NCBI RefSeq assembly: GCF_008642235.1
Contig: NZ_SJEV01000001.1
Location: 186,001 to 250,000, forward strand
DNA from: Planctomonas psychrotolerans
Lineage (GTDB): Bacteria > Actinomycetota > Actinomycetes > Actinomycetales > Microbacteriaceae
DNA length: 64,000 nucleotides
Direction of reading: 5' to 3'
Part shown: positions 1-64,000 of the stretch, piece after piece
Numbering within the stretch: the stretch's first letter is position 1
Layout of the letters: every line of letters begins with the position of its first letter
Program-made: the position numbers and the translations under genes
Notes under the pieces: model-generated
The model's database searches: none
What the model was told of the DNA's origin: nothing
Seen by the model: only the letters and a program-made list of their open reading frames with translations

Positions 1-39
1 GTCACCTTCGACGACGTGAGCGCCCGCCGGAGCGGCTGA
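1..39 (+). CDS. 3' end of an unidentified gene (partial)
   Basis: Frame 1 from the first base reads VTFDDVSARRSG and stops at TGA (37-39). Every codon ends in G or C, as in the real genes of this window, so this is very probably the last twelve codons of a gene starting left of the window. Too little remains to name a family. Confidence 0.5.
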   Translation, partial: VTFDDVSARRSG

Positions 40-93
40 CGCCACCCGCCTCCCCGCACGCTTCGCAGGCTCGGGTGCGCGGGGGAAGGCGAG

Positions 94-164
94 TCGGTCA
101 ACTCGACGGGTTCGGTCAACTCGACGGGTTCGGTCAGCTCGACGGGGTCGGTCAGCTCGACGGG
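94..164. repeat. 18-bp tandem repeat, four copies, at a gene 3' end
   Basis: Units start at 94, 112, 130 and 148. The first two read TCGGTCAACTCGACGGGT; the third and fourth have G for A in the middle and small changes at the end. The stop codon of the leftward dehydrogenase (152-154) lies inside the fourth unit. Each unit read leftward contains the same GACCGA/TGA-bearing segment, so the array looks like tandem duplication of the gene's last codons and stop. Confidence 0.85.
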
Positions 165-1081
165 TCGGTCAGGTCCAGCACGGCCTTGATCGAATCGGGC
201 GTTCCCTCGGCCGAGAAAAGCGCGGGCAGGTCGTCCAACCCCACCCGCACGTCGACGAGGGTGGAGGGGGTGAGGATGCGGTGCGCGCTCATGCGCTGCG
301 CCCGGTCCATCCAGCGCAGCACGTCCGCCCGATTCCGATGGTGGAGGCTGAGCACACGGAGAGCGCGGAAGTTCCAGCTCCGCATGTCGACCGTTCGCAT
401 TCCCCTGGCGGACTGGTGGTAGCCCAGGATGCCCAGAGTTCCGGCGGTCGCCACGAGGTCGCTGGCGAGGGCGAGTCCCGCCGCACTCCCCGTCGCCTCC
501 ACCACCACCGACGCGCCAGCCGACATCGACGGAGGCACCTCATCGGGAGGGAGAACCCGGTCCGCGCCCCACTCCCGGGCGAGGGCCCGTGCGCGTTCCC
601 GCGGTTCGAGAACGGTCACGCGATGACCACCTGCCACGAGGTAGCGGAGGGCCATCAGACCCATGAAGCCTGCACCGACCAGCACGAGTTCGGACTCGTG
701 AGCGAGATCGAGCATCTCCATGCCTCCGATCACGCACGCGAGGGGTTCGGCGAGCGCACCGTCGAGCAGCGAGCAGTCGGGATGCAGGAGCACAGCCTGG
801 TCCGCCGGCAGCACGATTTCCGTCGCGTACCCATCGGTCACGTAGGCGGCGACCCGGGCGCCCACGGGAACCGCCTGCACCGTCGTCTCGGTGACCACGC
901 CGGACACCTCGTGACCGAGCCGCAGGGGGAAATCCGCCGACCCCTCGGCGACCAGAGCGGTATCGCTATGGCAGATCCCCACGTGGGCCACGCTCACCCG
1001 CACGGAACCGTCGGGCAGATCGGGCGCGACGCCCGACTCCACCGACACCGTGCGCGCGCCCGTGGCGAGCAGGTACCGCAC
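152..1081 (-). CDS. Short MDR (zinc-type) alcohol dehydrogenase
   Basis: A medium-chain dehydrogenase/reductase of 309 aa. Near the N-terminus VGICHSD carries the catalytic-zinc Cys, followed by GHEVSG. The Rossmann motif is GAGFMGLMALRYL. The GARVA strand runs straight into DGYATEIVLPAD, so the four-Cys structural-zinc lobe usual in this family is absent and the protein is about 35-40 residues short. The GTG start at 1081 lies 2 nt after the upstream stop, so an upstream in-frame ATG at 1204 would overlap that gene heavily and was not used. Third gene of a leftward operon with a Gfo/Idh oxidoreductase; it probably oxidises a sugar or polyol. Substrate unknown. Confidence 0.85.
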   Translation of the reverse strand: MRYLLATGARTVSVESGVAPDLPDGSVRVSVAHVGICHSDTALVAEGSADFPLRLGHEVSGVVTETTVQAVPVGARVAAYVTDGYATEIVLPADQAVLLHPDCSLLDGALAEPLACVIGGMEMLDLAHESELVLVGAGFMGLMALRYLVAGGHRVTVLEPRERARALAREWGADRVLPPDEVPPSMSAGASVVVEATGSAAGLALASDLVATAGTLGILGYHQSARGMRTVDMRSWNFRALRVLSLHHRNRADVLRWMDRAQRMSAHRILTPSTLVDVRVGLDDLPALFSAEGTPDSIKAVLDLTDPSS

Positions 1082-1083
1082 GC

Positions 1084-1884
1084 TCAGCTCGCCGCCCGCG
1101 TCGCCGCCACGTCCTCGGCGAAGCCGGCGAGATCGTCGGATGTCCCGCCGTCGATGACGAGGGAGTGCAGGCGACGCCACGCCGCCCGGTGAGCCGTCTC
1201 CCACAGCGTCGGGAGCAGCGTCGCCCCGTCCGGACCGGACACCACGGCCTGCCCGGGCGTCGCCGTCTCGGGGCCGGGCAGCGTGAGTTCCGCCGCGGTC
1301 TCCGACCGCAGGATGCGGAGGCTGGCCGAGACCGGAACCGAGTCGCTGAGGATGCCGGAGAGACCGGCGGATGCGCCGCTGGCGAGGGTGGCGAGCGCGT
1401 CGTACCCGGTGCCGTTCCGGCGCGCGAACCGAATCGTGCGCACGGGCCCGACGGCCGCGCGGACGAGTGCCAGCTGGTTCAGCAGCACGCGGTCGATGTC
1501 GGAGCCAACGGGGGCGTTCACCCGCGACTCGACGAAGCTGTCCGCCGAGTGCTGCTCGGTGAAGGCGCCCGCACCGCTCGCCACAGCAGGGTTGTGCGAC
1601 CAGGTCGAGTCGATGACCACGGGCACGCGGGCGGCAGCCGCCGCGTCGATGAGCGCGCCGACATCCTCACCCACCGGGTCGATGATCATCACACCGCGGG
1701 CACCCGCCCCGATCGCGGCGATCGCCTCGGCCGCCCAGCCGGCGTTCCCTGCGATACCGACGAGGTCGGCACCCTGGGCCTCGGGGGCGTGATGCAAGGA
1801 CACCGGGAGCGACGCGATGACCTGCGCCACGTCTCCCATGAGTTTCGCGGCGGGCGCGGCCGTCACAGTGAGCCGAGTGGTCAT
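1084..1884 (-). CDS. Gfo/Idh-like protein lacking a dinucleotide-binding motif
   Basis: A 266-aa protein I cannot place firmly. The stretch from GADLVGIAG to AARVPVVIDSTW resembles the second half of a Gfo/Idh Rossmann domain, and the later part resembles the alpha/beta C-terminal domain. The N-terminal beta strand reads LTVTAAPAAKL with no GxGxxG/A, so NAD(P) binding is doubtful. Its ATG overlaps the stop of the upstream Gfo/Idh gene by 4 nt, so the two are translationally coupled. It may be a non-catalytic partner subunit of that enzyme or a diverged paralogue. The relationship is inference from pattern, not from a search. Confidence 0.6.
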   Translation of the reverse strand: MTTRLTVTAAPAAKLMGDVAQVIASLPVSLHHAPEAQGADLVGIAGNAGWAAEAIAAIGAGARGVMIIDPVGEDVGALIDAAAAARVPVVIDSTWSHNPAVASGAGAFTEQHSADSFVESRVNAPVGSDIDRVLLNQLALVRAAVGPVRTIRFARRNGTGYDALATLASGASAGLSGILSDSVPVSASLRILRSETAAELTLPGPETATPGQAVVSGPDGATLLPTLWETAHRAAWRRLHSLVIDGGTSDDLAGFAEDVAATRAAS

Positions 1885-2945
1885 GCGTGTGCTCCCTGCG
1901 TGGTCGTCAGCGCGGTGCGCACGTACTCCGAAGCCTGGTCGGCGACGTCGAGCGCGAAGGTCAGGTCATCGATGAGCACGGTGACGTCGAGCGGTTCGGC
2001 GGCACCTCGCGCCAACGCGGCGAGGTAACGCCATTCGGCCTCGTAACCATTGGCACGGTACGGGCCGTACACCTCGGTGCTGTCTCCTCGTCGCAACTGG
2101 GCGATCGCGGATCCCGCCTGCACGTACGACGGCGCGAAGTCGACGCGCAGCGAGGCGTCGTCGGCGATCGCCTCGAACGTCCATTCCGGACGCCAGCTGC
2201 TCGAATGCGCTCCGTGCACCTGCACGTTGCGATCCCCCACCCGTAGATTGACGAGGTATCCGGACGGGCTCAGTACCTGAGACGACAGCACCTCGAGGTC
2301 GGTGAAGTCCGGGCAGAAGACCCGCACGAGCGGTAGGTCGTGGATGGCGAGGCCCATGATGTTGCCCCGGATCATTTCCGCGGCGACCTCCGGGTCGGTG
2401 GGGTCGCGCGGCGGCCACACGGGACGGGTGATGACCTCCGTGGCGAAGTCCTCGTAGCGGGCGTTCGGGGGAAGCACGATGGTGTAGCGGATGGTATGCG
2501 CCGTCTCCACGAGGTCGCCCCAGTTCTCCTTCGCCGCGATCCACCCGGGGTCGAAGGTGTGCATGGCGCCGACGATGATCGGTACGCGGGTCTCCGTGGA
2601 CACCGCGGCGATCTGCTCCGCCTCGGTCTGCGTCATGGCGAAGGGCTTCTCGCAGAGCACCGCACGCTTTCCGGCCCGACAGGCCGCGATGACCTGCTCG
2701 GCGTGGAACTGGTGCGGGCTGCACACGACGACGATCTGCACCTCGTCATCCGCGAGGAGTTCGTCGACGTCGGTGGTCCACGCCGCCCCGACACGGCCGG
2801 CGACCGACTGGGCTATCGCGGGGTCGACGTCCATGATGCGCGCGACATGGAAGACCTCCCGCAGCCGTGCGAGCGTGGGTAGATGGATGGCTTGGGTCAC
2901 GGGGCCGGCGCCCAGAATCCCCACGCCGAGGGTCGATTCGGTCAT
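1881..2945 (-). CDS. Gfo/Idh/MocA-family oxidoreductase
   Basis: A 354-aa NAD(P)-dependent oxidoreductase of the glucose-fructose/inositol dehydrogenase family. The N-terminus has GILGAGPVTQAIH (dinucleotide site). CSPHQFHAEQVIAAC and the family signature CEKPFA follow, the Lys being the conserved catalytic-site residue. The ATG at 2945 is chosen over upstream ATGs because GGAGG lies about 7 nt before it and because the family starts just before the Rossmann motif. First gene of a three-gene leftward operon, divergent from a sugar-type ABC importer. It probably oxidises a cyclitol, sugar or sugar acid brought in by that importer. Confidence 0.88.
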   Translation of the reverse strand: MTESTLGVGILGAGPVTQAIHLPTLARLREVFHVARIMDVDPAIAQSVAGRVGAAWTTDVDELLADDEVQIVVVCSPHQFHAEQVIAACRAGKRAVLCEKPFAMTQTEAEQIAAVSTETRVPIIVGAMHTFDPGWIAAKENWGDLVETAHTIRYTIVLPPNARYEDFATEVITRPVWPPRDPTDPEVAAEMIRGNIMGLAIHDLPLVRVFCPDFTDLEVLSSQVLSPSGYLVNLRVGDRNVQVHGAHSSSWRPEWTFEAIADDASLRVDFAPSYVQAGSAIAQLRRGDSTEVYGPYRANGYEAEWRYLAALARGAAEPLDVTVLIDDLTFALDVADQASEYVRTALTTTQGAHA

Positions 2946-3390
2946 CTCTTCCTCCAGTGGACGGAACATCGTCCCGCCGGTGGCGGACGATTCCCGACCA
3001 CCGGGGACGACGAGCCTCAAAGGTATACCGGCGTACACCTTTCCACAACGGCAGTGCTCAGGTAACGATCGGGAATCAGCATCGCCCGGACGTGACCGCA
3101 GGAGCGGCCAGCGCGCGCATGCTGGACGGGGCGATCGTTCGGCGGTAACGTCGGAGGAAGTTCTCGCGGAGATTTTCGCGAAGATGTTTTACACTTTCGT
3201 ATCGCGCTCGGCTATTCTGAGCCAGCCTGCTCTCCTCACTGCGTTATACGACTGGCGGAGCAGGCGAAGAACGTTGTTAGTATCGCTCCACACCGTCGCG
3301 CGATTGAGCTCGACACCTTCGAAAGTTTTTGTTCAACGACGAATAAACGATGTGCAGGCAGAGGCCCCGCCATCGGAAGGGAAGCCCCTC
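2946..3390. promoter_or_regulatory. Divergent regulatory region of the carbohydrate locus
   Basis: 445 bp without a gene. It is visibly richer in A/T than its surroundings, especially 3165-3350, as expected for promoters. It holds the palindrome at 3019-3042 and a TCGCG/CGCGA inverted repeat at about 3163-3182. An open frame runs through it into the binding-protein gene, but it lacks coding character. I cannot fix the -10/-35 elements with confidence. Confidence 0.6.
3019..3042. promoter_or_regulatory. Candidate repressor operator (24-bp imperfect palindrome)
   Basis: Left half AAAGGTATACCG (3019-3030) and right half GCGTACACCTTT (3031-3042). The reverse complement of the right half is AAAGGTGTACGC, matching the left half at 9 of 12 positions. 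It lies 75 bp upstream of the Gfo/Idh start, in the divergent promoter region. The TetR-type regulator at 6601 is the obvious candidate ligand (inference). Confidence 0.55.
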
Positions 3391-4719
3391 ATGGCATCAC
3401 AGTCCAACGGCGCCGCATTCACCAGGCGCGGATTCATCGGAGTCGCGGGCGGCGTTGCTGCAGCGGGTCTGCTCGCGGCGTGCGCACCCAGCGGCGGCGG
3501 CGGGGGCGGCGGCGGCGGTGGCGACGGCGAGATCAAGTTCTGGAACATGCCGTGGGGCAGCCCCGCGTTCAACGAACTCGACGAACAGATCACCCTGGAC
3601 TACGAGCCCGAAGAGGGCCTCGGCGACGCGAGCTACCAGGTCATCCAGTGGGCCAACTTCACGCAGACCTTCGCGTCCGCCATCGCATCCAACACCGGCC
3701 CCGCCGTCAGTTCCGGTGGTGGCACGCAGGCGTTCCAGTTCGAGGCTCAGGACAAGATCGCGTACGCGGATGACCTCCTGGAGAGCTGGAAGGGAACCGG
3801 GCTCTACGACGACTTCCTGCCGGGCCTCATCGACACCCTCAAGGTGGAGGGCGGCTACGCCGCCGTTCCCTACAACCTCGACATGCGCGTCATCTGGTAC
3901 AACGAGGAGCTCATGGAGCAGGCCGGCGCAACGCCGCCCACCGACTGGCCGAGCTACCTCGAGGCGTGCGAGGCGCTCAAGGCGATCAACGTCTACGGCT
4001 ACGGCACGGGTGCCGGCGCGGGTGCGTTCACCGGAACGCACGCGCTCGTCTCCTGGATGATCAACAACGGCGGTGGTCTCTTCAACGAGAACCAGGAACC
4101 GGACTGCGTCACCCCCGCCAACATCGAAGCGATGGAGTTCGTCCTCGAGATGGTCGCCAAGGGCTACGTAGACCCGGCCAGCGCCACGTACACCTCGGCG
4201 AACGTGGAAAGTCAGTGGGAGGCTCGCACCTTTGGCATGGGGTACAACGGCGGTGGCCTCGCGAACAACATCGGTGGGGAGGTCGGCCCGGTCCTGCGGG
4301 TCAACAGCCCCCTCGTCGCGCCGTCGGGCGACAAGGGTGCGCTGTTCTTCCCGAACAGCATCATGATGTACACCAACACGCCCAACCAGGCGAGCTCCGA
4401 GGCGTTCCTCACGTACTACTACGAGAACATGGCGCCGCTGTGGACAGAAGGCACAGGCATCGGCCTGCCGCCGCTGAAGTCCATCACCGAGACGCCGGAG
4501 TTCCAGGCCGACGCCAACAACGTGAAGATCATCGAGGAGTGGCAGCCGATCGCCCGCACGTGGGCGGCACCCGGTGGAGACGCTCTGTTCTTCGGTGTGA
4601 CGACCGTCGACGGAACGCCGGCGATGGACACCTTCACGCAGTCCATTCTGGGCGGCAGCACCGACGCGACCGCGGCGCTCACGCGGCTCCAGACCGCGAT
4701 CGAGGACGCGCTGGCCTAA
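3391..4719 (+). CDS. Carbohydrate ABC transporter substrate-binding lipoprotein
   Basis: A 442-aa family-1 extracellular solute-binding protein. The N-terminus has a twin-arginine motif (TRRGFIG, Arg12-13), a hydrophobic stretch and a lipobox LAAC with Cys31, followed by a poly-Gly linker (about 35-43). It is therefore predicted to be exported, possibly by Tat, and lipid-anchored. The ATG at 3391 has GGAAGGGA about 9 nt upstream; the longer open frame reaching back to 2491 overlaps the divergent operon and is not real. First gene of the importer operon: 43 nt before the MalF-type permease. No ATPase gene is present, so a shared MsiK-like ATPase encoded elsewhere is likely. Confidence 0.92.
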   Translation: MASQSNGAAFTRRGFIGVAGGVAAAGLLAACAPSGGGGGGGGGGDGEIKFWNMPWGSPAFNELDEQITLDYEPEEGLGDASYQVIQWANFTQTFASAIASNTGPAVSSGGGTQAFQFEAQDKIAYADDLLESWKGTGLYDDFLPGLIDTLKVEGGYAAVPYNLDMRVIWYNEELMEQAGATPPTDWPSYLEACEALKAINVYGYGTGAGAGAFTGTHALVSWMINNGGGLFNENQEPDCVTPANIEAMEFVLEMVAKGYVDPASATYTSANVESQWEARTFGMGYNGGGLANNIGGEVGPVLRVNSPLVAPSGDKGALFFPNSIMMYTNTPNQASSEAFLTYYYENMAPLWTEGTGIGLPPLKSITETPEFQADANNVKIIEEWQPIARTWAAPGGDALFFGVTTVDGTPAMDTFTQSILGGSTDATAALTRLQTAIEDALA

Positions 4720-4762
4720 CCACCCCGGCTCGAAGGCATCGACAGAAGACGAAGGAGTACGA

Positions 4763-5722
4763 ATGTCGACCAATACCGTCGCGAGCCGGATGGAGCGCGC
4801 CAGAAATGGCGTGGGCGTATCCGGCGGCGGGTCCATCAATCCGCGCAAGAAGAAGCGGATCAGCCCACGCACGTGGACGCTGGTGGCATTCGCCGCTCCG
4901 TCGCTCTTCCTGTTGGTGCTGCTCAACCTGTATCCGGTGATCTACGCCGGCATCCAGTCCGTGCGTGATGGTGACCTCATCAATCCGGGCAACTTCGTCG
5001 GGTTGCAGAACTACACGGACGTGCTCACGTCCAGGAGTTTCTGGAACGCCACGCGGTTCACCCTGATCTTCACCATCGTCGGTGTTTTCGGCAGCTGGAT
5101 GGTCGGGCTGGGTCTCGCCCTGCTCCTCCGCACCAAGGTGCCAGGAGGAGGATTCTTCAAGGTCCTCCTCCTGCTCCCCTGGGTGGTACCCGTGGTCGTG
5201 TCGGCAACCTCCTGGAACTGGCTGGTCGCCACACCCCAGAGCCCGCTGCCGATGCTGGCGCAGTCACTCGGCATGGGCAACGTGCTGTTCCTTGCGGACC
5301 CGGTGCTGGCGCAGGTGACCGTGTGCATCTTCAAGGTGTGGGTGAGCTTCCCGTTCATGATGATGATGATGTCGTCGGCACTCGCGTCGGTCGACATCAA
5401 CGTGTACGAGGCGGCGAAGATGGACGGCGCCACGAACTGGCAGGCGTTCACCGGCATCACGATGCCGCTGATCTCCCGGTCCACCTACATCAGCTGGATC
5501 CTCATGACGATCTTCTGCGTCAACGACTTCCCCACGATCTTCCTCCTCACCGGAGGTGGTCCGGTGGACGCGACGACGTCCCTGGTCGTGCTCGCCTACC
5601 GCACCGTGTTCCAGAACTTCCAGACCGGCCCCGGCGTCGCGATCGCCTTCATCATGACGCTCGTCCTGGTCATCGTCTCGGTGGTGCTGTACCGCCAGAT
5701 CCGAAAGGTTAACGTCGAATGA
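4763..5722 (+). CDS. Sugar ABC transporter permease (MalF type)
   Basis: A 319-aa inner-membrane permease of the binding-protein-dependent transport family. About 40 polar, basic N-terminal residues precede the first membrane segment (TLVAFAAPSLFLLVLL), and about six segments are visible. The EAA loop that docks the ATPase reads EAAKMDGATNWQAF. AAGGAG lies 7 nt before the ATG. The stop overlaps the next permease by 4 nt (ATGA), so the two are coupled and form the heterodimeric channel. Confidence 0.93.
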   Translation: MSTNTVASRMERARNGVGVSGGGSINPRKKKRISPRTWTLVAFAAPSLFLLVLLNLYPVIYAGIQSVRDGDLINPGNFVGLQNYTDVLTSRSFWNATRFTLIFTIVGVFGSWMVGLGLALLLRTKVPGGGFFKVLLLLPWVVPVVVSATSWNWLVATPQSPLPMLAQSLGMGNVLFLADPVLAQVTVCIFKVWVSFPFMMMMMSSALASVDINVYEAAKMDGATNWQAFTGITMPLISRSTYISWILMTIFCVNDFPTIFLLTGGGPVDATTSLVVLAYRTVFQNFQTGPGVAIAFIMTLVLVIVSVVLYRQIRKVNVE

Positions 5723-6597
5723 GCAGCGTAACCGTGGGCCATTCGCTGTCCACCGTGTCCACCACGAACCGGGCGCGCAAGCCCGACCCCGCCTCACGTG
5801 GTCAGTGGTGGCGGTTCGGACTCATCCTGACCATCACCGCCATCGTGCTCGTGCCGATCGCTTCGGTCGTGCTGCTGTCGCTGCAACCCTCACTGGGCAG
5901 CACGACGACCGCCGACTGGACGATCGAGAACTACGCGACCGTGTTCGAGCGGACCAACGTCGCGCGGTGGATGGCCAACAGCCTCTCCGTCACCCTCGTC
6001 ACCGTGCTGATCTCGGTGATTGTCGCGGCGCCCGCCGGTTACGTGCTGTCGCGGTCCCGGAGCAAGCTGGTGTCGGGGTACTCGCTGGTGCTGTTCGTCG
6101 TGCAGTCGCTGCCGATCGTCACCGCGATCATCCCGCTGTTCATCCTCTTCGCCCAGCTGCAGCTGGTCGACAGCCTCGTCGGCATCACGATCATCTACGT
6201 CGGCTCGACGATGTCGGTGGCGATCTGGATGATGGCGGCCTACTACGACTCGATCCCGATCACGCTCGAGGAGGCCGCCTGGATGGACGGCTGCTCCGTG
6301 TTCGGCAGCTTCACCCGGGTCGTGCTGCGCAACTCCCTCCCGGGCGTGCTGTCCACCGCCATCTTCTCCTTCCTGCTGGCGTGGAACGACTACCTGGTGG
6401 CGGTCGTGTTCCTGCGGTCGAACGACAACTTCACCCTCCAGATCGGGCTGCAGTCGTTCTTCCAGCAGAACGCCACCAACTGGGGTCTCGTCATGACGGT
6501 CGCCGTTCTGATGATGCTGCCGCCGGTCATCCTGTTCATCTTCCTGAACAAGCACTTCAGCGTGGGTGGCATCGGAGGCTCGCTCGCCGGGCGGTGA
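5719..6597 (+). CDS. Sugar ABC transporter permease (MalG type)
   Basis: A 292-aa permease, second half of the channel. The first membrane segment is at about residues 35-55. The EAA loop reads EEAAWMDGCSVFGSF and is followed by LPGVLSTAIFSF, typical of MalG-type subunits. It overlaps the upstream permease and is followed after 3 nt by the regulator gene, so transport and regulation are in one transcript. The substrate is not fixed by sequence; the divergent dehydrogenases suggest a polyol or sugar. Confidence 0.93.
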   Translation: MSSVTVGHSLSTVSTTNRARKPDPASRGQWWRFGLILTITAIVLVPIASVVLLSLQPSLGSTTTADWTIENYATVFERTNVARWMANSLSVTLVTVLISVIVAAPAGYVLSRSRSKLVSGYSLVLFVVQSLPIVTAIIPLFILFAQLQLVDSLVGITIIYVGSTMSVAIWMMAAYYDSIPITLEEAAWMDGCSVFGSFTRVVLRNSLPGVLSTAIFSFLLAWNDYLVAVVFLRSNDNFTLQIGLQSFFQQNATNWGLVMTVAVLMMLPPVILFIFLNKHFSVGGIGGSLAGR

Positions 6598-6600
6598 CCC

Positions 6601-7317
6601 GTGACCCGCTCGATTCCCGACGCCGGCTCCGCTTCTGCGGATGCCGGCGTCGGTGCGTTGGCGGGATACGCTACGTCGGTGCCCGACTCCCCCAGCTCTC
6701 GCGGCCCGCGCGGGCCGTACAAGCGGGGCATCGAGCGCCGGCGCGAGGTCGTCGAGACCGCGATGGAGGTCTTCGGTTCGAACGGATTCCGGGGCGGAAC
6801 GCTGCAGCAGGTGGCCGAACGCGTGGGCGGGACGCCCGCCGCCATCCTCAAGCTGTTCGGCAACAAGGAGAACCTCCTCATCGCGGTGCTCGATCACTGG
6901 GGCACCGTGACCGGCGACGTGGTGGGCCGGGACAGCCGGGGCGTCGCCCACCTCGAGGGTCTCCGACGATTGATGGCCTATCACGTGGCCCACACCGGAC
7001 TCCTGCAGATCTACACGACCATGGCGGTGGAGGCCACGTCGGCCGAGCATCCGGCCCATCGCTTCATGACCGACCGCTACGCCGCCACCCTCACGAACAT
7101 GAAGCAGCTCTTCGTCGATGGCACCGCATCCGGACACTTCCGGCCCATGGATGACACCGAGATCGCCCGGGAAGCCGAGTGGCTCTTGGCCGCCATGGAC
7201 GGGCTCGAGATCCAGTTCCTCATCAACCCGTCGTTCGACCTCGAGCGCTCGTTCGGCACCTACGTCGATCGGCTGATGCAGCGCGTGTCGCCGTCCTCCC
7301 CTCGTCCCGCATCATGA
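6601..7317 (+). CDS. TetR-family transcriptional regulator
   Basis: A 238-aa DNA-binding regulator. A poorly conserved, Ser/Ala-rich N-terminal tail of about 40 residues precedes the helix-turn-helix domain (RREVVETAMEVFGSNG, then QQVAERVGGTPAAILKLFG). The remainder is the ligand/dimerisation domain. The GTG start lies 3 nt after the permease stop; an internal start nearer the HTH is possible because the tail is atypical. Position at the end of the importer operon suggests autoregulation through the palindrome at 3019-3042. Confidence 0.88.
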   Translation: MTRSIPDAGSASADAGVGALAGYATSVPDSPSSRGPRGPYKRGIERRREVVETAMEVFGSNGFRGGTLQQVAERVGGTPAAILKLFGNKENLLIAVLDHWGTVTGDVVGRDSRGVAHLEGLRRLMAYHVAHTGLLQIYTTMAVEATSAEHPAHRFMTDRYAATLTNMKQLFVDGTASGHFRPMDDTEIAREAEWLLAAMDGLEIQFLINPSFDLERSFGTYVDRLMQRVSPSSPRPAS

Positions 7318-7377
7318 GCCCGGCCGACGGCACCGATCCCGATGATCGTGCGGTTCCGTCGACGTCGCCTCCGCCGC

Positions 7378-9510
7378 CTACCGCTCGGTGCGGTCGCGCA
7401 TCGCCGCCACGAGGGCGGCGGCGCGAGGCGAGCGCAGCACGTCCTCGAGCAGCAGCGGCTTCTCGTCGGGCCCGGACAGCGGGATGCGCCAGTTCGGATA
7501 CTCGTCGAGCGTCCCCGGCTGGTTCTGAGTGCGCCGGTCGCCGACCGCATCGGTCAGCGCCACGTTCAGCAGGCGCGAGGGCGCGAGCGTGAGGTACTCG
7601 TGCAACGCGGTGATGGTGTCCTCGACCGACGGCTCGGCGCCGATCAGGTCCCGACGGCGCAGCTCGTCGAGCCAACTCCCCCGCTCCTTCTCGTCGGCCG
7701 CGGCCTCCTCCTCGGCCGAGCGGGTCAGCAGCCCTAACCGGTCGCGCAGGCGCACGTGCTCGCCCACGAGGTAACCGGCGCTCGGCGGGAGGTCGTGCGT
7801 GGTGACCGAGGCGAGGCACAACTCCCGCCACTTCTCGGCGGGCAGCGGGTCGCCGTCCTCGTCCCGTTCGAACCACAGGATCGAGGTGCCGAGGATGCCC
7901 CGTTCGAGCAGGTACTCGCGCGCGGACTCCTCCACCACGCCGAGATCCTCGCCTACCACGACGGCGCCCGCGCGCAGCGCTTCGAGGGCGAGCACTCCGA
8001 TCATCGCCTCGTGGTCGTATCGCACGTAGGTTCCCTCGGCCGGGCTGCGGCCCTCGGGCACCCACCACAGCCGGAAGAGACCGATGATGTGGTCGATGCG
8101 CACGCCACCCGCGTGCCGCAGCACGTTGGCGATGAGGTCACGGAACGGCGCATACGCCAGCTCCGCCAGTCGGTCGGGTCGCCACGGCGGCTGCTGCCAG
8201 TCCTGCCCGAGCTGGTTGAACGCGTCCGGCGGCGCACCGACGCGGATGCCGGTGGCATAGGCGTCGCGGAGCCGCCACGCATCCGCCCCGCCCGGATGCA
8301 CACCCACCGCGAGGTCGTGCATGATGCCGAGGGACATGCCGGCGGTCGCCGCCTTGCCCTGTGCGCGCTGCAACTGCTCGTCGAGCACCCACTGGAGCCA
8401 CATCTCGAAGTCGATCTCGTCCTCCGACACGGAGGCGCCCACCTCGGCCTCGGCGTTCGCCACGTTCCGCAGCGACTCGGGCCATTCTCGTGCGTCGTTG
8501 CCGTGGCGGATGGCCAGCACCGACCACAGGGCGAACTGCCGGAGCCCCGCGCCCTGTCGCTCGCAGTACGCGCGGTAGTCGAGGTCCCGGCCCGCACGCC
8601 GCGGGAGGGCGTGCAGCAGACCGAGTGCCTCGCGCTTCGCGGTCCAGGCGGTGTCGCGGTCGATGACGTCGGTTCCGTCGAGCCGCTCGTGCACGTCGGC
8701 GGCGAGGGCGTCGATGCGGGTGCGGGTGTCGGCGTCCGCGGTCGCGTACTCCGGCACGTCCTCGATGCGCAGGTAGAGCGGATTGAAGAAGCGGCGAGAC
8801 GACGGGAGGTACGGCGACGGCTGCACCGGCGCGACCGGTTCCGCCGCGTGCAGCGGATTGACGAGCACGTAGTCGGCACCGAGGTTCGCCGACCACACCG
8901 CCAGGTCCGTCAGGTCGGCGAGGTCGCCCACGCCCCAGGACTGAGCGGAGCGCACGCTGTACAGCTGGGTGGCGAAGCCCCACGACGATCCCTCCCCGAG
9001 GGTGTCGGGCAGACCGAGCCAGCGGGGCGTCACGATGAGCGCGGCCTCCGCGGTGCTGTCACCGGCCGCGGCTCGCACCGTGTGGTAGCCGAGGGGAAGG
9101 TCGGCGGGAAGGGCCACGGGAATGGCGTCGACGGACGACCCGTCGATCGTGCGCGACTCCGACGGCGTCGTCGCGGCGTCGAGTGCTCGCTCGAGGCCGG
9201 ACTCGAGGGTCACGGTCACCTCGACGGCGGCGCCACCGGGAACATGCGTCACGAGGTGGGCATCGTCACCCTCCCGGATCACACGGGACGGCGGCAGCAT
9301 ACGGCGCCACGCGTCCTCGTCCCGCGCCCGAAGAGCGGCCTCGGGGTCGGATGCATCCACCCCCATCGCCGCGAGCACCTCGGCGATTGCATCGTCGGGC
9401 ACGGCGACCACGTCGTCCTGCCAGTTCTCGAACGACGTGGACACGCCGTACGCCTCCGCGAGCCGATGCAGCGGGGACGAGGGAGTCGAGGGTTCGGGAG
9501 TAGAAGCCAT
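7378..9510 (-). CDS. malQ: 4-alpha-glucanotransferase (amylomaltase)
   Basis: A 710-aa GH77 enzyme that transfers alpha-1,4-glucan segments between maltodextrins and glucose in the cytoplasm. It has the long actinobacterial N-terminal extension (about 150 residues) before the barrel. The catalytic residues sit in family motifs: RIDHIIGLFRLWW (nucleophile Asp), VVGEDLGVV (acid/base Glu) and TTHDLPP (third Asp). The ATG at 9510 begins MASTPEPST; longer frames upstream lack the family pattern. Single gene, convergent with the TetR gene. Confidence 0.93.
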   Translation of the reverse strand: MASTPEPSTPSSPLHRLAEAYGVSTSFENWQDDVVAVPDDAIAEVLAAMGVDASDPEAALRARDEDAWRRMLPPSRVIREGDDAHLVTHVPGGAAVEVTVTLESGLERALDAATTPSESRTIDGSSVDAIPVALPADLPLGYHTVRAAAGDSTAEAALIVTPRWLGLPDTLGEGSSWGFATQLYSVRSAQSWGVGDLADLTDLAVWSANLGADYVLVNPLHAAEPVAPVQPSPYLPSSRRFFNPLYLRIEDVPEYATADADTRTRIDALAADVHERLDGTDVIDRDTAWTAKREALGLLHALPRRAGRDLDYRAYCERQGAGLRQFALWSVLAIRHGNDAREWPESLRNVANAEAEVGASVSEDEIDFEMWLQWVLDEQLQRAQGKAATAGMSLGIMHDLAVGVHPGGADAWRLRDAYATGIRVGAPPDAFNQLGQDWQQPPWRPDRLAELAYAPFRDLIANVLRHAGGVRIDHIIGLFRLWWVPEGRSPAEGTYVRYDHEAMIGVLALEALRAGAVVVGEDLGVVEESAREYLLERGILGTSILWFERDEDGDPLPAEKWRELCLASVTTHDLPPSAGYLVGEHVRLRDRLGLLTRSAEEEAAADEKERGSWLDELRRRDLIGAEPSVEDTITALHEYLTLAPSRLLNVALTDAVGDRRTQNQPGTLDEYPNWRIPLSGPDEKPLLLEDVLRSPRAAALVAAMRDRTER

Positions 9511-9698
9511 GTGTCGATTCTGACCGGGTGCGCGCCGCGGTGCGAGCCTGGGCGGACCGAAGCGGGCCCGTCGAGGGCGGGTGCTGGGCCACAGGAACAT
9601 CATCGGCGCCTGTGCGTTCACCCGGATCCGCTACGGTCGGGCCCTTCCCGAGCCACGGCTGCACGGAGCCGGGACACGGGCAACACGAAGGGAAGCAC

Positions 9699-9761
9699 AT
9701 GACCACGGGCGGACGACACAAGCGGTGGCCGGGCCGAATAGCGGAAGGAAGTGACCGATGA
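9699..9761 (+). CDS. Possible 20-codon leader peptide
   Basis: ATG at 9699 is preceded by GAAGGGA and opens 20 codons (MTTGGRHKRWPGRIAEGSDR). Its TGA overlaps the ATG of the hydrolase gene at 9758 (ATGA). The coupling geometry and ribosome site are visible. The peptide is basic, has no recognisable family and could be a chance frame. Confidence 0.3.
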   Translation: MTTGGRHKRWPGRIAEGSDR

Positions 9762-10732
9762 CCGCGCCCATCGCGAGGGAAGAGCTGGCAAGCCAGGTGC
9801 GGCGACGGCTCGGAGCGCGGACTCGCACGGCCGCGGCGACGACGGTGACCGCCGACGGCATCACCACCGCGGTGATCGGCGCACCGGAGCACGCGGACTT
9901 CGAGATCGGCTCCATCTCGAAGGGGGTCACCGGCCTCCTCTACACGGATGCGCTCTCCCGCGGGGAGGTGTCGTCGGAGACCACGCTGGGCGACCTGCTG
10001 CCTCTCGGCGACTCCGACCTGAAGACCGTGACGCTCGCGTCGATCGCCGTCCACTCGTCCGGACTGCCCAGCCTGCCGCCCGCCGCTCAACCCCTGAGGG
10101 GCACCCTGCGCCTGTGGCGGAGCGGCACCAACCCCTACGGAGAAACCGTGGACCAGCTGCTCGAACAGGCGCGAAGCGTGACGCTCGGGTCACCCCGGCC
10201 GAGGTACTCGAACCTGGGTTTCCAGCTCCTCGGTCACGCGGTGGCGAGCGCGGCCGGGTCCACCTACCCCGACATCCTGCGCCAGCGCATCACGGAGCCG
10301 CTCGGACTCTCGACGATGCACGCCCCGTCCTCGGCCGCTGAGCTCCGCCCTTCGTCCGTGGTCGGCGTCAGCCGCTCCGGTCGCACGATGGAGCCATGGA
10401 CGGGCGCGGGCATCGCGCCGGCGGGCGGCATCCGCTCATCGATCGGCGACATGGCGCGGCTTGCCCGCGCTCTCCTCGACGGTACGGCGCCCGGCGTCAC
10501 CGCGCTCGACCCGGTGACGACCTTCACCGGTCCGGCGGTGCGGATCGGTGCGGGCTGGCTGACTCTCAGCGCGAGGAGTCGCGAGATCACGTGGCACAAC
10601 GGTGGCACCGGCGGATTCCGCTCCTGGATGGGGCTCGACCGCGAGGCGGGGACCGCGGTCGTCGTGCTCGCCGCCCGGTCGGTGTCCGTCGATCGCCACG
10701 GCTTCGCGATGCTCGCCGACCTCACCCCCTGA
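9758..10732 (+). CDS. Beta-lactamase-fold serine hydrolase
   Basis: A 324-aa protein of the class C beta-lactamase/penicillin-binding-protein-like esterase family. The nucleophile motif SISK is at residues 52-55, the tyrosine motif YSN near 148 and a late HNGGTGG motif near 278, so the catalytic set is complete. No signal peptide is visible, which favours a cytoplasmic esterase or peptidase over a secreted beta-lactamase. GGAAGG lies about 9 nt before the ATG. Monocistronic apart from the possible leader. Substrate unknown. Confidence 0.85.
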   Translation: MTAPIAREELASQVRRRLGARTRTAAATTVTADGITTAVIGAPEHADFEIGSISKGVTGLLYTDALSRGEVSSETTLGDLLPLGDSDLKTVTLASIAVHSSGLPSLPPAAQPLRGTLRLWRSGTNPYGETVDQLLEQARSVTLGSPRPRYSNLGFQLLGHAVASAAGSTYPDILRQRITEPLGLSTMHAPSSAAELRPSSVVGVSRSGRTMEPWTGAGIAPAGGIRSSIGDMARLARALLDGTAPGVTALDPVTTFTGPAVRIGAGWLTLSARSREITWHNGGTGGFRSWMGLDREAGTAVVVLAARSVSVDRHGFAMLADLTP

Positions 10733-10750
10733 CGCGGCCGTGGGCCCCGC

Positions 10751-11017
10751 TCACGTCGCTTCGACAGGCTCAGCGACCGTACCCCCGCGACAGCACGTTG
10801 GCTCACGTCGCTTCGAGAAGCTCAGCGACCGTACCCCCACGGTCCCTGAGCCCGTCGAAGGGACGCAACCACCTCACGTCGCTTCGACAAGCTCAGCGAC
10901 CGCACCCCCGCGACAGAACGTCGGCTCACGTCGCTTCGACAAGCTCAGCGACCGTACCGCGAGAACGCATCCCCACGGTCCCTGAGCCCGCACGGTCCCT
11001 GAGCCTGTCGAAGGGAC
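10751..11017. repeat. Cluster of seven REP-like palindromic repeats
   Basis: Four forward units of the type CGCTTCGACAAGCTCAGCGA lie in 10751-10780, 10802-10831, 10873-10902 and 10925-10954. Inverted units of the type GGTCCCTGAGCCTGTCGAAG lie at 10841-10863 and 10994-11017, with a truncated copy at 10977-10990. Forward and inverted units can pair with each other to form hairpins. The rest of 10733-11122 holds no gene. Such clusters at gene 3' ends are common in Microbacteriaceae; those at 10841 and 10994 may also terminate transcription. Confidence 0.85.
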
Positions 11018-11122
11018 GCAACCCGCCCTTGCCCGGACCACCCTCCGAACTCCCACCGCGAAGGCGGAATGCGCACGTGACCAGCGTTGTTGTATCAGTA
11101 GGCACACGTGAGGAGACAGGGC

Positions 11123-11380
11123 ATGAAGGGTGATCGAGTGGAGATCGTCGTCGATGCAGGCGACGCGACCCGCACATACGAGATAGAAGCGACGCGGGCC
11201 GGTCGGCGCTTGGAGATCGCGCACGGGCGCGGCCTGGTCGAGGTGAGCGAGGTGACCCGCGGCGGAACCGCGGTGCGCACCGCCCGTTTCATGGCGAACC
11301 GCGTCATCGCGTTGGTGGAGCATCCGGCCAAGCAGGCCCCGACCGCGGACGAACTGGCGACGTTGCACCGCATCGCCTGA
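11123..11380 (+). CDS. Small conserved-looking protein of unknown function
   Basis: An 85-aa protein, MKGDRVEIVVDAGDATRT onward. The alternating hydrophobic/charged pattern suggests a mainly beta N-terminal half and a helical end. The ATG at 11123 is chosen because AGGAG ends 7 nt upstream; a GTG at 11108 would place that site inside the gene. Third positions are G/C-rich, supporting real coding. I do not recognise a family. Confidence 0.65.
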   Translation: MKGDRVEIVVDAGDATRTYEIEATRAGRRLEIAHGRGLVEVSEVTRGGTAVRTARFMANRVIALVEHPAKQAPTADELATLHRIA

Positions 11381-11557
11381 GCACGGCGACAGGAAAACGG
11401 ATGAGGGCCGACCGCACACGCGGCCGGCCCTCTGTCGCGTCGCGGCGACGTCACGGCTTCATCCCTCGAGGGAGACCCGCAATCCGAGCGCCCGCAAAAG
11501 CCCGCGACTTCACCCGATGTTCACGCAGTCGCCCCGGCGATGGAGGAGGATCTGCCC

Positions 11558-11800
11558 ATGTCGATGTCTGAGCCGTTCCTTCCGCACCCCTCGCACGATG
11601 ACCGCACCGCGGCGGCCGAGCCCGGGGGTGAAGGTGCGCCGCTGTCGCAATCGGCGGAGGAACCCGACCTCCTGGGTGGCGAGAACGAGCCGAGCACCCC
11701 GGAACCCGACCTGGACGAGCGGGAGGACCCGCCGTTCCGTACGCCCCAAGCCGGAGACTCGGTGGACGAGGACGAGCTCCGCACTGACCTGAGCGACTGA
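11558..11800 (+). CDS. Small acidic, probably disordered protein
   Basis: An 80-aa protein rich in Glu, Asp, Pro and Ser, with no hydrophobic core, ending DSVDEDELRTDLSD. The ATG at 11558 is preceded by GGAGGAGGAT at a good distance; an ATG at 11540 would contain that site. Acidic proteins of this size are common in this family of bacteria and have no assigned role. It stands alone, 174 nt before the catalase. Confidence 0.6.
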   Translation: MSMSEPFLPHPSHDDRTAAAEPGGEGAPLSQSAEEPDLLGGENEPSTPEPDLDEREDPPFRTPQAGDSVDEDELRTDLSD

Positions 11801-11974
11801 GCCGGAGCACGGCGAAAAGGGCGCATAGGTCGGTGACTACGACGACGCAGCACCGCTCCGTCCTCGTCGTCACTTCGACTCCCTGAGAATTCCCACAGGA
11901 AGGAACTCCTCGGGTTCCCGAGGAGAAGGGTGGAAAGGGACGGCACGTGGTCGTCCCTACCGCGAGGAGCCCCC

Positions 11975-12928
11975 ATGTACTTCCACGCTCAAACCTGGAT
12001 CAACGAGATCGCTGACGGCGAGCCGGATCCGGCCGCCGCGAACGCGCTGCAGGAGGGGCTCGGCGGCCAGTTCGGCGAAATGCGCACCATGATGCAGTAC
12101 CTCTTCCAGGCGATGAACTTCCGGGGTACGTCGGCCAAGCCGTACCGCGACCTCATCCAGGGCGTCGGCACCGAGGAGATCAGCCACGTCGAGCTGATCG
12201 GCACCACCATCTCCCGACTGCTCGACGGTGCGCCCGGATACTCGGGCAAACTCACCGACCCGCTCGACGAGCCCGGCAAGAAGGGCGCGACCCCGCTCAA
12301 CATCGCGCTCGACACCGGCAACATCCACCACTACCTGGTGGGAGCGCAGGGCGCGCTGCCCGTCGACTCCGTCGGCAACCCGTGGAGCGGCAGTTACGTC
12401 TACAACTCGGGCAACCTTCCCCTCGACCTGTTGTACAACCTCATGCTCGAGTCGACCGGACGCCTGCAGAAGTGCCGCATCTACGAGATGACCGACAACC
12501 CCACGGCCCGCAGCACCGTCGCCTACCTCATCGTGCGCGATCAGGCGCACGAGAACGCCTTCGCTCGCGCGCTGGAGACGCTCGGTGTCGCGTGGAACAC
12601 ACTGCTGCCGATCCCGAAGACGAATGCGGAGCAGTTCCCCGAGGTGAAGAAGCTGCTCGACCTGGGCCTGCAAAGCAAGCAGTACAGCTTCGATCTCGAT
12701 GACAAGAGCGAGGCGGGCAAGATCTTCCGCGGCGCTTCGCCGTCGAACGATGGCACGGTGCTGAGCGCGACCGAGCAGGCCCCCGCCGGTGCTCCGTCGT
12801 TCATCGCTCCCGAGCGCCTCGAGGAATTCTCCCCGGGTCTCGACAAGGATCTTCTGGCGCTCATCCAGCAGACCGCGGAGATGGAACTCGACGAGATCTC
12901 GTCGTTCTACGGCCCCACCGCCAAGTAG
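11975..12928 (+). CDS. Manganese catalase
   Basis: A 317-aa non-haem, dimanganese catalase that disproportionates hydrogen peroxide in the cytoplasm. Ligands of the Mn site are visible: Glu35 (QFGEM), Glu68 and His71 (TEEISH), and the later DQAHENAF motif. Length and the opening MYFHAQTW fit the family. The ATG at 11975 has GAGGAG 5 nt upstream. It is monocistronic and followed by a strong hairpin at 12955. Confidence 0.95.
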   Translation: MYFHAQTWINEIADGEPDPAAANALQEGLGGQFGEMRTMMQYLFQAMNFRGTSAKPYRDLIQGVGTEEISHVELIGTTISRLLDGAPGYSGKLTDPLDEPGKKGATPLNIALDTGNIHHYLVGAQGALPVDSVGNPWSGSYVYNSGNLPLDLLYNLMLESTGRLQKCRIYEMTDNPTARSTVAYLIVRDQAHENAFARALETLGVAWNTLLPIPKTNAEQFPEVKKLLDLGLQSKQYSFDLDDKSEAGKIFRGASPSNDGTVLSATEQAPAGAPSFIAPERLEEFSPGLDKDLLALIQQTAEMELDEISSFYGPTAK

Positions 12929-12954
12929 CGCGAACTCTCCCAGCCGCACGCGCA

Positions 12955-13008
12955 ACGCCCCGGCACGGTGCCACCTCGGATCCAATCCGAAGGGCATCGC
13001 GCCGGGGC
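12955..13008 (+). terminator. Hairpin terminator after the catalase gene
   Basis: CGCCCCGGC (12955-12963) pairs perfectly with GCCGGGGCG (13000-13008). A second small inverted repeat (CGGAT/ATCCG) lies within the loop. There is no T-run, as is usual for actinobacterial terminators. It lies 27 nt after the catalase stop and also close to the end of the convergent gene at 13046. Confidence 0.7.
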
Positions 13009-13045
13009 GCTGTGCTGTGCCAAGGGGCGCGTCGGGCGAAGCGCC

Positions 13046-13318
13046 TTACTGCATGTACTGGGCGACGAGAACGGCGCCGAGCACCATCGAGGCGATGTTC
13101 AGCACGATGCCGATCGAGCCGGTGATGATGCCGGCGAGCGCGATCTTGGCTGCACCCGGCTCGTTCTTCCGGCTGATAACACCGAGGATCACGGCAGCAA
13201 TGCCGAAGAAGATCCAGAGGATGGGCAGGAACAGGCAGAACACGATGCTGATGATGCCGAAGACGAGGGACAGGATGCCCTTGGTCTTGGATGCGGTGGC
13301 GGCGCGGTGTGTGGACAT
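13046..13318 (-). CDS. Small DUF4190-like membrane protein
   Basis: A 90-aa protein with two membrane segments: GILSLVFGIISIVFCLFLPI, running into a second hydrophobic stretch, and GIITGSIGIVLNIASMVLGA. The pattern of a short polar N-terminus, paired helices and a charged linker (SRKNEPGAAK) matches DUF4190-type proteins. ATGs at 13318, 13330 and 13354 are possible; 13318 is preferred because GAGAG would overlap the 13330 start too closely. Function unknown. Confidence 0.75.
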   Translation of the reverse strand: MSTHRAATASKTKGILSLVFGIISIVFCLFLPILWIFFGIAAVILGVISRKNEPGAAKIALAGIITGSIGIVLNIASMVLGAVLVAQYMQ

Positions 13319-13497
13319 GGGTGGATCCATTTCTCTCGGGTGGGTTGAGTGCACTGTTTTCGGGTGAGTGCACCCGGCTCGAGTCTAGAATCCGGCGACT
13401 TTTCGACCTACGGTGCCCGGCGCCCCAGTAACGGGGGCGCCCGCAGCGACTCCACCTTCAGGCCGTCAGGCGCGATGCGGACCGGTACCGTTGTCTC

Positions 13498-15300
13498 ATG
13501 ACTTCCGCTGACGCCACCGCCCCCGCCGAATCCGACGCGAGCGGTGCCACGCAGACGTTCTCCGACCTCGGACTCGACGAGAGGGTGCTGAAGGCACTCA
13601 AGGACGTCGGCTACGAGACGCCCTCGGCCATCCAGTCCGCCACCATCCCGCTGCTTCTGGACGGACGCGACGTGGTCGGACTCGCGCAGACCGGAACCGG
13701 GAAGACGGCCGCCTTCGCACTCCCCATCCTTTCCCGCCTCGACATGACGCAGAAGACTCCGCAGGCCCTCGTACTCGCGCCGACGCGCGAGCTCGCGTTG
13801 CAGGTCTGCGAGGCGTTCGAGTCGTACGCCTCGCATCTGCGCGGCGTACACGTGCTCCCGGTCTATGGCGGCCAGGCCTATGGGGTACAGCTCTCGGCCT
13901 TGCGCCGTGGCGTGCACATCGTCGTCGGCACGCCCGGTCGCATCATGGACCACCTCGACAAGGGCACCCTCGACCTCACCCAGCTCAAGTACCTCGTGCT
14001 CGACGAGGCCGACGAGATGCTGAAGATGGGCTTCGCGGAAGACGTGGAGACGATCCTCGCCGACACCCCCGACACCAAGCAGGTCGCCTTGTTCTCCGCG
14101 ACGATGCCGGCGCAGATCCGCCGCATCTCGGCGAAGTACCTGCACGACCCCGAAGAGATCACGGTCAAGAACAAGACCACCACGTCGGCGAACACCGCCC
14201 AGCGTTACCTCGTGGTGTCGTACCCGCAGAAGGTCGACGCGCTCACCCGCATCCTCGAGGTGGAGAACTTCGAGGCGATGATCGTGTTCGTGCGCACGAA
14301 GAACGAGACGGAGACGCTGGCCGAAAAGCTGCGCGCCCGCGGGTACTCGGCTTCGGCCATCAGCGGCGACGTCGCGCAGGCTCAGCGTGAGCGTACCGTC
14401 AACCAGCTCAAGTCGGGCAAGCTCGACATCCTCGTCGCCACGGATGTCGCGGCGCGCGGCCTCGACGTCGACCGCATCAGCCACGTGGTCAACTTCGACA
14501 TCCCCATCGACACCGAGTCCTACGTGCACCGCATCGGCCGCACCGGTCGCGCGGGTCGGTCGGGGGACGCGATCAGCTTCGTGACGCCCCGCGAGCGTCG
14601 CCTCCTCACCGCCATCGAGCGCGCCACGCGTCAGCCGCTGACCCAGATGCAACTGCCGACCGCCGAAGACGTGAACGCCACCCGGCTCACGCGCTTCGAC
14701 GACCAGATCACGGCCGCCCTCGAGCAGACGGATCGCATCGAAGGATTCCGCGACATCATCGGACACTACGTGTCCCATCACGACGTACCCGAGGCCGACG
14801 TCGCTGCAGCGCTCGCCGTCGTAGCGCAGGGCGAGACCCCGCTGCTGCTCACGCCGCAGGACGAGCGCGCGCAGCGCTTCGAACGTGAGCGCGACGACCG
14901 GGAGCGGAGCGGCTCGGGCGGGTCCAGCGGCCGGGATGCTCGCGGATCGGGCGACCGCCGTCCCTCGGGTGACCGTCCGGAGCGCCGCGGCCGCGCGTCC
15001 GACTCGTCGCTCACCACCTACCGGATCGCGGTGGGCAAGCGACACAGGGTGGAGCCGCGGCAGATCGTCGGCGCCCTCGCGAACGAGGGCGGGCTCACCC
15101 GCGGTGATTTCGGGGCCATCGACATCCGTCCCGACTTCTCCCTCGTGGATCTGCCGGCCGACCTGCCGAACGACGTCTTCGAGCGCCTCAGCGGCACCCG
15201 CATCAGCGGCAAGCTCATCGAGCTGCGTCCGGACCGCGGCGCACCCGGTGCCCGCCGCGACGGCGCCGAGCGCCCGGGCCGCAAGCCCCGACACGACTAG
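13498..15300 (+). CDS. DEAD-box ATP-dependent RNA helicase
   Basis: A 600-aa RNA helicase of the DeaD/CsdA type, acting on structured RNA (ribosome assembly, cold stress). In order: Q-motif region (FSDLGL), AQTGTGKT (motif I), PTRELA, TPGRIMD, LDEADEML (motif II), SAT (III), then helicase-C motifs including HRIGRTGRAGRSG (VI). An Arg/Gly/Asp-rich linker follows at about 455-500, and a C-terminal DbpA-type RNA-binding domain (TYRIAVGKRHRVEPRQIVGA onward) completes the DeaD architecture. Monocistronic. Confidence 0.95.
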   Translation: MTSADATAPAESDASGATQTFSDLGLDERVLKALKDVGYETPSAIQSATIPLLLDGRDVVGLAQTGTGKTAAFALPILSRLDMTQKTPQALVLAPTRELALQVCEAFESYASHLRGVHVLPVYGGQAYGVQLSALRRGVHIVVGTPGRIMDHLDKGTLDLTQLKYLVLDEADEMLKMGFAEDVETILADTPDTKQVALFSATMPAQIRRISAKYLHDPEEITVKNKTTTSANTAQRYLVVSYPQKVDALTRILEVENFEAMIVFVRTKNETETLAEKLRARGYSASAISGDVAQAQRERTVNQLKSGKLDILVATDVAARGLDVDRISHVVNFDIPIDTESYVHRIGRTGRAGRSGDAISFVTPRERRLLTAIERATRQPLTQMQLPTAEDVNATRLTRFDDQITAALEQTDRIEGFRDIIGHYVSHHDVPEADVAAALAVVAQGETPLLLTPQDERAQRFERERDDRERSGSGGSSGRDARGSGDRRPSGDRPERRGRASDSSLTTYRIAVGKRHRVEPRQIVGALANEGGLTRGDFGAIDIRPDFSLVDLPADLPNDVFERLSGTRISGKLIELRPDRGAPGARRDGAERPGRKPRHD

Positions 15301-15339
15301 CGCACCGAGCACCGGTCCGTCACAACACGCGCGCCGGCC

Positions 15340-16377
15340 CTACTCGCCGGTCGGCGCGAACTCATTGAACGCCTCGTGACCCTTGCGAACGGTGCCATCC
15401 GCTTCGATGAAGTGAAGGGTCTCCGGCCAGCCGACCGGACCGTACTCGGCTCGGTGCAGGTCGGCGATCAGGCTGTGATGCAGCGCGTGCGCCGTGAAGC
15501 CGATCCCTCGCTTCTTCAGCTCACCGAGCGTGTACCGCATCACCTCGACGTGCTTTTCGTCGTCGTTCGCGCCCCACACCGTCTCGTTGCCGATGAGGCC
15601 TTTCCCCGACGCCTCGGCGATCGCGACGCACTCGTCGAGGTACTTCTCGAAGCCCTCCTTCGTGGCCGTGGTGTTGTGCGCGCTCACCGAATTCCACATC
15701 CAGTACGGGTGCATCGACAGGATGTCCGAGATGTGCTCGGTGGCCCTCAGCGCCTCGATGTGGGGGTAATTGCCGATGGTGAGGGGCTGCGTGGCGCCGA
15801 GCTTCTTGCAGGTTTTGTACACCCAGGTGAGCCACGTGAGCTCTGCGATCCGGATGGGGTTCTCGGGGTCGAGTCCGTACGTGCCCATGAGCGGCTCGTT
15901 GCAAAGGTCCCAGGAATAGATGCGTTGGTCGTCGGCGTAGGCACCGATCAAGCCCTCGAGGTACTCGGTGAACAGTCTCTCGGCCACCGCGACCGGGGCT
16001 CCCTCGGCACGATCCAGGTCGAAGAGGTCCTCGGCGCGGGTCCACGAGCTGAGGCCCGGCACGATGTGATCGAGCGCCACCCCGCCGAAGTCGCACACAG
16101 GGTCGCGCCAGCGATTGAAGATGACCGGCATCACGAGGATGTCATGCGAGGCGAAGAGGGTCAGCCCGGCCTCGAAGTTCGCGAGGAACCGCTCGGGGTT
16201 GCGCTGGTAGGCCTCATGGGAGAGCCACCACCGTGCGGTGTTCCACTTCGGGAACGCCGCCTTGCCGCGGGCGATCTCGACCGCCATGGTCCCGTGGTCG
16301 TGGTGCTGCCAGACGTCGAGGCCGCTCGTCCCCCAGGAACCGTCGTAGTTGAAGCCGTACACATCGCTGCTCTTCAC
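15340..16377 (-). CDS. Clan GH-A glycoside hydrolase (GH5-like)
   Basis: A 345-aa TIM-barrel glycosidase. The acid/base signature WDLCNEP places Asn160-Glu161 at the end of a barrel strand, and GNETVWG (Glu265) is the candidate nucleophile; this spacing is that of retaining GH-A enzymes. No signal peptide is visible, so it probably hydrolyses short imported glycosides in the cytoplasm. Its ATG overlaps the stop of the upstream dehydrogenase gene by 4 nt (same operon), suggesting that the released sugar is then oxidised. The family within the clan cannot be set by eye. Confidence 0.82.
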   Translation of the reverse strand: MKSSDVYGFNYDGSWGTSGLDVWQHHDHGTMAVEIARGKAAFPKWNTARWWLSHEAYQRNPERFLANFEAGLTLFASHDILVMPVIFNRWRDPVCDFGGVALDHIVPGLSSWTRAEDLFDLDRAEGAPVAVAERLFTEYLEGLIGAYADDQRIYSWDLCNEPLMGTYGLDPENPIRIAELTWLTWVYKTCKKLGATQPLTIGNYPHIEALRATEHISDILSMHPYWMWNSVSAHNTTATKEGFEKYLDECVAIAEASGKGLIGNETVWGANDDEKHVEVMRYTLGELKKRGIGFTAHALHHSLIADLHRAEYGPVGWPETLHFIEADGTVRKGHEAFNEFAPTGE

Positions 16378-17432
16378 GTCGTGCCTTTCTCATCGTTGAT
16401 CGTGCGGTGAAGGTGGAAATCTGTGGGTTGATCACGATCCGAGTCGTCGGGGAGGATCAGGATCTTGCCCGACGAATGCGCCCTCATCCGATCGATGGCG
16501 TCGTCGAACTCCGACAGCGGAAACCGGTCGGACACGAGGAGTGCCGGGTGCACCCGACCCGAGCTGAGCAGCTCGAGCGCCTGCGGCCACACGCCGGGGC
16601 TCCCCAGCGAGCCGACGATCGTCTGGTCGTTGATCACCACGCGATCCAGGTCGATGGGGAGGGCGCCGAGGCCGTTCAGGCCCACCACGACGAGTCGACC
16701 GCCGTTCGCCAGATTTCCGAACGAGTCGGCCACGCCGTAGGCGGATCCGCTGGCTTCGAACACGATGGGGAACGTCTCACCGGGGCGCGCCGCCCTGGCG
16801 CCGAGTTCGGTCAGCCGTGCCATCCGGGATGCCTCGGGCTCCGCTACGGCGACGTCGGCCCCGTACAATTCGATGAGGATCGCCGCGATCAACCAGCCGA
16901 TGGCTCCACCACCGGTGACCATAACCCGCTCCCCCTCGCCGCACGACGAGCGGAGCACGGCCCGCAGGGCGATCGCGGTCGGCTCGGTGAAGACTGCGTC
17001 CTCCACGTCGACCGCATCGGGAACGGGATGCACGCTGCTGGCCGGAAGCACGAGATAGCCCGCGAACGCGCCGTCGAGGTTCATCACCCCGGTCTCACGC
17101 CGGTCGCCGCACTGGTTGTAGTCGCCCGCGAGGCAGAGGTCGCAGTGCCCGCAGCCGATGCTGCACTCACCGACGACGAGGTCACCTGAAGCGAAGCCGA
17201 CGACGTCCGACCCGATGTCCACGACTCGCGCGACCCACTCGTGGCCGGGCACCATCGGAAGCGTCGCGCGGCCGGAACGGATGTAGGCCATCGTCCCGTC
17301 GAGGAGTTCGAGATCCGTTCCGCAGAGCCCGACCGCCAGGGGCGCCATCAGCACCTCGTCGCTCGCGACCGCGGGCCTCGGGCGATTCGCGAGACGGTAC
17401 TCGCCCGGCCTCTCGATCGTCAGTGCGCGCAT
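16374..17432 (-). CDS. Zinc-dependent MDR dehydrogenase (threonine/sorbitol DH type)
   Basis: A 352-aa medium-chain dehydrogenase. GLCGTDLE carries the catalytic-zinc Cys and GHEW its His/Glu. GECSIGCGHCDLCLAGD plus the following Cys forms the complete structural-zinc lobe. MVTGGGAIGWLIAAIL is the NAD(P)-binding site. First gene of the two-gene operon with the GH-A glycosidase. Unlike the short MDR protein at 152 it has all expected zinc ligands. Likely substrate is a sugar or polyol. Confidence 0.92.
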   Translation of the reverse strand: MRALTIERPGEYRLANRPRPAVASDEVLMAPLAVGLCGTDLELLDGTMAYIRSGRATLPMVPGHEWVARVVDIGSDVVGFASGDLVVGECSIGCGHCDLCLAGDYNQCGDRRETGVMNLDGAFAGYLVLPASSVHPVPDAVDVEDAVFTEPTAIALRAVLRSSCGEGERVMVTGGGAIGWLIAAILIELYGADVAVAEPEASRMARLTELGARAARPGETFPIVFEASGSAYGVADSFGNLANGGRLVVVGLNGLGALPIDLDRVVINDQTIVGSLGSPGVWPQALELLSSGRVHPALLVSDRFPLSEFDDAIDRMRAHSSGKILILPDDSDRDQPTDFHLHRTINDEKGTT

Positions 17433-17586
17433 CGTTCCTCACCCATTGAGTTCTCCGCATCCCGTGCGGCACGACCTCGTGACCCGCAACGTCGACGCCC
17501 GTGGCAAGCGCCTTCCGGCCATCCAACACTCAGGTACGGGGCGATGTAAAGTTCGTTCCCCGATCAGGAAAGTTTCGTTCCGGCAA

Positions 17587-17889
17587 TCAGCCGAGCACGT
17601 CGAGCCACACGGACACCGGGTCGCCGACCTTCAGCACGTTGGCGTCGCGGACCGCACGCTTCACGGGCAGCACGTAGGATCCGCCCGTGCTCTGCGGGAA
17701 CACGGACGTGCGCCACACCACCGTCCCGACGCGGGCCTGCACGCGCACCGCGCCGAATCCGCGTGCCGTGGTGTCGGTGAGCGCGGCGATCTCGTCGGCG
17801 GCGTCGTCCGGCAGGGTGACGAACGTCCACAAATCCCGCCGCGACTCCCACGGCCAGAGGGTCGCGGTGAACTCGTAGGTGAGCGGCAC
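17587..17889 (-). CDS. DUF1905 family protein
   Basis: A 100-aa protein beginning YEFTATLWPWES and containing GFGAVRVQARVG and VFPQSTGGSYVLPVKRAVR, the pattern of the DUF1905 beta-barrel family. The biochemical role is unknown. It starts 7 nt after the stop of the DNA ligase gene, so the two are probably co-transcribed. This linkage does not prove a DNA-repair role. Confidence 0.85.
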   Translation of the reverse strand: MPLTYEFTATLWPWESRRDLWTFVTLPDDAADEIAALTDTTARGFGAVRVQARVGTVVWRTSVFPQSTGGSYVLPVKRAVRDANVLKVGDPVSVWLDVLG

Positions 17890-17896
17890 GGGTTGC

Positions 17897-19420
17897 TCAT
17901 TCCCTCAGCAGGGCGCGGAGCGTCTGGATGGTGTCCGCCTCGGCGGGCGGCTTGTCCTCGCGGTAGTGCCTGACCCGGGCGAACCGCAAAGCGATCCCGC
18001 CCGGGTAGCGCGACGACCGCTGCACGCCGTCGATGGCGATCTCCACCACGGTGACCGGGTCGACCCACACGGTGTTGGCCGTGCGACGGAGCTCGATCTC
18101 CTGGAACCGCTCGGTCTGCCAGGCGAGCACCGCGTCGGTGAGCCCTTTGAACGTCTTCCCGACCATGACGTAGGAGCCCGCCTCGCCGAACTCCCCCGTC
18201 GCATCGAGCGCGCCGAGGTGCAGGTTGGACAGCATCCCGCTGCGCCGGCCCGATCCCCACTCGCAGGCGAGCACCACCAGGTCGAAGGTGTGCACGGGTT
18301 TCACCTTCACCCAGCTCGAGCCGCGACGACCGGCCGCGTACGGCGAGCCGATGGCCTTGACCACCACGCCCTCGTGTCCGGCGGCGAGCGCATCCCGAGA
18401 CACGCGCTCCGCCGCATCGGGGTCGGTGGTGATCTCTCCCGGGATGCGGTGCGCCGGGGCGATGCGCTCGAGCTCCGCAATGCGAAGGGACAGAGGCTCC
18501 TCGAGCAGATCGCGACCGTCCACGTGCAGCACATCGAAGAACCACGGGTGCAGGATCGTGTCGCGGGCGGCATCCGCTCCGAACCGCGACATCGTCTCCT
18601 GAAACGGGCGCGGGGCACCGTCCTCGTCGAGCGACAGCGTCTCGCCGTCGAGGATCACGCGGTCCGCCGGCATCCGCCGCACGATCTCCACGACCTCGGG
18701 CAGCCGGTGCGTCACGTCGGCGAGGGTGCGGGTGAAGATGCGCACGTCGTCGCCCGACCGGTGCACCTGGATGCGCGCGCCGTCGAGCTTGTACTCCACG
18801 GATGCCTCGCCCGTGCCGGCCAGCGCCTCCGTCGGAGTCGACGCCGTGGCGGCGAGCATCGGCAGCACGGGTCGGCCGACGACGAGTCCGACGTCGGCGA
18901 GATCCTGTTCGCTGCCGGTGAGGGCGAGCCGTGCCGTTTCGCCCAGGTCGCCGGAGAGCATGGCGGCCCGTCGCACGGCGTCGACGCCCCGGTCGGCCGC
19001 GGCCGCGATCGCATCGGTGAGCACGCCTTCGAGAGCCCCGGTGCGGATTTCGCCCATCAGCACCCGGGCGATGAAATCCTGCTCGCGTGCCGTCGCCCGC
19101 GATGTCACGTCCCGCAATGCGGACGCGCGGGCGGCATCCGATCCGCTGCCCGACACGCGAACGAGGCGATCGAAGAGGGCGTCGAACTCCGCCACGGTGA
19201 GGGTGGCGTCGGCCGCAGGATCGCCCAGTGCCCCCGACACGGAGCGCCAGCCCACGCCGACCCTGCCCTGTCGCGGCTTGCCGACCAGGAATCCGACCGC
19301 CGGCGCGATCTCCGCCGCGTCAAGGCGTCGTAGCACGTCGGCCAGCGCCTGCACCTTCGCCAGCCGCGAGCGGGTGGAGGTCACGGTTTCGGCGGTTCCG
19401 ACGAGGTCCTCGAGCAGCAC
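17897..19420 (-). CDS. ligB: ATP-dependent DNA ligase
   Basis: A 507-aa ATP-dependent ligase of the archaeal/eukaryotic type found in actinobacteria beside the NAD-dependent LigA. An N-terminal DNA-binding domain (to about 190) is followed by the nucleotidyltransferase domain, with the adenylation motif EYKLDGARIQVH (Lys211), then VILDGE, and a C-terminal OB-fold. The GTG at 19420 (VLLEDLVGTAE) gives a length close to mycobacterial LigB; upstream frame extends into low-complexity shadow sequence. No obvious ribosome site precedes it, so the start is the weakest part of the call. Confidence 0.92.
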   Translation of the reverse strand: MLLEDLVGTAETVTSTRSRLAKVQALADVLRRLDAAEIAPAVGFLVGKPRQGRVGVGWRSVSGALGDPAADATLTVAEFDALFDRLVRVSGSGSDAARASALRDVTSRATAREQDFIARVLMGEIRTGALEGVLTDAIAAAADRGVDAVRRAAMLSGDLGETARLALTGSEQDLADVGLVVGRPVLPMLAATASTPTEALAGTGEASVEYKLDGARIQVHRSGDDVRIFTRTLADVTHRLPEVVEIVRRMPADRVILDGETLSLDEDGAPRPFQETMSRFGADAARDTILHPWFFDVLHVDGRDLLEEPLSLRIAELERIAPAHRIPGEITTDPDAAERVSRDALAAGHEGVVVKAIGSPYAAGRRGSSWVKVKPVHTFDLVVLACEWGSGRRSGMLSNLHLGALDATGEFGEAGSYVMVGKTFKGLTDAVLAWQTERFQEIELRRTANTVWVDPVTVVEIAIDGVQRSSRYPGGIALRFARVRHYREDKPPAEADTIQTLRALLRE

Positions 19421-19515
19421 GGGGCCAGTCTTGCACCCACCACCGACGCAGGAGGAACTCGCCGGAACCGACGGCGGCCGACGGGCGCGACGCCAGCGCG
19501 CCCGTCGTACCCGGG

Positions 19516-20112
19516 TCAGCCCGCCAGATAGCCGATGACGAGCGCCTTCCAGGTGTTCGGTCCGACGATGCCATCGACCGCGAACGGCATCTGAGCCGCC
19601 ATCGCGGTCTGGAAGCCGATGATCGGCGCCTCCGTTCTCGGCCCGAAGATCCCGTCGACCACGAGGTAGTTCGAACCTCGGAGGTTGCGGTGATTGATCT
19701 GGTCCTGCACTGCACGCACTGCCGGCCCGGTGCTCCCCCGGCGAACCGTGACGATCGCGGACGACCAGGTTGCGGGACCCACAACGCCATCCACGGCCAG
19801 GCCCTTGGAGCGTTGGAACGCCCGGGTTGCGGCATCCGTCGCCGGCCCGAAGATCCCGTCGACCGTCAGGCGCGCGCCATGCGCGTTGAGCAGGTATTGC
19901 AGGGACCGCACGGTGACCGGCGGCCACACGCTGTTGCTGCCCTGCCGAAGCACGGGCCAGGTACTGAGCATCGCGGTGGCGGCCTGCACGTCGGCGCTGA
20001 CGTGTGCCGGTGCTACGGATGATACGGATGGAGCCGCCTGCGTCGGAGTGGCGGCGACGAGGCTGATGCTGAGCACCGATGCTACGGCGAGCCCTCGAGT
20101 TGTGGCTTTCAT
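19516..20112 (-). CDS. Secreted protein with two peptidoglycan-binding domains
   Basis: A 198-aa exported protein. A Sec signal peptide (MKATTRGLAV plus a hydrophobic core) ends near TPTQA-APS. Two type-1 peptidoglycan-binding repeats follow, each with the VDGIFGP/VDGxVGP(A/N)TW signature (about residues 70-125 and 130-195). No catalytic domain is present. The ATG has a strong AAGGAGG about 9 nt upstream. It probably binds the cell wall; whether it has a partner enzyme is unknown. Confidence 0.9.
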   Translation of the reverse strand: MKATTRGLAVASVLSISLVAATPTQAAPSVSSVAPAHVSADVQAATAMLSTWPVLRQGSNSVWPPVTVRSLQYLLNAHGARLTVDGIFGPATDAATRAFQRSKGLAVDGVVGPATWSSAIVTVRRGSTGPAVRAVQDQINHRNLRGSNYLVVDGIFGPRTEAPIIGFQTAMAAQMPFAVDGIVGPNTWKALVIGYLAG

Positions 20113-20306
20113 GGGTGGAACCTCCTTAGGGTTGGCGCGCACGCTAGTCCTCACCGGATTCCGGCTCCACTCCTTCTCGGAACCGTTCCCGGACTGTGAA
20201 CCGCGGATTCCGAGGGTCACGCTCCGGAAACGTTCCCGGTACCGAATGGCGCAGGCGATTCACGATTCCCGGTGACAAGCGCGAGCACGGTGCGGGACGA
20301 TGAGGC

Positions 20307-20714
20307 GTGACCACGAACTACGTCAACACCTTCATCACCGTCGCGCCCGACTGCCCGGTCGACGCCCCCGCGATACCGCCCGCGAGCGCCGCGAAACCGT
20401 CGGTCGCGGCGATGCAGTACGAACTGCTGTCCGAGCGACCGTACGAGCTGACCTCGGACGAGTTGCTCTTCACGGTCCACGCCATCCGCGCCGGCATCGC
20501 CGACGCCGAGCTGAACGAGGAGAGGACCCGGTTCCTGGCGAAGAGCCAGGCGTGCCTGCGCGCGTCGCCCCTCGGCAAGCGGTACGGCTGGGGCACCCAT
20601 CACGACGAGCAGGGCCGGGTCGCCGTCTACGGCGTCGGCACTCCCGAGTACGAGCGCCTCTCGGGCTCTCCCGACCTTGCGCACACGGCGGCGATGCGGT
20701 CGTCCCGGGCGTAG
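20307..20714 (+). CDS. DUF6157-like protein
   Basis: A 135-aa cytoplasmic protein, MTTNYVNTFITVAPDCP onward, containing YELTSDELLFTVHA and GWGTHHDEQGRVAVY. This layout matches a widespread uncharacterised family that I recall as DUF6157. The start is GTG at 20307, with GATGAGG a few nt upstream. Role unknown. Confidence 0.72.
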   Translation: MTTNYVNTFITVAPDCPVDAPAIPPASAAKPSVAAMQYELLSERPYELTSDELLFTVHAIRAGIADAELNEERTRFLAKSQACLRASPLGKRYGWGTHHDEQGRVAVYGVGTPEYERLSGSPDLAHTAAMRSSRA

Positions 20715-20739
20715 CGCTGCCGCGACAGCGGGTGCCGAC

Positions 20740-21369
20740 TCACCGCCTGCGGACGGGCTGACGCAGCACGGTGCGCATCCTCTCGGGGGCGACCCTTCGC
20801 GCGTCACTGAGGTAGATCTCGTGGTGCCTGCCGGTCATGCAGAGACCGTTCTCCGGAACGAACTCGGAATGCAGGCGAGCGAGCACCGGGGCCTCGTCGT
20901 CGAATGAGCCGACGTGAACGGTCTGCACGCAGGTCCCCTCCGACAGCCGTTCCCAGCGCACGTCATCGAGTCGAACCGGTCGACTCCGGGCAGCCACGTG
21001 TGAAACGGCGGCCGCCACCATCCGGTCGTCGATCCAGTCGGGGGTCAGGATCATCATGGTCCAGCTCCACCGGGACTTGTCTCGCGTCGTGGTGAACGCG
21101 TCCATGTCGTCGGCCCACCACAGACCCTCCAGAGGCGGGACGACGTAGTCCCTGCCGAGCTCCCGCTTGCTGGCGAACTTCAGCGCGTACGCCAGCGGGT
21201 ACAGCGTCCCGAGCGTTTCGGCGTAGAGGCGCGAGGTGTTCGGGTCGCCGTGCCCGTCGAGCATCAGATACCGCAGGTCGGGGACCTCGACGATGCGAAA
21301 CTCGCCCGGCGTGGCCCGGTAGCTGTCGAGGCTCTTCATGAGGTCGACCTTCTCGGTCGCTGCGGTCAT
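20740..21369 (-). CDS. GyrI-like small-molecule-binding domain protein
   Basis: A 209-aa protein whose body (FRIVEVPDLRYLMLDGHGDPN, then YPLAYALKF and LEGLWW) matches the GyrI-like family, a fold related to the effector-binding domain of MerR-type regulators. No DNA-binding domain is present, so it is probably a ligand- or toxin-binding protein rather than a regulator. Starts at 21369 or 21339 are possible; neither has a strong ribosome site. The longer open frame reaching 22188 is antisense to the reductase gene and is rejected. Confidence 0.8.
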   Translation of the reverse strand: MTAATEKVDLMKSLDSYRATPGEFRIVEVPDLRYLMLDGHGDPNTSRLYAETLGTLYPLAYALKFASKRELGRDYVVPPLEGLWWADDMDAFTTTRDKSRWSWTMMILTPDWIDDRMVAAAVSHVAARSRPVRLDDVRWERLSEGTCVQTVHVGSFDDEAPVLARLHSEFVPENGLCMTGRHHEIYLSDARRVAPERMRTVLRQPVRRR

Positions 21370-21663
21370 GGGAGGCACCGGCACTCGGGCATACGCCCAT
21401 CCTCTGCACCGGATGCGCCCGCGGCAAGGGACGAGCCGCCCGCTGCGGCGAAACAGAACCTTAACAAGGGCGTTATTCCGACGTAAGACGCCGAGCGGCA
21501 GACTGGATGGACAACGTAAGCCGTTGTGGATCCGTCGGGACACCAACCTCGCCGGTATGTCATCGACGTGGATACCCCCGGCTTTGCTCTGCGCACCCGC
21601 ACGGTGGTTCCCCCTCGTCGCCTGACCTTCTGTCAATCGCAATCGACGTTGGAAAGCTGGACC

Positions 21664-22215
21664 ATGCTGAAAGTAGCTGTACTCGTGGGTAATCCGAAGC
21701 CCAAATCCCGCACCCTGAGGGTCGCCACGACCGTCGTGGAGAAGCTCCTCGCCGAAGGCACCTACGAGCTCTCGGTGATCGACCTTGCCGACCACTCGGC
21801 CGAGCTCTTCCGCTGGCCGTCGGAGACCATGAACGAGTTGAACGAGCTCGTCGCGACGAGCAACCTCGTCATCGTCGCGTCCCCGACCTACAAGGCCACC
21901 TACACGGGACTGCTGAAGTCGTTCCTCGACCGCTACCCGCACAACGGCCTCCGCGGAGTCACGGCCATCCCGGTCATGACCGGCGCGGATGCGACCCACT
22001 CGATGGGCGTCGACGTGAATCTCCGCCCGCTGCTCGTGGAGCTCGGCGCGAGCGTGCCGACCAGGGGCGTCTACTTCATCGCCAGCCAGATGGATCAGCT
22101 CGATGCGCTGATCGAGGGGTGGGCCGAGGACAACGCGGGCGTGCTGCACCTGCTGCAGCCGCTCGTCGACGGCGTGCTCGCCCGTCACCCCGAGAAAGCG
22201 GGGGTGTTCGCATGA
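21664..22215 (+). CDS. NADPH-dependent FMN reductase
   Basis: A 183-aa flavodoxin-like reductase (FMN_red family, SsuE/MsuE type). It reduces FMN with NAD(P)H and passes free reduced flavin to monooxygenases. GNPKPKSRTLRVA is the phosphate-binding loop and SPTYKATYTGLLKSFLDRYP the family signature. The ATG at 21664 begins MLKVAVLVGN, with GGAAAG upstream. Its stop overlaps the next reductase gene (ATGA). The neighbouring leftward FMN monooxygenases are the natural consumers. Confidence 0.9.
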   Translation: MLKVAVLVGNPKPKSRTLRVATTVVEKLLAEGTYELSVIDLADHSAELFRWPSETMNELNELVATSNLVIVASPTYKATYTGLLKSFLDRYPHNGLRGVTAIPVMTGADATHSMGVDVNLRPLLVELGASVPTRGVYFIASQMDQLDALIEGWAEDNAGVLHLLQPLVDGVLARHPEKAGVFA

Positions 22216-22772
22216 GCGTCATCGACCAGCGCACGTCGACCTATCCGCCCGTCACCGCGCACGTGCCCGCGCACGGCTTCGAGACCGCGAGCAAGGATGC
22301 GGCCGAGATCCGGGCGGCGTTCAATCGGTTCCCGTCGGGTATCGCCGCGGTGTGCGCCGAGATCGACGGGGTCCCCGTCGGAGTTGTCGTGTCGTCGTTC
22401 TCGGTAGGAGTGTCGTTCGATCCCGCCATCGTGATGTTCTCCATGCAGAACAGTTCGAGCTCGTGGCCGCTCCTGCGCACCGCCCGGTCGATCGGGATCT
22501 CGGTGCTCGGCTCCGACCAGAGCTCCGTCGCGAGCCAGCTCGCCTCCCGCAAGGGCAACCGCTTCCGGGACCTCGACATCTCGGTGACGGAGAGCGGATC
22601 GCTGTTCCTCGGCGGCGCCACGCTACTGCTCGACTGCCATGTGATGTCCGAGATCCCCGCCGGTGATCACCACGTCGTGCTGCTCGAGGTGAAGAGCCTC
22701 CGAGTGGAGTCGAACACCGAGCCGTTGGTGTACCACGGTTCGGCGTTCCGCCGGCTGCACCCCGGCGCGTGA
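22212..22772 (+). CDS. Flavin reductase-like FMN-binding protein
   Basis: A 186-aa protein of the flavin reductase (HpaC/NtaB-like) family. FNRFPSGIAAVCAEIDGVPVG is close to the family opening, and KGNRFRDLD and LLDCHVMSEIPAGDHHVVLLE follow it. These are the usual small components of two-component flavin monooxygenases. It overlaps the FMN reductase by 4 nt, so the locus encodes two structurally different flavin reductases in one unit. Convergent with the monooxygenase gene at 22943. Confidence 0.9.
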   Translation: MSVIDQRTSTYPPVTAHVPAHGFETASKDAAEIRAAFNRFPSGIAAVCAEIDGVPVGVVVSSFSVGVSFDPAIVMFSMQNSSSSWPLLRTARSIGISVLGSDQSSVASQLASRKGNRFRDLDISVTESGSLFLGGATLLLDCHVMSEIPAGDHHVVLLEVKSLRVESNTEPLVYHGSAFRRLHPGA

Positions 22773-22789
22773 CGGCGCTCTTCTGAGTC

Positions 22790-22822
22790 GCTGCCCCGGA
22801 CGCGAACGCGATCCGGGGCAGC
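22790..22822 (+). terminator. Hairpin after the flavin reductase operon
   Basis: GCTGCCCCGG (22790-22799) and CCGGGGCAGC (22813-22822) form a perfect 10-bp stem, 18 nt after the stop. There is no T-run. Confidence 0.75.
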
Positions 22823-22894
22823 GGACAGCTTGCGCCGACCGGCGTTGCTGACGCGCGCACGCGCACGCGCACGCCGAGGTGCGCCCGCGGGCCC

Positions 22895-22922
22895 GAGCGC
22901 GCACGGACACACGTGTGCGCTC
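22895..22922 (-). terminator. Hairpin after the monooxygenase operon
   Basis: GAGCGCGCAC (22895-22904) and GTGTGCGCTC (22913-22922) pair with one mismatch, 21 nt beyond the stop of the leftward gene. Between this and the previous hairpin, 22852-22873 is an alternating purine/pyrimidine tract of GCACGC units. Confidence 0.6.
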
Positions 22923-22942
22923 GAGCCGACCCGCACCGGCGA

Positions 22943-24313
22943 TCAGGCGAGGACGCGCAGGTTCGCCGGTCGGAACGCGGCGCCGGGGTGCGAGTCCGGC
23001 AGGCGGGTCCGGCCCTCGCCGAAGAGATGCTCGCGCAACGTGGTGCCGGGCAGCTCGTCCTTGATCAGACCGCGTCGACGCAGCTCCGGCATGACTCTCG
23101 TGAGGAAGAGATCGTGCCCGCTGTCCGGGTCGGGCTGCACGAGGAAGCCGTCGGCGTTGGTGGCCTCGATCATGGCGACGGCCTGGTCGACCACCTCCTC
23201 GGGCGTGCCGAGGAACGGCTTACCCATGACGCCGTTCGCCCGGAACTCCTCGAGGATCTCGCGCACGGTCGGCGCATCCGGTCCGAGGAAGCGCTCCACG
23301 TTCGTGCGGCCGCTGTCGGTGTTCGCCGCGCTCGCAGGCATGGCCCGGTCGAGGTCGAGCGACAGCAGGTCGACCCCGGTGTAGTAGGCGTAGAGGGTGG
23401 CGGCATGCTCGAGCGAGATGCTCTCGATCTGCGCCTGGTGCTGCGCGAGGGCGTCCTCGGCCGAGTCCGCCACGCGGAAGGTGCCGGCGATGAGGCACTT
23501 CACGGCGTCGCGGCCGCGGCCGTTCTCGTCGGCACGGCGGCGGATGTCGGCGATCTGGTCGGCGAGCGCCTTCGACTCCGCCGCGAGGAAGACCGCCTCC
23601 GCGTACTTCGCGGCGAGTTCGCGACCGGCGGACGACGCCCCCGCCTGGAACAGCGTCGGCGTGACCTGCGGACTGGGTGGTGTGACGAGCACACCCTTGG
23701 CGGAGAAGAAGGGTCCGTCGTGAACGATCTCGTGCACCTTCGCGGGGTCGGCCCACGTGCCCGTGGCGCTGTCCATCTTCAGAGCGTCGTCTTCCCAGCA
23801 CCCCTCCCAGTACTTCAGAGAGAGCTCGACGTGATCGTCCGCCTTCGCGTAGCGGTCGTCGTGCGGCATGAGCGGCTCGCCGAACAGCAGGGCCGAGGCG
23901 GCCTGCGCCGAACCGGTGACGATGTTCCAGCCCATCCGTCCTCCGGAGAGGTGATCCAGGGTGCGGTACTGGCGGGTCACGGTCGGCGGCTTCTCCACCA
24001 TGGTCGACACCGTAGTGACCAGCCCCAGCGTGCGGGTCACCGACGCGAGCGCGGACATGAGCATCTGCGGGTCGATCGTCGAGAACTGCACATTGCGTTC
24101 GACGGCCGTGGGGATGATCGTGCTGTTCAGGGTGGGGTAGCCGTAGGAGTCGGCCAGGAACAGGAAGTCGACCCCGGCGGCCTCGCACGTGCGGGCGAGG
24201 TCGGTCCAGTACTCGAGGTCGGTGAAGTTGCGGTCGGTCTCGCGACCGGCCATGTTCCAGGTGCGGCGAACGGCACCCGACTGGAACATGCCGATGGTCA
24301 GTTGCTTAGTCAT
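22943..24313 (-). CDS. NtaA/SnaA/DszA-family FMN-dependent monooxygenase (first of three)
   Basis: A 456-aa flavin-dependent monooxygenase of the bacterial luciferase superfamily, in the nitrilotriacetate/dibenzothiophene-type subgroup. Motifs: DFLFLADSYGYPTLN early, LDHLSGGRMGWNIVTG in the middle (typical of this subgroup), and PTLFQAGASSAGRELAAKYAE. It needs FMNH2 from a separate reductase, as supplied by the genes at 21664-22772. Start ATG with AAGGGAAGAG upstream. 73 nt downstream of the second monooxygenase and probably in its transcript. Substrate not evident. Confidence 0.92.
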   Translation of the reverse strand: MTKQLTIGMFQSGAVRRTWNMAGRETDRNFTDLEYWTDLARTCEAAGVDFLFLADSYGYPTLNSTIIPTAVERNVQFSTIDPQMLMSALASVTRTLGLVTTVSTMVEKPPTVTRQYRTLDHLSGGRMGWNIVTGSAQAASALLFGEPLMPHDDRYAKADDHVELSLKYWEGCWEDDALKMDSATGTWADPAKVHEIVHDGPFFSAKGVLVTPPSPQVTPTLFQAGASSAGRELAAKYAEAVFLAAESKALADQIADIRRRADENGRGRDAVKCLIAGTFRVADSAEDALAQHQAQIESISLEHAATLYAYYTGVDLLSLDLDRAMPASAANTDSGRTNVERFLGPDAPTVREILEEFRANGVMGKPFLGTPEEVVDQAVAMIEATNADGFLVQPDPDSGHDLFLTRVMPELRRRGLIKDELPGTTLREHLFGEGRTRLPDSHPGAAFRPANLRVLA

Positions 24314-24386
24314 TTCGTCTCTTCCCTTCGGGGATTCGGGATGGCCGACCGTTGCGGGGCGACGGTCACCGATCGGCTGCGCCTCG

Positions 24387-25751
24387 TCACTGGCGCGCGG
24401 CGGCGCTGTTGCGGTAGACGGCGCCCGGGTGCTCGGCGGCGAGGTGCGGCGAGCCCGTGCCCAGCAGGCGTTCGCGCAGGGTCATCGCGGGTTGGTCCGT
24501 CTGCACGAGCCCCCGGGCGCGCAGCTCGGGCATGACCAGATCGATGAAGCTGTCGAACGTACCGGTGTGGTCGGGCTGCACGAGGAAGCCATCCGCACCG
24601 GTTGCGGCCATCGCCACCTCGGCCTGATCGACCACCTGCTCGGCGGTGCCGATGAACGGCGCGCCCATGACGCTGTTGCGCTGGAACTCCTCGAGGATCT
24701 GCCGCACGGTCGGGGCGTTCGGCCCCAGGAAGCGTTCCACGTTGGTACGCCCCGTCTGGGTCAGGGCCGCGCTCGGGTCGAGCGGCTTGTCGGGATCCAT
24801 CACCGACAGGTCCAACCCGGTGAAGAAGGCGTAGGAGGCGGCCGCGTCGTCCAGCGTCCTCGTCGCCGTCGCACGCTCGCGGATGGCCCGGGCCTCGGCC
24901 TCGGTCTCCGCCACGACGAAGGTGCCCGCCATCAAGAACTTGATGGATGCGGGGTCCCGGCCGTACTGCTCGGCGCGCCGACGCGTGTCTGCGATCTGCG
25001 CCGCGAGGGCGGGGACCTCGGCGGCGAGGAACACGGCCTCGGCGTACTTCGCGGCGAGGTCGCGGCCGGGGGCCGACGCGCCGGCCTGGAAGAGCACGGG
25101 CGTGCGCTGCGGGCCGGGCGGCACCGTGAGCACCCCGTCCGAAGAGAAGTGCGGGCCCCGGTGCACGATCTCGCGCACCTTGTCGGGGTCGGCGTAGATG
25201 CCGGCCTCACGGTCGACGACGAGGGCGCCCTCGTCCCAGCATCCCTCCCACAGCTTGAGGGACAGGTCCACGTGGTCGGCGGCGATCTCGTAGCGCTTGT
25301 CGTGCTCGGTGAGCTCGGAGCCGAACAGGCGGGCGGAGGCGTTCTGTCCCGCCCCGGTCACCACGTTCCAGCCGATCCGGCCGTTGGTCATGTGGTCGAG
25401 CGTGGCCATCTTGCGGGCGACCATCGGCGGCTTCTCCACCGTGGTCGACAGCGTGGTGACGAGCCCGAGCTTCTCCGTCACGGCGGCGAGGGCCGGCAGG
25501 ATCGCCATCGGGTCGCCTTTCGGGAACTGCACCCCGCTGCGCACCGCCGTCGCTGGCAGGCCGCCGTTGACCACCGGATAGCCGTAGTCGTCGGCGAAGA
25601 AGAGGAAGTCGACCCCCGCCTCCTCGCAGCGTCGCGCCATGGTCAGCCAGTGGCCGAGGTCGAGGAAGTCAGTGGCCGTGTTCTCGGCCAGCTTCCACGT
25701 TCCCATGAGGCCTGCGCACTGGAACATTCCGATCTTCCACGCCGTTGTCAC
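24387..25751 (-). CDS. NtaA/SnaA/DszA-family FMN-dependent monooxygenase (second of three)
   Basis: A 454-aa paralogue of the preceding gene, with LDHMTNGRIGWNVVTGAGQ and VLFQAGASAPGRDLAAKYAE. The GTG at 25751 (VTTAWKIGMFQ) is chosen over an ATG at 25778 because GGAGG sits 9 nt before it and inside the longer version. The operator-like palindrome at 25779-25794 lies only 28 bp upstream. First gene of a two-monooxygenase operon. The paralogues are clearly diverged, so they may act on different intermediates rather than be redundant. Confidence 0.92.
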   Translation of the reverse strand: MTTAWKIGMFQCAGLMGTWKLAENTATDFLDLGHWLTMARRCEEAGVDFLFFADDYGYPVVNGGLPATAVRSGVQFPKGDPMAILPALAAVTEKLGLVTTLSTTVEKPPMVARKMATLDHMTNGRIGWNVVTGAGQNASARLFGSELTEHDKRYEIAADHVDLSLKLWEGCWDEGALVVDREAGIYADPDKVREIVHRGPHFSSDGVLTVPPGPQRTPVLFQAGASAPGRDLAAKYAEAVFLAAEVPALAAQIADTRRRAEQYGRDPASIKFLMAGTFVVAETEAEARAIRERATATRTLDDAAASYAFFTGLDLSVMDPDKPLDPSAALTQTGRTNVERFLGPNAPTVRQILEEFQRNSVMGAPFIGTAEQVVDQAEVAMAATGADGFLVQPDHTGTFDSFIDLVMPELRARGLVQTDQPAMTLRERLLGTGSPHLAAEHPGAVYRNSAAARQ

Positions 25752-25778
25752 GTCGCATACCTCCACTTTCCGCAGCAT

Positions 25779-25829
25779 TGAACCGAACAGTTCACAGGCT
25801 AGGAGTCCGCTATTTCGACCGTGTTACGG
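25779..25829 (-). promoter_or_regulatory. Shared promoter/operator block, copy 1
   Basis: On the plus strand TGAACCGAACAGTTCA (25779-25794) is a palindrome with 5-bp arms. A block with TAGGAG, TATTTCGACC and GTGTTACGG follows (to 25829). The same series in the same order occurs at 32726-32779, upstream of the ABC importer operon and in the same orientation relative to the gene. It probably contains the promoter and a repressor site; the TetR gene at 25866 is immediately adjacent. Confidence 0.7.
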
Positions 25830-25865
25830 CGGCGAGACGTTTGCGGGAGCGCGGGTCAGCGCGGG

Positions 25866-26492
25866 TCAGCGCGGGGCGAGCTCGGCGGCGCTCCGGCGCG
25901 ACGCCGCGTCCGGCGGGGTCAGCTCAGCCAGTAGCGCCCGGATGCCGGCCGCGTGAGCCGCGTCCAGCTGGTCGGCCGCCACTCCCGTGAGCAGGAGGAA
26001 CTGCAGGCCGCGCCACAGGGCGATGATCTGCGTGGCCGCAATCACACTGTCCGCGTCGCTGTATCCAGCGCGGACGAAGACGGCCCGGGTGAGCCCGACC
26101 CATTGGCGACCGGCGCGCTCGATGAAGGTCGTCCACTGCTCGGCGTCGCGCATCGCGATGCCGAAGCGCTGGAAGTACAGCCGCAGGAAGGAATGGTTCT
26201 CGGGGGCGGACAGGTCGTCCCACGCCTCGAGGAGGCCCTCCTCGAGGTCCCCCGCACGCTCGAGTCTCGCGAACATGTCGCGCAGCTTGGGGAACCGCTC
26301 GAAGGCCAGCACCGACGCCTCGTCGAGGAGGTCCTCCTTCGACCCGAAGTAGTAGAGGAGCATCCGGTTGTTCGAGCCGATGCCGCGCGCGACGGCGCTG
26401 AGACTCAGGTCGATGACGCCCTCACGGAGAATCAGGTCGACGACGAGGCCGAGCAGACGCTCGCGCTCCGAGGTGCCATCCACGACGCCCAT
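25866..26492 (-). CDS. TetR-family regulator of the monooxygenase/importer cluster
   Basis: A 208-aa regulator. The HTH region is LGLVVDLILREGVIDLSLSAVARGIGSNNRMLLYYFGSKED in outline, written here as LSLSAVARGIG plus LLYYFGSKEDLL. A ligand domain follows. The ATG at 26492 is the start nearest the HTH; no strong ribosome site is seen. It lies between two catabolic gene groups on the same strand, 72 nt upstream of the palindrome at 25779-25794. It is the best candidate to bind that site and its twin at 32726 (inference). Confidence 0.88.
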   Translation of the reverse strand: MGVVDGTSERERLLGLVVDLILREGVIDLSLSAVARGIGSNNRMLLYYFGSKEDLLDEASVLAFERFPKLRDMFARLERAGDLEEGLLEAWDDLSAPENHSFLRLYFQRFGIAMRDAEQWTTFIERAGRQWVGLTRAVFVRAGYSDADSVIAATQIIALWRGLQFLLLTGVAADQLDAAHAAGIRALLAELTPPDAASRRSAAELAPR

Positions 26493-26538
26493 ACTATGAG
26501 CCCGAGGGCAGCGGGACGGCGCATGCCCCGCGGTTCCC

Positions 26539-27945
26539 TCAGACCGGCATGGATACGAGGGCCGGCAGCGCGGGGTGGGCGTCGCCGAGCCGGTCGTGAC
26601 CCGGCTGCTCGGTGATCCGCGCGCGCAGGCTGCAACCTGCCTCGCCGTCACGCAACCGGCCGCGTTCCCGGAGAATCGGCATCACCAGCCGACCGAAGTC
26701 CTCGAGATCGACCGGCTCGAAGACGGGCTCGATGAGAAAGCCGTCGAGGTCCGTCTCGGCCGCGAGCCGTTCAATGGCGTCGGCGATCTGGATCGGGTCC
26801 CCGACGATGCGGAACCCCCGGGTGCCCAGCCCGCGGAGCTGGTCGAGGATCTCGCGCACCGTCGGCGCGTCGTCGTCGAGGAAGCGCTCGATGTTGCTTG
26901 TTCCCATCTGCCCGACCGGGCCGCCCGCGTCGAGCACCTGGTGCAGCGTGCGGTCGGGGTCGAGCGCCAGCAGGTCGATGCCGGTGTTGCCGGCGTACAG
27001 GGATGCCACGATCTCGTCGGTCTGCATGGCGTCGAACTCGGCCGCCAGCTCGACCGCCCGCTGCTCCGTCTCAGCGAGGAACACGGTGAGCCCGGCCATC
27101 GTCGTGATCGAGTCCGCGTCCCGTCCCGCCTCCGCGGCGAGACGACGGATGTCGGTGACCGCCGCCGCCGTTCGGGCGGGCGTGGTGGCCTGCACGAAGA
27201 CGCATTCGGCATGCTCCGCAGCGAAGGCCCGTCCCGTGGGCGATGTGCCGGCCTGAAAGAGCACCGGTGTGCGCTGCGGAGACGGGGGCGCGCCGTAATA
27301 GCCGCGCGACCGGTAGTGCTTGCCGTCGTAGACGATGCGGTGGATGCCGTCACGGCGGGCGAACACGCCGCTGGCGCGATCGACGACGAGCGCGTCGTCG
27401 TCCCACGCCGTCTCCCAGTACCGGGCGGCCAGCTCCACGTACTCGGCGGCCATCTCGTACCGCGTGTCGTGCGGCACCATCCGCTCGTGGCCGAACACCT
27501 CGGCGACGGCGTTCTGCGACGCCCCGGTGACGATGTTCCAGCCGATTCTGCCGCCGGTGAGGTGATCGAGCGTGGAGAAGCGACGCGCCAACTGCACGGG
27601 ATGGTCGAGTCCGGTCGACTGGGTGACCACGAATCCGAGGGTGTCGGTGTGCTGCGCGAGCACCGGGATGAGGTAGTCGGGATCGAGCCCGGAGAAGTTG
27701 ATGCCGTGCCGGACGGCCACCTCCGACAGGTCCCCGTCCACGATCGGATAGCCGTAGCCGCCCGCGAAGAACAGGAAGTCGAAGCCGGCCCGCTCCAGGG
27801 TCTGCGCGATGGAGATCCAGTAGTCGGTGTTCAGGTAGTTGGCGCTCTCGCTCCGCGGGTGCGCCCAGCTGTAGGTTCCCCCCACCTGCGGCCCCATCAC
27901 CTCGAACACGCCGAAGTGCAGCGCCTTGTCTGCGCTCCGGTTCAC
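26539..27945 (-). CDS. NtaA/SnaA/DszA-family FMN-dependent monooxygenase (third of three)
   Basis: A 468-aa luciferase-superfamily monooxygenase, more diverged from the other two. It has FLFFAGGYGYPIVDG, LDHLTGGRIGWNIVTGASQ and PVLFQAGTSPTGRAFAAEHAE. The GTG start overlaps the stop of the deaminase gene (GTGA), so translation of deaminase and monooxygenase is coupled. That coupling argues for consecutive steps: deamination of a substrate, then flavin-dependent oxidation or ring opening. Confidence 0.92.
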   Translation of the reverse strand: MNRSADKALHFGVFEVMGPQVGGTYSWAHPRSESANYLNTDYWISIAQTLERAGFDFLFFAGGYGYPIVDGDLSEVAVRHGINFSGLDPDYLIPVLAQHTDTLGFVVTQSTGLDHPVQLARRFSTLDHLTGGRIGWNIVTGASQNAVAEVFGHERMVPHDTRYEMAAEYVELAARYWETAWDDDALVVDRASGVFARRDGIHRIVYDGKHYRSRGYYGAPPSPQRTPVLFQAGTSPTGRAFAAEHAECVFVQATTPARTAAAVTDIRRLAAEAGRDADSITTMAGLTVFLAETEQRAVELAAEFDAMQTDEIVASLYAGNTGIDLLALDPDRTLHQVLDAGGPVGQMGTSNIERFLDDDAPTVREILDQLRGLGTRGFRIVGDPIQIADAIERLAAETDLDGFLIEPVFEPVDLEDFGRLVMPILRERGRLRDGEAGCSLRARITEQPGHDRLGDAHPALPALVSMPV

Positions 27946-29009
27946 GCGTGCGCTCCCGCCGGTGCGGTGCCAACACCGGACACGGGGTCCGCGCTCAGCC
28001 AGGTGTCGATGCGCGCCTTCACGTCGGCCTTCACCTCGGCCGGGGCCAGTGTGGTTTCGATCGAGGTCCAGGCGCATGCGGCGAGCTGCTCGTCGGTGAG
28101 ACCGATGCTGGTGCGGCACAGCTCGTACTCGGCGAGGATGTCCGGGCCGAAGAGGATCGGGTCGTCGGCGTTGATCGAGCAGCGCACGCCCGCCTCCAGC
28201 AGGTGCGGCATTGGGTGCTCCTCGATCTTCTCCACGACGTCGAGCATCACGTTCGAGGTCGGGCACACGTCGAGGGGCAGGCCGCGTTCGGCCAGCTCGG
28301 CCACCAGCTCGGGGTCCTCGATGGCACGCACGCCGTGCAGGATGCGGTCCGCCTTCAGCACGTCGATGGCCTCGCGCACCGACTCGGGGCCAACCAGCTC
28401 ACCAGCGTGCGGGGTGGACTGCAGTCCCGCCGCCTTCGCGATCGCGAAGGGTTCGGCGAAATCGGCGCAGGGGTAGCCGCGCTCGTCCGCCGCGAGGCCG
28501 AGAGAGACGACGCCGTCACCGGCGAAGCGCGCGGCGACCTCGGCGATCTGCACGGCGATTTCCAATCCGGCCGTGCGGTCGATGGTCGGCATGAGGCCGA
28601 ACGCGACCCCGTGCGTGACCGACGCCGACCGGGCGAGGTCGATGAGCTCCCGCATCGCGCCGTCGAAGGAGCCGTACTGCTCCGCGTAGAAGCGGGGGCT
28701 GACACTCAGTTCGAGATACGCGACGCCCTCCGCGGCCTGGTCCTCGAATATCTGATCCATCAGGATCCCGAGGTGTTCGGGGTGGCGCAGCGCGTCCAGC
28801 AGCGTCTTGTAGGTGGCGCTGAAGGCGGTGAAGCCCTTGAAGCCGGATGTCTTCACCGGCTCGATGCCCAGCACGTCCGAGAGCGAGATCAGGGTCGCCG
28901 GGCGCATCGCGGCTTCCATGTGCAGGTGCAGGTGACCCTTCGGGAGGGCCTGAAGGTCGCGGGCGGGCATGGTGCTGCGGAGCGTGGGTTCGGTGTCGGT
29001 GAGGGTCAT
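27942..29009 (-). CDS. Adenosine/adenine deaminase-family hydrolase
   Basis: A 355-aa metal-dependent amidohydrolase of the adenosine deaminase family. All expected active-site motifs are visible: HLHLHME (zinc ligands His28, His30), HAGE (catalytic Glu), LHGVRAIED (His), CPTSN and NADDP (zinc Asp). HLHMEAAMRP differs from the HLHLDG/EG pattern of classical adenosine deaminases, so the substrate may not be adenosine. AAGGAGA precedes the ATG. It is embedded between an ABC binding protein and a monooxygenase rather than purine-salvage genes, which supports deamination of an imported amino-heterocycle (inference). Confidence 0.85.
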   Translation of the reverse strand: MTLTDTEPTLRSTMPARDLQALPKGHLHLHMEAAMRPATLISLSDVLGIEPVKTSGFKGFTAFSATYKTLLDALRHPEHLGILMDQIFEDQAAEGVAYLELSVSPRFYAEQYGSFDGAMRELIDLARSASVTHGVAFGLMPTIDRTAGLEIAVQIAEVAARFAGDGVVSLGLAADERGYPCADFAEPFAIAKAAGLQSTPHAGELVGPESVREAIDVLKADRILHGVRAIEDPELVAELAERGLPLDVCPTSNVMLDVVEKIEEHPMPHLLEAGVRCSINADDPILFGPDILAEYELCRTSIGLTDEQLAACAWTSIETTLAPAEVKADVKARIDTWLSADPVSGVGTAPAGAHA

Positions 29010-29098
29010 GGGGTTCTCCTTGATGGGTGTCGGGACTTGTCGCTGCGAGCGGGCGGGGACAGTGGGGACCGGAGCGAGCGCTGCCGGTCCCCGCCGCG

Positions 29099-30172
29099 TC
29101 ACTCCTCGAGGCTGGCGTAGGCCGCTTCGAGGTAGCTCATGTCGATGAAGTCCTCCGGTGCGGGCAGGTCGGTGTAACCGGCAGCCTCGAGGCCGGGGTA
29201 CATCACGTCGCGCATGGTCTCGGGGTCCATCCAGAAGAGCGGGTCGCCGTACTCCCCGACGACGAGCTCCTGCTGCAGCTCGTTCTCGCGGGTCTGCTGC
29301 GTGAGGTCGAGGCCGAGGTCGGCACCGAACTCAGTGACGGAGAGTTCCGCGCCCACCGACGGGTCCTCGCCGTTCTCCTGCCACCCGCGGATCGAGGCCC
29401 GCATGAAGGCTTCCATGTCGTCGCCGTTGTCGCTGATGTACGCCGAGTCGCCGTAGACGATGTTGCCGTAGAGCGGCATGCCGAGGTCGGCGTACAGGGT
29501 CACCACGTAGTCGTCGGGGGCCAGCCCGTACTGCTCCTCGAGCATGATCGGCTGGTTGGTGGCGTAGGCGGTGTAGGCCTTGCCCTGGCCCTCGACGAGC
29601 GGGGCGATGTCGAAGCCGACCGGGATGAACTCGTAGTCCGGCTCGAGGCCGGCGATGGTGAACGCCGCGTCGTAATTGATCTGGGTGCCCTCCTGCCCGA
29701 GCACCGTCGCCCCGACGAGGTCCTCGGCGCTGCGCACGGGATCGTCGGCGAGGGAGACCAGCGCCCCTGGGCTCTCCTGGAAGAGCGCGCCGATGGCCGT
29801 CCAGTCGTTACCGGCGGCGAAGGTCTGCAGCCACTGCTGGGTGCTCGGCACGATACCGAGGTCGGCATCGCCCGCGGCCACGGTGGCCATGGTGCTGGGC
29901 GCGTTCGGCCCACCACCGATCCACTCGATGTCGAGCCCCTCCTCCTCGTAGTAGCCGTTCTGATCGGCGATCCAGAAGCCTCCCCACTCGACGTTCTTGA
30001 TCCAGCCGAGCGAAACCCGGATGGTGGTGAGCTCCTCCCCATCCTCGGTCGTGGCGGTCGCACCGCCGGCGGCGCACCCGGATAGGGCAAGGGCGGTGAC
30101 GAGGGCCAGCCCGGCGGTTGTGGCGGCGCGGTGGCGGTGGGGCGAGGTGCGGTTCGCACGGTTCGGAAACAC
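29099..30172 (-). CDS. NMT1/THI5-type ABC substrate-binding lipoprotein
   Basis: A 357-aa lipoprotein. A basic N-terminus and hydrophobic segment end in a lipobox (ALSGC), anchoring it outside the membrane. The mature part starts TIRVSLGWIKNVEWGGFWIA and has GYYEEEGLDIEWIGGG, the NMT1/THI5-like pattern shared by binding proteins for pyrimidine precursors, sulfonates, nitrate-type and riboflavin-like ligands. The start is GTG with AGGAG 5 nt upstream. It follows the two permeases by 147 nt in the same operon. Confidence 0.9.
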   Translation of the reverse strand: MFPNRANRTSPHRHRAATTAGLALVTALALSGCAAGGATATTEDGEELTTIRVSLGWIKNVEWGGFWIADQNGYYEEEGLDIEWIGGGPNAPSTMATVAAGDADLGIVPSTQQWLQTFAAGNDWTAIGALFQESPGALVSLADDPVRSAEDLVGATVLGQEGTQINYDAAFTIAGLEPDYEFIPVGFDIAPLVEGQGKAYTAYATNQPIMLEEQYGLAPDDYVVTLYADLGMPLYGNIVYGDSAYISDNGDDMEAFMRASIRGWQENGEDPSVGAELSVTEFGADLGLDLTQQTRENELQQELVVGEYGDPLFWMDPETMRDVMYPGLEAAGYTDLPAPEDFIDMSYLEAAYASLEE

Positions 30173-30319
30173 GGTTCTCCTAGAGGTGGTCGGGACGGGT
30201 TACGGGGTAGGTGATCGGGGCGCGGTGGTGGACATCGGAGCGCGGCCGAGGGGATCAGGAGCGGTCCCGCCGAGTCGGGACCGCGGAAGGGACGAGAGTC
30301 GGATGAAGATCCGGAGACG

Positions 30320-31075
30320 TCAGGTGAGACGGGCGTCGACGCGGCGCTCGGCGACCTGCGCGCCGACGAAGACCAGCACCGACACGACCGTCGCCACCAC
30401 AGCGGTCCCCCACGCGCGCTCCATGTCCATGTAGCTGCGCGACTCCGAGAACAGAGCACCGAGGCCATTGGTGCCCATCAGGAACTCGGCAAGCATGGCG
30501 GCGAGCACAGCGCTCGGCGCGGTGATGCGCACCGACACCATCAGATTCGGCAGGGCGTAGAGCACACCGAGGCGCCCGAGAACCTGCGCCTTGTTCGCGC
30601 CGAGCACGCTGAAGAGGTCTCGTCCGGCCTCCGGAATCGCCGCGAGCCCGGAGAGGGTGAAGACGAAGGCGGGGAAGAAGCAGATCAGCGTCGTCGAGGC
30701 CAGCACCGCGGGGTCGCCGTACCCGACGATACGGGCGATGATCGGGATCAGCGCCGTGATCGGGACGGACCGGATGATGAGGGCGGTGGGCGTCACGATC
30801 CCGGAGAGAGCGGCGGACCACCAGACGAGGATGGCGCCGACGAAGCCGATGAGAGTGCCCCCGATGAGCCCGCCGAGAGCCATCCCCAGCGTGTAGCTGA
30901 TCGAGGGGACGTAGTCCGCGAAGCCGGCGAGCACGTCCTGGATGACAAACCAGGGTCGCGGCGCGACGGTGGAGGTGTAGCCGTTGACCAGCACCCACAC
31001 GTCCCAGCAGATGAGCAAGAAAGCGACGGGCCAGAGGTGCACGAGGTTCACGCCCGCGGAGCGAAGGCGGCTCAT
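30320..31075 (-). CDS. ABC transporter permease (SsuC/TauC/ThiX type)
   Basis: A 251-aa inner-membrane permease with six predicted membrane segments. The ATPase-docking loop lies in FTLSGLAAIPEAGRDLFSVLG, followed by LPNLMVSVRITAPSAVLAAM, typical of the taurine/sulfonate-type permease family. The ATG overlaps the stop of the upstream permease (ATGA). Forms a heterodimeric channel with it. Confidence 0.9.
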   Translation of the reverse strand: MSRLRSAGVNLVHLWPVAFLLICWDVWVLVNGYTSTVAPRPWFVIQDVLAGFADYVPSISYTLGMALGGLIGGTLIGFVGAILVWWSAALSGIVTPTALIIRSVPITALIPIIARIVGYGDPAVLASTTLICFFPAFVFTLSGLAAIPEAGRDLFSVLGANKAQVLGRLGVLYALPNLMVSVRITAPSAVLAAMLAEFLMGTNGLGALFSESRSYMDMERAWGTAVVATVVSVLVFVGAQVAERRVDARLT

Positions 31076-31830
31076 GTGAATCTCCTCATCGCGATCCGCT
31101 GCAGCTGTACGAAGATCAGGTAGGCGAGGAGCGACATGGCGGTCGCCGCCAGCGCAGCGGCCCACAGCAGGGACATCTGGTAGTTCTGCATGGCGCTGAC
31201 GATGACGAGGCCGAGGCCCATCGGGGCGCCGAACCACTCCCCGATCGTCGCCCCCAGCACCGCGGCGGGCGCGCCGAGGGCGAGCCCGTCGAAGAAGGCG
31301 GGGACGGCCCGGGGAAGCTCGAGTCGCACGAGGCGTCGCGCCCGGTTGGAGCCGAACACGGTGAAGAGGTCATGCTGGGCCGAACCGGTGTTCGCGAAGC
31401 CTGACGCCATCGTCACGAACATGACGAAACCGACGCTCAGCGCGGCGATGACGGCCGGTGCATCCTCACGCCCCACCGTGGTGATGAGGAGCGGCGCGAG
31501 CGCGATCGTGGGCACCGCGTGCAGGATGGCGGCGAAGCGGTCGAGACCCGGGCGGAACATCGGCACCACGAGCGCGAGCGCCGCTCCGAGCACGGCTACG
31601 GCAGAACCGAGCGCGAAGCCCTGGGCTGCGGAGGTGAAGGTGACCAGTGAGTTGCGGACCAGCAGGCCGGCTCCGGTGGGCGTGAGGACATAGGACAGCA
31701 CGTCGGCGAGGGGCGGCCAGGCGCGACCTGCGAGTTCGAAGGTGCCGATGAGCTGCGTGAGAACGATGAGCAGCGCGCCGCCCGCGATCGCGTAGGCGAC
31801 CTTCACCGAGGTGCGGGGGGCGGTGTTCAT
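31072..31830 (-). CDS. ABC transporter permease (second subunit)
   Basis: A 252-aa permease paralogous to the one downstream. LFTVFGSNRARRLVRLELPRA is the ATPase-contact loop, and DGLALGAPAAVLGATIGEWF follows it. It overlaps the genes on both sides by 4 nt, so ATPase and both permeases are translated as one coupled unit. Two distinct permeases are more typical of NMT1/ThiXYZ-type importers than of SsuABC, which uses one. Confidence 0.9.
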   Translation of the reverse strand: MNTAPRTSVKVAYAIAGGALLIVLTQLIGTFELAGRAWPPLADVLSYVLTPTGAGLLVRNSLVTFTSAAQGFALGSAVAVLGAALALVVPMFRPGLDRFAAILHAVPTIALAPLLITTVGREDAPAVIAALSVGFVMFVTMASGFANTGSAQHDLFTVFGSNRARRLVRLELPRAVPAFFDGLALGAPAAVLGATIGEWFGAPMGLGLVIVSAMQNYQMSLLWAAALAATAMSLLAYLIFVQLQRIAMRRFT

Positions 31831-32657
31831 GCTGCCGCGCCGTCGGAGGCGTCGAGCAGGCAGGTGAGCTCGTCGACGAGCGCGTGGAACTCGCTCGACC
31901 GGGTGATCTCGGCGTCGCGCGGCCGCGGGAAGTCGACCGTCTTCACCGTGCGCACGTGCCCGGGTCGCCCGGTCATCACGATGACGCGGTCGGCGAGGAT
32001 GAGCGCCTCGTCCACGTCGTGGGTCACGAGGATGGTGGTGATCTTCTCCTCACCCCAGATGCGGGCGAGTTCCGCGTTCATCCGGCGCCGGGTGACCGCA
32101 TCGAGCGCTCCGAACGGCTCGTCGAGTAGCAGCAGGTCGGGACTCAGCGCGAGCGCCCGGGCGATCGACACCCGCTGGCGCATACCGCCGGAGAGCTGCT
32201 TGGGGCGCGCCTTCTCGAATCCGGTGAGTCCGACAAGGTCGATGAGCCCGTCCACTCGGGCATCGTCGACCGGACGACCGGCGACCTTGAATGGCAGCGC
32301 GATGTTCGAGCGCACGGATGCCCACGGCAGGAGCGCGTGCTCCTGGAACGCCACACCGAGACGGTGCTGCCGCGCCAGCTGGCGCGGTTCGGCACCGAAG
32401 ATCTCGACGCGGCCGTTGGTCGGCTCGTCGAGCCCGGCGGCGAGACGCAGCACGGTTGACTTGCCGCATCCCGACGGTCCGATGATCGCCACGAACTCGC
32501 CCTCGGCTATCTCCAGGTCGACCTCGGCCAAGGCCTGCAGCTTCTTGCCCCGCCCGAGGGTGAAGATCTTGTCGGCTCCGATCACCGACACAGCCGTCCG
32601 GGTGGCCGGTTCCGTGGGGTCTGCCGCGATGGCGGGAAGTGTGGCAATAGTGGACAT
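31827..32657 (-). CDS. ABC transporter ATP-binding protein
   Basis: A 276-aa cytoplasmic ATPase of the nitrate/sulfonate/taurine subfamily. Walker A GPSGCGKST, Q-loop FQEHALLPW, signature LSGGMRQRVSIARAL, Walker B LLLLDEPFGALD and switch VTHDVDEAL are all intact. The ATG at 32657 has GGAG 8 nt upstream. An N-terminal tail of about 30 residues precedes the domain. First gene of the seven-gene importer-deaminase-monooxygenase-regulator run. Confidence 0.93.
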   Translation of the reverse strand: MSTIATLPAIAADPTEPATRTAVSVIGADKIFTLGRGKKLQALAEVDLEIAEGEFVAIIGPSGCGKSTVLRLAAGLDEPTNGRVEIFGAEPRQLARQHRLGVAFQEHALLPWASVRSNIALPFKVAGRPVDDARVDGLIDLVGLTGFEKARPKQLSGGMRQRVSIARALALSPDLLLLDEPFGALDAVTRRRMNAELARIWGEEKITTILVTHDVDEALILADRVIVMTGRPGHVRTVKTVDFPRPRDAEITRSSEFHALVDELTCLLDASDGAAA

Positions 32658-33082
32658 CGGGAGACTCCATTCCGTGAGAACGATCCCCTGGTCGACGTGC
32701 GGCAAGCCTGCCGCTCCAGACCGAGTGAATCGATTAGTTCAACGTTAGGAACGTCCTGTTTCGGTCGCGTGACACGGGCATACGCGTCGTGTTACGTTCC
32801 GCGCCGGCACGCCGTCGACCCGGCCCGCCCGATCCGTCGATCCCCGCGTCAGCCGTGCTCAACGCGAGTTGATGCACGGCGGCTGAATTCCCCACGAAGA
32901 GAAAGTGACGCTCCGTCAACGTCCCGTCACCACCGGATCGGGAGCGACTCACCCACCCTCGCTGTTCACACTGCCGTCGCTCAGGGGCACCCCGTCGTTC
33001 GATCGGGCTTGTCACCCTTTCGGGGGCACCGGGCGGGCATCCGCCCGGGCAGGGGTAAGCACCAACAACGAAAGAGGAAGTA
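32658..33082. promoter_or_regulatory. Divergent region between importer operon and alkaline phosphatase
   Basis: 425 bp without a gene. The left part holds the conserved regulatory block at 32726-32779. GTGACACG (32769-32776) and CGTGTTAC (32788-32795) form an inverted repeat with one mismatch. The right part carries the phosphatase leader, ending in AAGAGGAAGTA before its ATG. I looked for tandem PhoP-type GTTCACC repeats and found no convincing pair. Confidence 0.55.
32726..32779 (-). promoter_or_regulatory. Shared promoter/operator block, copy 2
   Basis: TGAATCGATTAGTTCA (32726-32741) is identical to the copy at 25779 at 13 of 16 positions. It is followed by TTAGGAACGTCC, TGTTTCGGTC and GCGTGACACGGG, matching the order TAGGAG, TATTTCGACC, GTGTTACGG there. 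It lies 68 bp upstream of the ATPase start. The matching blocks imply common control of the importer and the monooxygenase operon. Confidence 0.7.
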
Positions 33083-34966
33083 ATGACAACGAGTGCGTGC
33101 AGGCCGGTTCGTCGCCTGATCGTCATGGGAACGGTGGCAGGTGTGGCCATCGGGATGGTTCCCGCCTGGGCAGCGACCGCCGACGACACGACGGTGACGG
33201 CACCGAAGAACATCATCGTTCTGATCTCCGACGGCGGTGGATACAACCAGTTCGACGCCGCCCGCCTGTTCACCAGCGGCACGAGCTACGAGCAGGTCGC
33301 CGTCGACCCGGGCACCGGCGCCGTGAAGACGTCGGAGAGCACGCCGTCCGAGGTGTACGACTCCTACCCCACTCAGCTCGCGCTCGCGCACTTCTCGGCG
33401 AACGGCATCGGCCGCTACACGCCCGAGGAAGCATGGGGCTCGTTCGACTGGGTCAAGGAGGGTGCGACCGACTCCGGTGCCGCAGGCACGGCACTCGGCA
33501 CGGGTGTTAAAACGAACAACGGCGTCATCGGCTTCGACCCGGAGGGCAACCGCCTGCTCACCGTCGGTGAGCAGGCGCAGGAGGTGGGCAAGAAGGTGGG
33601 ACTCGTCACGTCGGTGCCGTTCAACCACGCCACCCCCGCATCCTTCATCGCCCACAACGCCAGCCGCAACGACTACCACGGCCTCGCGACCGAGATGATC
33701 GACAGCGGCGCCGACGTGATCATCGGCGGAGGCCACCCCAACTACACCGATGCGGGCACCTCACGTGCATCCGACTTCGGTGACGGCTCCTGGATCTCGC
33801 AGGAGGACTTCGCCCGGGTGAGCACCGGCGAGACCGACTACACCTACATCGAGACGAAGTCGCAGTTCGAGCAGGTCGCCGCGGGCGAGAACGTGCCGGA
33901 CAAGCTCTTCGGCCTGGCCCGGGTCGCCGAGACCTTCCAGTACAACCGCCCCGGGATCGCCAACAACGACGTGCTCCCCTACACCGACCCCGCGATCGCC
34001 GATGTGCCCTCGCTCGAGACGGCATCCGAGGCAGCCCTCAACGTGCTCGAACAGGATGAGGACGGCTTCTTCCTCATGGTCGAGGCCGGCGCGGTCGACT
34101 GGGCGGGTCACGCCAACCAGACCACGCGGGTCATCGAAGAGCAGCTCGACTTCAACAAGTCGGTCGGCGCGGTGAACGACTGGGTCGAAGAGAACAGCAA
34201 CTGGGACGAGACCCTCGTCATCGTCACCGCCGACCACGAGACCGGTTACCTCGCCGGCCCCGATTCGGGCGGCGACGACGGCTGGACCCCGCTCACGGGT
34301 GAGGCCGAACAGCTCCCGAACGTCGACTGGCACTCGGGTGGTCACACCAACGCTCTCGTTCCCGTCTTCGCCAAGGGCGCCGGGTCCGAGATCCTCGAGA
34401 CGCGCGCCACCGGTTGGGACGTCGTGCGCGGCGCCTACCTCGACAACACCGACATCGGCAAGACGATCTTCGACCTGCTGGGGCACGCCGCCCCGAAATC
34501 GGACTCCGCCGTGCCGGTCGAGGCGACCATTCCGCTCCCGACCCGGAGCGGCGCTCTCAGCCTCGCCGTGCCGTCCGCGACACCGGTGATGTTCAGCGGT
34601 GCCGGTAACGGGGCGACCCACGACGCCGAGCTGCCCGAGGTGGTCGTGCACGACACTCGCAATGAAGCCCAGGCGCAGGGCAAGGGCTGGACCGTCTCCG
34701 GCGCCGCGAGCACGTTCGTCGCCGGTAACCGCACCTTCGGCGCCGACAACCTCGCGTGGTCGCCGTTCATCGTCCGCTCGGAGTCCGGTGCGACCGCCGG
34801 TGGCACCGACACCCTCGAGGCCCCGGCCACCCTGGCCGAGGCCGACCGCGAGACGCGCGTCGGAGAAACCGTCGCCGGTGCCGACCTCGCGCTGACGATC
34901 CCCGCCGAGGCGGAGAGCGGACGCTACGGCAGCGAGATCACGATGACGCTGTTCGCGAAGGACTGA
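33083..34966 (+). CDS. Secreted alkaline phosphatase (PhoA family)
   Basis: A 627-aa exported phosphomonoesterase. The signal peptide ends near AWA-ATADD (residue 31). Active-site motifs: ISDGGGYNQ (metal Asp), GATDSGAAGTALGTGVKT (nucleophile Ser), EAGAVDWAGHANQ, TADHETG and HSGGHTNALVPVFAKG. The usual family core ends near 470; the remaining ~150 residues form an additional C-terminal domain with no motif I recognise. The ribosome site is GAGGAAG. Followed by two hairpins. Confidence 0.92.
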   Translation: MTTSACRPVRRLIVMGTVAGVAIGMVPAWAATADDTTVTAPKNIIVLISDGGGYNQFDAARLFTSGTSYEQVAVDPGTGAVKTSESTPSEVYDSYPTQLALAHFSANGIGRYTPEEAWGSFDWVKEGATDSGAAGTALGTGVKTNNGVIGFDPEGNRLLTVGEQAQEVGKKVGLVTSVPFNHATPASFIAHNASRNDYHGLATEMIDSGADVIIGGGHPNYTDAGTSRASDFGDGSWISQEDFARVSTGETDYTYIETKSQFEQVAAGENVPDKLFGLARVAETFQYNRPGIANNDVLPYTDPAIADVPSLETASEAALNVLEQDEDGFFLMVEAGAVDWAGHANQTTRVIEEQLDFNKSVGAVNDWVEENSNWDETLVIVTADHETGYLAGPDSGGDDGWTPLTGEAEQLPNVDWHSGGHTNALVPVFAKGAGSEILETRATGWDVVRGAYLDNTDIGKTIFDLLGHAAPKSDSAVPVEATIPLPTRSGALSLAVPSATPVMFSGAGNGATHDAELPEVVVHDTRNEAQAQGKGWTVSGAASTFVAGNRTFGADNLAWSPFIVRSESGATAGGTDTLEAPATLAEADRETRVGETVAGADLALTIPAEAESGRYGSEITMTLFAKD

Positions 34967-34977
34967 TCGATCGACCC

Positions 34978-35005
34978 GGGCGGGGCAGCCTCGCTTGCCC
35001 CGCCC
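34978..35005 (+). terminator. Terminator of the alkaline phosphatase gene
   Basis: GGGCGGGGCA (34978-34987) pairs perfectly with TGCCCCGCCC (34996-35005) around an 8-nt loop, 11 nt after the stop codon. Confidence 0.85.
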
Positions 35006-35009
35006 TCCC

Positions 35010-35040
35010 CCGCGGATCGGAACGTGGTTCCGGTCCGCGG
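35010..35040. terminator. Second, near-perfect hairpin
   Basis: CCGCGGA-CGGAAC (35010-35023) pairs with GTTCCG-TCCGCGG (35027-35040), a 13-bp stem interrupted by one unpaired pair and closed by GTG. It directly follows the first terminator and lies 38 nt before the next gene. It may be a second terminator or a leader structure for that gene. Confidence 0.65.
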
Positions 35041-35078
35041 GGTCATTCGTCGCTAGGGCGGCGAGAAAGGACATCCCG

Positions 35079-36182
35079 GTGCATCCCCGGCCCACTTCCC
35101 CCTCCTTCCCTGTCCGCCGGCTCGAGGGCCGCGGACGCTTCGTCGTCTCCGGCGTGCTCGCCCTCGCCCTCGCGTTGGGCGGCACTCTCGCGATCGTGCT
35201 CGACCCGGCGCACGCCGCCACGGCCTCGCCCGTTCAATGGTCGGTCGCGCCCGCCGATGCCGACGGCCCCGACGGCCGCGTGTCGCTGCGCCACGTGGGC
35301 GACCCCGGACAGACGATCGACGATGCCATCGCGGTCACCAATTTCGGCGCAGAACCGGGCACCTTCAGCGTGCTCGCCGGCGACGGCATCCTCGGCGCGA
35401 ACGGCGCCTTCGACATCGCCGCCGCTGAACCGGAGGACTCCGGCTCGTGGATCGGAATCGCCGGTCTCGACGACGGACAGCTCGCCCTGGCGGCCGGTGA
35501 GACCCGCGTGCTCCCGCTCTCCATCGCCATCCCCGCCGAGGCGGTGCCCGGCGATCACCCCGCCGGTGTGGTGGTCGCCCTCTCGCGCACGGACGACAGC
35601 GTGACCGTGACGAACCGGATCGGCGTGCGCGTGCACCTGCAGGTCGCCGGGGAGATCACGACGGCTTTGTCGGTGGGCGAGGCGACGACCACGTTCACAC
35701 CGTCGTGGGTTCCGTTCGCCCCCGGCACGGTCCGCGTCGAGGTGCCGGTCACCAATGAGGGGAACGTGCGCCTGGGTGCCGGGGTGACGGCGGAGCTCGC
35801 CGGACCCTTCGGGATCGGGAGCACGAGAACGAGCGGCACTCTCGATGAGCTCCTTCCGGGCGATGCCGGAACGGTCGTGCTCGACGCCACCGCGTGGCCG
35901 GCGTTCGTCGTCAGCGGGAATGCGACCGTCACCGGCATGACCGTGGGTGAGGACGACGTGCCCGTGCCGCCGGTGCAGGAGGTTCGGGTGTCTTCGGTCT
36001 CGATCCCCTGGACGGGACTCGCCATTCTCGCGCTCCTCGCGGCAGTTCTCGTGGCGGGGATGCTCGCTCGACGACGACGCCGCCGCCGCTCCGTCTCAGC
36101 GGCGGTCGTTACGGATGCCGGCCCTGTTTCTTCACCGGAGGCGGCCGATATCCGCGAGCACGAGACGGTGTCGCGGGGGTAA
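35079..36182 (+). CDS. Surface DUF916-like (WxL-associated type) membrane protein
   Basis: A 367-aa protein. An N-terminal signal/anchor (FVVSGVLALALALGGTLAIV) is followed by a beta-rich ectodomain. That domain resembles the DUF916 domain of Gram-positive cell-surface proteins (VQWSVAPADADGPDGR, PGQTIDDAIAVTNFG, LPLSIAIPAEAVPGDHPAG). A C-terminal membrane helix (about 315-335) and an Arg-rich tail follow. Domain order and topology are visible; the family name is recalled. The start is GTG with GAGAAAGGA upstream. No partner genes of a WxL cluster are nearby, so the role is unknown. Confidence 0.78.
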   Translation: MHPRPTSPSFPVRRLEGRGRFVVSGVLALALALGGTLAIVLDPAHAATASPVQWSVAPADADGPDGRVSLRHVGDPGQTIDDAIAVTNFGAEPGTFSVLAGDGILGANGAFDIAAAEPEDSGSWIGIAGLDDGQLALAAGETRVLPLSIAIPAEAVPGDHPAGVVVALSRTDDSVTVTNRIGVRVHLQVAGEITTALSVGEATTTFTPSWVPFAPGTVRVEVPVTNEGNVRLGAGVTAELAGPFGIGSTRTSGTLDELLPGDAGTVVLDATAWPAFVVSGNATVTGMTVGEDDVPVPPVQEVRVSSVSIPWTGLAILALLAAVLVAGMLARRRRRRRSVSAAVVTDAGPVSSPEAADIREHETVSRG

Positions 36183-36286
36183 GTCGGTCGAGCCCGGTTC
36201 GCCCCGGAGGCGGACGGCGGGACCCACCTGCCCCCGGAGTTGAACGACGCGACCGGCGAACCGCCGGCGTCGGACGTCGCGACCGG

Positions 36287-37297
36287 CTATCCGGCGCTCC
36301 GCACCCAGCCGAGCGCCGGAGCGACTCCCCCGGCGATGAGGCGGATCGACTCGAGGGTGTCCTCGTGCGGCGGATCGACCGGGTGCACCTGGAAGGCGAT
36401 GTCCGTCACCTCGGCGAGGATCGGGTCGGCGGTGAGGCTCGCCGTCACCTCCTCCACGGTGCCGACGTGCACGTCGTGCCAGGCCAGTAACTGGTCCGGA
36501 TCGGCGGTGGGGAACGTCAGTGACTGTCCGGTAGCGGTCAGCAGCCGGGAAAGGTTGTCGTGGGCTAGCGTGCGCAGTCGGTCCCGGTCGGCACCGACGG
36601 CGAGCGACCGCGAGGCGAGGATCCGCTCCGGGACGCCTTCCGGAAGCGCAGAGCGGTACGCCGCCACGACCTCCTGCTGAATCTGCGGGGTCGTGCGGTC
36701 ATCACCCGGCGCACGGGGCTGGGTGCGGGAGAGGAGGAGCCCGTTACCGCGACCGCCGATGCGTTCGGCTCCCTCGGCAGAGAACGTGGCTTCCCAGATC
36801 CGCTCCCCCAGCGTGCCGGGCGCGGGGTACAGGCGATTGCCGCCCGCGAGCTCGCCGCCGGTGAGCGCGGTGGCGAGGGTGGCCAGGCCGGCGTCGTAGA
36901 TCGCCCGGCGGTCCTCGACCGACCTGCCGAACGCCGACAAGGCAGTCGGGTTGCCGCCGCTGCCCACGCCGAGCTGCAAGCGGCCGCCCGACAGCACGTC
37001 GAGCACCACCGCATCCTCGGCCAGGCGAACCGGATCCTCGGTCGGCAGCGTGACGATGCCGGTGGCAACGTGGATGCGACTCGTGCGCGCGGCTATGTGC
37101 GAGAGGAAGACGAGCGGCGACGGCAGCCCGCCCTCCGCCTCGTGGAAGTGATGCTGCGCCACCCACACGGTGTCGAGGCCGAGTTCCTCGGCGAGCAGGA
37201 TCTGCTCCGTCGCCTTCCGGTAGCGATCGGCGGCGCTCCCAGCATCGAGCACGCGAGTGAAGATGCCGACATGGGGCGCGGTCACGGGGTTCTGCAT
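36287..37297 (-). CDS. Luciferase-like FMN-dependent oxidoreductase
   Basis: A 336-aa single-domain luciferase-superfamily protein: VGIFTRVLDAGS, LGLDTVWVAQHHFHEAEGG, LSHIAARTSRIHVATGI and GRLQLGVGSGGNPTALSAFG. It belongs to a different branch from the three NtaA-type monooxygenases at 22.9-27.9 kb and is not linked to them. No reductase gene is adjacent. Monocistronic; substrate unknown. Confidence 0.88.
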   Translation of the reverse strand: MQNPVTAPHVGIFTRVLDAGSAADRYRKATEQILLAEELGLDTVWVAQHHFHEAEGGLPSPLVFLSHIAARTSRIHVATGIVTLPTEDPVRLAEDAVVLDVLSGGRLQLGVGSGGNPTALSAFGRSVEDRRAIYDAGLATLATALTGGELAGGNRLYPAPGTLGERIWEATFSAEGAERIGGRGNGLLLSRTQPRAPGDDRTTPQIQQEVVAAYRSALPEGVPERILASRSLAVGADRDRLRTLAHDNLSRLLTATGQSLTFPTADPDQLLAWHDVHVGTVEEVTASLTADPILAEVTDIAFQVHPVDPPHEDTLESIRLIAGGVAPALGWVRSAG

Positions 37298-37418
37298 TCG
37301 TCGGAGGAGCTCACCCGTCCGACGATATACACGGTCTCATTCGACGACTGCATCGTGTCGTCGTGTGTCATCCGGCGGATGCGATGGGGCCTCGCTCGGC
37401 GGGCATCGGCTCGCGACG

Positions 37419-37763
37419 TCAGGGCACCGTGTTTCGGGAGTCAATACCCACCCCGAGCCAGTAGCCGAGTTCCGCCTCGTCCTCGATCAGTGCACTCGGC
37501 ACGGTGAGCCACCCGTTGCCCATCGGCCGATCCTTCCCCATGAAGGCCGGCTGACCGCCGCGCGCGATCAGGTGGTCGTAGCGGGCCGGATCCGTGCGCA
37601 CGAGCAGGTCGCCGTCGCGTCCGGCGGCGACCGCCATCCGTTCGTCCACCAGAAACGACACGCCGCCGAACATGCGAACCTCGCGCACGTTCGGCTGCGA
37701 CTCCAGCAGGATTCGGAGCCGCTGCGCCAGGGCGTCCCGCGGGCTGGGGCGTTGCGTCGTCAT
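37419..37763 (-). CDS. TfoX/Sxy N-terminal domain protein
   Basis: A 114-aa protein. VREVRMFGGVSFLVDERMAVAAG followed by LLVRTDPARYDHL is the TfoX N-terminal fold, in which MFGG is the hallmark. The C-terminal TfoX domain is absent, so it is not a full competence regulator. Such single-domain proteins are common in actinobacteria, with no established role. Confidence 0.85.
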   Translation of the reverse strand: MTTQRPSPRDALAQRLRILLESQPNVREVRMFGGVSFLVDERMAVAAGRDGDLLVRTDPARYDHLIARGGQPAFMGKDRPMGNGWLTVPSALIEDEAELGYWLGVGIDSRNTVP

Positions 37764-37835
37764 TGCGGCGAGTCACTTCCTGCTCGTTCCTCGGTCACGG
37801 ATACCAGCCGAATATGGAGCCACGCCTACGCATTG

Positions 37836-37873
37836 TCAAGGGCACTGGAGCGGGGCCGCTCCAGTGCCCTTGA
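37836..37873 (-). terminator. Strong terminator of phoX
   Basis: An 18-bp perfect stem: TCAAGGGCACTGGAGCGG (37836-37853) and its reverse complement (37856-37873), with a 2-nt loop. It lies 12 nt beyond the phoX stop codon. Confidence 0.9.
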
Positions 37874-37885
37874 CTGTGGCCGTCG

Positions 37886-39946
37886 TTAGCCCTTCCAGAC
37901 CTGCACGACCGACGGACGCGGCCCGGCGAATGTCCCGGTGCTGTTCTTCGTGGTGTAGTCCGGGAAATGGGAGTGCTGGTCGGCGAAGGTGCCGTCTTCG
38001 CCCGGGTGCTGCACGGCCACGTAGACCATGCGCTCGTCCTCCCAGATCACGGGGCCGCAGGTCTCGGCTTCACGAGGGACGGCGAGGAACTGGTCGACCC
38101 GGCCGCGGTTGGCGCCCTCGAGTCCGACCCGGAACAACCCGTCGTTGTAGCCGATCGTGTTCGGCTGACCGTCGGTGGAGATCCACAGATTTCCGGATCC
38201 GTCGAAGGCCAGGTTGTCGGGGCAGGAGATCGGCGAGACCTGATCGGTCGGGAATCCCGAGAAGTAGGTCGAGCCGTTGACGGCGGGGTCGCCGCAGACC
38301 AGCAGGATGTTCCACGCGAAGCTCGTCGAGGTGGCGTCGTTCCGCGCCTCGGTGATCTCGATCACGTGACCGTCACGGTTGATGGTTCTCGGGTTGACCT
38401 CGTCCACCCCCGCCTTGCCGAGCGTACCGCGCTGCGTGTTGTTCGTGCACGCGACGTACACCTTGCCGGTCGTGGGGTGCGGTTCCACGTCTTCCGGGCG
38501 GTCCATCTTGGTGGCGCCCATCGCATCCGCGGCGAGCCGGGTGTGCACGAGCACCTCTTCGACGGTGAAGCCGGGAACGGCGCTCGCCCCGTTCAGCGTG
38601 AGCGGGATCCACTGGCCGCTGCCGTCGAAGGCGCCGTCGCTCGGCAGGGTGCCGTCGCCGGTGATCTCCGCGGCGGGCGAGTCCCCGCTGAAGCGGGCGA
38701 CATAGAGGTCGCCCGTCTCGAGGATCGTCTTGTTGTGCGCTCGGGCCTTGTCGCCCTTGCCGGGGTGGATCGTCTTGTGCGAGACGAACTTGTAGAGGTA
38801 GTCGAAGCGCTCGTCATCGCCCATGTAGGCCACGACGCGCCCGTCGGGGGCGACGGTCACGTTGGCGCCCTCGTGCTTCATCCGGCCCATCGCGGTGTGC
38901 TTCACCGGAGTGGACGTGGGGTCGTGGGGATCGATCTCCACGATGTAGCCGAATCGGTTCGGCTCGTTCTCGAAGCCGGGGTTCGCCACGGCGTCGAAGC
39001 GCGGCTCGATGGCCTCCCAGCCGTACGAGGACGGCTGGTTCGACAGGCCGTAGCGCATCTGCCCGACCGTGGCGCCCGGCGAACGGAAGTAGTTGTTGAA
39101 GTTCTCCTCGCCCGACAGCACGGTGCCCCAGGGGGTGGTGCCGCCGGCGCAGTTGCCGATGGTTCCGAGCACCGTGGTGCCGGTCGGATCGTCCTGCGTC
39201 TTCATCAGGTCGTGTCCCGCGGCCGGTCCGGTCAGACGGAACGGCGTGTGAGCCGTGATGCGACGGTTGTACTCGGATGTCCGCGAATACGTCCACGGGC
39301 GACCTCTTCTGGTGCGCTCGAGACCGACGACGGCCATCCCGTGCGCGGCCATGGTGATCCGCAGCTGCTGCAACCGCTCCTCTTCATCCGCGGCCGGCGG
39401 GAACATGATCGCAGGGTTCGTGTATTCGTGGTTCGTCACGAGCAGGCCGCGCCGAGCGCGGTGGCCCCGGGTGACGAGGATGTCCAGGTAGTCGTTGTTG
39501 TAGCCGAACTGCAGCGCCTGCGCCTCGGGCGTCTGGTTGTGGATGTCGAACTCGGGCGCGCCCGGCAGGATCGGGTCGCCCCAGCGGATGATCGGCGTCC
39601 ACTGGAAGCCGGACGGGACGACGAAGTCGTCGACCATCGCGTCGACCGGCGGGATGGCCGAGAACCGCAGCCCGGGCAGCGGGGCGGCGACGGCCGCACC
39701 GGCTGCACCGAGCGGGGAGTCATTCACGGCGAAGGTGAGCGCCAGCGCGCCGGCGCCCGCACCCATCAGCATCGAGCGGCGGGTTAGCGCGACACCGGCG
39801 ATGTCCTTGAAGTACGCGTTGTCCGACTGGTTGCAGACGCCCATCGCGCAGGCGTTGCCGCACTTGAGCTGGCACGTCACCGCGCTGCGCTTGCCCTTGA
39901 CGTGGCCTGCCATTGGGAGGCTGAGTCGTGTTTCCTGCTGCGGCAT
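37886..39946 (-). CDS. phoX: PhoX-family phosphatase (Tat-exported)
   Basis: A 686-aa DUF839/PhoX protein, a calcium/iron-dependent extracytoplasmic phosphatase family. A four-Cys cluster (Cys25, 29, 33, 38; CQLKCGNACAMGVC) precedes the twin-arginine motif LTRRSML (Arg56-57) and hydrophobic h-region, the arrangement typical of actinobacterial members. Conserved blocks include TGTTVLGTIGNCAGGTTPWGT, in outline GNCAGGTTPWGT-LSGEENFN, and DRPEDVEPHP. The ATG at 39946 follows GGGGAAA. Monocistronic with a strong terminator. It releases phosphate from organic esters. Confidence 0.9.
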   Translation of the reverse strand: MPQQETRLSLPMAGHVKGKRSAVTCQLKCGNACAMGVCNQSDNAYFKDIAGVALTRRSMLMGAGAGALALTFAVNDSPLGAAGAAVAAPLPGLRFSAIPPVDAMVDDFVVPSGFQWTPIIRWGDPILPGAPEFDIHNQTPEAQALQFGYNNDYLDILVTRGHRARRGLLVTNHEYTNPAIMFPPAADEEERLQQLRITMAAHGMAVVGLERTRRGRPWTYSRTSEYNRRITAHTPFRLTGPAAGHDLMKTQDDPTGTTVLGTIGNCAGGTTPWGTVLSGEENFNNYFRSPGATVGQMRYGLSNQPSSYGWEAIEPRFDAVANPGFENEPNRFGYIVEIDPHDPTSTPVKHTAMGRMKHEGANVTVAPDGRVVAYMGDDERFDYLYKFVSHKTIHPGKGDKARAHNKTILETGDLYVARFSGDSPAAEITGDGTLPSDGAFDGSGQWIPLTLNGASAVPGFTVEEVLVHTRLAADAMGATKMDRPEDVEPHPTTGKVYVACTNNTQRGTLGKAGVDEVNPRTINRDGHVIEITEARNDATSTSFAWNILLVCGDPAVNGSTYFSGFPTDQVSPISCPDNLAFDGSGNLWISTDGQPNTIGYNDGLFRVGLEGANRGRVDQFLAVPREAETCGPVIWEDERMVYVAVQHPGEDGTFADQHSHFPDYTTKNSTGTFAGPRPSVVQVWKG

Positions 39947-40280
39947 GTTTTTTGTTTCCCCTTCGAAGGCCGGTTCCGACCCGGTCAACGGAACACGGTC
40001 GAGGTGGCCGCGCGCTTGCGCTCGGGTGAACGCGGGCGGGCCGGGAGGTGGACCGTCCAGGGGGTCGGCAAGGAAGCCGCCGAGGAGGGGATGCAGCTGT
40101 CCGCGTGGGGCCTCCCCTTCCCACACGCGAACGCGACGGCGGAAAAATAGTCAGTGACGAAATCGCGGCGCCTCAATACAATGTGGACAGCGTCCACCGC
40201 CTGGCTGCGGCCGTCGAAATCCGCGACTGTCGTTCGAGCACGGGAGGGCGGTTTGGGGCGCAGTCAGGGAGGACGAACGC
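39947..40280. promoter_or_regulatory. Divergent region between phoX and the MFS gene
   Basis: 334 bp without a gene. It contains the MFS promoter/operator (40154-40198). A single GGTGAAC (40025-40031), i.e. one PhoP-type GTTCACC on the phoX strand, has no matching second repeat 11 bp away. Control of phoX by PhoP therefore cannot be claimed from sequence alone. Confidence 0.5.
40154..40198 (+). promoter_or_regulatory. Sigma-70-type promoter with an operator at the transcription start
   Basis: GTGACG (40154-40159) and TACAAT (40177-40182) are spaced by 17 bp. Immediately after the -10 is the inverted repeat GTGGAC-AGC-GTCCAC (40183-40197), where a repressor would block initiation. It lies about 83 bp upstream of the MFS start. 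No regulator gene is adjacent. Confidence 0.7.
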
Positions 40281-41777
40281 ATGCTCAACGCGGACGACGC
40301 GCAGGCCGCATCCTCGTCGGAGATCGAGCCCCCGCCCGACGGAGCAACGGCCTCACCTGCGTCGGGGGTCGTCACTCCGCTCGATGGCGCGCGCACCTTC
40401 GCCCAGGTGCTGGTGAATACCGCGGTCGCCAATGTCACGACGAGCTTCCTCTGGTTCGCCCTGACGTTCTGGGTCTACCTCGAGACCCGTTCGGTGCTCG
40501 CGACGGGCATCATCGGCGGCGCGTACATGCTGCTCGTCGCCGTGTTCTCGATGGCGTTCGGCACTCTCGTCGACCGGCATCGCAAGCACCGCGTGATGGT
40601 GTTCGCGGGGGCGGTGACGCTGGTCGCGTTCAGTGTCAGCGGCGGGCTGTACGTCGCGTTCCCGGAGTCCACGTTGCTCGACCTCGGCGGGCCGATGTTC
40701 TGGCTGTTCAGCGGGATCATCCTCTTCGGGGCAGTGATCGAGAACATGCGGAACATCGCACTGTCGACGACCGTCACACTGCTGATCCCGGTCGAGCGGC
40801 ACGCGAACGCCAACGGGCTCGTCGGCACGGTGCAGGGACTCGCGTTCATGGTGACGAGTGTCTTCAGCGGGCTCGCGATCGGACTGCTCGGCATGGGTTG
40901 GACGCTCGTCATCGCCATCGCCCTCTCGGCGGCGGCGCTGGCGCACCTGCTCTTCCTCCGCATTCCCGAGGATCAGCCGGTCCAGGATGGCGAGCGACGC
41001 CCGTTCGTCGACTTGCGCGGCAGCATCACCGCGGTGCGGGCGGCCACCGGTCTCTTCGCGCTCATCATCTTCTCCACGTTCAACAACTTCATCGGCGGCG
41101 TCTACATCGCGCTCATGGACCCCTACGGCCTCGAGCTCTTCCCCGTCGAGGTGTGGGGAATCGTGCTCGGCGTCACCTCGACCGGGTTCATCATCGGCGG
41201 GCTGCTGGTCGCGAAGTTCGGGCTCGGCCGTAACCCGATCCGCACCATGCTGCTGCTCGTCATGGCGATGGGTGTGCTCGGGGCGCTGTTCACCATCCGC
41301 GACTGGTGGTGGCTGTACGCCGGCGGCATCTGGCTGTACATGACGCTGATCCCGGCGGTCGAGGCGTCGGAGCAGACGGTGATCCAAAAGGTGGTGCCGT
41401 TCCGCGAGCAAGGGCGCGTGTTCGGCTTCGCCGCGGCGTTCGAGTCGGCGGCGGCCCCCATCACGGCGTTCCTCATCGCGCCGATCGCGGAGTTCTTCAT
41501 CATCCCGTTCATGGAGTCGGATGCGGGACGCGGCGGCTTCGGCTGGCTCCTAGGGGCGGGCGAGGCGCGCGGTATCGCGCTCGTGTTCCTGTTCGCCGGG
41601 CTGATCATGGTGCTCGCGGCTCTCGCAGCGTTCTTCACGAAGTCGTACCGCCGCATCTCGGCGCAGTACCTGGACCAGCCGGAGTCGGTTCCGGCGGAGG
41701 ACGCAGGTGCGGGCGCTGGTGCGGGCGCTGGTGCTGCGGCAGGGGATGCGACAGCGGAGGCGCAACTGCGGCGCTGA
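40281..41777 (+). CDS. MFS transporter, probable drug or metabolite exporter
   Basis: A 498-aa major facilitator with about 12 membrane segments. The loop between segments 2 and 3 is GTLVDRHRKHRVMVFAG, a GxxxDRxxRR-type motif. The polar N-terminal tail (~40 residues) and a low-complexity C-terminal tail (alternating Ala-Gly, from an imperfect GCGGGCGCTGGT repeat) are cytoplasmic. The ribosome site GGGAGGA precedes the ATG. An operator overlapping its promoter suggests induction by a ligand. The substrate is not visible. Confidence 0.88.
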   Translation: MLNADDAQAASSSEIEPPPDGATASPASGVVTPLDGARTFAQVLVNTAVANVTTSFLWFALTFWVYLETRSVLATGIIGGAYMLLVAVFSMAFGTLVDRHRKHRVMVFAGAVTLVAFSVSGGLYVAFPESTLLDLGGPMFWLFSGIILFGAVIENMRNIALSTTVTLLIPVERHANANGLVGTVQGLAFMVTSVFSGLAIGLLGMGWTLVIAIALSAAALAHLLFLRIPEDQPVQDGERRPFVDLRGSITAVRAATGLFALIIFSTFNNFIGGVYIALMDPYGLELFPVEVWGIVLGVTSTGFIIGGLLVAKFGLGRNPIRTMLLLVMAMGVLGALFTIRDWWWLYAGGIWLYMTLIPAVEASEQTVIQKVVPFREQGRVFGFAAAFESAAAPITAFLIAPIAEFFIIPFMESDAGRGGFGWLLGAGEARGIALVFLFAGLIMVLAALAAFFTKSYRRISAQYLDQPESVPAEDAGAGAGAGAGAAAGDATAEAQLRR

Positions 41778-41817
41778 GGATCAACGCGTGCTGTCAGCCG
41801 TGCGTGCGCGTTGATCC
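41778..41817 (+). terminator. Terminator of the MFS gene
   Basis: GGATCAACGCG (41778-41788) and CGCGTTGATCC (41807-41817) form a perfect 11-bp stem starting directly after the stop codon. Confidence 0.8.
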
Positions 41818-41865
41818 TGCCATGCCGTGTTGGCGGGGATCATGGATGTCCGGGTCCTCCGCCGA

Positions 41866-42768
41866 TCACACCGACGCGAAGAACTCGACGATAAGGGTCG
41901 AGGTGGCGTCCGGCTCCTCGTCGATGACGAAGTGGCCGGCGCCTTCGACAAGCGCGAGCCGCACATTGTCCCCGAAGGTCGTGGCGTCGGCGAAGACCTT
42001 GCGGGTGATGTGCGGAGGGAACCCGACGTCCTCGGTGCCGAAGACGAAGAGGGTCGGCATCGCGAACCGCCTGTTCCGATAGACCCCTCGCATGATCCGG
42101 CCGAGCTCGGGGAGCACCATCCGCCGACAGAGTGGTCCCGCTGCTCGAGCGAGCTCCGGATGCCGCAGGAGAGCGACGTAGAACGCGACGACCCCCGAGT
42201 CGAGCGGTCGCGCGGAGAAGTGCGAGAACAGGAAGCGCGGCAGATGTCCTGCACGCAGGAGCGCGGGCCCGAGGCCGGGAATGGCGAGCACCTCCTGATG
42301 CCAGAGGTGCCGCATGCCGGGCACCATGTCGAACGAGAACCTCATCTGCGGGGGCGGTACCGACAGCATCACCTGGGCGGAGAAACGCTCCGGGGAGTCC
42401 AGCGCGAGCTGGAATGCACTGATTGCGCCCATGTCGTGGCTCACCAGCCGAACCCGGTCGAGCCCGAGCGTGTCGAGCAGTGCGAGGACGTCCTCAGCTC
42501 GACGCGTCCGGGTTATCGCGTCGGCGGGCAGGTCGCTCCACCCCTCGCCCCGCAGATCCGGAGCGATCGCCCGGTATCCGGCGGTGGCGAGCGCGGGCAT
42601 GAGGTCACGCCATTCCCACCAGGTCTGCGCGAATCCCGACAGCAGCAGCACCGGCTCGCCCTCGCCCGAGGTGGCAACGTGCATGCGCCCGTCGGGCAGA
42701 GCGACGAACGCGTGGTCCACCCCGGCGACGACCGGCATCTCGGGCTTGGCCGACTTCGTGATGGGCAT
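41866..42768 (-). CDS. Alpha/beta hydrolase with Asp nucleophile (epoxide hydrolase/dehalogenase type)
   Basis: A 300-aa alpha/beta-hydrolase. The oxyanion region is LLLSGFAQTWWEWRDL and the nucleophile elbow VSHDMGA, where Asp112 replaces the serine of esterases. That residue and the HD sequence are typical of epoxide hydrolases and haloalkane/haloacetate dehalogenases. The acid and His lie in the C-terminal part (TLFVFGTEDVGFP; VEGAGHFVIDEEP). The ATG at 42768 is preferred because the domain begins shortly after it. Divergent from the phosphotriesterase-family gene, which may act on related compounds. Confidence 0.85.
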   Translation of the reverse strand: MPITKSAKPEMPVVAGVDHAFVALPDGRMHVATSGEGEPVLLLSGFAQTWWEWRDLMPALATAGYRAIAPDLRGEGWSDLPADAITRTRRAEDVLALLDTLGLDRVRLVSHDMGAISAFQLALDSPERFSAQVMLSVPPPQMRFSFDMVPGMRHLWHQEVLAIPGLGPALLRAGHLPRFLFSHFSARPLDSGVVAFYVALLRHPELARAAGPLCRRMVLPELGRIMRGVYRNRRFAMPTLFVFGTEDVGFPPHITRKVFADATTFGDNVRLALVEGAGHFVIDEEPDATSTLIVEFFASV

Positions 42769-42970
42769 GTCGCACCCCCGGTGGCACTGGGTTCGTGGTG
42801 CCATCAGGATACGACCGCGGGCGCTCCATGCGCAGACGTTTTCGGGACGGAAGCGACATCGTGATGCGCGACGGCGAGGCACGAGTGATCCGCTCCGACA
42901 GAATGGTCGGCAGACGCTTCCGCCGGTTGCCCTCCGGCCGTGATGCCGTCGTCGACGGAAAGGCACCGCA

Positions 42971-43885
42971 ATGACGCAGCTGATCACCACCCTCGGCCCC
43001 CGACAACGCTCCGAGCTGGGGCTGATCCTCCCCCACGAGCACGTCTTCGTCGATCTCCGGCACCCCGAGGCATCTGACTATCGGAGCGTCGATGCGGCAT
43101 CTGTCGTACGCCTCATGGCGCCGCAGATCGAGGCGATCGCGGCCCAGGGGGTGACCGCCCTCGTCGACTGCGCCACCGGCGGCGTCGGGAGGCGCGCCGA
43201 CGTGTCGCTCGCCGTCTCGCAGGCCACCGGGTTGCCCATCGTGGTGGCGACCGGGAACTACCGCGAACCGTGGATTCCGCGATGGGTGGCGGAGGCGACC
43301 GAGGCCGAGCTCGAGACGTGGATGCACTCCGAGCTGACCGAGGGAATCGAGGACACCGGGGTGCAGGCCGCGTGGATCAAGGTGAGTGCAGGGGATGACG
43401 GGATCACTCCGCTGGAGACGTCGATCCTGCGGGCGGCGGCGCGCGCGGCCGCGCGAACCGGCGCCACGATCGGCTCGCACACCATCCGCGGCCGCGTGGT
43501 GCTCGAGCAACTCGACATCCTCGCGGCGGAAGGCGTCGACCCGGGGCGCTTCGTCTGGATCCACACCCAGGAGGAGCCGGACTTCGCGTTGCACGAGACC
43601 GTCGCAGCGCGAGGCGCCTGGATCGAGTACGACCACGTCGGCCGGGTGCCGGACGACGAGCTGGTGCGGATGATCGGCCGGGCGATCGAGCATGGACTCG
43701 AACGCCGGCTCCTCATCAGCCAGGACCGGGGCTGGTACGACCCCGCCCAGCCCGACGGCGGTTCACCGCTCCCCTACACGCACCTCGTCGGGTCGCTGCT
43801 CCCCGCCCTCACGGCGGCCGGGATTCCGGAGGGAACGCTGCGACGGCTCACGCAGGACAATCCGTTCGACGCCTTCGCGCGCTAA
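42971..43885 (+). CDS. Phosphotriesterase-family metal hydrolase
   Basis: A 304-aa TIM-barrel amidohydrolase of the phosphotriesterase/lactonase family. Binuclear metal ligands appear as HEH (LPHEHVFVD), the carboxylated Lys in AAWIKVSAG, His in GSHTIRG, His in VWIHTQE and Asp in ISQDRGW. The ending DNPFDAFAR matches the family C-terminus. The ribosome site is GGAAAGG. Most members are lactonases or have unknown substrates; true organophosphate hydrolysis should not be assumed. Confidence 0.88.
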   Translation: MTQLITTLGPRQRSELGLILPHEHVFVDLRHPEASDYRSVDAASVVRLMAPQIEAIAAQGVTALVDCATGGVGRRADVSLAVSQATGLPIVVATGNYREPWIPRWVAEATEAELETWMHSELTEGIEDTGVQAAWIKVSAGDDGITPLETSILRAAARAAARTGATIGSHTIRGRVVLEQLDILAAEGVDPGRFVWIHTQEEPDFALHETVAARGAWIEYDHVGRVPDDELVRMIGRAIEHGLERRLLISQDRGWYDPAQPDGGSPLPYTHLVGSLLPALTAAGIPEGTLRRLTQDNPFDAFAR

Positions 43886-43949
43886 CGCGGCCCGCTAGCC
43901 TGGCCGTGGCGGCCGGTGACACGGCCGGTGGGCGCCGCAACGAAGGCCC

Positions 43950-45404
43950 CTAGGCGGGGAACTTCTTCAGCATCCGCGACACGGCGATCATCGCGCCGCC
44001 GAGCACGGCGGGGAGGCCGCCACCGGGGTGCACCGACGCGCCCACCCGCCAGAGCCACGGTCGGAACGGGTCGACGTACGACGGCACGTGCAACGGTCCG
44101 CTCAGCCAGGCGGGGCGCGCGGTGCCGTACAGCGCGCCATGCGGCTCGCCGAAGGAGCCGTAGTACCGCGGGTCGAGCACCACGTGCTCGTCCAGGTAGT
44201 CGGTGAGCGGAGCCAGGAGTCCCATCGCCGTCGAGATGCGCTCGATCTCGCGACGCACGAACGGATGCTCGATCGTGTACTCGGCCCCATCGGACGGAGA
44301 CGTCAGCAGGATCCCCACAGTGCTGCGCTCGTTCGGATGCACCCCTCCGGCGCGATACAGGTTGACGAACGCCATGGTGTCCGCCGGTTCATCGGCCGCC
44401 TCGAGGCTTCGGTGCAGGGCCGCCGGCTTGGTCGGCAGCACCACGCTGTGCGCGGCGATCCCGACCGGGAGGTCCTCGCGGAGCACCCCGTACACGGCGA
44501 TCGCCGAGCAGGAGAGGGTGCGGTGCGGCCGGGGAAGCAGGGACAGCAGGGGAAGGCGCGGCCCGACGAGCGACCCGAGCAGCTCGGCATCCAGCGCGCT
44601 GACCACGAGGTCGTTCTCGTACACCGCGTCGGCGGTGCGCACCCGGCCCCGCTCGATGCGAGTGACGGTCTGCCCGGTGCGGATCGCGACGCCCGCCGCA
44701 TCCGCCAGCGTGGCCAGGGCCTCCACGACTTCGTACACGCCGCCGCGCGGCACCCACACGCCGGTCTCCGCCATGATCGCGGGCATGCTCGCGTAGAGCG
44801 CCGCGGTTCTCGACGGGGATACGCCCGCGTTGAGGGTGTGGATGGCGAGGATCTCGCGCAGGCCGTCGGGCATCCAGTCGAGTCCGTCGAGGTACGCCCG
44901 CGTGGTCAGCCGGCTGCCGTAGACGCCGAGCAATCGGCGGATGCCCGGCAGGGCGGCGCGATCGAGAGGGTCGGTGAGCAGAAGCTTGGTGACGTCGTCG
45001 GCGAGCGGCGCGTGCTCGTCGCTGAACCGGCGCCACGCCGGGTACCACGGGTGCCCCGGCGGCACCGGGAGGGTCACGGTCTCACCCTGGTAGTAGTACC
45101 GCCCCACCTCGGGCATGCGCACGAGGTCGAGCTCGCCGACCGCCGAGCTTGACGACCCGCTTGCGGCCGCCTCACCCGCGGCGTCGCCGTGTCCGAGCCG
45201 TCGCCGCAGCTCGTGCCACGCGGCGGGGAACGTCACGAGCGATGGACCCGTGTCGATTTGCTGACCGCCCACCCGCACCCGTCGGCTCTTGCCGCCGAGA
45301 TCGGTCGACTTCTCGAGCAGCGTGACGGTGTGCCCGGCCGACGCCAGCAGGGCGGATGCGGCGAGCCCGCCGATCCCGCCGCCGACCACGACGACGCGGC
45401 TCAC
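43950..45404 (-). CDS. CrtI/CrtD-family carotenoid desaturase-like FAD enzyme
   Basis: A 484-aa flavoprotein. FAD-binding VVVVGGGIGGLAASALLASAG opens the protein in outline (GGGIGGLAASALLA), followed by LEKSTDLGGKSR and the substrate-side motif DTGPSLVTFP. The carotenoid-enzyme C-terminal signature GASVHPGGGLPAVLGGAM is clear. The GTG at 45404 is chosen because GGGGGAG lies just upstream; the ATG at 45419 has no ribosome site. Linked to a UbiA prenyltransferase and a glycosyltransferase. It could be a phytoene desaturase or a 3,4-desaturase (CrtD-like); sequence alone does not decide. Confidence 0.85.
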   Translation of the reverse strand: MSRVVVVGGGIGGLAASALLASAGHTVTLLEKSTDLGGKSRRVRVGGQQIDTGPSLVTFPAAWHELRRRLGHGDAAGEAAASGSSSSAVGELDLVRMPEVGRYYYQGETVTLPVPPGHPWYPAWRRFSDEHAPLADDVTKLLLTDPLDRAALPGIRRLLGVYGSRLTTRAYLDGLDWMPDGLREILAIHTLNAGVSPSRTAALYASMPAIMAETGVWVPRGGVYEVVEALATLADAAGVAIRTGQTVTRIERGRVRTADAVYENDLVVSALDAELLGSLVGPRLPLLSLLPRPHRTLSCSAIAVYGVLREDLPVGIAAHSVVLPTKPAALHRSLEAADEPADTMAFVNLYRAGGVHPNERSTVGILLTSPSDGAEYTIEHPFVRREIERISTAMGLLAPLTDYLDEHVVLDPRYYGSFGEPHGALYGTARPAWLSGPLHVPSYVDPFRPWLWRVGASVHPGGGLPAVLGGAMIAVSRMLKKFPA

Positions 45405-45471
45405 GACGCTCCCCCGCATACCCGGACGCCGACCACCCGGACGACCCGTGCGATCCTCACGATCCGCGCGG

Positions 45472-46299
45472 TCACGGGTACACCCCGGTCGCGATCGCGA
45501 GCGTCAGCTGCACGCCGGCCGCCGACCCGGCGATGTAGGGGAAGGCGACCGACAGGCGGTACAGGCGATGACCGGTCTCCGGCGTGGGATCGCGCAGCAG
45601 CGACACCACGAGGATGCCCGCGATCAGCGCGTTCACTCCCGCCACCGGCAGGTTCACCATGGCGAAGAGCACCGTCGAGATAATCCACCAGACTCCGCTC
45701 CAGATCGCCACCCCGGCCGGCCCGAGGCGCACGGCCGTTGTGGTGATGCCCGCGTCGCCATCCTCGACGATGTCCTGCACGGCATCGAACGCGTGCTTGG
45801 CAACGCTCCACGCCATGAGCCCGAGAACCGCGGCCCAGAGCGGCGGTTCATCGAGGGCGGCGGGCACGATCACGAGCGGCAGCGCGTACGCGGCGTTGCT
45901 CAGCGAGTCGAGAAAGGGCCGAGCCTTGAACCGCAGGGGCGGGGCCGAGTAGAAGACGAACACACCGATGTAGAGGAGGATCGCCGCGACGGCCAGCATC
46001 GGAAGGGCGATCGCGAAGTAGAGCAGGAACGGCGCGTTGACCGCCGCGACCGACCACGCGATGAATCGCACCTCGCGCGGCTCGATCCTCGCTCCCTCGA
46101 TCGACCCCTTGCGCGCGTTGAGCGCATCCGTGTCCTGGTCGTAGATGTCGTTGACGCCGTAGATCAGCAGGTTGAACGGCAGGGTGAGCCAGAGGATCAC
46201 CGGCAGAGCGCGCCAGTCGAAGAGCGACCCGGTCAGCCAGACACCGACAACCCCTGTGCCAATGGTGTTGATCCACAGCACGGGACGCGAGATGTGCAC
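45472..46299 (-). CDS. UbiA-family prenyltransferase (lycopene elongase-like)
   Basis: A 275-aa polytopic membrane enzyme with about eight segments. The first Asp motif NDIYDQDTDALN and the second DIVEDGDAGITT are those of UbiA enzymes that bind Mg-diphosphate. SRPVLWINTIGTGVVGVWL is like the opening of carotenoid-type prenyltransferases that add C5 units. The GTG at 46299 is the only usable start near this opening; it has no ribosome site and the true N-terminus may be a few residues longer. Upstream of the CrtI-like gene in the same direction. Confidence 0.8.
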   Translation of the reverse strand: MHISRPVLWINTIGTGVVGVWLTGSLFDWRALPVILWLTLPFNLLIYGVNDIYDQDTDALNARKGSIEGARIEPREVRFIAWSVAAVNAPFLLYFAIALPMLAVAAILLYIGVFVFYSAPPLRFKARPFLDSLSNAAYALPLVIVPAALDEPPLWAAVLGLMAWSVAKHAFDAVQDIVEDGDAGITTTAVRLGPAGVAIWSGVWWIISTVLFAMVNLPVAGVNALIAGILVVSLLRDPTPETGHRLYRLSVAFPYIAGSAAGVQLTLAIATGVYP

Positions 46300-46465
46300 G
46301 AGACGCCGAAGAGAGGCGCTGGCGACGGCGATCGGATTGCCGGGTGCCGACGGCTGGGAAACAGAAACGGCGGACCCCCTCGCGTGGTGCTTCGACCGGG
46401 GCGACGGAGCGGTCGCCCGTGGGTATGGATTCGGAAACCGCCATCCCAGGGCACAGACTATCCGG

Positions 46466-47665
46466 GTGCGATTGATGCTGCTCACAGCCGGAACACGGGG
46501 TGATGTGGAGCCCTTCGCGGCGCTCGCGCGATACGCCTCGGCCCGAGGCCACGAGGTTCGGTTGGCGGTGCCAGACGACAGCGGTGTGGACCTTACCGGG
46601 GTGGATGCCGTTCGCCTCGATCTGCGGTTCGGTCCCCTGCTGCCCGAGTCCGGCATGCTCCCGTGGACGCTCCTGCGACACGTGCAGCGGCAGGTTCGCC
46701 CCGCCCTGCGCCGCATGTTCGCCGCCGCAGTGCGCGAGACGGTGGCGTTCGCACCCGACATGGTGGTGCACCACCCGCTCATCCTCAGCGCGCCGATGGT
46801 CGCCGACGCTCTGGGCGTTCCCCGCGTGCTCGTCGAGTTCTCCCCCGTCGCCACCCCGAGCGCCGAGTTCACCGCGCCCGGCGGGCCGACCGCGACCCGC
46901 GATCTCGGTCGGTACAACCGGGCGACCTATGCCGTGCCGCGGGCCGCCGCGCGGCTTTTCGACCGCGACGTGGCGAGAGCGGCCGCCGAGGTGCCGGGCG
47001 GGCAGGCTCCCGCCCACCGCTCGCCGTCTCGCGCGACGCTCATGGCGGTGAGCCCCGAGCTGCTGCCGCGGCCACGCGATTGGCCGGAGCAGGTGCACCT
47101 CACCGGCGCCTGGCACGACTCTGCGGCCGAGGCGTCCGTCGACCCGGCCGTCGCCGACTTCGTGCGGGACCGTGAGTATCTCGTCGCGTCCTTCGGGTCG
47201 ATGGCGGCGGGGGACGCGCGGGCCCGCGGTCGTGCGGTGATGGAGGCCGCCCGTGCGCACGGGCTCGGAGTTCTGGCCCTCACCGGATGGGGCGGCCTGG
47301 CCGTGCCTGACGAATGCCGCGGGCCTGACGTGCTCGCCGTGCGGGCGGCGCCGTTCGATGCCGTGCTGCCCGGTGCAGTGCTTGCCGTGCACCACGGCGG
47401 CGCCGGCACTAGCCACGCGGTCGCCCGAGCGGGCATCCCGTCGGTGGTGGTGCCCTTCTCCGCCGACCAGCCCTTCTGGGGTGCGCGGCTGCATCAGCGG
47501 GGTGTCGCGGCACAGCCGATTCCCTCGTCACGCTTGACGGCCGACTCACTGTCCGCCGCGATCGCCGAGGCACTCACTCTGCGCGACCGGGCGGAGCGGA
47601 TGGGTCACGCGATGCGCAAGGAGGACGGGTTGGCCGCCGCGCTGCGGGTGCTCGAGTCGCTCTGA
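46466..47665 (+). CDS. CrtX/MGT-type glycosyltransferase
   Basis: A 399-aa GT1/GT28-like enzyme. N-terminal MLLTAGTRGDVEPFAALA is the acceptor domain opening. The C-terminal sugar-nucleotide signature HHGGAGTSHAVARAG is followed by VVVPFSADQPFWG. This is the pattern of macrolide, sterol and zeaxanthin glucosyltransferases. The start could be GTG at 46466 or ATG at 46475. Divergent from the prenyltransferase and CrtI-like genes, suggesting glycosylation of a C50-type carotenoid or another prenylated lipid (inference). Confidence 0.85.
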   Translation: MRLMLLTAGTRGDVEPFAALARYASARGHEVRLAVPDDSGVDLTGVDAVRLDLRFGPLLPESGMLPWTLLRHVQRQVRPALRRMFAAAVRETVAFAPDMVVHHPLILSAPMVADALGVPRVLVEFSPVATPSAEFTAPGGPTATRDLGRYNRATYAVPRAAARLFDRDVARAAAEVPGGQAPAHRSPSRATLMAVSPELLPRPRDWPEQVHLTGAWHDSAAEASVDPAVADFVRDREYLVASFGSMAAGDARARGRAVMEAARAHGLGVLALTGWGGLAVPDECRGPDVLAVRAAPFDAVLPGAVLAVHHGGAGTSHAVARAGIPSVVVPFSADQPFWGARLHQRGVAAQPIPSSRLTADSLSAAIAEALTLRDRAERMGHAMRKEDGLAAALRVLESL

Positions 47666-47667
47666 TG

Positions 47668-47727
47668 ACGGGCGCTGCGTCGACGGGCGCTGCGTCGACG
47701 GGCACCGCGTCGACAGGCGCTGCGTCG
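47668..47727. repeat. 15-bp tandem repeat, four copies
   Basis: Units at 47668, 47683, 47698 and 47713: ACGGGCGCTGCGTCG twice exactly, then copies with two changes (ACGGGCACCGCGTCG) and one change (ACAGGCGCTGCGTCG). It starts 3 nt after the glycosyltransferase stop. Confidence 0.9.
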
Positions 47728-47729
47728 AC

Positions 47730-47764
47730 ATCACGACCGCGTCGCCGGGCGCTGCGGTCGTGAT
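47730..47764. terminator. Bidirectional terminator between convergent genes
   Basis: ATCACGACCGC (47730-47740) and GCGGTCGTGAT (47754-47764) form a perfect 11-bp stem with a 13-nt loop. It lies between the 3' ends of the glycosyltransferase and phoD-type genes and can serve both. Confidence 0.8.
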
Positions 47765-47781
47765 GCCTGCGGCGGCGGCAG

Positions 47782-49452
47782 TTAGGACGGCGAAATGGAG
47801 TCCCTCGTCGCCGAAACGGTGACGGATGCCACCTTCTCCAACCGGGGGCGCTGCTCGTTCCCGTTCTCGACGACGCCCCGGTGCCAGGTCAACGTGAGGC
47901 CGTCCGGCCCGGTCTGCAGCAGCGCCAAGTTGTTGTCGAACCACGGACCCTTCACGGTCTTCCATCGGAAGGGTAGGTCGGGAACCTTCGCGGAACGCGC
48001 GAACGCCGCGCCCAGCGGAGTCGCTGCACCGTACGACATCGCCCCCGAGAACCAGCGCAGGAACCGGGGCAGGGGGTTCCGCACGGGTGAGCACACGGCC
48101 TGCAGGATGCGGCCACCGCTCTCGCGCTCCACCTCGGCCAGGTACGAGAAGTGCACGTCGCCCGACAGGAAGGTCACCGTCGCGGGCGACGGACCGCGGG
48201 CACCATCCGACACCTCCGTCGCGATCCGGGCAACCGACTGAAAGCTGTTCTGGAACGCCGCCCAGTGCTCGAGGTCGAGGCCCTGCCGCAATCGTTCCCC
48301 GAGCCACGCGGCCGGTCGCCCCCAGGCCCCCATGGAGATGGCTTCGTCCCATGCCTCGAGGTGATGCAGCCCCACTGGCAGCAGGAACGGCAGGGACGTT
48401 CCCACGAGATAGTGGCGGAATCCGCCCTGCATGTGCTCGTCGAACCAGGCGGCCTCCCGCTCGTTGAGCACCCCCCGGGCGGACGGCGTGAGATCCCGCG
48501 CCACGCGGGAGTCGACGACGAGAAGTCGCACGTCATCGAAGTCCCGGCAGTAACTCCAGCGGTAGCTGTTCGGGACCTTGTCGCAGCGGTCGGCGAAGGC
48601 GTCGAGCGTCTCGCTGAGATCCAGCGGGCCGGCAGCATCGTGGGCGCGGATCCGGCGCCACAGCGGGTCCTGAGCACGTCCTTCGGGGGACAGGTTGCCG
48701 AGGTGCTGGTAGACCCAGTACGACGCGAGACCTGCGACGATGCGCTTCTGCCACCACGAGGTGGCTTCCATCTTCTTCTTCCAGTCGAGCGACGCGTTCC
48801 AGTCGTCACGGATGTCGTGGTCGTCGAAGATCATCGCGGTCGGCACCGTCGACAGCAGCCACCGATTGGCCTCGTCCGACCACGCCAGCTGATAGAGGTG
48901 GGCGTACTCCTCGAAGTCCTTGAGCTCCGTGCCCGGGTCTTCGTGGATGTCCCGCCGGCCCTTGATGAACTCCTGCATCTCCGTGGTCGTGGAGTCGGCG
49001 TACACCTGGTCGCCGAGGAAGAGCAGCAGGTCGGGCCTGGCCTCAGTGCCGTCGGCCACCGCGAGAGCGAACGCGCGCAGCGCGTCGACACCGTGGGTGA
49101 GGTTGCCCGCACGGTCGTGCGGAACGCTGGTGCGGCACGATCCGTAGGCGATCCGCGGCGGTCGGCCGGGGGTGCGGGTGGCGATGACGGATTCCGGATA
49201 CTCCGAGTCCGGCTCCGGCCACACCTGCACCCCGTCGACCTCCACCGTGTAGGGCGACACGCTGCCTGGCGCGAGCTGGTCGACCTCGACGAGGGCGTAG
49301 TGGTGACCGTGCACGGCGAAGGTGCGCGACTGCCACGATCGTCCCGCGGCGTGCACGCCGACCACGCCGTCGGCCCGCGTCTCCACCCAGATGCTCGCGG
49401 TCGTCTCATTGACGTACCGCAGCATCGGTCCCAGCAGCAGCGAGCGTGCCAT
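47782..49452 (-). CDS. PhoD-family alkaline phosphatase/phosphodiesterase
   Basis: A 556-aa metallophosphatase of the PhoD-like family. An N-terminal fibronectin-like domain (LLLGPMLRYVNETTASIWVETR) precedes the catalytic domain. LLFLGDQVYAD gives the first metal Asp, TAMIFDDHDIRDDWN the second block and VTFLSGDVHFSYLAEV the His block. No signal peptide is visible, unlike classical exported PhoD, so it may be cytoplasmic. The start ATG lacks a good ribosome site. Convergent with the glycosyltransferase gene. Confidence 0.85.
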   Translation of the reverse strand: MARSLLLGPMLRYVNETTASIWVETRADGVVGVHAAGRSWQSRTFAVHGHHYALVEVDQLAPGSVSPYTVEVDGVQVWPEPDSEYPESVIATRTPGRPPRIAYGSCRTSVPHDRAGNLTHGVDALRAFALAVADGTEARPDLLLFLGDQVYADSTTTEMQEFIKGRRDIHEDPGTELKDFEEYAHLYQLAWSDEANRWLLSTVPTAMIFDDHDIRDDWNASLDWKKKMEATSWWQKRIVAGLASYWVYQHLGNLSPEGRAQDPLWRRIRAHDAAGPLDLSETLDAFADRCDKVPNSYRWSYCRDFDDVRLLVVDSRVARDLTPSARGVLNEREAAWFDEHMQGGFRHYLVGTSLPFLLPVGLHHLEAWDEAISMGAWGRPAAWLGERLRQGLDLEHWAAFQNSFQSVARIATEVSDGARGPSPATVTFLSGDVHFSYLAEVERESGGRILQAVCSPVRNPLPRFLRWFSGAMSYGAATPLGAAFARSAKVPDLPFRWKTVKGPWFDNNLALLQTGPDGLTLTWHRGVVENGNEQRPRLEKVASVTVSATRDSISPS

Positions 49453-49694
49453 GACCCTGTTCTACCGCGTACCCGCCGGTCGGCCAAGGGCCCGAGGTCG
49501 CCTCTCGGACCTGACGTGCGGCTCGTGTGCGCCGGTCTCGCTCAAGTGCGCTGGGGTGTGCTGGTCTGCGCGTATGCGCTCGTGTGCGCGGGTCCACCGT
49601 CGGCACGCAGGGATCCTCGTTCGTCGAATCGGTGAACCCTTGTGCGAGCCCGCCGGGCGGGTGAAGACTCGGGTCACACAACAAGGAGGTTGTC

Positions 49695-49901
49695 ATGAGC
49701 ACAGTCGCTCGCATCACCACCATCAGCTCCCGTTCGACGGAGAGCTTCGACTCGGCCGTCCGCGAAGGCATCGAGCGGGCCCACTCCACGCTGCGGAACA
49801 TCAGCGGCGCGTGGGTCAAGGAGCAGACGGTCGAGTGTTCCGACGGATCGATCACGAGCTTCAACGTGGTGCTCGAGGTCACCTTCGTACTCGATGACTG
49901 A
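49695..49901 (+). CDS. Dodecin
   Basis: A 68-aa flavin-storage protein that assembles as a dodecamer. MSTVARITTISSRSTESFDSA is close to the family opening; GIERAHSTLRNISGAWVKEQ contains the flavin-contacting Trp, and the end is a beta strand pair. The full-length family size and a near-perfect AAGGAGG before the ATG make this secure. Monocistronic. Confidence 0.93.
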   Translation: MSTVARITTISSRSTESFDSAVREGIERAHSTLRNISGAWVKEQTVECSDGSITSFNVVLEVTFVLDD

Positions 49902-49996
49902 TCGCTGATCGCGCAGACGGCTGACGGTCGCGGTCTGCTCAGGCCGTAATCGTTCGCCGTCCGCGCCCGCCGTTCGCGCGGGCCGGTCGCGTCGGA

Positions 49997-50419
49997 CTAC
50001 TCGCCGGTCGGCCGCTGCCGTCGCTGCTTCGTCTCGGAGCGCAGCTTCTTCGCCGCAGAATGACGCCGCGCCGACCCGCGCGTCGGCCGGGTGGGTCGGC
50101 GGACGGGCGCGGGAGGCGCCAGAGCACCACGCACGAGATCGGCGAGACCGCCCAGCGCGGACTCGCGATTGCGCAACTGGGAGCGGCGCTCCGACACCGT
50201 CACGGTGATCGCTCCCCCGACGAGTCGCCGCCCGAGCCCGGTGAGGAGCCTCGTCCGCTGGTCATCGGTGAGCGCGGCCGATTCGGTCACGCTCCACGTC
50301 AGCTGCACCCTGCTGTCCGAGGTGTTGACGTGCTGGCCGCCCGGCCCCGAGGCGCGCGAGAACTTCCACTGCAGTTCGGATGCGGGAATCGTGAGGTTGG
50401 GCGACACCTCGAGATCCAT
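49997..50419 (-). CDS. arfB: Peptidyl-tRNA hydrolase ArfB (ribosome rescue)
   Basis: A 140-aa stand-alone release-factor-like hydrolase that frees stalled ribosomes. FSRASGPGGQHVNTSDSRVQL contains the catalytic GGQ (residues 27-29) in the ArfB/YaeJ context. The C-terminal basic tail (ARRHSAAKKLRSETKQRRQR) is the part that enters the empty mRNA channel. The ATG at 50419 is at the family start. Monocistronic. Confidence 0.92.
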   Translation of the reverse strand: MDLEVSPNLTIPASELQWKFSRASGPGGQHVNTSDSRVQLTWSVTESAALTDDQRTRLLTGLGRRLVGGAITVTVSERRSQLRNRESALGGLADLVRGALAPPAPVRRPTRPTRGSARRHSAAKKLRSETKQRRQRPTGE

Positions 50420-50621
50420 GCCATCAGGATCCCACTGATCCGTGCTCTGGCAGTCGACCACAGCGTGAATGTGCGACGGTCACGCCGCCTCTGATGAGGA
50501 AACCCGCGATCGATACGGTTATCGTCGAGCCGGGGTGGCAGCCGCCCGCGCAGGACCGTGTGGCACTCCGCCCTGCTCAGGACGATTGATCGGACCAGAG
50601 CGGTCGAGTACTCTCGCGAAC

Positions 50622-50867
50622 GTGGACCTCGGAGTGCAGCTGATCATTCTGCTTTCCACGTTGGTGTCGCTGATCGTCTTCTCGATCATCTGGCGTTTCT
50701 GGCCGCGCAGAACGCACGCGCCCGCGGATGAGCCCGAGCACCTGACGACCCGCAACGAGAAGGCGACAGACGAGATCCGGGTCGTCGACGTTCGGGACAT
50801 GCGGGTCGCCGACATCGAGCGGGTCCTCCAGCGTGCAGCCGATGACGTGTTCAAACCGACCCAGTAG
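50622..50867 (+). CDS. Small single-pass membrane protein
   Basis: An 81-aa protein: a short N-terminus (GTG start, VDLGVQ), one membrane helix (LIILLSTLVSLIVFSIIW), a basic stop-transfer (RFWPRRTH) and a charged cytoplasmic tail. No ribosome site is convincing and the frame extends upstream. Third-position G/C bias and the clear topology support a real gene. Family not recognised. Confidence 0.55.
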   Translation: MDLGVQLIILLSTLVSLIVFSIIWRFWPRRTHAPADEPEHLTTRNEKATDEIRVVDVRDMRVADIERVLQRAADDVFKPTQ

Positions 50868-51054
50868 CAACGGCTCTCCATGAATCGACGGCCGTCGCGT
50901 GAGAGTTCCGGGTCAATACCGCCTACGCGATTGACGTGACCGTCACCGTCGCACATGCCGAAGCCCGGGTGGTGAGCTCCGGCAGGCCTAGAGCGGCGAG
51001 CCGCACGGCACTCGTCCTTCCGGGGTTGTGGCGGAGTGCCCGCCCGAGACGCCG

Positions 51055-51225
51055 TCACTCCGAATGCTGGCTGTGATCCTCGACATCCGGTTCGGCCCGC
51101 AGCACGTCGGCGATCTCCTCCTCCGGACGCGGCGCGACAGTCTGGTCGTCCTCGAGCTCCGGCACGGCCGACTCGTCGGGGCCGGGTACGTGATCGTGCG
51201 GGGAGTGCTCGGGAGTAGAGGACAC
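51055..51225 (-). CDS. Small acidic hypothetical protein
   Basis: A 56-aa protein, very acidic and His-containing (SSTPEHSPHDHVPGPDES onward), without a hydrophobic core. The GTG at 51225 has AAGGA 7 nt upstream, and the tail EEEIADVLRAEPDVEDHSQ has normal actinobacterial codon use. The neighbours on the other strand do not overlap it. Role unknown. Confidence 0.5.
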   Translation of the reverse strand: MSSTPEHSPHDHVPGPDESAVPELEDDQTVAPRPEEEIADVLRAEPDVEDHSQHSE

Positions 51226-51419
51226 GTCGAATCCTTCGGTCGGTATCTGAAGAGCGTATTCGATCGTCCCATTGCGCCGAGCGTGACCCAGCGCGCGGCG
51301 CATCCCCGTTGCGAGCAACGCCGAAGTCGGACGCACCGATTGCCTCCCCACGCAAGATCTGCGTCCTTCCGCCAGCCGCAGTGGTTGAACTCCCCTAACC
51401 GCAGCAGTACCGTCCGTGC

Positions 51420-51716
51420 ATGGATACGTCCAGTCGATCCGAGCGCACCGCTCTCGCCCTCGGCGTCGTCGCCGTGACCGCCTGACTTCTGTCGTACTCA
51501 TGGCTGATTGGCGCCGTCTTTCCCATGCCGGACATCGCCTACCCGGTGTCACCGTGGCTGCTCGCGGAGCTCGCAGCGGTGGTGGTCGGCTTCTCAGCGG
51601 TCGGAGTCGCCTGGGCTGGCCGCGACACAGGCTCGAGGATGAGCCGAGGTGCCGCGGCGGGAGCCGTGATGGGCGGCTCCGCGGCAACGCTCGCCCTGCT
51701 CAGCCTGCTCGCTTAG
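51420..51716 (+). pseudogene. Small two-to-three-helix membrane protein interrupted by an in-frame TGA
   Basis: ATG at 51420 opens a G/C-biased frame (MDTSSRSERTALALGVVAVTA) that meets TGA at codon 22 (51483-51485). The frame then continues LLSYSWLIGAVFPMPDIAYP and on through two more hydrophobic segments to a TAG at 51714. The TGA falls in the middle of what would be the first membrane helix. One base change (for example from TGG or CGA) would restore a 98-codon gene. Alternatively translation restarts at ATG 51525, giving a 63-aa two-helix protein. No function recognised. Confidence 0.6.
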
Positions 51717-51744
51717 CCCTGCGAAGCTGCGCTCATCGACCGGG

Positions 51745-51996
51745 TCAGATGAGGGAGAGCTCGCGCAGCTTCGTCTCCACGTCGGCGTTGCTCGGCTCGA
51801 CGTGGTGGGTGCCGTCCGGGTAGACGACCACGGGGATGTTCGTTCGCCCCGAAATCTGCCGGGCCACTTCCGCGGCGGCCTCGTCGGCGACGAGGTCAAC
51901 GTAGTCAAAGGGCACACCGAGGTCTTTCAGCTGCTTGCTGGTGCGTCGGCAGTCGCGGCACCAGTCGGCACCGAAGACGCGGATGGGACTACTCAC
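51745..51996 (-). CDS. Glutaredoxin/mycoredoxin-like thiol protein
   Basis: An 83-aa thioredoxin-fold protein. IRVFGADWCRDCRRTSKQL carries the CxxC redox motif, followed by FDYVDL and the cis-Pro segment NIPVVVYPDGTHHVEPSN. This is the pattern of actinobacterial mycoredoxins, which work with mycothiol. The GTG at 51996 gives the family length, with GAGG upstream. Monocistronic. Confidence 0.88.
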   Translation of the reverse strand: MSSPIRVFGADWCRDCRRTSKQLKDLGVPFDYVDLVADEAAAEVARQISGRTNIPVVVYPDGTHHVEPSNADVETKLRELSLI

Positions 51997-52149
51997 GGGG
52001 ACCTCATTCTCGTTCGGGTGGGAGCGGGCGATCGGATGCCGGACGACAGACGGCACCCGCATTCATCATTCTCTACCGTGCTGGGTGCACCACCGACTGC
52101 CCTCCCGGCAGCGCCGAACCCGAGGGTGCCACCGCATCCCGGGTCCGGT

Positions 52150-52650
52150 TCACGAGCGGTGCACGACGCAGCGATCGAAGAGGAGCAGCTCCGCGTCGTC
52201 TGGGCGTTCGAACCGGGTCAGGCACTCGTCGAGCAGGTTCCGCGAGATCGGTGCCGACCCGTAGGTGGGATTGGCATTGCGGAGGTCGAGCCGACGCCAC
52301 AGGTCGTCGATCGGGATGTCGAAGTAGTGCAGCTCCGTGCTGGCGCCGAGCCGCGCCGCGACCCGGCGAAGCGCATCCCGTTCGTCCCGCTTCCACGTCC
52401 CGTCTTCGAGGAGGACGCTCTGTCCGTGCTCGAGCAATTCCTTCCACAGGTCGTCCAACCGCGCCTGCACCCGGTCGCGAATCTCGTCGAAGTAGTCGAC
52501 GCCGAGATCGGCCATCCATTCGTCGGTGCTGAACCGGATGGCGCCCGCCTCTCGTGCTCGCTCGCGCGCCACGGTTGTCTTGCCGGAACCGGGCAGGCCG
52601 CAGAAGAGGATGAGCGCGGGTCGCTCGGTGCTGTCGGCTCCCAGCGTCAT
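52150..52650 (-). CDS. P-loop kinase (ATP-binding AAA/zeta-toxin-like family)
   Basis: A 166-aa small-molecule kinase-like protein. Walker A is FCGLPGSGKTTVARE, followed by IRFSTDEWMADLG and LLEDGTWKRDERDALRR, with a lid-like Arg region LWRRLDLRN. It resembles the ATP-binding protein family near chloramphenicol phosphotransferases and zeta-type kinases. No antitoxin gene is adjacent, so toxin activity is not implied. The ATG at 52650 has GGCGAGG upstream. Substrate unknown. Confidence 0.82.
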   Translation of the reverse strand: MTLGADSTERPALILFCGLPGSGKTTVARERAREAGAIRFSTDEWMADLGVDYFDEIRDRVQARLDDLWKELLEHGQSVLLEDGTWKRDERDALRRVAARLGASTELHYFDIPIDDLWRRLDLRNANPTYGSAPISRNLLDECLTRFERPDDAELLLFDRCVVHRS

Positions 52651-52796
52651 ATCCTCGCCCCCACCTCTTCTACTCGTCTCCCCATGATGCCGCGTTGCCG
52701 CGACCCAGCACCCCGCTCGCGCGAAAGAGCGCCGGCTGGTCCGGGCGGATCGTGCGGCTGTGGCGACGGCGCCGGCCGGCACGCGAGAATGGCGGC

Positions 52797-53534
52797 ATGG
52801 CGGAAGTCGAGGTGGTCGTCGCCCACAGTGAGCGCGCGACGCTGCGCGTCGGCGACGTGTTCCTCAAGATCGACTCCGATTCGTCGCTGACCGACATCGA
52901 GGTCGCCGCGGTGGCTCTGGCGCCGATCCCGACGCCGCAGATCCTGTGGCGCACGCCGCCCGTGCTCGCGCTCGCCGCGCTCCCCGGCGAGGCGCTCGGC
53001 GTGCTCGGCGAGCCGTCTCCCGTGTCGCCCGCGGCATGGTCGGCAGCGGGTGCGGCCGCGCGGATGCTGCACGACGCGCCGCTGCCGGCCTGGTCCGGGA
53101 AGAGTCTCGACTCGCTCGCAGCGCGACTGGCGAACGAATGCGACTGGCTCGTCCGGAACGGGGTCCTGCCCGCGGACCTCGTCGCGCGCAACCGCCGGCT
53201 CGCCGAGGCCGCACTCCGGCCGTGGGTGCCGGTCTTTGCGCACGGCGACTTTCAGCTCACGCATGTGTTCGTCGACGGCGACGAGGTGACCGGGGTGCTC
53301 GACTGGTCAGAGGCCGCGCCCGGCGACGGACTGTACGACCTCGCCACCCTGACGCTGGGACACGAGGAGCACCTCGCCGATGTCGTCGCCGGATACGGCA
53401 CCGACGTCGACCTCGACGTCATCCGCGGATGGTGGTCGTGGCGGAGCCTTGTGGCGGCGCGCTGGCTGATCGAGCATGGCTTCGACCCGTCCTCGCGGGG
53501 TGCCGAGTTCGACGTCCTCCGCTCCGCGATGTGA
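52797..53534 (+). CDS. Aminoglycoside phosphotransferase-family kinase
   Basis: A 245-aa protein of the APH/choline-kinase fold. The catalytic loop VFAHGDFQLTHVFV and metal site GVLDWSEAAPGDGLYDLA are clear. The N-terminal ATP-binding lobe is short. These proteins phosphorylate antibiotics or small metabolites; nothing in the context indicates which. The ATG at 52797 is close to the upstream kinase gene on the other strand (146 bp divergent). Resistance is possible but unsupported. Confidence 0.85.
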   Translation: MAEVEVVVAHSERATLRVGDVFLKIDSDSSLTDIEVAAVALAPIPTPQILWRTPPVLALAALPGEALGVLGEPSPVSPAAWSAAGAAARMLHDAPLPAWSGKSLDSLAARLANECDWLVRNGVLPADLVARNRRLAEAALRPWVPVFAHGDFQLTHVFVDGDEVTGVLDWSEAAPGDGLYDLATLTLGHEEHLADVVAGYGTDVDLDVIRGWWSWRSLVAARWLIEHGFDPSSRGAEFDVLRSAM

Positions 53535-53559
53535 TTGCCGCTACCCGGCTGCCCTCCGC

Positions 53560-54576
53560 CTACTCGTCGGCGGTTTCCTGCTTACCGCGCATCACCAGCA
53601 GCGGGTCGGGCTTGCGGACGACGGAGTTGTCCCGGCCCTCGTAATCGAACTGCCCGAGAAAGAAGCGCATCGCGTTGAGGCGGGCGCGTTTCTTGTCGTT
53701 CGACCGGATGATCGTCCACGCCGCGTGCTTCTTATCGGTGCGCTGGAACATCTCCTCCTTGGCGGCCGTGTAGTCCTCCCAGCGATCGAGCGAGGCGAGA
53801 TCCATCGGGGAGAGCTTCCACCGACGCACGGGGTCGAGCTGACGGATCGCGAAGCGCGTGCGCTGCTCCGTTCGCGAGACGGAGAACCACAGCTTGGTCA
53901 CGTGGATGCCCGAGTCGACGAGCATCCGCTCGAACAGCGGCGCCTGCACCATGAACTCTTCGTACTGCGCGTCTGTGGAGAACCCCATGACCCGCTCCAC
54001 ACCCGCACGGTTGTACCAGGATCGGTCGAACAGCACGATCTCCCCCGCGGTCGGCAGATGCTGCACGTAGCGCTGGAAGTACCACTGACCCGTTTCGCGC
54101 TCGGTCGGCTTGCTGAGCGCTACCACACGCGCGGTGCGCGGGTTGAGGTGTTCGGTGAACCGCTTGATCGTGCCACCCTTGCCCGCGGCGTCGCGCCCCT
54201 CGAAGAGGATGATCGCGCGCCGGCCATTGTCCTCGAGCCAGTACTGGAACTTCAGCAGCTCGACCTGCAGCTTGTACTTCTCCAGCTCGTACTCGTCGCG
54301 ATCCATCCGCTCGGCATAGGGATAGCCCTCCTGCCATGTGTAGACCGGGTTGCCCTCCGGATCGATGAGGTCGGGATCGGGCGTGTGCCCGTCCTGAACC
54401 GAGTAGCCGGACTGCCGAAGGTGCTCGATGTAGTCCCGGAGTCCCTCAACCTGCAGATCGCTCAACGCGTACTCCTCACCCGACCGACGTCGTTTCCGTA
54501 CTGCATTATGGTCGCCTCCTCCGACGCGGGGGTGAATGCGGGGCGCCTCCGCTGTGCGACTCATCCCGCGGCGCAT
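53560..54576 (-). CDS. ppk2: Polyphosphate kinase 2
   Basis: A 338-aa PPK2 enzyme that interconverts polyphosphate and nucleotide phosphates. Walker A FEGRDAAGKGGTIKRF, then RVVALSKPTERE, FDRSWYNRAGVERVMGF (Walker B region) and the lid Arg segment SRTEQRTRF are all present. A ~100-residue N-terminal extension precedes the kinase core. Starts at 54576 and 54564 are equally possible. Given three phosphatases in this window, it fits local phosphorus metabolism, but it is not co-transcribed with them. Confidence 0.92.
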   Translation of the reverse strand: MRRGMSRTAEAPRIHPRVGGGDHNAVRKRRRSGEEYALSDLQVEGLRDYIEHLRQSGYSVQDGHTPDPDLIDPEGNPVYTWQEGYPYAERMDRDEYELEKYKLQVELLKFQYWLEDNGRRAIILFEGRDAAGKGGTIKRFTEHLNPRTARVVALSKPTERETGQWYFQRYVQHLPTAGEIVLFDRSWYNRAGVERVMGFSTDAQYEEFMVQAPLFERMLVDSGIHVTKLWFSVSRTEQRTRFAIRQLDPVRRWKLSPMDLASLDRWEDYTAAKEEMFQRTDKKHAAWTIIRSNDKKRARLNAMRFFLGQFDYEGRDNSVVRKPDPLLVMRGKQETADE

Positions 54577-54680
54577 GAATGAGTCGAGGTCGACTCTTAC
54601 TCGGGTGGTGCCCGACGCACGGGCGACGCGCCTCCCCCTTCCACCTCCGCAGGCTCTCCCGCCCTGAGTAGGGTCGAATC

Positions 54681-55733
54681 ATGGAATACCGCTATCTCGG
54701 CAACACAGGACTTCAGGTCTCCACCATCAGCCTCGGCACGATGGGCTTCGCGGGCACCGGCTGGGCGAGCCCGGTCGGCCACATCGACGTGGATGGCGCC
54801 CGCCGGCAGATCGACATCGCGCAGGAAGCCGGCGTGAACCTCATCGACACCGCCGACGTCTACTCGGAGGGCGCCTCCGAGGAGATCCTCGGCCAGGCCC
54901 TCGGTGCCAAGCGCGACCAGATGCTCATCGCGACCAAGGCGCGCGGCGGCATGGGCGACGGACCGAACGACGCCGGACTCTCCCGCCACCACATCGTCCG
55001 GGCCGCCGAGGACAGCCTGCGCCGCCTCGGCACCGACTACATCGACCTCTACCAGCTGCACGGCTGGGACGGCAAGACTCCCCTCGAGGAGACCCTCTCC
55101 GCCCTCGACGACCTCGTGCGCTCGGGCAAGGTCCGCTACATCGGTGCGTCCAACTTCTCCGGTTGGCACCTGATGAAGGCGCTCTGGTCATCCGACAAGC
55201 ACGGTCGCGAGCGCTTCGCCAGCCAGCAGATCTACTACTCGCTGCAGTCCCGGGACGCGGAGAACGAGCTCGTGCCGATCACCCTCGACCAGGGCCTCGG
55301 CATCCTCGTCTGGAGCCCGCTCGCCGGCGGACTGCTCACCGGCAAATACCGCAAGGGCCAGGATGCGCCCGAGGGCTCGCGCCGCTTCGAGGGCTGGACC
55401 GAACCGCCCATCTACGACGAGGACCGCCTCTACACCACCATCGAGGTGCTGGTCGAGATCGCGAACGACCGTAATGCGTCCGCTACTCAGGTCGGATTGG
55501 CGTGGACCCTGGCCAAGCCCGGCGTCACCTCCACGATCGTCGGCGCTCGCACCGAGGAGCAGCTGACGGACAGCCTCGGTGCCGCCGACCTACAACTGAC
55601 GGATGCCGAGATCGCGCGACTCGACGAGGCAAGCGCCACCCCCCTCCCCTACCCGTACTGGCACCAGGCCAACACGGCCGACGGACGGTCGAGCGCGGCC
55701 GACCTCAGCCTCATCGCGCGACACATTAACTAG
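54681..55733 (+). CDS. Aldo/keto reductase
   Basis: A 350-aa NADPH-dependent oxidoreductase. The catalytic tetrad is visible: Asp56 and Tyr61 (DTADVYSEG), Lys86 (LIATKARGG) and His127 (LYQLHGWD). The cofactor-binding end is TSTIVGARTEEQLTDSLGA. The C-terminus WHQANTADGRSSAADLS is also found, degraded, at about 62.95 kb. Monocistronic, with GAGTAGGG before the ATG. Confidence 0.93.
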   Translation: MEYRYLGNTGLQVSTISLGTMGFAGTGWASPVGHIDVDGARRQIDIAQEAGVNLIDTADVYSEGASEEILGQALGAKRDQMLIATKARGGMGDGPNDAGLSRHHIVRAAEDSLRRLGTDYIDLYQLHGWDGKTPLEETLSALDDLVRSGKVRYIGASNFSGWHLMKALWSSDKHGRERFASQQIYYSLQSRDAENELVPITLDQGLGILVWSPLAGGLLTGKYRKGQDAPEGSRRFEGWTEPPIYDEDRLYTTIEVLVEIANDRNASATQVGLAWTLAKPGVTSTIVGARTEEQLTDSLGAADLQLTDAEIARLDEASATPLPYPYWHQANTADGRSSAADLSLIARHIN

Positions 55734-55850
55734 TCCCGTACGGCCCTGCGGTACGCCGCGGGGCCGTACCGCGACCGTTCACCGGGACCCGCTCGTATGC
55801 ATGCGGGCTATCGCGACGATGCGGCTCGGCGGCGCGCGGTCGCCGAGGTC

Positions 55851-56522
55851 TCAGTCCGTCGTGTCGGTCCAGGACGCGATGTCCACGCCGTGGTTGTCGG
55901 GCGATGCCAGCGTCCACCAGGCGGGGGCGTTCGAGTCGTCGACCAGCCTGCCGCCCGCGGCGATCGCGGCATCCACCCGTGCCCGGGCCTGGTCGTCCGG
56001 CACGAAGACGTCGAAGTGCGTGCGGCCCCGCGCCGGGGCGTCGCCGGTGATCGGGTTGAACGCGAGCTGCGGTCCGCAGCGCAGGGGGTCGACGGCATCC
56101 GTGTCGCCCAAGTCCTCGTAGCCCAGAGCCGCCGCGAAGAATGGCCGGACGTCGGCCTCGGAATGCTGCGCCACGTAGATGCCAATCGACTGCACGCGCG
56201 ACGGATCGGCGGTCAGCCGCAGCTCCCTGGCCGCCGCGGACACGGCCGCCGCGAACTCCGGTGCCGCCGCGGGTATGCCCTGGAAGGTGCGGTCGGGTAT
56301 GCGCACGACCACCGCCTCGGGTCGCACGTCGATGTCGGGCAATACGCCGAACCGCGCTGCGGCGTCGACGACCGCGGGCACGATCGCCGCAGCGTCGACG
56401 AGGGATGGCGCGACGAATACGGCCTGCGGGCCGGTTGCGGTCACTCGCCAGTCGGCCACCCCGTGCGCCCGGTGGAACTCAGCCGGGGAGATCCACTCGG
56501 CACTGCTCGTTGTCTCGCTCAC
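55851..56522 (-). CDS. VOC (glyoxalase-fold) family protein
   Basis: A 223-aa protein. Its N-terminal ~100 residues resemble a pterin-dehydratase-like or effector domain (ISPAEFHRAHGVADWRVTATG). The C-terminal half is a glyoxalase/VOC domain (FFAAALGYEDLGDTDAVDPL, RTHFDVFVPDDQARARVDAA, ASPDNHGVDIASW). Arrangements of a 4a-hydroxytetrahydrobiopterin dehydratase-like domain plus VOC are known in actinobacteria; I infer this architecture from pattern. AAAGGAG precedes the GTG start. Role unknown. Confidence 0.78.
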   Translation of the reverse strand: MSETTSSAEWISPAEFHRAHGVADWRVTATGPQAVFVAPSLVDAAAIVPAVVDAAARFGVLPDIDVRPEAVVVRIPDRTFQGIPAAAPEFAAAVSAAARELRLTADPSRVQSIGIYVAQHSEADVRPFFAAALGYEDLGDTDAVDPLRCGPQLAFNPITGDAPARGRTHFDVFVPDDQARARVDAAIAAGGRLVDDSNAPAWWTLASPDNHGVDIASWTDTTD

Positions 56523-56770
56523 GCGCACTCCTTTCAAGGTGTTCCCGGGTCGCGTGCCGCAAGCAGGCGATAGCCCCGCGTGGTCAGCACAGTACTCGTG
56601 GCGTGAGGGTGCCCGGAAGCCCGTCGGACGCCTGTTCCGGCACCGGTGCCGACGAGTTCGTGCGGCGCTGACGGGCCGAGCCGTCGGCCGGCAGAGCTGC
56701 GGGCTTGCGGGCCTCGGGCCGCGGGCTGCGAACTTGCGGGCCGCGGGTTGCGCACACGGGATAATGAGGC

Positions 56771-57037
56771 ATGTCCTTCGTCGAACGCCGCTCCAATCCC
56801 CTCGCCTGGGCCGCATTCTGGTTCGCGTTGGCGGGTCTCGTGCTCATGCCCATCCCGCTGTTCATCGGGCTGATCCTGGGCGGCGGTCTCTCCATCGTCG
56901 CTGCCATCCTCGCCGCGATCGCCCTCTTCAAGGGGCTCGCGCGCAGCGGCAAGGGGATCGCACCTGTCGTATTCGCCGCGATCTTCATCTCGCTCACGTG
57001 GGGCGGCATCTCGCTCGGAGGCGGGATCATCTGGTAG
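56771..57037 (+). CDS. Small membrane protein, possibly leaderless
   Basis: An 88-aa protein with two to three hydrophobic segments (NPLAWAAFWFALAGLVLMPI; FIGLILGGGLSIVAAILAAI; a third near the end), similar in style to DUF4190 proteins. GATAAT (56760-56765) ends 5 nt before the ATG, the spacing of a -10 box for a leaderless transcript, although GAGG also lies close by. Function unknown. It is the last gene before the lower-GC island. Confidence 0.65.
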   Translation: MSFVERRSNPLAWAAFWFALAGLVLMPIPLFIGLILGGGLSIVAAILAAIALFKGLARSGKGIAPVVFAAIFISLTWGGISLGGGIIW

Positions 57038-57243
57038 GTCGACCGGCCGGTGATTCTGCTCATCAAGATCCTCAGTGCATCTGCTGCCAGGATTGCGACG
57101 GTTCGGATGTGCTTTCGCGAACAGCTGTCGATCCAACGAGAACTGAACCTGCGCCCCCTCGTAAGGTTGCTCACTTCCCTGAGAGTCAGGCTCCCTCGAC
57201 AGCTAGCCACGGCTCAGCTCTACCGGAGCGGCTGGCGACCTGA

Positions 57244-59031
57244 TCAGCCTGTTCGACGGCGAGGTTTGGTTACTGGAGAAGCTTCGCCAGTGGGGCTACC
57301 AAGTGCGTCGGCAATGTACTCCCGAAGGGACGGGTCGCACACGTACATGTAGGTGCCACGCATCCCGCGTGTCAGCAGTACGCCATATATATTGCGGATG
57401 AACTCAAGTAATTCCTCATCGGAGTAGACGATCCCGCGCTGCTTGTTGTTCTGTTTACCTCTCGCATCGCGGTACGAGGCGCGGTCGATGTAGAAAGAAC
57501 GTGACTCGGCGTCATAACGGAGGTCATCGCCGATGATGACTCCTGCATAGTTCAGGTCGTATCCCTGGACAGTGTGGATAGAGCCAACTTCGTGGATTGA
57601 CGCCGGGCTGCTGATCCAGTCCTTCTCTTGACTATTCCAGCGCAAACTCACACCATCCAGTTCGATGTCGAACGCTGACTTGTCGCGCTTACTTTTCCAC
57701 GTCCACGCATACCCTGCTACGAGGCGAGCAAGACCGTGCTCGGCGTTCCTATCGAGGATCTCGTGTTGCATCGCTGCCAGATCATCGAACATCCTGAGAT
57801 CATAATCGCCGAAGTCGGGGCGGCTCGACTGGTTGGTTTCGCCGCGCAGCAGCGCCCGAACAAATTTCACGTAGTTTGTCCCCGCGCGCACCCGCATCTG
57901 AGTGGACAACGGGTACCGGCGATGTGCCGAGTGGGCTTCATCGACGAGCGAGCGGAGGACCTTCTGCGGAAGGTCAGCCGGCCGCACCGTCTGCTCGGCA
58001 TCGAGCAGGTAGATTTGGTGCGCGCTTTGAGCACGGATCCAATCTAGTTGCGTCTTCGAGTGGTCGTCGGCGCCGAACAGTTTCTCGTTGATCGCCGAGA
58101 ACCTTGTGTTGTTGACAGCGGACGACTGGTTGGCGCGTTGATTCAGGCGATGCGTTTCATCCACGATAAGAACGTCCCAGTACTGATCGGATACCCCCAC
58201 GTCGAACGGCGTGATTATCTGGCTCGCATTTACCTTCGGTGTCTTCTTGAACACGCGCTTGATCGACTCCCGTAGGGATTGCTGCGGCACGACCAATCCG
58301 ATCCGAATGTCTGCGAGCAGTGCACGATTCTCTGGGACGAAGAACTCGGCGAATATCGAATCGGGCTCAATCTCATCTGCGTCCTCGAAGTCGCGGATGT
58401 CTGCGAGGAGTTTCATGAGAAAGATGGCAACAATTGTCTTGCCGGTTCCTGGATACCCCTCGATCACGCTCGCCGACTGAGCACCCGTGCGAAGGTCTTC
58501 TAGCAGCCCTTCGACGATGTCTTCAACGGCGATCGCCTGCTCAGGCGTGAGCACCTTGAACGGCGAAAGCTTGAACAGGTCGCTGTTCTCAATCTCAGGG
58601 ATGCTTCGCTGGAAGATCCCCGCTGACCGTAGCTGCTCGAAGATATCGCGGAAGCTCTCCCGATACAGGTCGCGCCCGTAGTAACGAGCATCGATGATGC
58701 CCTCATTGCCATTCATCACCCGGAACTGCCCATCACCGGCGAGCCACCGGATCAAATGTGATTCCAGATCGAGGCACACGGACTTGTTGAAGGTCTCGTC
58801 GATGACGACACGCACGCTCTCGAACCCGCTCTTGGCAGGGTTCGCGAGATGTTGGCGCATGCGAGAAGCAGCATTGACCGTCTCGCCGACATATACGGTC
58901 GCGGCGCCCTGCGAGTCCGCACAATTGAGTACGTAGACGACTGGCCAGTTCCGGCGGCGTTCATCGCCGGACGCCCAACTCGAGATCGCGGGCGCGGTGA
59001 AGTGGAACTGCTCGAGCTCAAAGGGAGTCAT
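57244..59031 (-). CDS. GIY-YIG nuclease-like domain fused to a DUF2075 helicase-like ATPase
   Basis: A 595-aa protein. Residues ~30-100 form a GIY-YIG-like domain (VVYVLN and VYVGETVNAASRMRQHL). From ~150 comes a DUF2075/Schlafen-like superfamily-1 ATPase: EGYPGTGKT (191-199), DVLIVDETH (286-294), a DAEQ-like motif (342-347), VGSIHTVQGYDL (482-493) and LLTRGMRGTYMY (552-563). The ATG at 59031 has no consensus ribosome site but lies inside the upstream MazG gene (14-nt overlap), so it is coupled. Similar pairs occur in defence islands; activity against phage or plasmid nucleic acid is an inference. Confidence 0.82.
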   Translation of the reverse strand: MTPFELEQFHFTAPAISSWASGDERRRNWPVVYVLNCADSQGAATVYVGETVNAASRMRQHLANPAKSGFESVRVVIDETFNKSVCLDLESHLIRWLAGDGQFRVMNGNEGIIDARYYGRDLYRESFRDIFEQLRSAGIFQRSIPEIENSDLFKLSPFKVLTPEQAIAVEDIVEGLLEDLRTGAQSASVIEGYPGTGKTIVAIFLMKLLADIRDFEDADEIEPDSIFAEFFVPENRALLADIRIGLVVPQQSLRESIKRVFKKTPKVNASQIITPFDVGVSDQYWDVLIVDETHRLNQRANQSSAVNNTRFSAINEKLFGADDHSKTQLDWIRAQSAHQIYLLDAEQTVRPADLPQKVLRSLVDEAHSAHRRYPLSTQMRVRAGTNYVKFVRALLRGETNQSSRPDFGDYDLRMFDDLAAMQHEILDRNAEHGLARLVAGYAWTWKSKRDKSAFDIELDGVSLRWNSQEKDWISSPASIHEVGSIHTVQGYDLNYAGVIIGDDLRYDAESRSFYIDRASYRDARGKQNNKQRGIVYSDEELLEFIRNIYGVLLTRGMRGTYMYVCDPSLREYIADALGSPTGEASPVTKPRRRTG

Positions 59032-59338
59032 ACTTTGTACTCCGTCCCTTCGCGCGTTCTGCGGGGTACTTCTCCTCCGTGGAGGCAAGCTTCTCCAGCA
59101 CAATCTCGTCTAGATCGACGCCCAATCGCGCTGCAAGCAACGTGCAGTACGTCACGACATCGGCTAGCTCCTCGCATACTCGCGACTGGTCGCCGTCGTC
59201 GTTCCATTGGAAGCATTCCAACAGCTCGCCCGCTTCGATCGAAATGCTTTTCGCGAGGTTCGCCGGAGTGTGAAATTGGGCCCAGTCACGCTCACGAACG
59301 AACGCCTCTAAGGCTCGCTGAACACGCTCACTTGTCAC
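59018..59338 (-). CDS. MazG-like nucleotide pyrophosphohydrolase
   Basis: A 106-aa all-alpha NTP pyrophosphatase of the MazG/RS21-C6 family, probably hydrolysing dCTP-like or modified nucleotides. Metal-binding motifs: SISIEAGELLECFQW (ExxE) and EELADVVTYC (ExxD), then NxKYPxExxKG as EEKYPAERAKG. The GTG at 59338 places the start just before the domain. The gene ends 14 nt inside the DUF2075 gene, so the two form one unit. Nucleotide hydrolysis beside a helicase-nuclease suggests abortive or nucleotide-depletion defence (inference). Confidence 0.85.
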   Translation of the reverse strand: MTSERVQRALEAFVRERDWAQFHTPANLAKSISIEAGELLECFQWNDDGDQSRVCEELADVVTYCTLLAARLGVDLDEIVLEKLASTEEKYPAERAKGRSTKYDSL

Positions 59339-59803
59339 ACTCGCGACCGTATCAGCACACCTGAGCCCATACTCCGCCGAACAACGATCCTGCAGACGAG
59401 CCCTCACGTACCAACCAAGCAGGTTTCGTCAATTACCGCAGCCTGCGCGGCCTCCTTCGTTCGCTAGGTTGGCTCGCATGTTCACCGTGAAGCGCTGCAG
59501 CTCAACTACTAGCGTGCGGCGCGAACTTGATCGGCTCTATTGGGTGACGCCAGGCGACTTGGGCGAGGTTGCATAGCTGCTGTCTGACCGGTTCGCATTG
59601 CCCACGGCAGGGCGAGCCGAAAAGAGATTCTTGACCTACCGAACTTGCGACCGATTGAAGGAGGTGCGCGACAACCGAAAAGCGCGCCGGGTCATTTCAT
59701 CACACATCATCGGGGCCGCTGAGGGCAATCTTCGACGCCTGAGCATCGACTGCATTCGGATGCGACGAAATTCCTCTGCGACCGCACTTGCCCAGCGCCT
59801 AGC
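59339..59803. other. Gene-poor spacer upstream of the MazG-DUF2075 operon
   Basis: 465 bp. On the minus strand TTGACG (59427-59432) with TACGTG (59405-59410) at 16-bp spacing is a weak promoter candidate for the MazG operon. A frame at 59598 (plus) runs into the insertion element and looks like chance. The right end carries CTAG (59799-59802), the left target-site copy of the insertion element. Otherwise I see nothing. Confidence 0.45.
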
Positions 59804-60756
59804 TGTACTGAGCCATCGAGTTGGTGACACTCAGGCTGCGGGTGTGAGGCCGTGGCTGGAGTGGATTCGACCAGTGTTGTAGTGCGCGATCCAGGGCGCA
59901 AAGGGCGTCGGCCCGAGCGGTGTTCGAGGTAAATGGTTGCCGGTAGGCCCACTCGGTTGCGAGGGTCAGGTCGGAGCGCTCAACTTTTCCGTTCTGCCAG
60001 GGGCAGTGCGGCTTGATGAACTTCTGAGTGGCGCCGAGCACGGCGACGGCGGGGAACGCGGCCGACTTCCGGTAAGCGAAAGCGTTGTCGGTGATGACGC
60101 GCTCGATCTTCTCGATGCCGTGTCTTTGGAAGTAGGCCGCCGCTTTGGAGAGGAACCCGGCTGCAGTGATGGCCTTCTCATCGGGGTGGATCTCGGCGTG
60201 GGCGCGCCGGGTGGGTCTTTGACCGCGGCGTGGACGTAGTCGAACCCGATCCGGTTCTTCCGGTCGTTCGTGCCCGCGGCACGGCCGTGAACTCACCATC
60301 CGCCACCGTCCGGGATGCGGTCAAGCCTCTTCACGTCGACATGCACCAGCTCACCTTGGTCTGTCCCGTTCGTACCGGTTCGCCGTCGACCGGGACGCCC
60401 TGATCGAGGCCCGGTGACAGGGTCGAGCCACGCCAGCGGCGGGACCTAATGCCGGGTCAGGATGCGGGAAATCGTCCGGGCCGGGACGCCGGTCACCGAC
60501 GCTAGTCGGGGGGGCCCGAACCGCAGGCGCGTCCGCGCTTCGAGCACGGCTGCCTCGCGTTGCGGGGTGGCCCGGGTTGGCGTGGTGCGGGGCCGACTGG
60601 ACCGGTCGGCCAACCCTGCAACGCCTTCGGCCCGAAAGCGTGCACCCACCGGTGCGCGCATTGGCGCGAAACACCGAGTTCTTTGGTCACGTGAGCGACG
60701 TGCCGGCCCTCACGGATCACTCTGTGAACAAGCAAAGCCCTCCCGCGGGTCGTCAA
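59799..60756 (-). pseudogene. IS481 transposase, multiply frameshifted
   Basis: Fragments in three frames: HTH part HVTKELGVSRQCAHRWVHAFG (about 60690-60640), a second piece RFRAEGVAGLADRSSRP (to 60446), a link ANRYERDRP, and the DDE core with VITDNAFAYRKS and HCPWQNGKVERS ending VTNSMAQYS. At least two or three frameshifts and an internal stop break it. The terminal TAG (59799-59801) comes from the CTAG target, a feature of this IS family. It cannot encode an active transposase. Confidence 0.85.
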
Positions 60757-60876
60757 ACGAGCATTAGCGTGGAGCAGGGGACCTCCTGGCGATGGTTGAA
60801 CTAGTCAGCTCCATCAAGCCAGGGGTCTCGCTACATCACAAGCCCGAAAGTGTCACCAACGTCACGGCCGAGAACA
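59804..60876. mobile_element. IS481-family insertion sequence (decayed)
   Basis: A ~1073-bp element. The left end begins TGTACTGAGCCATCGA then GTTGGTGACACT (59804-59831). The right end, read inward, is TGTTCTCGGCCGTGAC then GTTGGTGACACT (60876-60849). The ends share the last 12 bases exactly and most of the first 16. CTAG flanks both sides (59799-59802; 60878-60881), matching the NCTAGN target of IS481. The outer N positions differ, so the exact duplication length is uncertain. Boundaries were set by eye. Confidence 0.8.
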
Positions 60877-60877
60877 A

Positions 60878-62632
60878 CTAGACGGCATTCTGTGGTGCTT
60901 CGTGAGGCCATCGCTCAATGCACCAATCTGCCAGTTCAGTACTCCGAGAGTCGACCTCGGCCGGAGTCCAATCTGGATACTTCTTGGCGAATGTGCGTGC
61001 GCTGGTGAAGGCAGACATCGACTCGAACTTCGGCGCTTTGACACTGTAGGCACTTGTTTGCAACTGCCCATTCATTTGGGAACTGAGCGGAATCAAGTTG
61101 GCGAAAAGGTCTTTCTGACGGGCGTGCTCAGAAGCCGAGAACTTCGACCAGTTCTTCGATGACGCTTGTGGTAGAACGTGCTCTATCCACATCGTGAGAG
61201 AGGAAACATCGTCCCCGCCCAGCGACTCCTCATATTGCATGAGCACATAGCGATCGATCGAAGTACCGTAAAGGGGAAGAGTTTTGACTGACTCCCTAAC
61301 CTCATAGCTCGATGGCCACTGAACTGTCTTACGGGTGGCAATTCTCGCAGAAACGTTAGCACCCGACGGTTTCCCGTCAACTTCTCCCCACAGGCCCTTG
61401 AATACGGCATGAAGACCTGTTGGCTCGTGCCCGCAGAGCGCGCGTCTAACGAGGAAAGAATCGAGCACTCTCATGGTTTCCAACGCATCCGATTCGTTGA
61501 CGTCACCCCTCGATATACCAACGGAAAGGTTCATCAGGAATGGATATATGGAACTGGGCGCACCCATACCGTAGAACCGGCGAAATGCCTTCCTGATCGA
61601 TTTGGGATGATTGCTAGAATTTGTGCCGAATTTCAAATCGAGGAACGGCGCCTGGTACACCGAAAGTTCTTCGACCACGTCCTCCGGCTTCTTCCCCACC
61701 CAATGTGACTTCAGGGCCGCGTAGACGTCGGATTTCCTGAGGTTGGAATCGTAGATGAGTCCGAAAGGAAAAAAGTAGTCGTCAAAATATTCCTTCTTGT
61801 CGACCTTGAACTTCTGATAGAACGGGCCCCAGTAATGGGTGTCCACCCGGACTGCTTCGTCCGGATCGTCCGCTGCGGTCTTCGCGAAGACATCGTTACG
61901 GACGAGGTCCCCAGTCGTCATCGGCTCCTGGCCGGAATTCAGACTATCGAAGATTTTCGGCCCATTAGTTGGGTCTTTGATGTCGATCTGCACGATCGTC
62001 ATTGACTGAACTAGACGCGCGTATATTTGGCCAAGCCGAGCGGCACCCTCGACTCTGACTTGTTTGCGTAAGAACGATTTTGCAGCTTTATAGTTGGTCG
62101 CCACCCGTTGATTGCTTTCCACACTGCTCGGTAGTGGGCTGAGCTTGAATCCCTCAAGGCTCTTGTCGAAGTTTCTGGTAGCCAGTACTTCTCGAATGAC
62201 CGCGTTCATGTCCCCTTGGTCTTCCTTGGACGACTGAAGCTTGATATTCGACTTGTTGTGATACCCGCCGCTAGCTATGTACTTCCGGAATATCTTCTGA
62301 GCTTCGACTGTCTCACCAAGCTCTATATACATCTGCACAACCGCGCACAGGTAGAGGTAGATGGTCGTGAGTCGCTGTTGACCGTCGATGACTTGGTAGG
62401 CGTCGGGATCAGACGGATCGGTGTAAAGGCCATGGTGAATCACAGCGCCAAGGAAGTGCACGTCATTGGTTCCGTCAACGAGCGCCAGAAGGTCCTTCTC
62501 AAACTGTACGAGGCGCTTGGGCATCCACTTATATGGCCGCTGGAAGAAAGGAATCACGAATATTGCGTCTCGCCCGATGAGCGAGCCGATGTCTGTTTCG
62601 TGGGTATTGTTTGTCAGCTTGACAATCGACAC
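60878..62632 (-). CDS. DUF262/DUF1524 protein (GmrSD-like type IV restriction nuclease)
   Basis: A 584-aa protein. The DUF262 (ParB/Srx-like NTPase) part begins at once: FVIPFFQRPYKW (25-36) and VIDGQQRLTT (81-90). The C-terminal DUF1524 HNH-type nuclease part has MWIEHVLPQ (His485) and FANLIPLSS (from about 510). This fused order is that of GmrSD-type enzymes that cut modified phage DNA. The GTG at 62632 has GGGA upstream; longer frames lack domain support. G+C is clearly below the window average, suggesting transfer. The IS481 element lies one base after its TAG. Confidence 0.85.
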   Translation of the reverse strand: MSIVKLTNNTHETDIGSLIGRDAIFVIPFFQRPYKWMPKRLVQFEKDLLALVDGTNDVHFLGAVIHHGLYTDPSDPDAYQVIDGQQRLTTIYLYLCAVVQMYIELGETVEAQKIFRKYIASGGYHNKSNIKLQSSKEDQGDMNAVIREVLATRNFDKSLEGFKLSPLPSSVESNQRVATNYKAAKSFLRKQVRVEGAARLGQIYARLVQSMTIVQIDIKDPTNGPKIFDSLNSGQEPMTTGDLVRNDVFAKTAADDPDEAVRVDTHYWGPFYQKFKVDKKEYFDDYFFPFGLIYDSNLRKSDVYAALKSHWVGKKPEDVVEELSVYQAPFLDLKFGTNSSNHPKSIRKAFRRFYGMGAPSSIYPFLMNLSVGISRGDVNESDALETMRVLDSFLVRRALCGHEPTGLHAVFKGLWGEVDGKPSGANVSARIATRKTVQWPSSYEVRESVKTLPLYGTSIDRYVLMQYEESLGGDDVSSLTMWIEHVLPQASSKNWSKFSASEHARQKDLFANLIPLSSQMNGQLQTSAYSVKAPKFESMSAFTSARTFAKKYPDWTPAEVDSRSTELADWCIERWPHEAPQNAV

Positions 62633-62774
62633 AGGGTCCCTTCTTTGCCAGTAGTTGGTGTGAATAGTCGTGTGCGAATTCCAGCTGGAGATTCTCCTAG
62701 ACACTGCATCAGCGTAGGGCAGGGGTGCCGCTAGACGGTGAAGTGCCATCCTTTTCCCCGAATGAAAAATTGCC

Positions 62775-63015
62775 CGATACACGGCTTGGATGCTGGCTAA
62801 TATCGGTGTCACGTCCACGATTGTCGATGCTCGCACGACGAGCAGCTGACGGACAACCTCGGCGCCGCCGACCTGAAGTTGACCGACACGGAGCTTGTGC
62901 GACTCAATGACGCGAGTGCGACCCGCTCCCCTACCCGTACTGGCACCAGGCCAAAACCGCGGACGCTCGCTCGAGCGCAGCCGACCTCAGCCTTCTCAAG
63001 CGGCTACATTCCTGA
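62775..63015 (+). pseudogene. Degraded 3' fragment of a second aldo/keto reductase gene
   Basis: Read across two frameshifts it encodes TAWMLANIGVTSTIVDAR, then LTDNLGAADLKLTDTELVRLNDASATR, then PYPYWHQAKTADARSSAADLS and a stop at 63013-63015. This matches the last ~80 residues of the intact reductase at 54681-55733 almost residue for residue. Nucleotide similarity is high but not identical. Single-base deletions (after GCTCGCA and in CCCGCTCCCC) break the frame. The 5' part of the gene is missing; the sequence to the left is the DUF262 upstream region. Confidence 0.85.
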
Positions 63016-63371
63016 TCGGTGGGCCAAGCAGCGATACGGCATGGTCGACATCGCAACCCGGTGGCTCGACGCTGATCGGCATAGGCATCGTTCCGATCGG
63101 GAGTCTGCCGCTGCGCCCCGGACGTGGACGTCAGGTGTGCGCCGCTCTCTGGCCTATCGGTCGCGAGCCCGTAGCGACTCCGGCCAACCGCAACCAGCCC
63201 CCGCAGACGACGCCTGTGAGGGAGCTGAAATTGCCGAGAACCTCTATCTGCGCGTCCTATACTCTAAAACGTTCGGTGTCGACCGGCAGGCACGAACGGC
63301 AAATGGGCGTTTGTTGGAGTCTGTGCGGAGCTGGGAAGCACTGCAAAGCGCCGGTCCAGGACGCCCCGTCT
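63016..63371. other. Spacer without recognised genes
   Basis: 356 bp between the reductase remnant and the methyltransferase stop. Open frames on the plus strand cross it but mix the remnant with antisense methyltransferase sequence and show no family pattern. I see no promoter, hairpin or repeat I would defend. Confidence 0.5.
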
Positions 63372-64000
63372 TTACTCAGCCCCGTGTATGTATAGGTAGA
63401 TCGACTCGGCTATCTTGCGTCCGAGCGGGATGGGCACCGCGTTGCCGAACTGCAGTTTGGACCCGTAACACTCGAAGTCATCAGGGACCCCCAGAAGCTT
63501 GGCCGCTTCGAAGTCAGTCGGGTGGAGGTACCGACCCTTCTCAGGCTTGAAGAACTCCGTCCGGATCGTCACAGAGGGCGCCCCGCTCCGGAGCCGACCC
63601 ATGACATCTCCGGAGCTGGCGTCGCGCAAGTCCCACGCCACGGTAGAGAGGTATTCGAGGACAACCGTCCGATGTGCGTCGCCCTCAGTGAGAACAACAT
63701 GGAATATCTCCGACTTGCTGCGACGGCTCCTCGACCTCGTGCACTCCGAGACGGGATTGGCAGTGCTCACGGTGAATCGACGCTTTGTGGCGGCACCATC
63801 GACCACAACGATGTGCGCACCAAGAACGTTCAACGACCCATCGTTGTGTCGGTGGTCGCCCACCTTTTGGAGGACGAGCTCGCTGCCGTCATCGAAGCGA
63901 CACACATACCGACCGCGGAGGTCCTTCCGGTTGCCACCTTTCGAGATCGCGCGATAGCGCCACAGCGAGATCAGCTCTGGTCTGCGGCCAATGTGAAGGT
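63372..64000 (-). CDS. C5 cytosine DNA methyltransferase, C-terminal part (runs off the window)
   Basis: The frame is open to the window's right edge (reading LHIGRRPELISLWRYRAISK at the edge), so only the last ~209 residues are seen. The end matches C5-methyltransferase motifs: TIRTEFFKPEKGRYLHPTD, then FEAAKLLGVPDDF (motif IX-like) and LQFGNAVPIPLGRKIAESI (motif X, GNAVP). The catalytic PCQ motif would lie outside. A ~70-residue segment around GAHIVVVDGAA is unlike typical members and may be a target-recognition or inserted region. Its closeness to a GmrSD-like gene suggests a restriction/defence context. Confidence 0.8.
   Translation of the reverse strand, partial: LHIGRRPELISLWRYRAISKGGNRKDLRGRYVCRFDDGSELVLQKVGDHRHNDGSLNVLGAHIVVVDGAATKRRFTVSTANPVSECTRSRSRRSKSEIFHVVLTEGDAHRTVVLEYLSTVAWDLRDASSGDVMGRLRSGAPSVTIRTEFFKPEKGRYLHPTDFEAAKLLGVPDDFECYGSKLQFGNAVPIPLGRKIAESIYLYIHGAE

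Follow-up and report, generated by a model that had tools for sequence, protein, structure and literature searches.

The window analysed here, a 64,000-nucleotide stretch of the Planctomonas psychrotolerans genome, carries two overlapping genes on its minus strand. The first (59018..59338) runs from a GTG at 59338 to a stop at 59018 and encodes a 106-amino-acid MazG-like protein, predicted to be a dNTP pyrophosphohydrolase of the dCTPP1 type. The second (57244..59031) runs from an ATG at 59031 to a stop at 57244 and encodes a 595-amino-acid protein that joins a GIY-YIG nuclease domain (PF01541) to an SF1 helicase domain of the SLFN-g3 family (PF09848). As read from the sequence, the genes share 14 nucleotides (59018..59031, minus strand), and a candidate Shine-Dalgarno-like GGAG (59040..59043, minus strand) lies within mazG, 8 nucleotides ahead of the helicase ATG. 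The original prediction, which described MazG-like and GIY-YIG/DUF2075 genes overlapping by 14 nucleotides, is accurate in this respect. No promoter-like site was found from 57000 to 59800, and Rfam yields zero matches at the gathering threshold from 54000 to 64000.

The pair lies in a region of lower GC content, as originally noted, with values of 0.575-0.593 in the 1-kb windows spanning 57001-60000 versus 0.634-0.729 in the first 57 kb. Outside the pair, but within the inserted segment that holds it, is a gene for a GmrSD-type nuclease (60878..62836, minus strand) that matches PF03235 (E 8.7e-28) and PF07510 (E 5.4e-16). This neighbor had been correctly named, whereas the supposed DNA methyltransferase at 63372-63905 is only the C-terminal piece of a C5 enzyme (PF00145 positions 269-322 of 324). 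The same island also includes a full-length C5 methyltransferase and, about 12 kb from the pair, DrmA and DrmB as identified by profile; the expected defence island is indeed present. In both same-genus genomes compared for an empty site, the flanks of the island fall on different contigs.

Domains and conserved residues of the two proteins

The MazG-like protein matches PF12643 in a Pfam scan (E 1.4e-20), and its nearest solved structures are those of RS21-C6 and dCTP pyrophosphatase 1 (E 1.3e-18, with almost the full length aligned). The four acidic metal ligands of the family (ExxE ... ExxD) are present as E35, E38, E57 and D60, and the segment that carries them together with W45 (59159..59236, minus strand) is preserved in 74 of 74 homologues, which are likewise identical at W19, H23 and Y64. 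When aligned with the pocket residues given for DCTPP1 in excerpts of its description (PMC4491611), E35, E38, W45, E57 and D60 correspond to E63, E66, W73, E95 and D98. The same excerpts report that human DCTPP1 prefers 5-methyl-dCTP over dCTP, and that its His38 bonds cytosine (PMC4491611). This histidine is replaced in every one of the 74 homologues (Leu in 59, Ile in 12, Val in 3), so we call the protein dCTPP1-type rather than DCTPP1, and specificity for dCTP is not assured. The protein (P0002) has zero PADLOC matches at E values up to 1. A MazEF-type toxin-antitoxin system was discounted on visual inspection.

In the larger protein, the GIY-YIG domain spans residues 30-110 (58702..58944, minus strand), where Y33, Y47, R57, E90 and N107 occupy the conserved columns that correspond to the catalytic residues of the superfamily. 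Profile and structural matches place the SLFN-g3 SF1 helicase domain at residues 188-566 (57334..58470, minus strand). The Walker A motif, or P-loop, comprises residues 192-199 (58435..58458, minus strand) with G192, G195, G197, K198 and T199 invariant, and the equally invariant Walker B residues are D291-E292 (58156..58161, minus strand). Among 55 aligned nuclease-helicases, Y33, Y47, G49, R57, E90, the Walker A and B residues and R555 are invariant, and N107 is found in at least 90%. Judged from this alignment, the conserved motifs are not a product of chance, and the P-loop, Walker B and SF1-like motifs are as intact as first proposed; the GIY-YIG motifs are intact as well.

The Pfam scan matches the helicase to PF09848 (SLFN-g3_helicase, formerly DUF2075) with an E value of 5.8e-66, and this match, the intact Walker A and B motifs and motif VI place it in the SLFN-g3 family. 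The match to PF01541 has an E value of 1.3e-4, exactly at the family cut-off; that of a homologue (L036) reaches 4.2e-6. With this profile match and the expected Tyr, Tyr, Arg, Glu and Asn, the N-terminal domain belongs to the GIY-YIG superfamily, and its nuclease activity is predicted. An AlphaFold2 model of the protein (mean pLDDT 90.4, pTM 0.88) gives this domain strands at 31-38, 44-51 and 72-78 plus helices. Structural comparison of residues 108-586 returned UvrD (Z 21.9), SLFN11 (Z 18.6) and Dda (Z 17.5), and because it covered these residues, the assignment of the GIY-YIG fold draws on profile matches, conserved positions and secondary structure. In this protein the Pfam scan detected neither a modified-base reader, such as SRA or EVE, nor a PLD or DUF3427 match, and the Schlafen core (AlbA_2) is not among the 11 Pfam families listed at E values up to 1.

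Conservation and neighborhoods of the pair

The two genes form a genuine two-gene unit, as had been anticipated. Specifically, MazG is encoded directly upstream of the nuclease-helicase in 74 of the best 80 homologous loci, and in one of these 74 the two are fused in frame; MazG is missing in five loci and lies about 1 kb away in another. The overlap is exactly 14 nucleotides in 59 of 69 cleanly delimited pairs. In a set of 150 family genomes, all 31 full-length MazG homologues share a genome with the helicase and 30 are adjacent to it, whereas a close helicase occurs in 33 genomes, two of which (G020 and G095) lack MazG. This co-occurrence has a Fisher p of about 4e-30 in a test that ignores relatedness. 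Among 394 class genomes, 17 carry the helicase (3 of these also belong to the family set) and MazG adjoins it in all 17. The distances of the two proteins are correlated across 69 pairs (Mantel r 0.67, with 0 of 999 permutations as high), although shared descent of the hosts also contributes to this value. These 69 loci are those in which both genes passed length and gap filters, which 73 of the 80 helicases did and likewise 73 of the 80 MazG genes; L028, with an assembly gap within the gene, was left out of the later alignments, and L121 was excluded for a run-on MazG frame. Two loci, L093 and L094, are copies on a single contig.

The fusion (P0003, 682 amino acids) is a single frame known from one record, in which a one-base sequencing error at the junction is possible. 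Its predicted structure has low confidence in the GIY-YIG part (pLDDT 29-37 at residues 101-180), caused by misalignment of helicase N-termini onto MazG columns. The separate nuclease-helicase model was used in its place. The MazG domain in the fusion model resembles mouse dCTPase with bound 5-Me-dCMP, at 40-41% identity.

MazG also adjoins SLFN-g3 helicases that lack the GIY-YIG N-terminus, including those of Marivirga, of Priestia (where a type I restriction-modification system and MutT are also present), of Halomonas (a weak MazG match, E 8e-4) and of the archaeon Halalkalicoccus, with a 5-nucleotide gap. Visual inspection suggests a PD-(D/E)XK-like N-terminal nuclease for such helicases in other lineages. 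Beyond the actinobacterial clade, the two genes are paired much less regularly: plasmid helicase loci have MazG within 6 kb in two of nine cases, and actinobacterial relatives without GIY-YIG adjoin it in two of six (L030 and L033). Plasmid records with a MazG relative carry the helicase in 11 of 21 cases, within one gene in 6. MazG is present in all four records of a phage collection that contain the helicase, and a viral contig collection searched with the nuclease-helicase gave zero relatives.

Of the 80 pair loci, 27 have restriction-type genes no more than 10 kb away, against 0 of 60 controls, when the queries come from the pair's own island and from the loci of other relatives. Restricting the queries to the own island gives 22 of 80 versus 0 of 60, and an earlier query set drawn in part from these 80 loci gave 28 of 80 versus 0 of 60. 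As controls, 60 stretches were picked at random in 20 class genomes, mostly of the host family, and the query labels were confirmed by profile (C5 methyltransferase, GmrSD, DrmA, DrmB, Z1) or assigned by eye (Vsr, McrB, McrC, HsdR-like, HK-ATPase). All queries stem from neighborhoods of this pair, and hence the comparison shows recurrence rather than an unbiased defence score. It goes only part of the way against the possibility, raised with the original prediction, that homologues sit mostly among housekeeping genes, since about two-thirds of the loci (53 of 80) are free of the tested restriction genes over that distance. One locus (L026) sits among metabolic genes by eye.

Directly adjacent genes give only weak evidence of a defence association. 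At an E value of 1e-15, PADLOC matches comprised 102 families for the neighbors (120 proteins of 157 picked) and 41 for the controls (120 of 120), with no dominant defence family and none with more than two members in either set; the control set likewise held candidates (JetA, PD-T4-6).

NUDIX genes occur at 7 of 88 pair loci and 1 of 60 controls, which is no clear excess. An operon in the order NUDIX, SauUSI-like, MazG and GIY-YIG/SLFN-g3 is seen in two loci only, from different phyla: L. plantarum (L036) and Microbacterium esteraromaticum (L056). Their SauUSI-like proteins are 42% identical, and that of L. plantarum matches PADLOC mREase_IV with an E value of 1.6e-262. A SauUSI relative in an S. 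aureus record similarly has a NUDIX gene 1 nucleotide away. According to excerpts of PMC3874153, SauUSI targets DNA carrying 5mC or 5hmC.

Possible functions of the pair

The pair looks like an undescribed antiviral unit. In agreement with the earlier remark that no described mechanism had been met for this exact pair, a full-text search of open papers found none joining DUF2075 with MazG or with GIY-YIG. The likeness to dCTPP1 and the operon with SauUSI-like and NUDIX genes point to cytosine-modification biology and pool cleaning rather than to depletion of nucleotides. We therefore tentatively favor, at somewhat less than even confidence, a reading based on sequence features in which the pair would be an accessory system against mobile elements, composed of a type IV-like, modification-dependent restriction nuclease-helicase and a dedicated pool-cleaning pyrophosphohydrolase. 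The type IV-like mode of action is inferred from context.

According to this proposal, the SF1 motor would load onto foreign DNA with a 5-substituted cytosine (5hmC, 5mC or similar) and then translocate, while the N-terminal nuclease, GIY-YIG here and possibly PD-(D/E)XK-like elsewhere, would cut the modified DNA. The dCTPP1-type MazG, encoded first and coupled through the overlap, would hydrolyse 5-modified dCTP and perhaps dCTP. Modified nucleotides from degraded or modified DNA would thereby be kept out of the host chromosome, where their incorporation would turn self into a target, and the phage would be prevented from rebuilding modified DNA. C5 methyltransferases occur in the pair's own island and, as homologues, within 10 kb of 13 of 80 loci, so that 5mC in general cannot be the target. 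Also counting against this reading are the lack of a modified-base reader in the Pfam scan of the nuclease-helicase, the replaced His38, the loci and genomes without MazG, the looser pairing beyond the actinobacterial clade, the weak signal from directly adjacent genes, the occurrence of the four-gene operon in two loci only and the single record of the fusion.

Type IV restriction enzymes work without a partner methyltransferase. To our knowledge, it has not been examined so far how cells escape self-attack once modified nucleotides return to the pool. A general principle is possible, though doubtful: modification-dependent nucleases might carry their own pool cleaners, which would strip 5-modified dCTP such that modified DNA marks only the invader. 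MazG or dCTPP1-type enzymes would serve GIY-YIG or PD-(D/E)XK-like SLFN-g3 nuclease-helicases, and NUDIX enzymes would serve SauUSI-type enzymes. If true, then discrimination of self from non-self would be maintained at the level of DNA precursors rather than by methylation. The conserved pair, found in bacteria and with a relative in an archaeon, offers a concrete two-gene system for testing how self-attack is avoided.

The role given to MazG by the original prediction was different. Upon infection, MazG would destroy dCTP or other dNTPs to starve the phage, while the nuclease-helicase degrades nucleic acid, by analogy with dCTP deaminase and dGTPase defences. Defence by depletion of DNA precursors is known from other systems, and the patchy, accessory distribution (17 of 394 class genomes) and conserved pairing (74 of 80 loci) would suit it. 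Moreover, dCTP itself is hydrolysed by dCTPP1-like enzymes, according to excerpts of PMC4491611. Yet no sensor or switch is seen that would silence MazG in healthy cells, characterised MazG relatives are house-cleaning enzymes, and the association with SauUSI-like and NUDIX genes is left unexplained. We consequently regard depletion as unlikely.

Less likely again is a regulatory MazG that, as a sensor or antitoxin-like component, removes a trigger nucleotide (a modified dNTP or alarmone) until infection swamps it and the nuclease is released. Its position as first gene, the tight overlap and the fused frame all fit a regulatory interaction, and phage detection by monitoring a pool converted to 5hmdCTP is suggested in excerpts of PMC12707154; however, no ligand-binding domain is evident besides the ATPase, and the helicase occurs without MazG in 5 of 80 loci. 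If MazG were an effector or a sensor, the pair would represent a new architecture of nucleotide-based immunity. Least probable is a pool sanitiser and repair nuclease-helicase with no defence role, which would accord with the loci distant from tested restriction genes, with L026, with the UvrD-like fold and with the house-cleaning nature of MazG and NUDIX enzymes, but not with the scattered occurrence (33 of 150 family genomes), plasmid and virus-labelled copies, the insertion signature at the locus or the recurrence of nearby restriction genes. Whether MazG acts as a pool cleaner, an effector or a sensor, the pair would provide a testable role for MazG-like genes annotated as 'nucleotide pyrophosphohydrolase' beside those annotated as 'DUF2075 domain-containing protein'.

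Relationship to known systems

The pair matches neither drmA nor drmB, the core genes of DISARM. Two PADLOC models do match the nuclease-helicase: PDC-S14 fits its GIY-YIG part (E 6.5e-10), and PDC-S41 fits its SLFN-g3 region (E 3.7e-10) as well as relatives that lack GIY-YIG (E values down to 2.2e-19). Both are candidate models, the 'S' presumably denoting a single gene, and no MazG partner was found for them in PADLOC. Human Schlafen proteins SLFN11 and SLFN14 share the helicase fold (Z 18.6 and 17.5 over approximately 270-278 residues), but their core RNase domain is missing from the nuclease-helicase in the Pfam scan.

CMoRE is likewise a defence protein with an N-terminal GIY-YIG nuclease. 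Excerpts of its description (PMC12923530) present a single-chain restriction enzyme against 5hmC and 5ghmC, with a GIYxY-YIG motif, a C-terminal sensing domain and, in those excerpts, no mention of a helicase. The extra tyrosine of that motif is missing here, as there is no Tyr two residues after Y33 (VVYVL). With DCTPP1 (RS21-C6), the MazG-like proteins have in common the two base-pocket tryptophans, the four metal ligands, Tyr102 and a C-terminal KY. They differ in carrying Leu, Ile or Val in place of His38, and in that the bacterial gene overlaps, and once fuses with, a nuclease-helicase gene.

SauUSI has a PLD nuclease fold, an SF2 motor and a DUF3427 region, all three of which are found in the L. 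plantarum neighbor, whereas the nuclease-helicase here matches neither PLD nor DUF3427 and instead combines GIY-YIG with SF1. Regardless, both systems place an ATP-driven motor and a nuclease on one chain beside a dNTP pyrophosphohydrolase, and SauUSI-like genes share one operon with the MazG/nuclease-helicase pair.

The overlapping gene pair and its island

The pair is encoded on the minus strand, where a MazG-like gene (59338-59018; 106 aa, GTG start) precedes a nuclease-helicase gene (59031-57244; 595 aa, ATG start). The smaller protein matches PF12643 (MazG-like, E 1.4e-20), and its reading frame stops 14 nt within the helicase gene (59031/59018), an overlap borne out exactly as originally predicted. 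Inspection of the sequence places a GGAG 8 nt ahead of the helicase ATG. The larger protein matches PF09848 (SLFN-g3_helicase, E 5.8e-66), formerly DUF2075, and also GIY-YIG family PF01541, this second match lying right at the profile cut-off (E 1.3e-4). At the GIY-YIG catalytic positions, aligned homologues vary little or not at all; this conservation and the Pfam matches uphold the proposed joining of a GIY-YIG N-terminus to a helicase.

GC content around the pair is 0.575-0.593, compared with 0.634-0.729 over the first 57 kb of the window. This lower-GC setting and the GmrSD neighbor (60878-62836, minus strand; profile match) agree with the original prediction, whereas the neighboring methyltransferase is, by Pfam, a C-terminal C5 fragment (63372-63905) rather than a whole gene. 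The island continues past the window, with C5 methyltransferases, as far as tRNA-Pro. Specifically, the stretch from L018 17055 to L019 11434, which ends before this tRNA gene, carries DISARM DrmB (E 1.4e-68) and DrmA (in two parts divided by a stretch boundary, E 2.5e-111 and 6.6e-124), a UvrD-like helicase, a 1588-aa TmtA-like protein (E 2.1e-46), a C5 methyltransferase and an ORF named by eye as Vsr-like. Some restriction genes are broken, namely a fragmented C5 methyltransferase and a DEAD helicase spread over two frames (window 63372-63905; L018 9372-13192).

Transposase remnants lie between the pair and GmrSD (59799-60756), comprising an rve_3 integrase-core fragment and HTH-like ORFs seen by eye in other frames. 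The pair, these remnants and GmrSD sit between an intact aldo/keto reductase gene (54681-55733) and a duplicate of its 3′ end about 7 kb downstream (62783-62993; 80% over 213 bp), which is the signature of an inserted cassette. Quite different genes occur beside the same reductase in both same-genus genomes (L208, L209), which makes its 3′ side an apparent hotspot for insertions. In genome G033 (locus L024), the pair and McrBC-like genes (by eye) are likewise situated between two copies of an oxidoreductase segment (129-930 and 11150-11951; 84% over 802 bp), with more flanking duplications.

Association of MazG with the SLFN-g3 helicase

A first search matched the helicase at E 1e-10 in 16 of 59 genomes, its own among them. 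All nine loci with helicases of at least 53% identity (L001-L009, own included) have an upstream MazG gene whose end point within the helicase gene is identical, and a somewhat more distant tenth (L028, genome G020) has no MazG. Locus counts from the collection scan used the best 80 of 581 confirmed relatives. Of these 80 loci, 74 have MazG as the immediate upstream gene in the same orientation, one more has it about 1 kb upstream, and five have none (tblastn, E 1e-3). The overlap is 14 nt in 59 of the 69 pairs whose ORFs both passed filters, and 4, 20 or 11 nt in six, three and one, respectively. In Phycicoccus sp. HDW14, both genes form a single 682-aa reading frame (P0003) that matches the MazG-like and SLFN-g3 profiles, with GIY-YIG below threshold; this fusion is known from one record only and might reflect a one-base error at the junction.

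Among 150 evenly drawn genomes of the host family, MazG matches occur in 33 (31 full length, two short pieces) and helicase matches in 34 (33 close, one distant). Every full-length MazG (31/31) co-occurs with a close helicase, adjoining it in 30 and 1.1 kb off in one (G117), and two of the 150 genomes (G020, G095) have a close helicase without MazG. With relatedness ignored, Fisher p is ~4e-30 for the strict table and 2e-26 when the short pieces and the distant helicase are included. These counts, like those for the best 80 loci, bear out the predicted pairing. Across the class, the helicase (E 1e-40) is found in 17 of 394 genomes and is therefore an accessory element; all 17 have an adjoining MazG (16 upstream, one divergent).

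Relatives of the Lactiplantibacillus plantarum MazG appear in 21 plasmid records, 11 of which also carry the SLFN-g3 helicase, within one gene in six and ~4 to 10 kb apart in five (distances taken from tables, one counted across the record start). MazG is present in all four phage-collection records with the helicase, though three are unannotated gut contigs. Its placement varies: upstream in L. plantarum, downstream in L. salivarius and divergent in L139. Searching with the window's MazG protein (tblastn) places MazG within 6 kb of the helicase at two of nine plasmid loci (L. plantarum and L. salivarius), and actinobacterial helicase relatives without GIY-YIG have MazG in two of six cases (L030 and L033 only).

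In these two, the archaeon Halalkalicoccus jeotgali, Priestia, Halomonas and Marivirga, the helicase N-terminus is not GIY-YIG and has a D...E-L-K motif. Read by eye, this N-terminus (L200, L201, L202, L203, L030 and L033, each keeping a MazG neighbor) may be of the PD-(D/E)XK type. The gap between MazG and the helicase downstream of it is 5 nt in H. jeotgali and 59 nt in Priestia, whose locus also has neighboring type I RM genes and MutT; Halomonas gives a weak MazG match (E 8e-4), and in Marivirga the helicase occupies several frames. Because MazG accompanies SLFN-g3 helicases that lack GIY-YIG, its association follows the motor, with an apparently exchangeable nuclease domain.

Restriction genes near the pair

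Homologues of restriction-type genes, using queries from the window's island or relatives' loci, occur at 27 of the best 80 of 581 loci versus none of 60 random 20-kb controls. Such genes thus recur around the pair at this scale, but among the genes immediately adjoining it no single PADLOC family is in clear excess. An exonuclease-BRCT-Swt1-like HEPN protein (L098 3-1730) has relatives near nine of these 80 loci (own included) versus 0/60 controls.

SauUSI-like PLD/SF2/DUF3427 enzymes (tblastn) occur at 10 of 88 pair loci versus 0/60 controls, four of the matches being short, weak or cut by contig ends (L047, L059, L105, L122), and NUDIX genes at 7 of 88 versus 1/60; some of these queries came from the 88 loci themselves. 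The gene order NUDIX, SauUSI-like, MazG, GIY-YIG/SLFN-g3 is shared by L. plantarum (L036) and Microbacterium esteraromaticum (L056). The L036 enzyme is a PADLOC mREase_IV (E 1.6e-262). Of seven plasmids with a full-length relative of it, four (NZ_CP028230, CP033372, CP117684, NZ_CP077890) have NUDIX within 70 nt. A NUDIX (deoxy)nucleoside triphosphate pyrophosphohydrolase gene is directly upstream of the SauUSI-like gene at L205 8726-11963, L206 5998-9297 and L204 2592-6339; in L204 (CP033372) MazG follows as third gene, and the surrounding stretch examined has no annotated SLFN helicase. Four NUDIX proteins score between MutT and pyrimidine (deoxy)nucleoside triphosphate diphosphatase models, all under curated cut-offs save the Priestia MutT, which passes TIGR00586.

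A proposed modified-cytosine account and known systems

Judged by sequence, two unrelated pyrophosphohydrolases, whose relatives include 5-methyl-dCTP enzymes, accompany two unrelated putative ATP-driven nucleases, one of them belonging to a family with established cleavage of 5-modified-cytosine DNA. A single account would most simply cover both cases: the nucleases would recognize modified cytosine, and the hydrolases would clean the pool, keeping modified dCTP away from host DNA and phage DNA synthesis. The tight overlap and the fused frame are consistent with a protective partner needed whenever the nuclease is present. Against this account, Pfam recognizes no modified-base reader domain in the protein, C5 methyltransferases share islands with the pair, and MazG is often missing nearby outside the actinobacterial clade. 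Nucleotide depletion by MazG, a sensor role and plain DNA repair are each possible instead.

The open-access literature yielded no paper joining DUF2075 with MazG or GIY-YIG; the five mentioning DUF2075 are unrelated, judged by title, and PADLOC has candidate models only, for the helicase or nuclease part. Within that scope, the pair appears undescribed. The helicase model (pLDDT 90.4) structurally matches UvrD (Z 21.9) and SLFN11 (Z 18.6), and also HelD, Dda and RecD2. The family profile has weak matches, at E 0.0067 to what we take to be T4 endonuclease II and at E 0.012 to what we take to be I-TevI. Among NUDIX enzymes is Orf135 of E. coli. Passages of PMC10742078 cite Orf135 and DCTPP1 as 5-methyl-dCTP hydrolases, and passages of PMC3874153 give m5C and hm5C DNA as SauUSI targets. 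Adjacency of MutT and SauUSI homologues already appears in a figure legend of PMC7641849, whose available passages give no explanation.

RS21-C6/dCTP pyrophosphatase 1 provides the closest solved structures to the MazG protein (E 1.3e-18), and mouse dCTPase in complex with 5-Me-dCMP shares 40-41% identity with the aligned MazG part of the modeled fusion. According to passages of PMC4491611, human DCTPP1 favors dCTP among dNTPs, and 5-methyl-dCTP over dCTP. DCTPP1 His38, reported to bond cytosine, is replaced by Leu, Ile or Val at MazG residue 10, whereas W19, H23, E35, E38, W45, E57, D60 and Y64, each identical in 74 of 74 homologues, align with DCTPP1 W47, H51, E63, E66, W73, E95, D98 and Y102.
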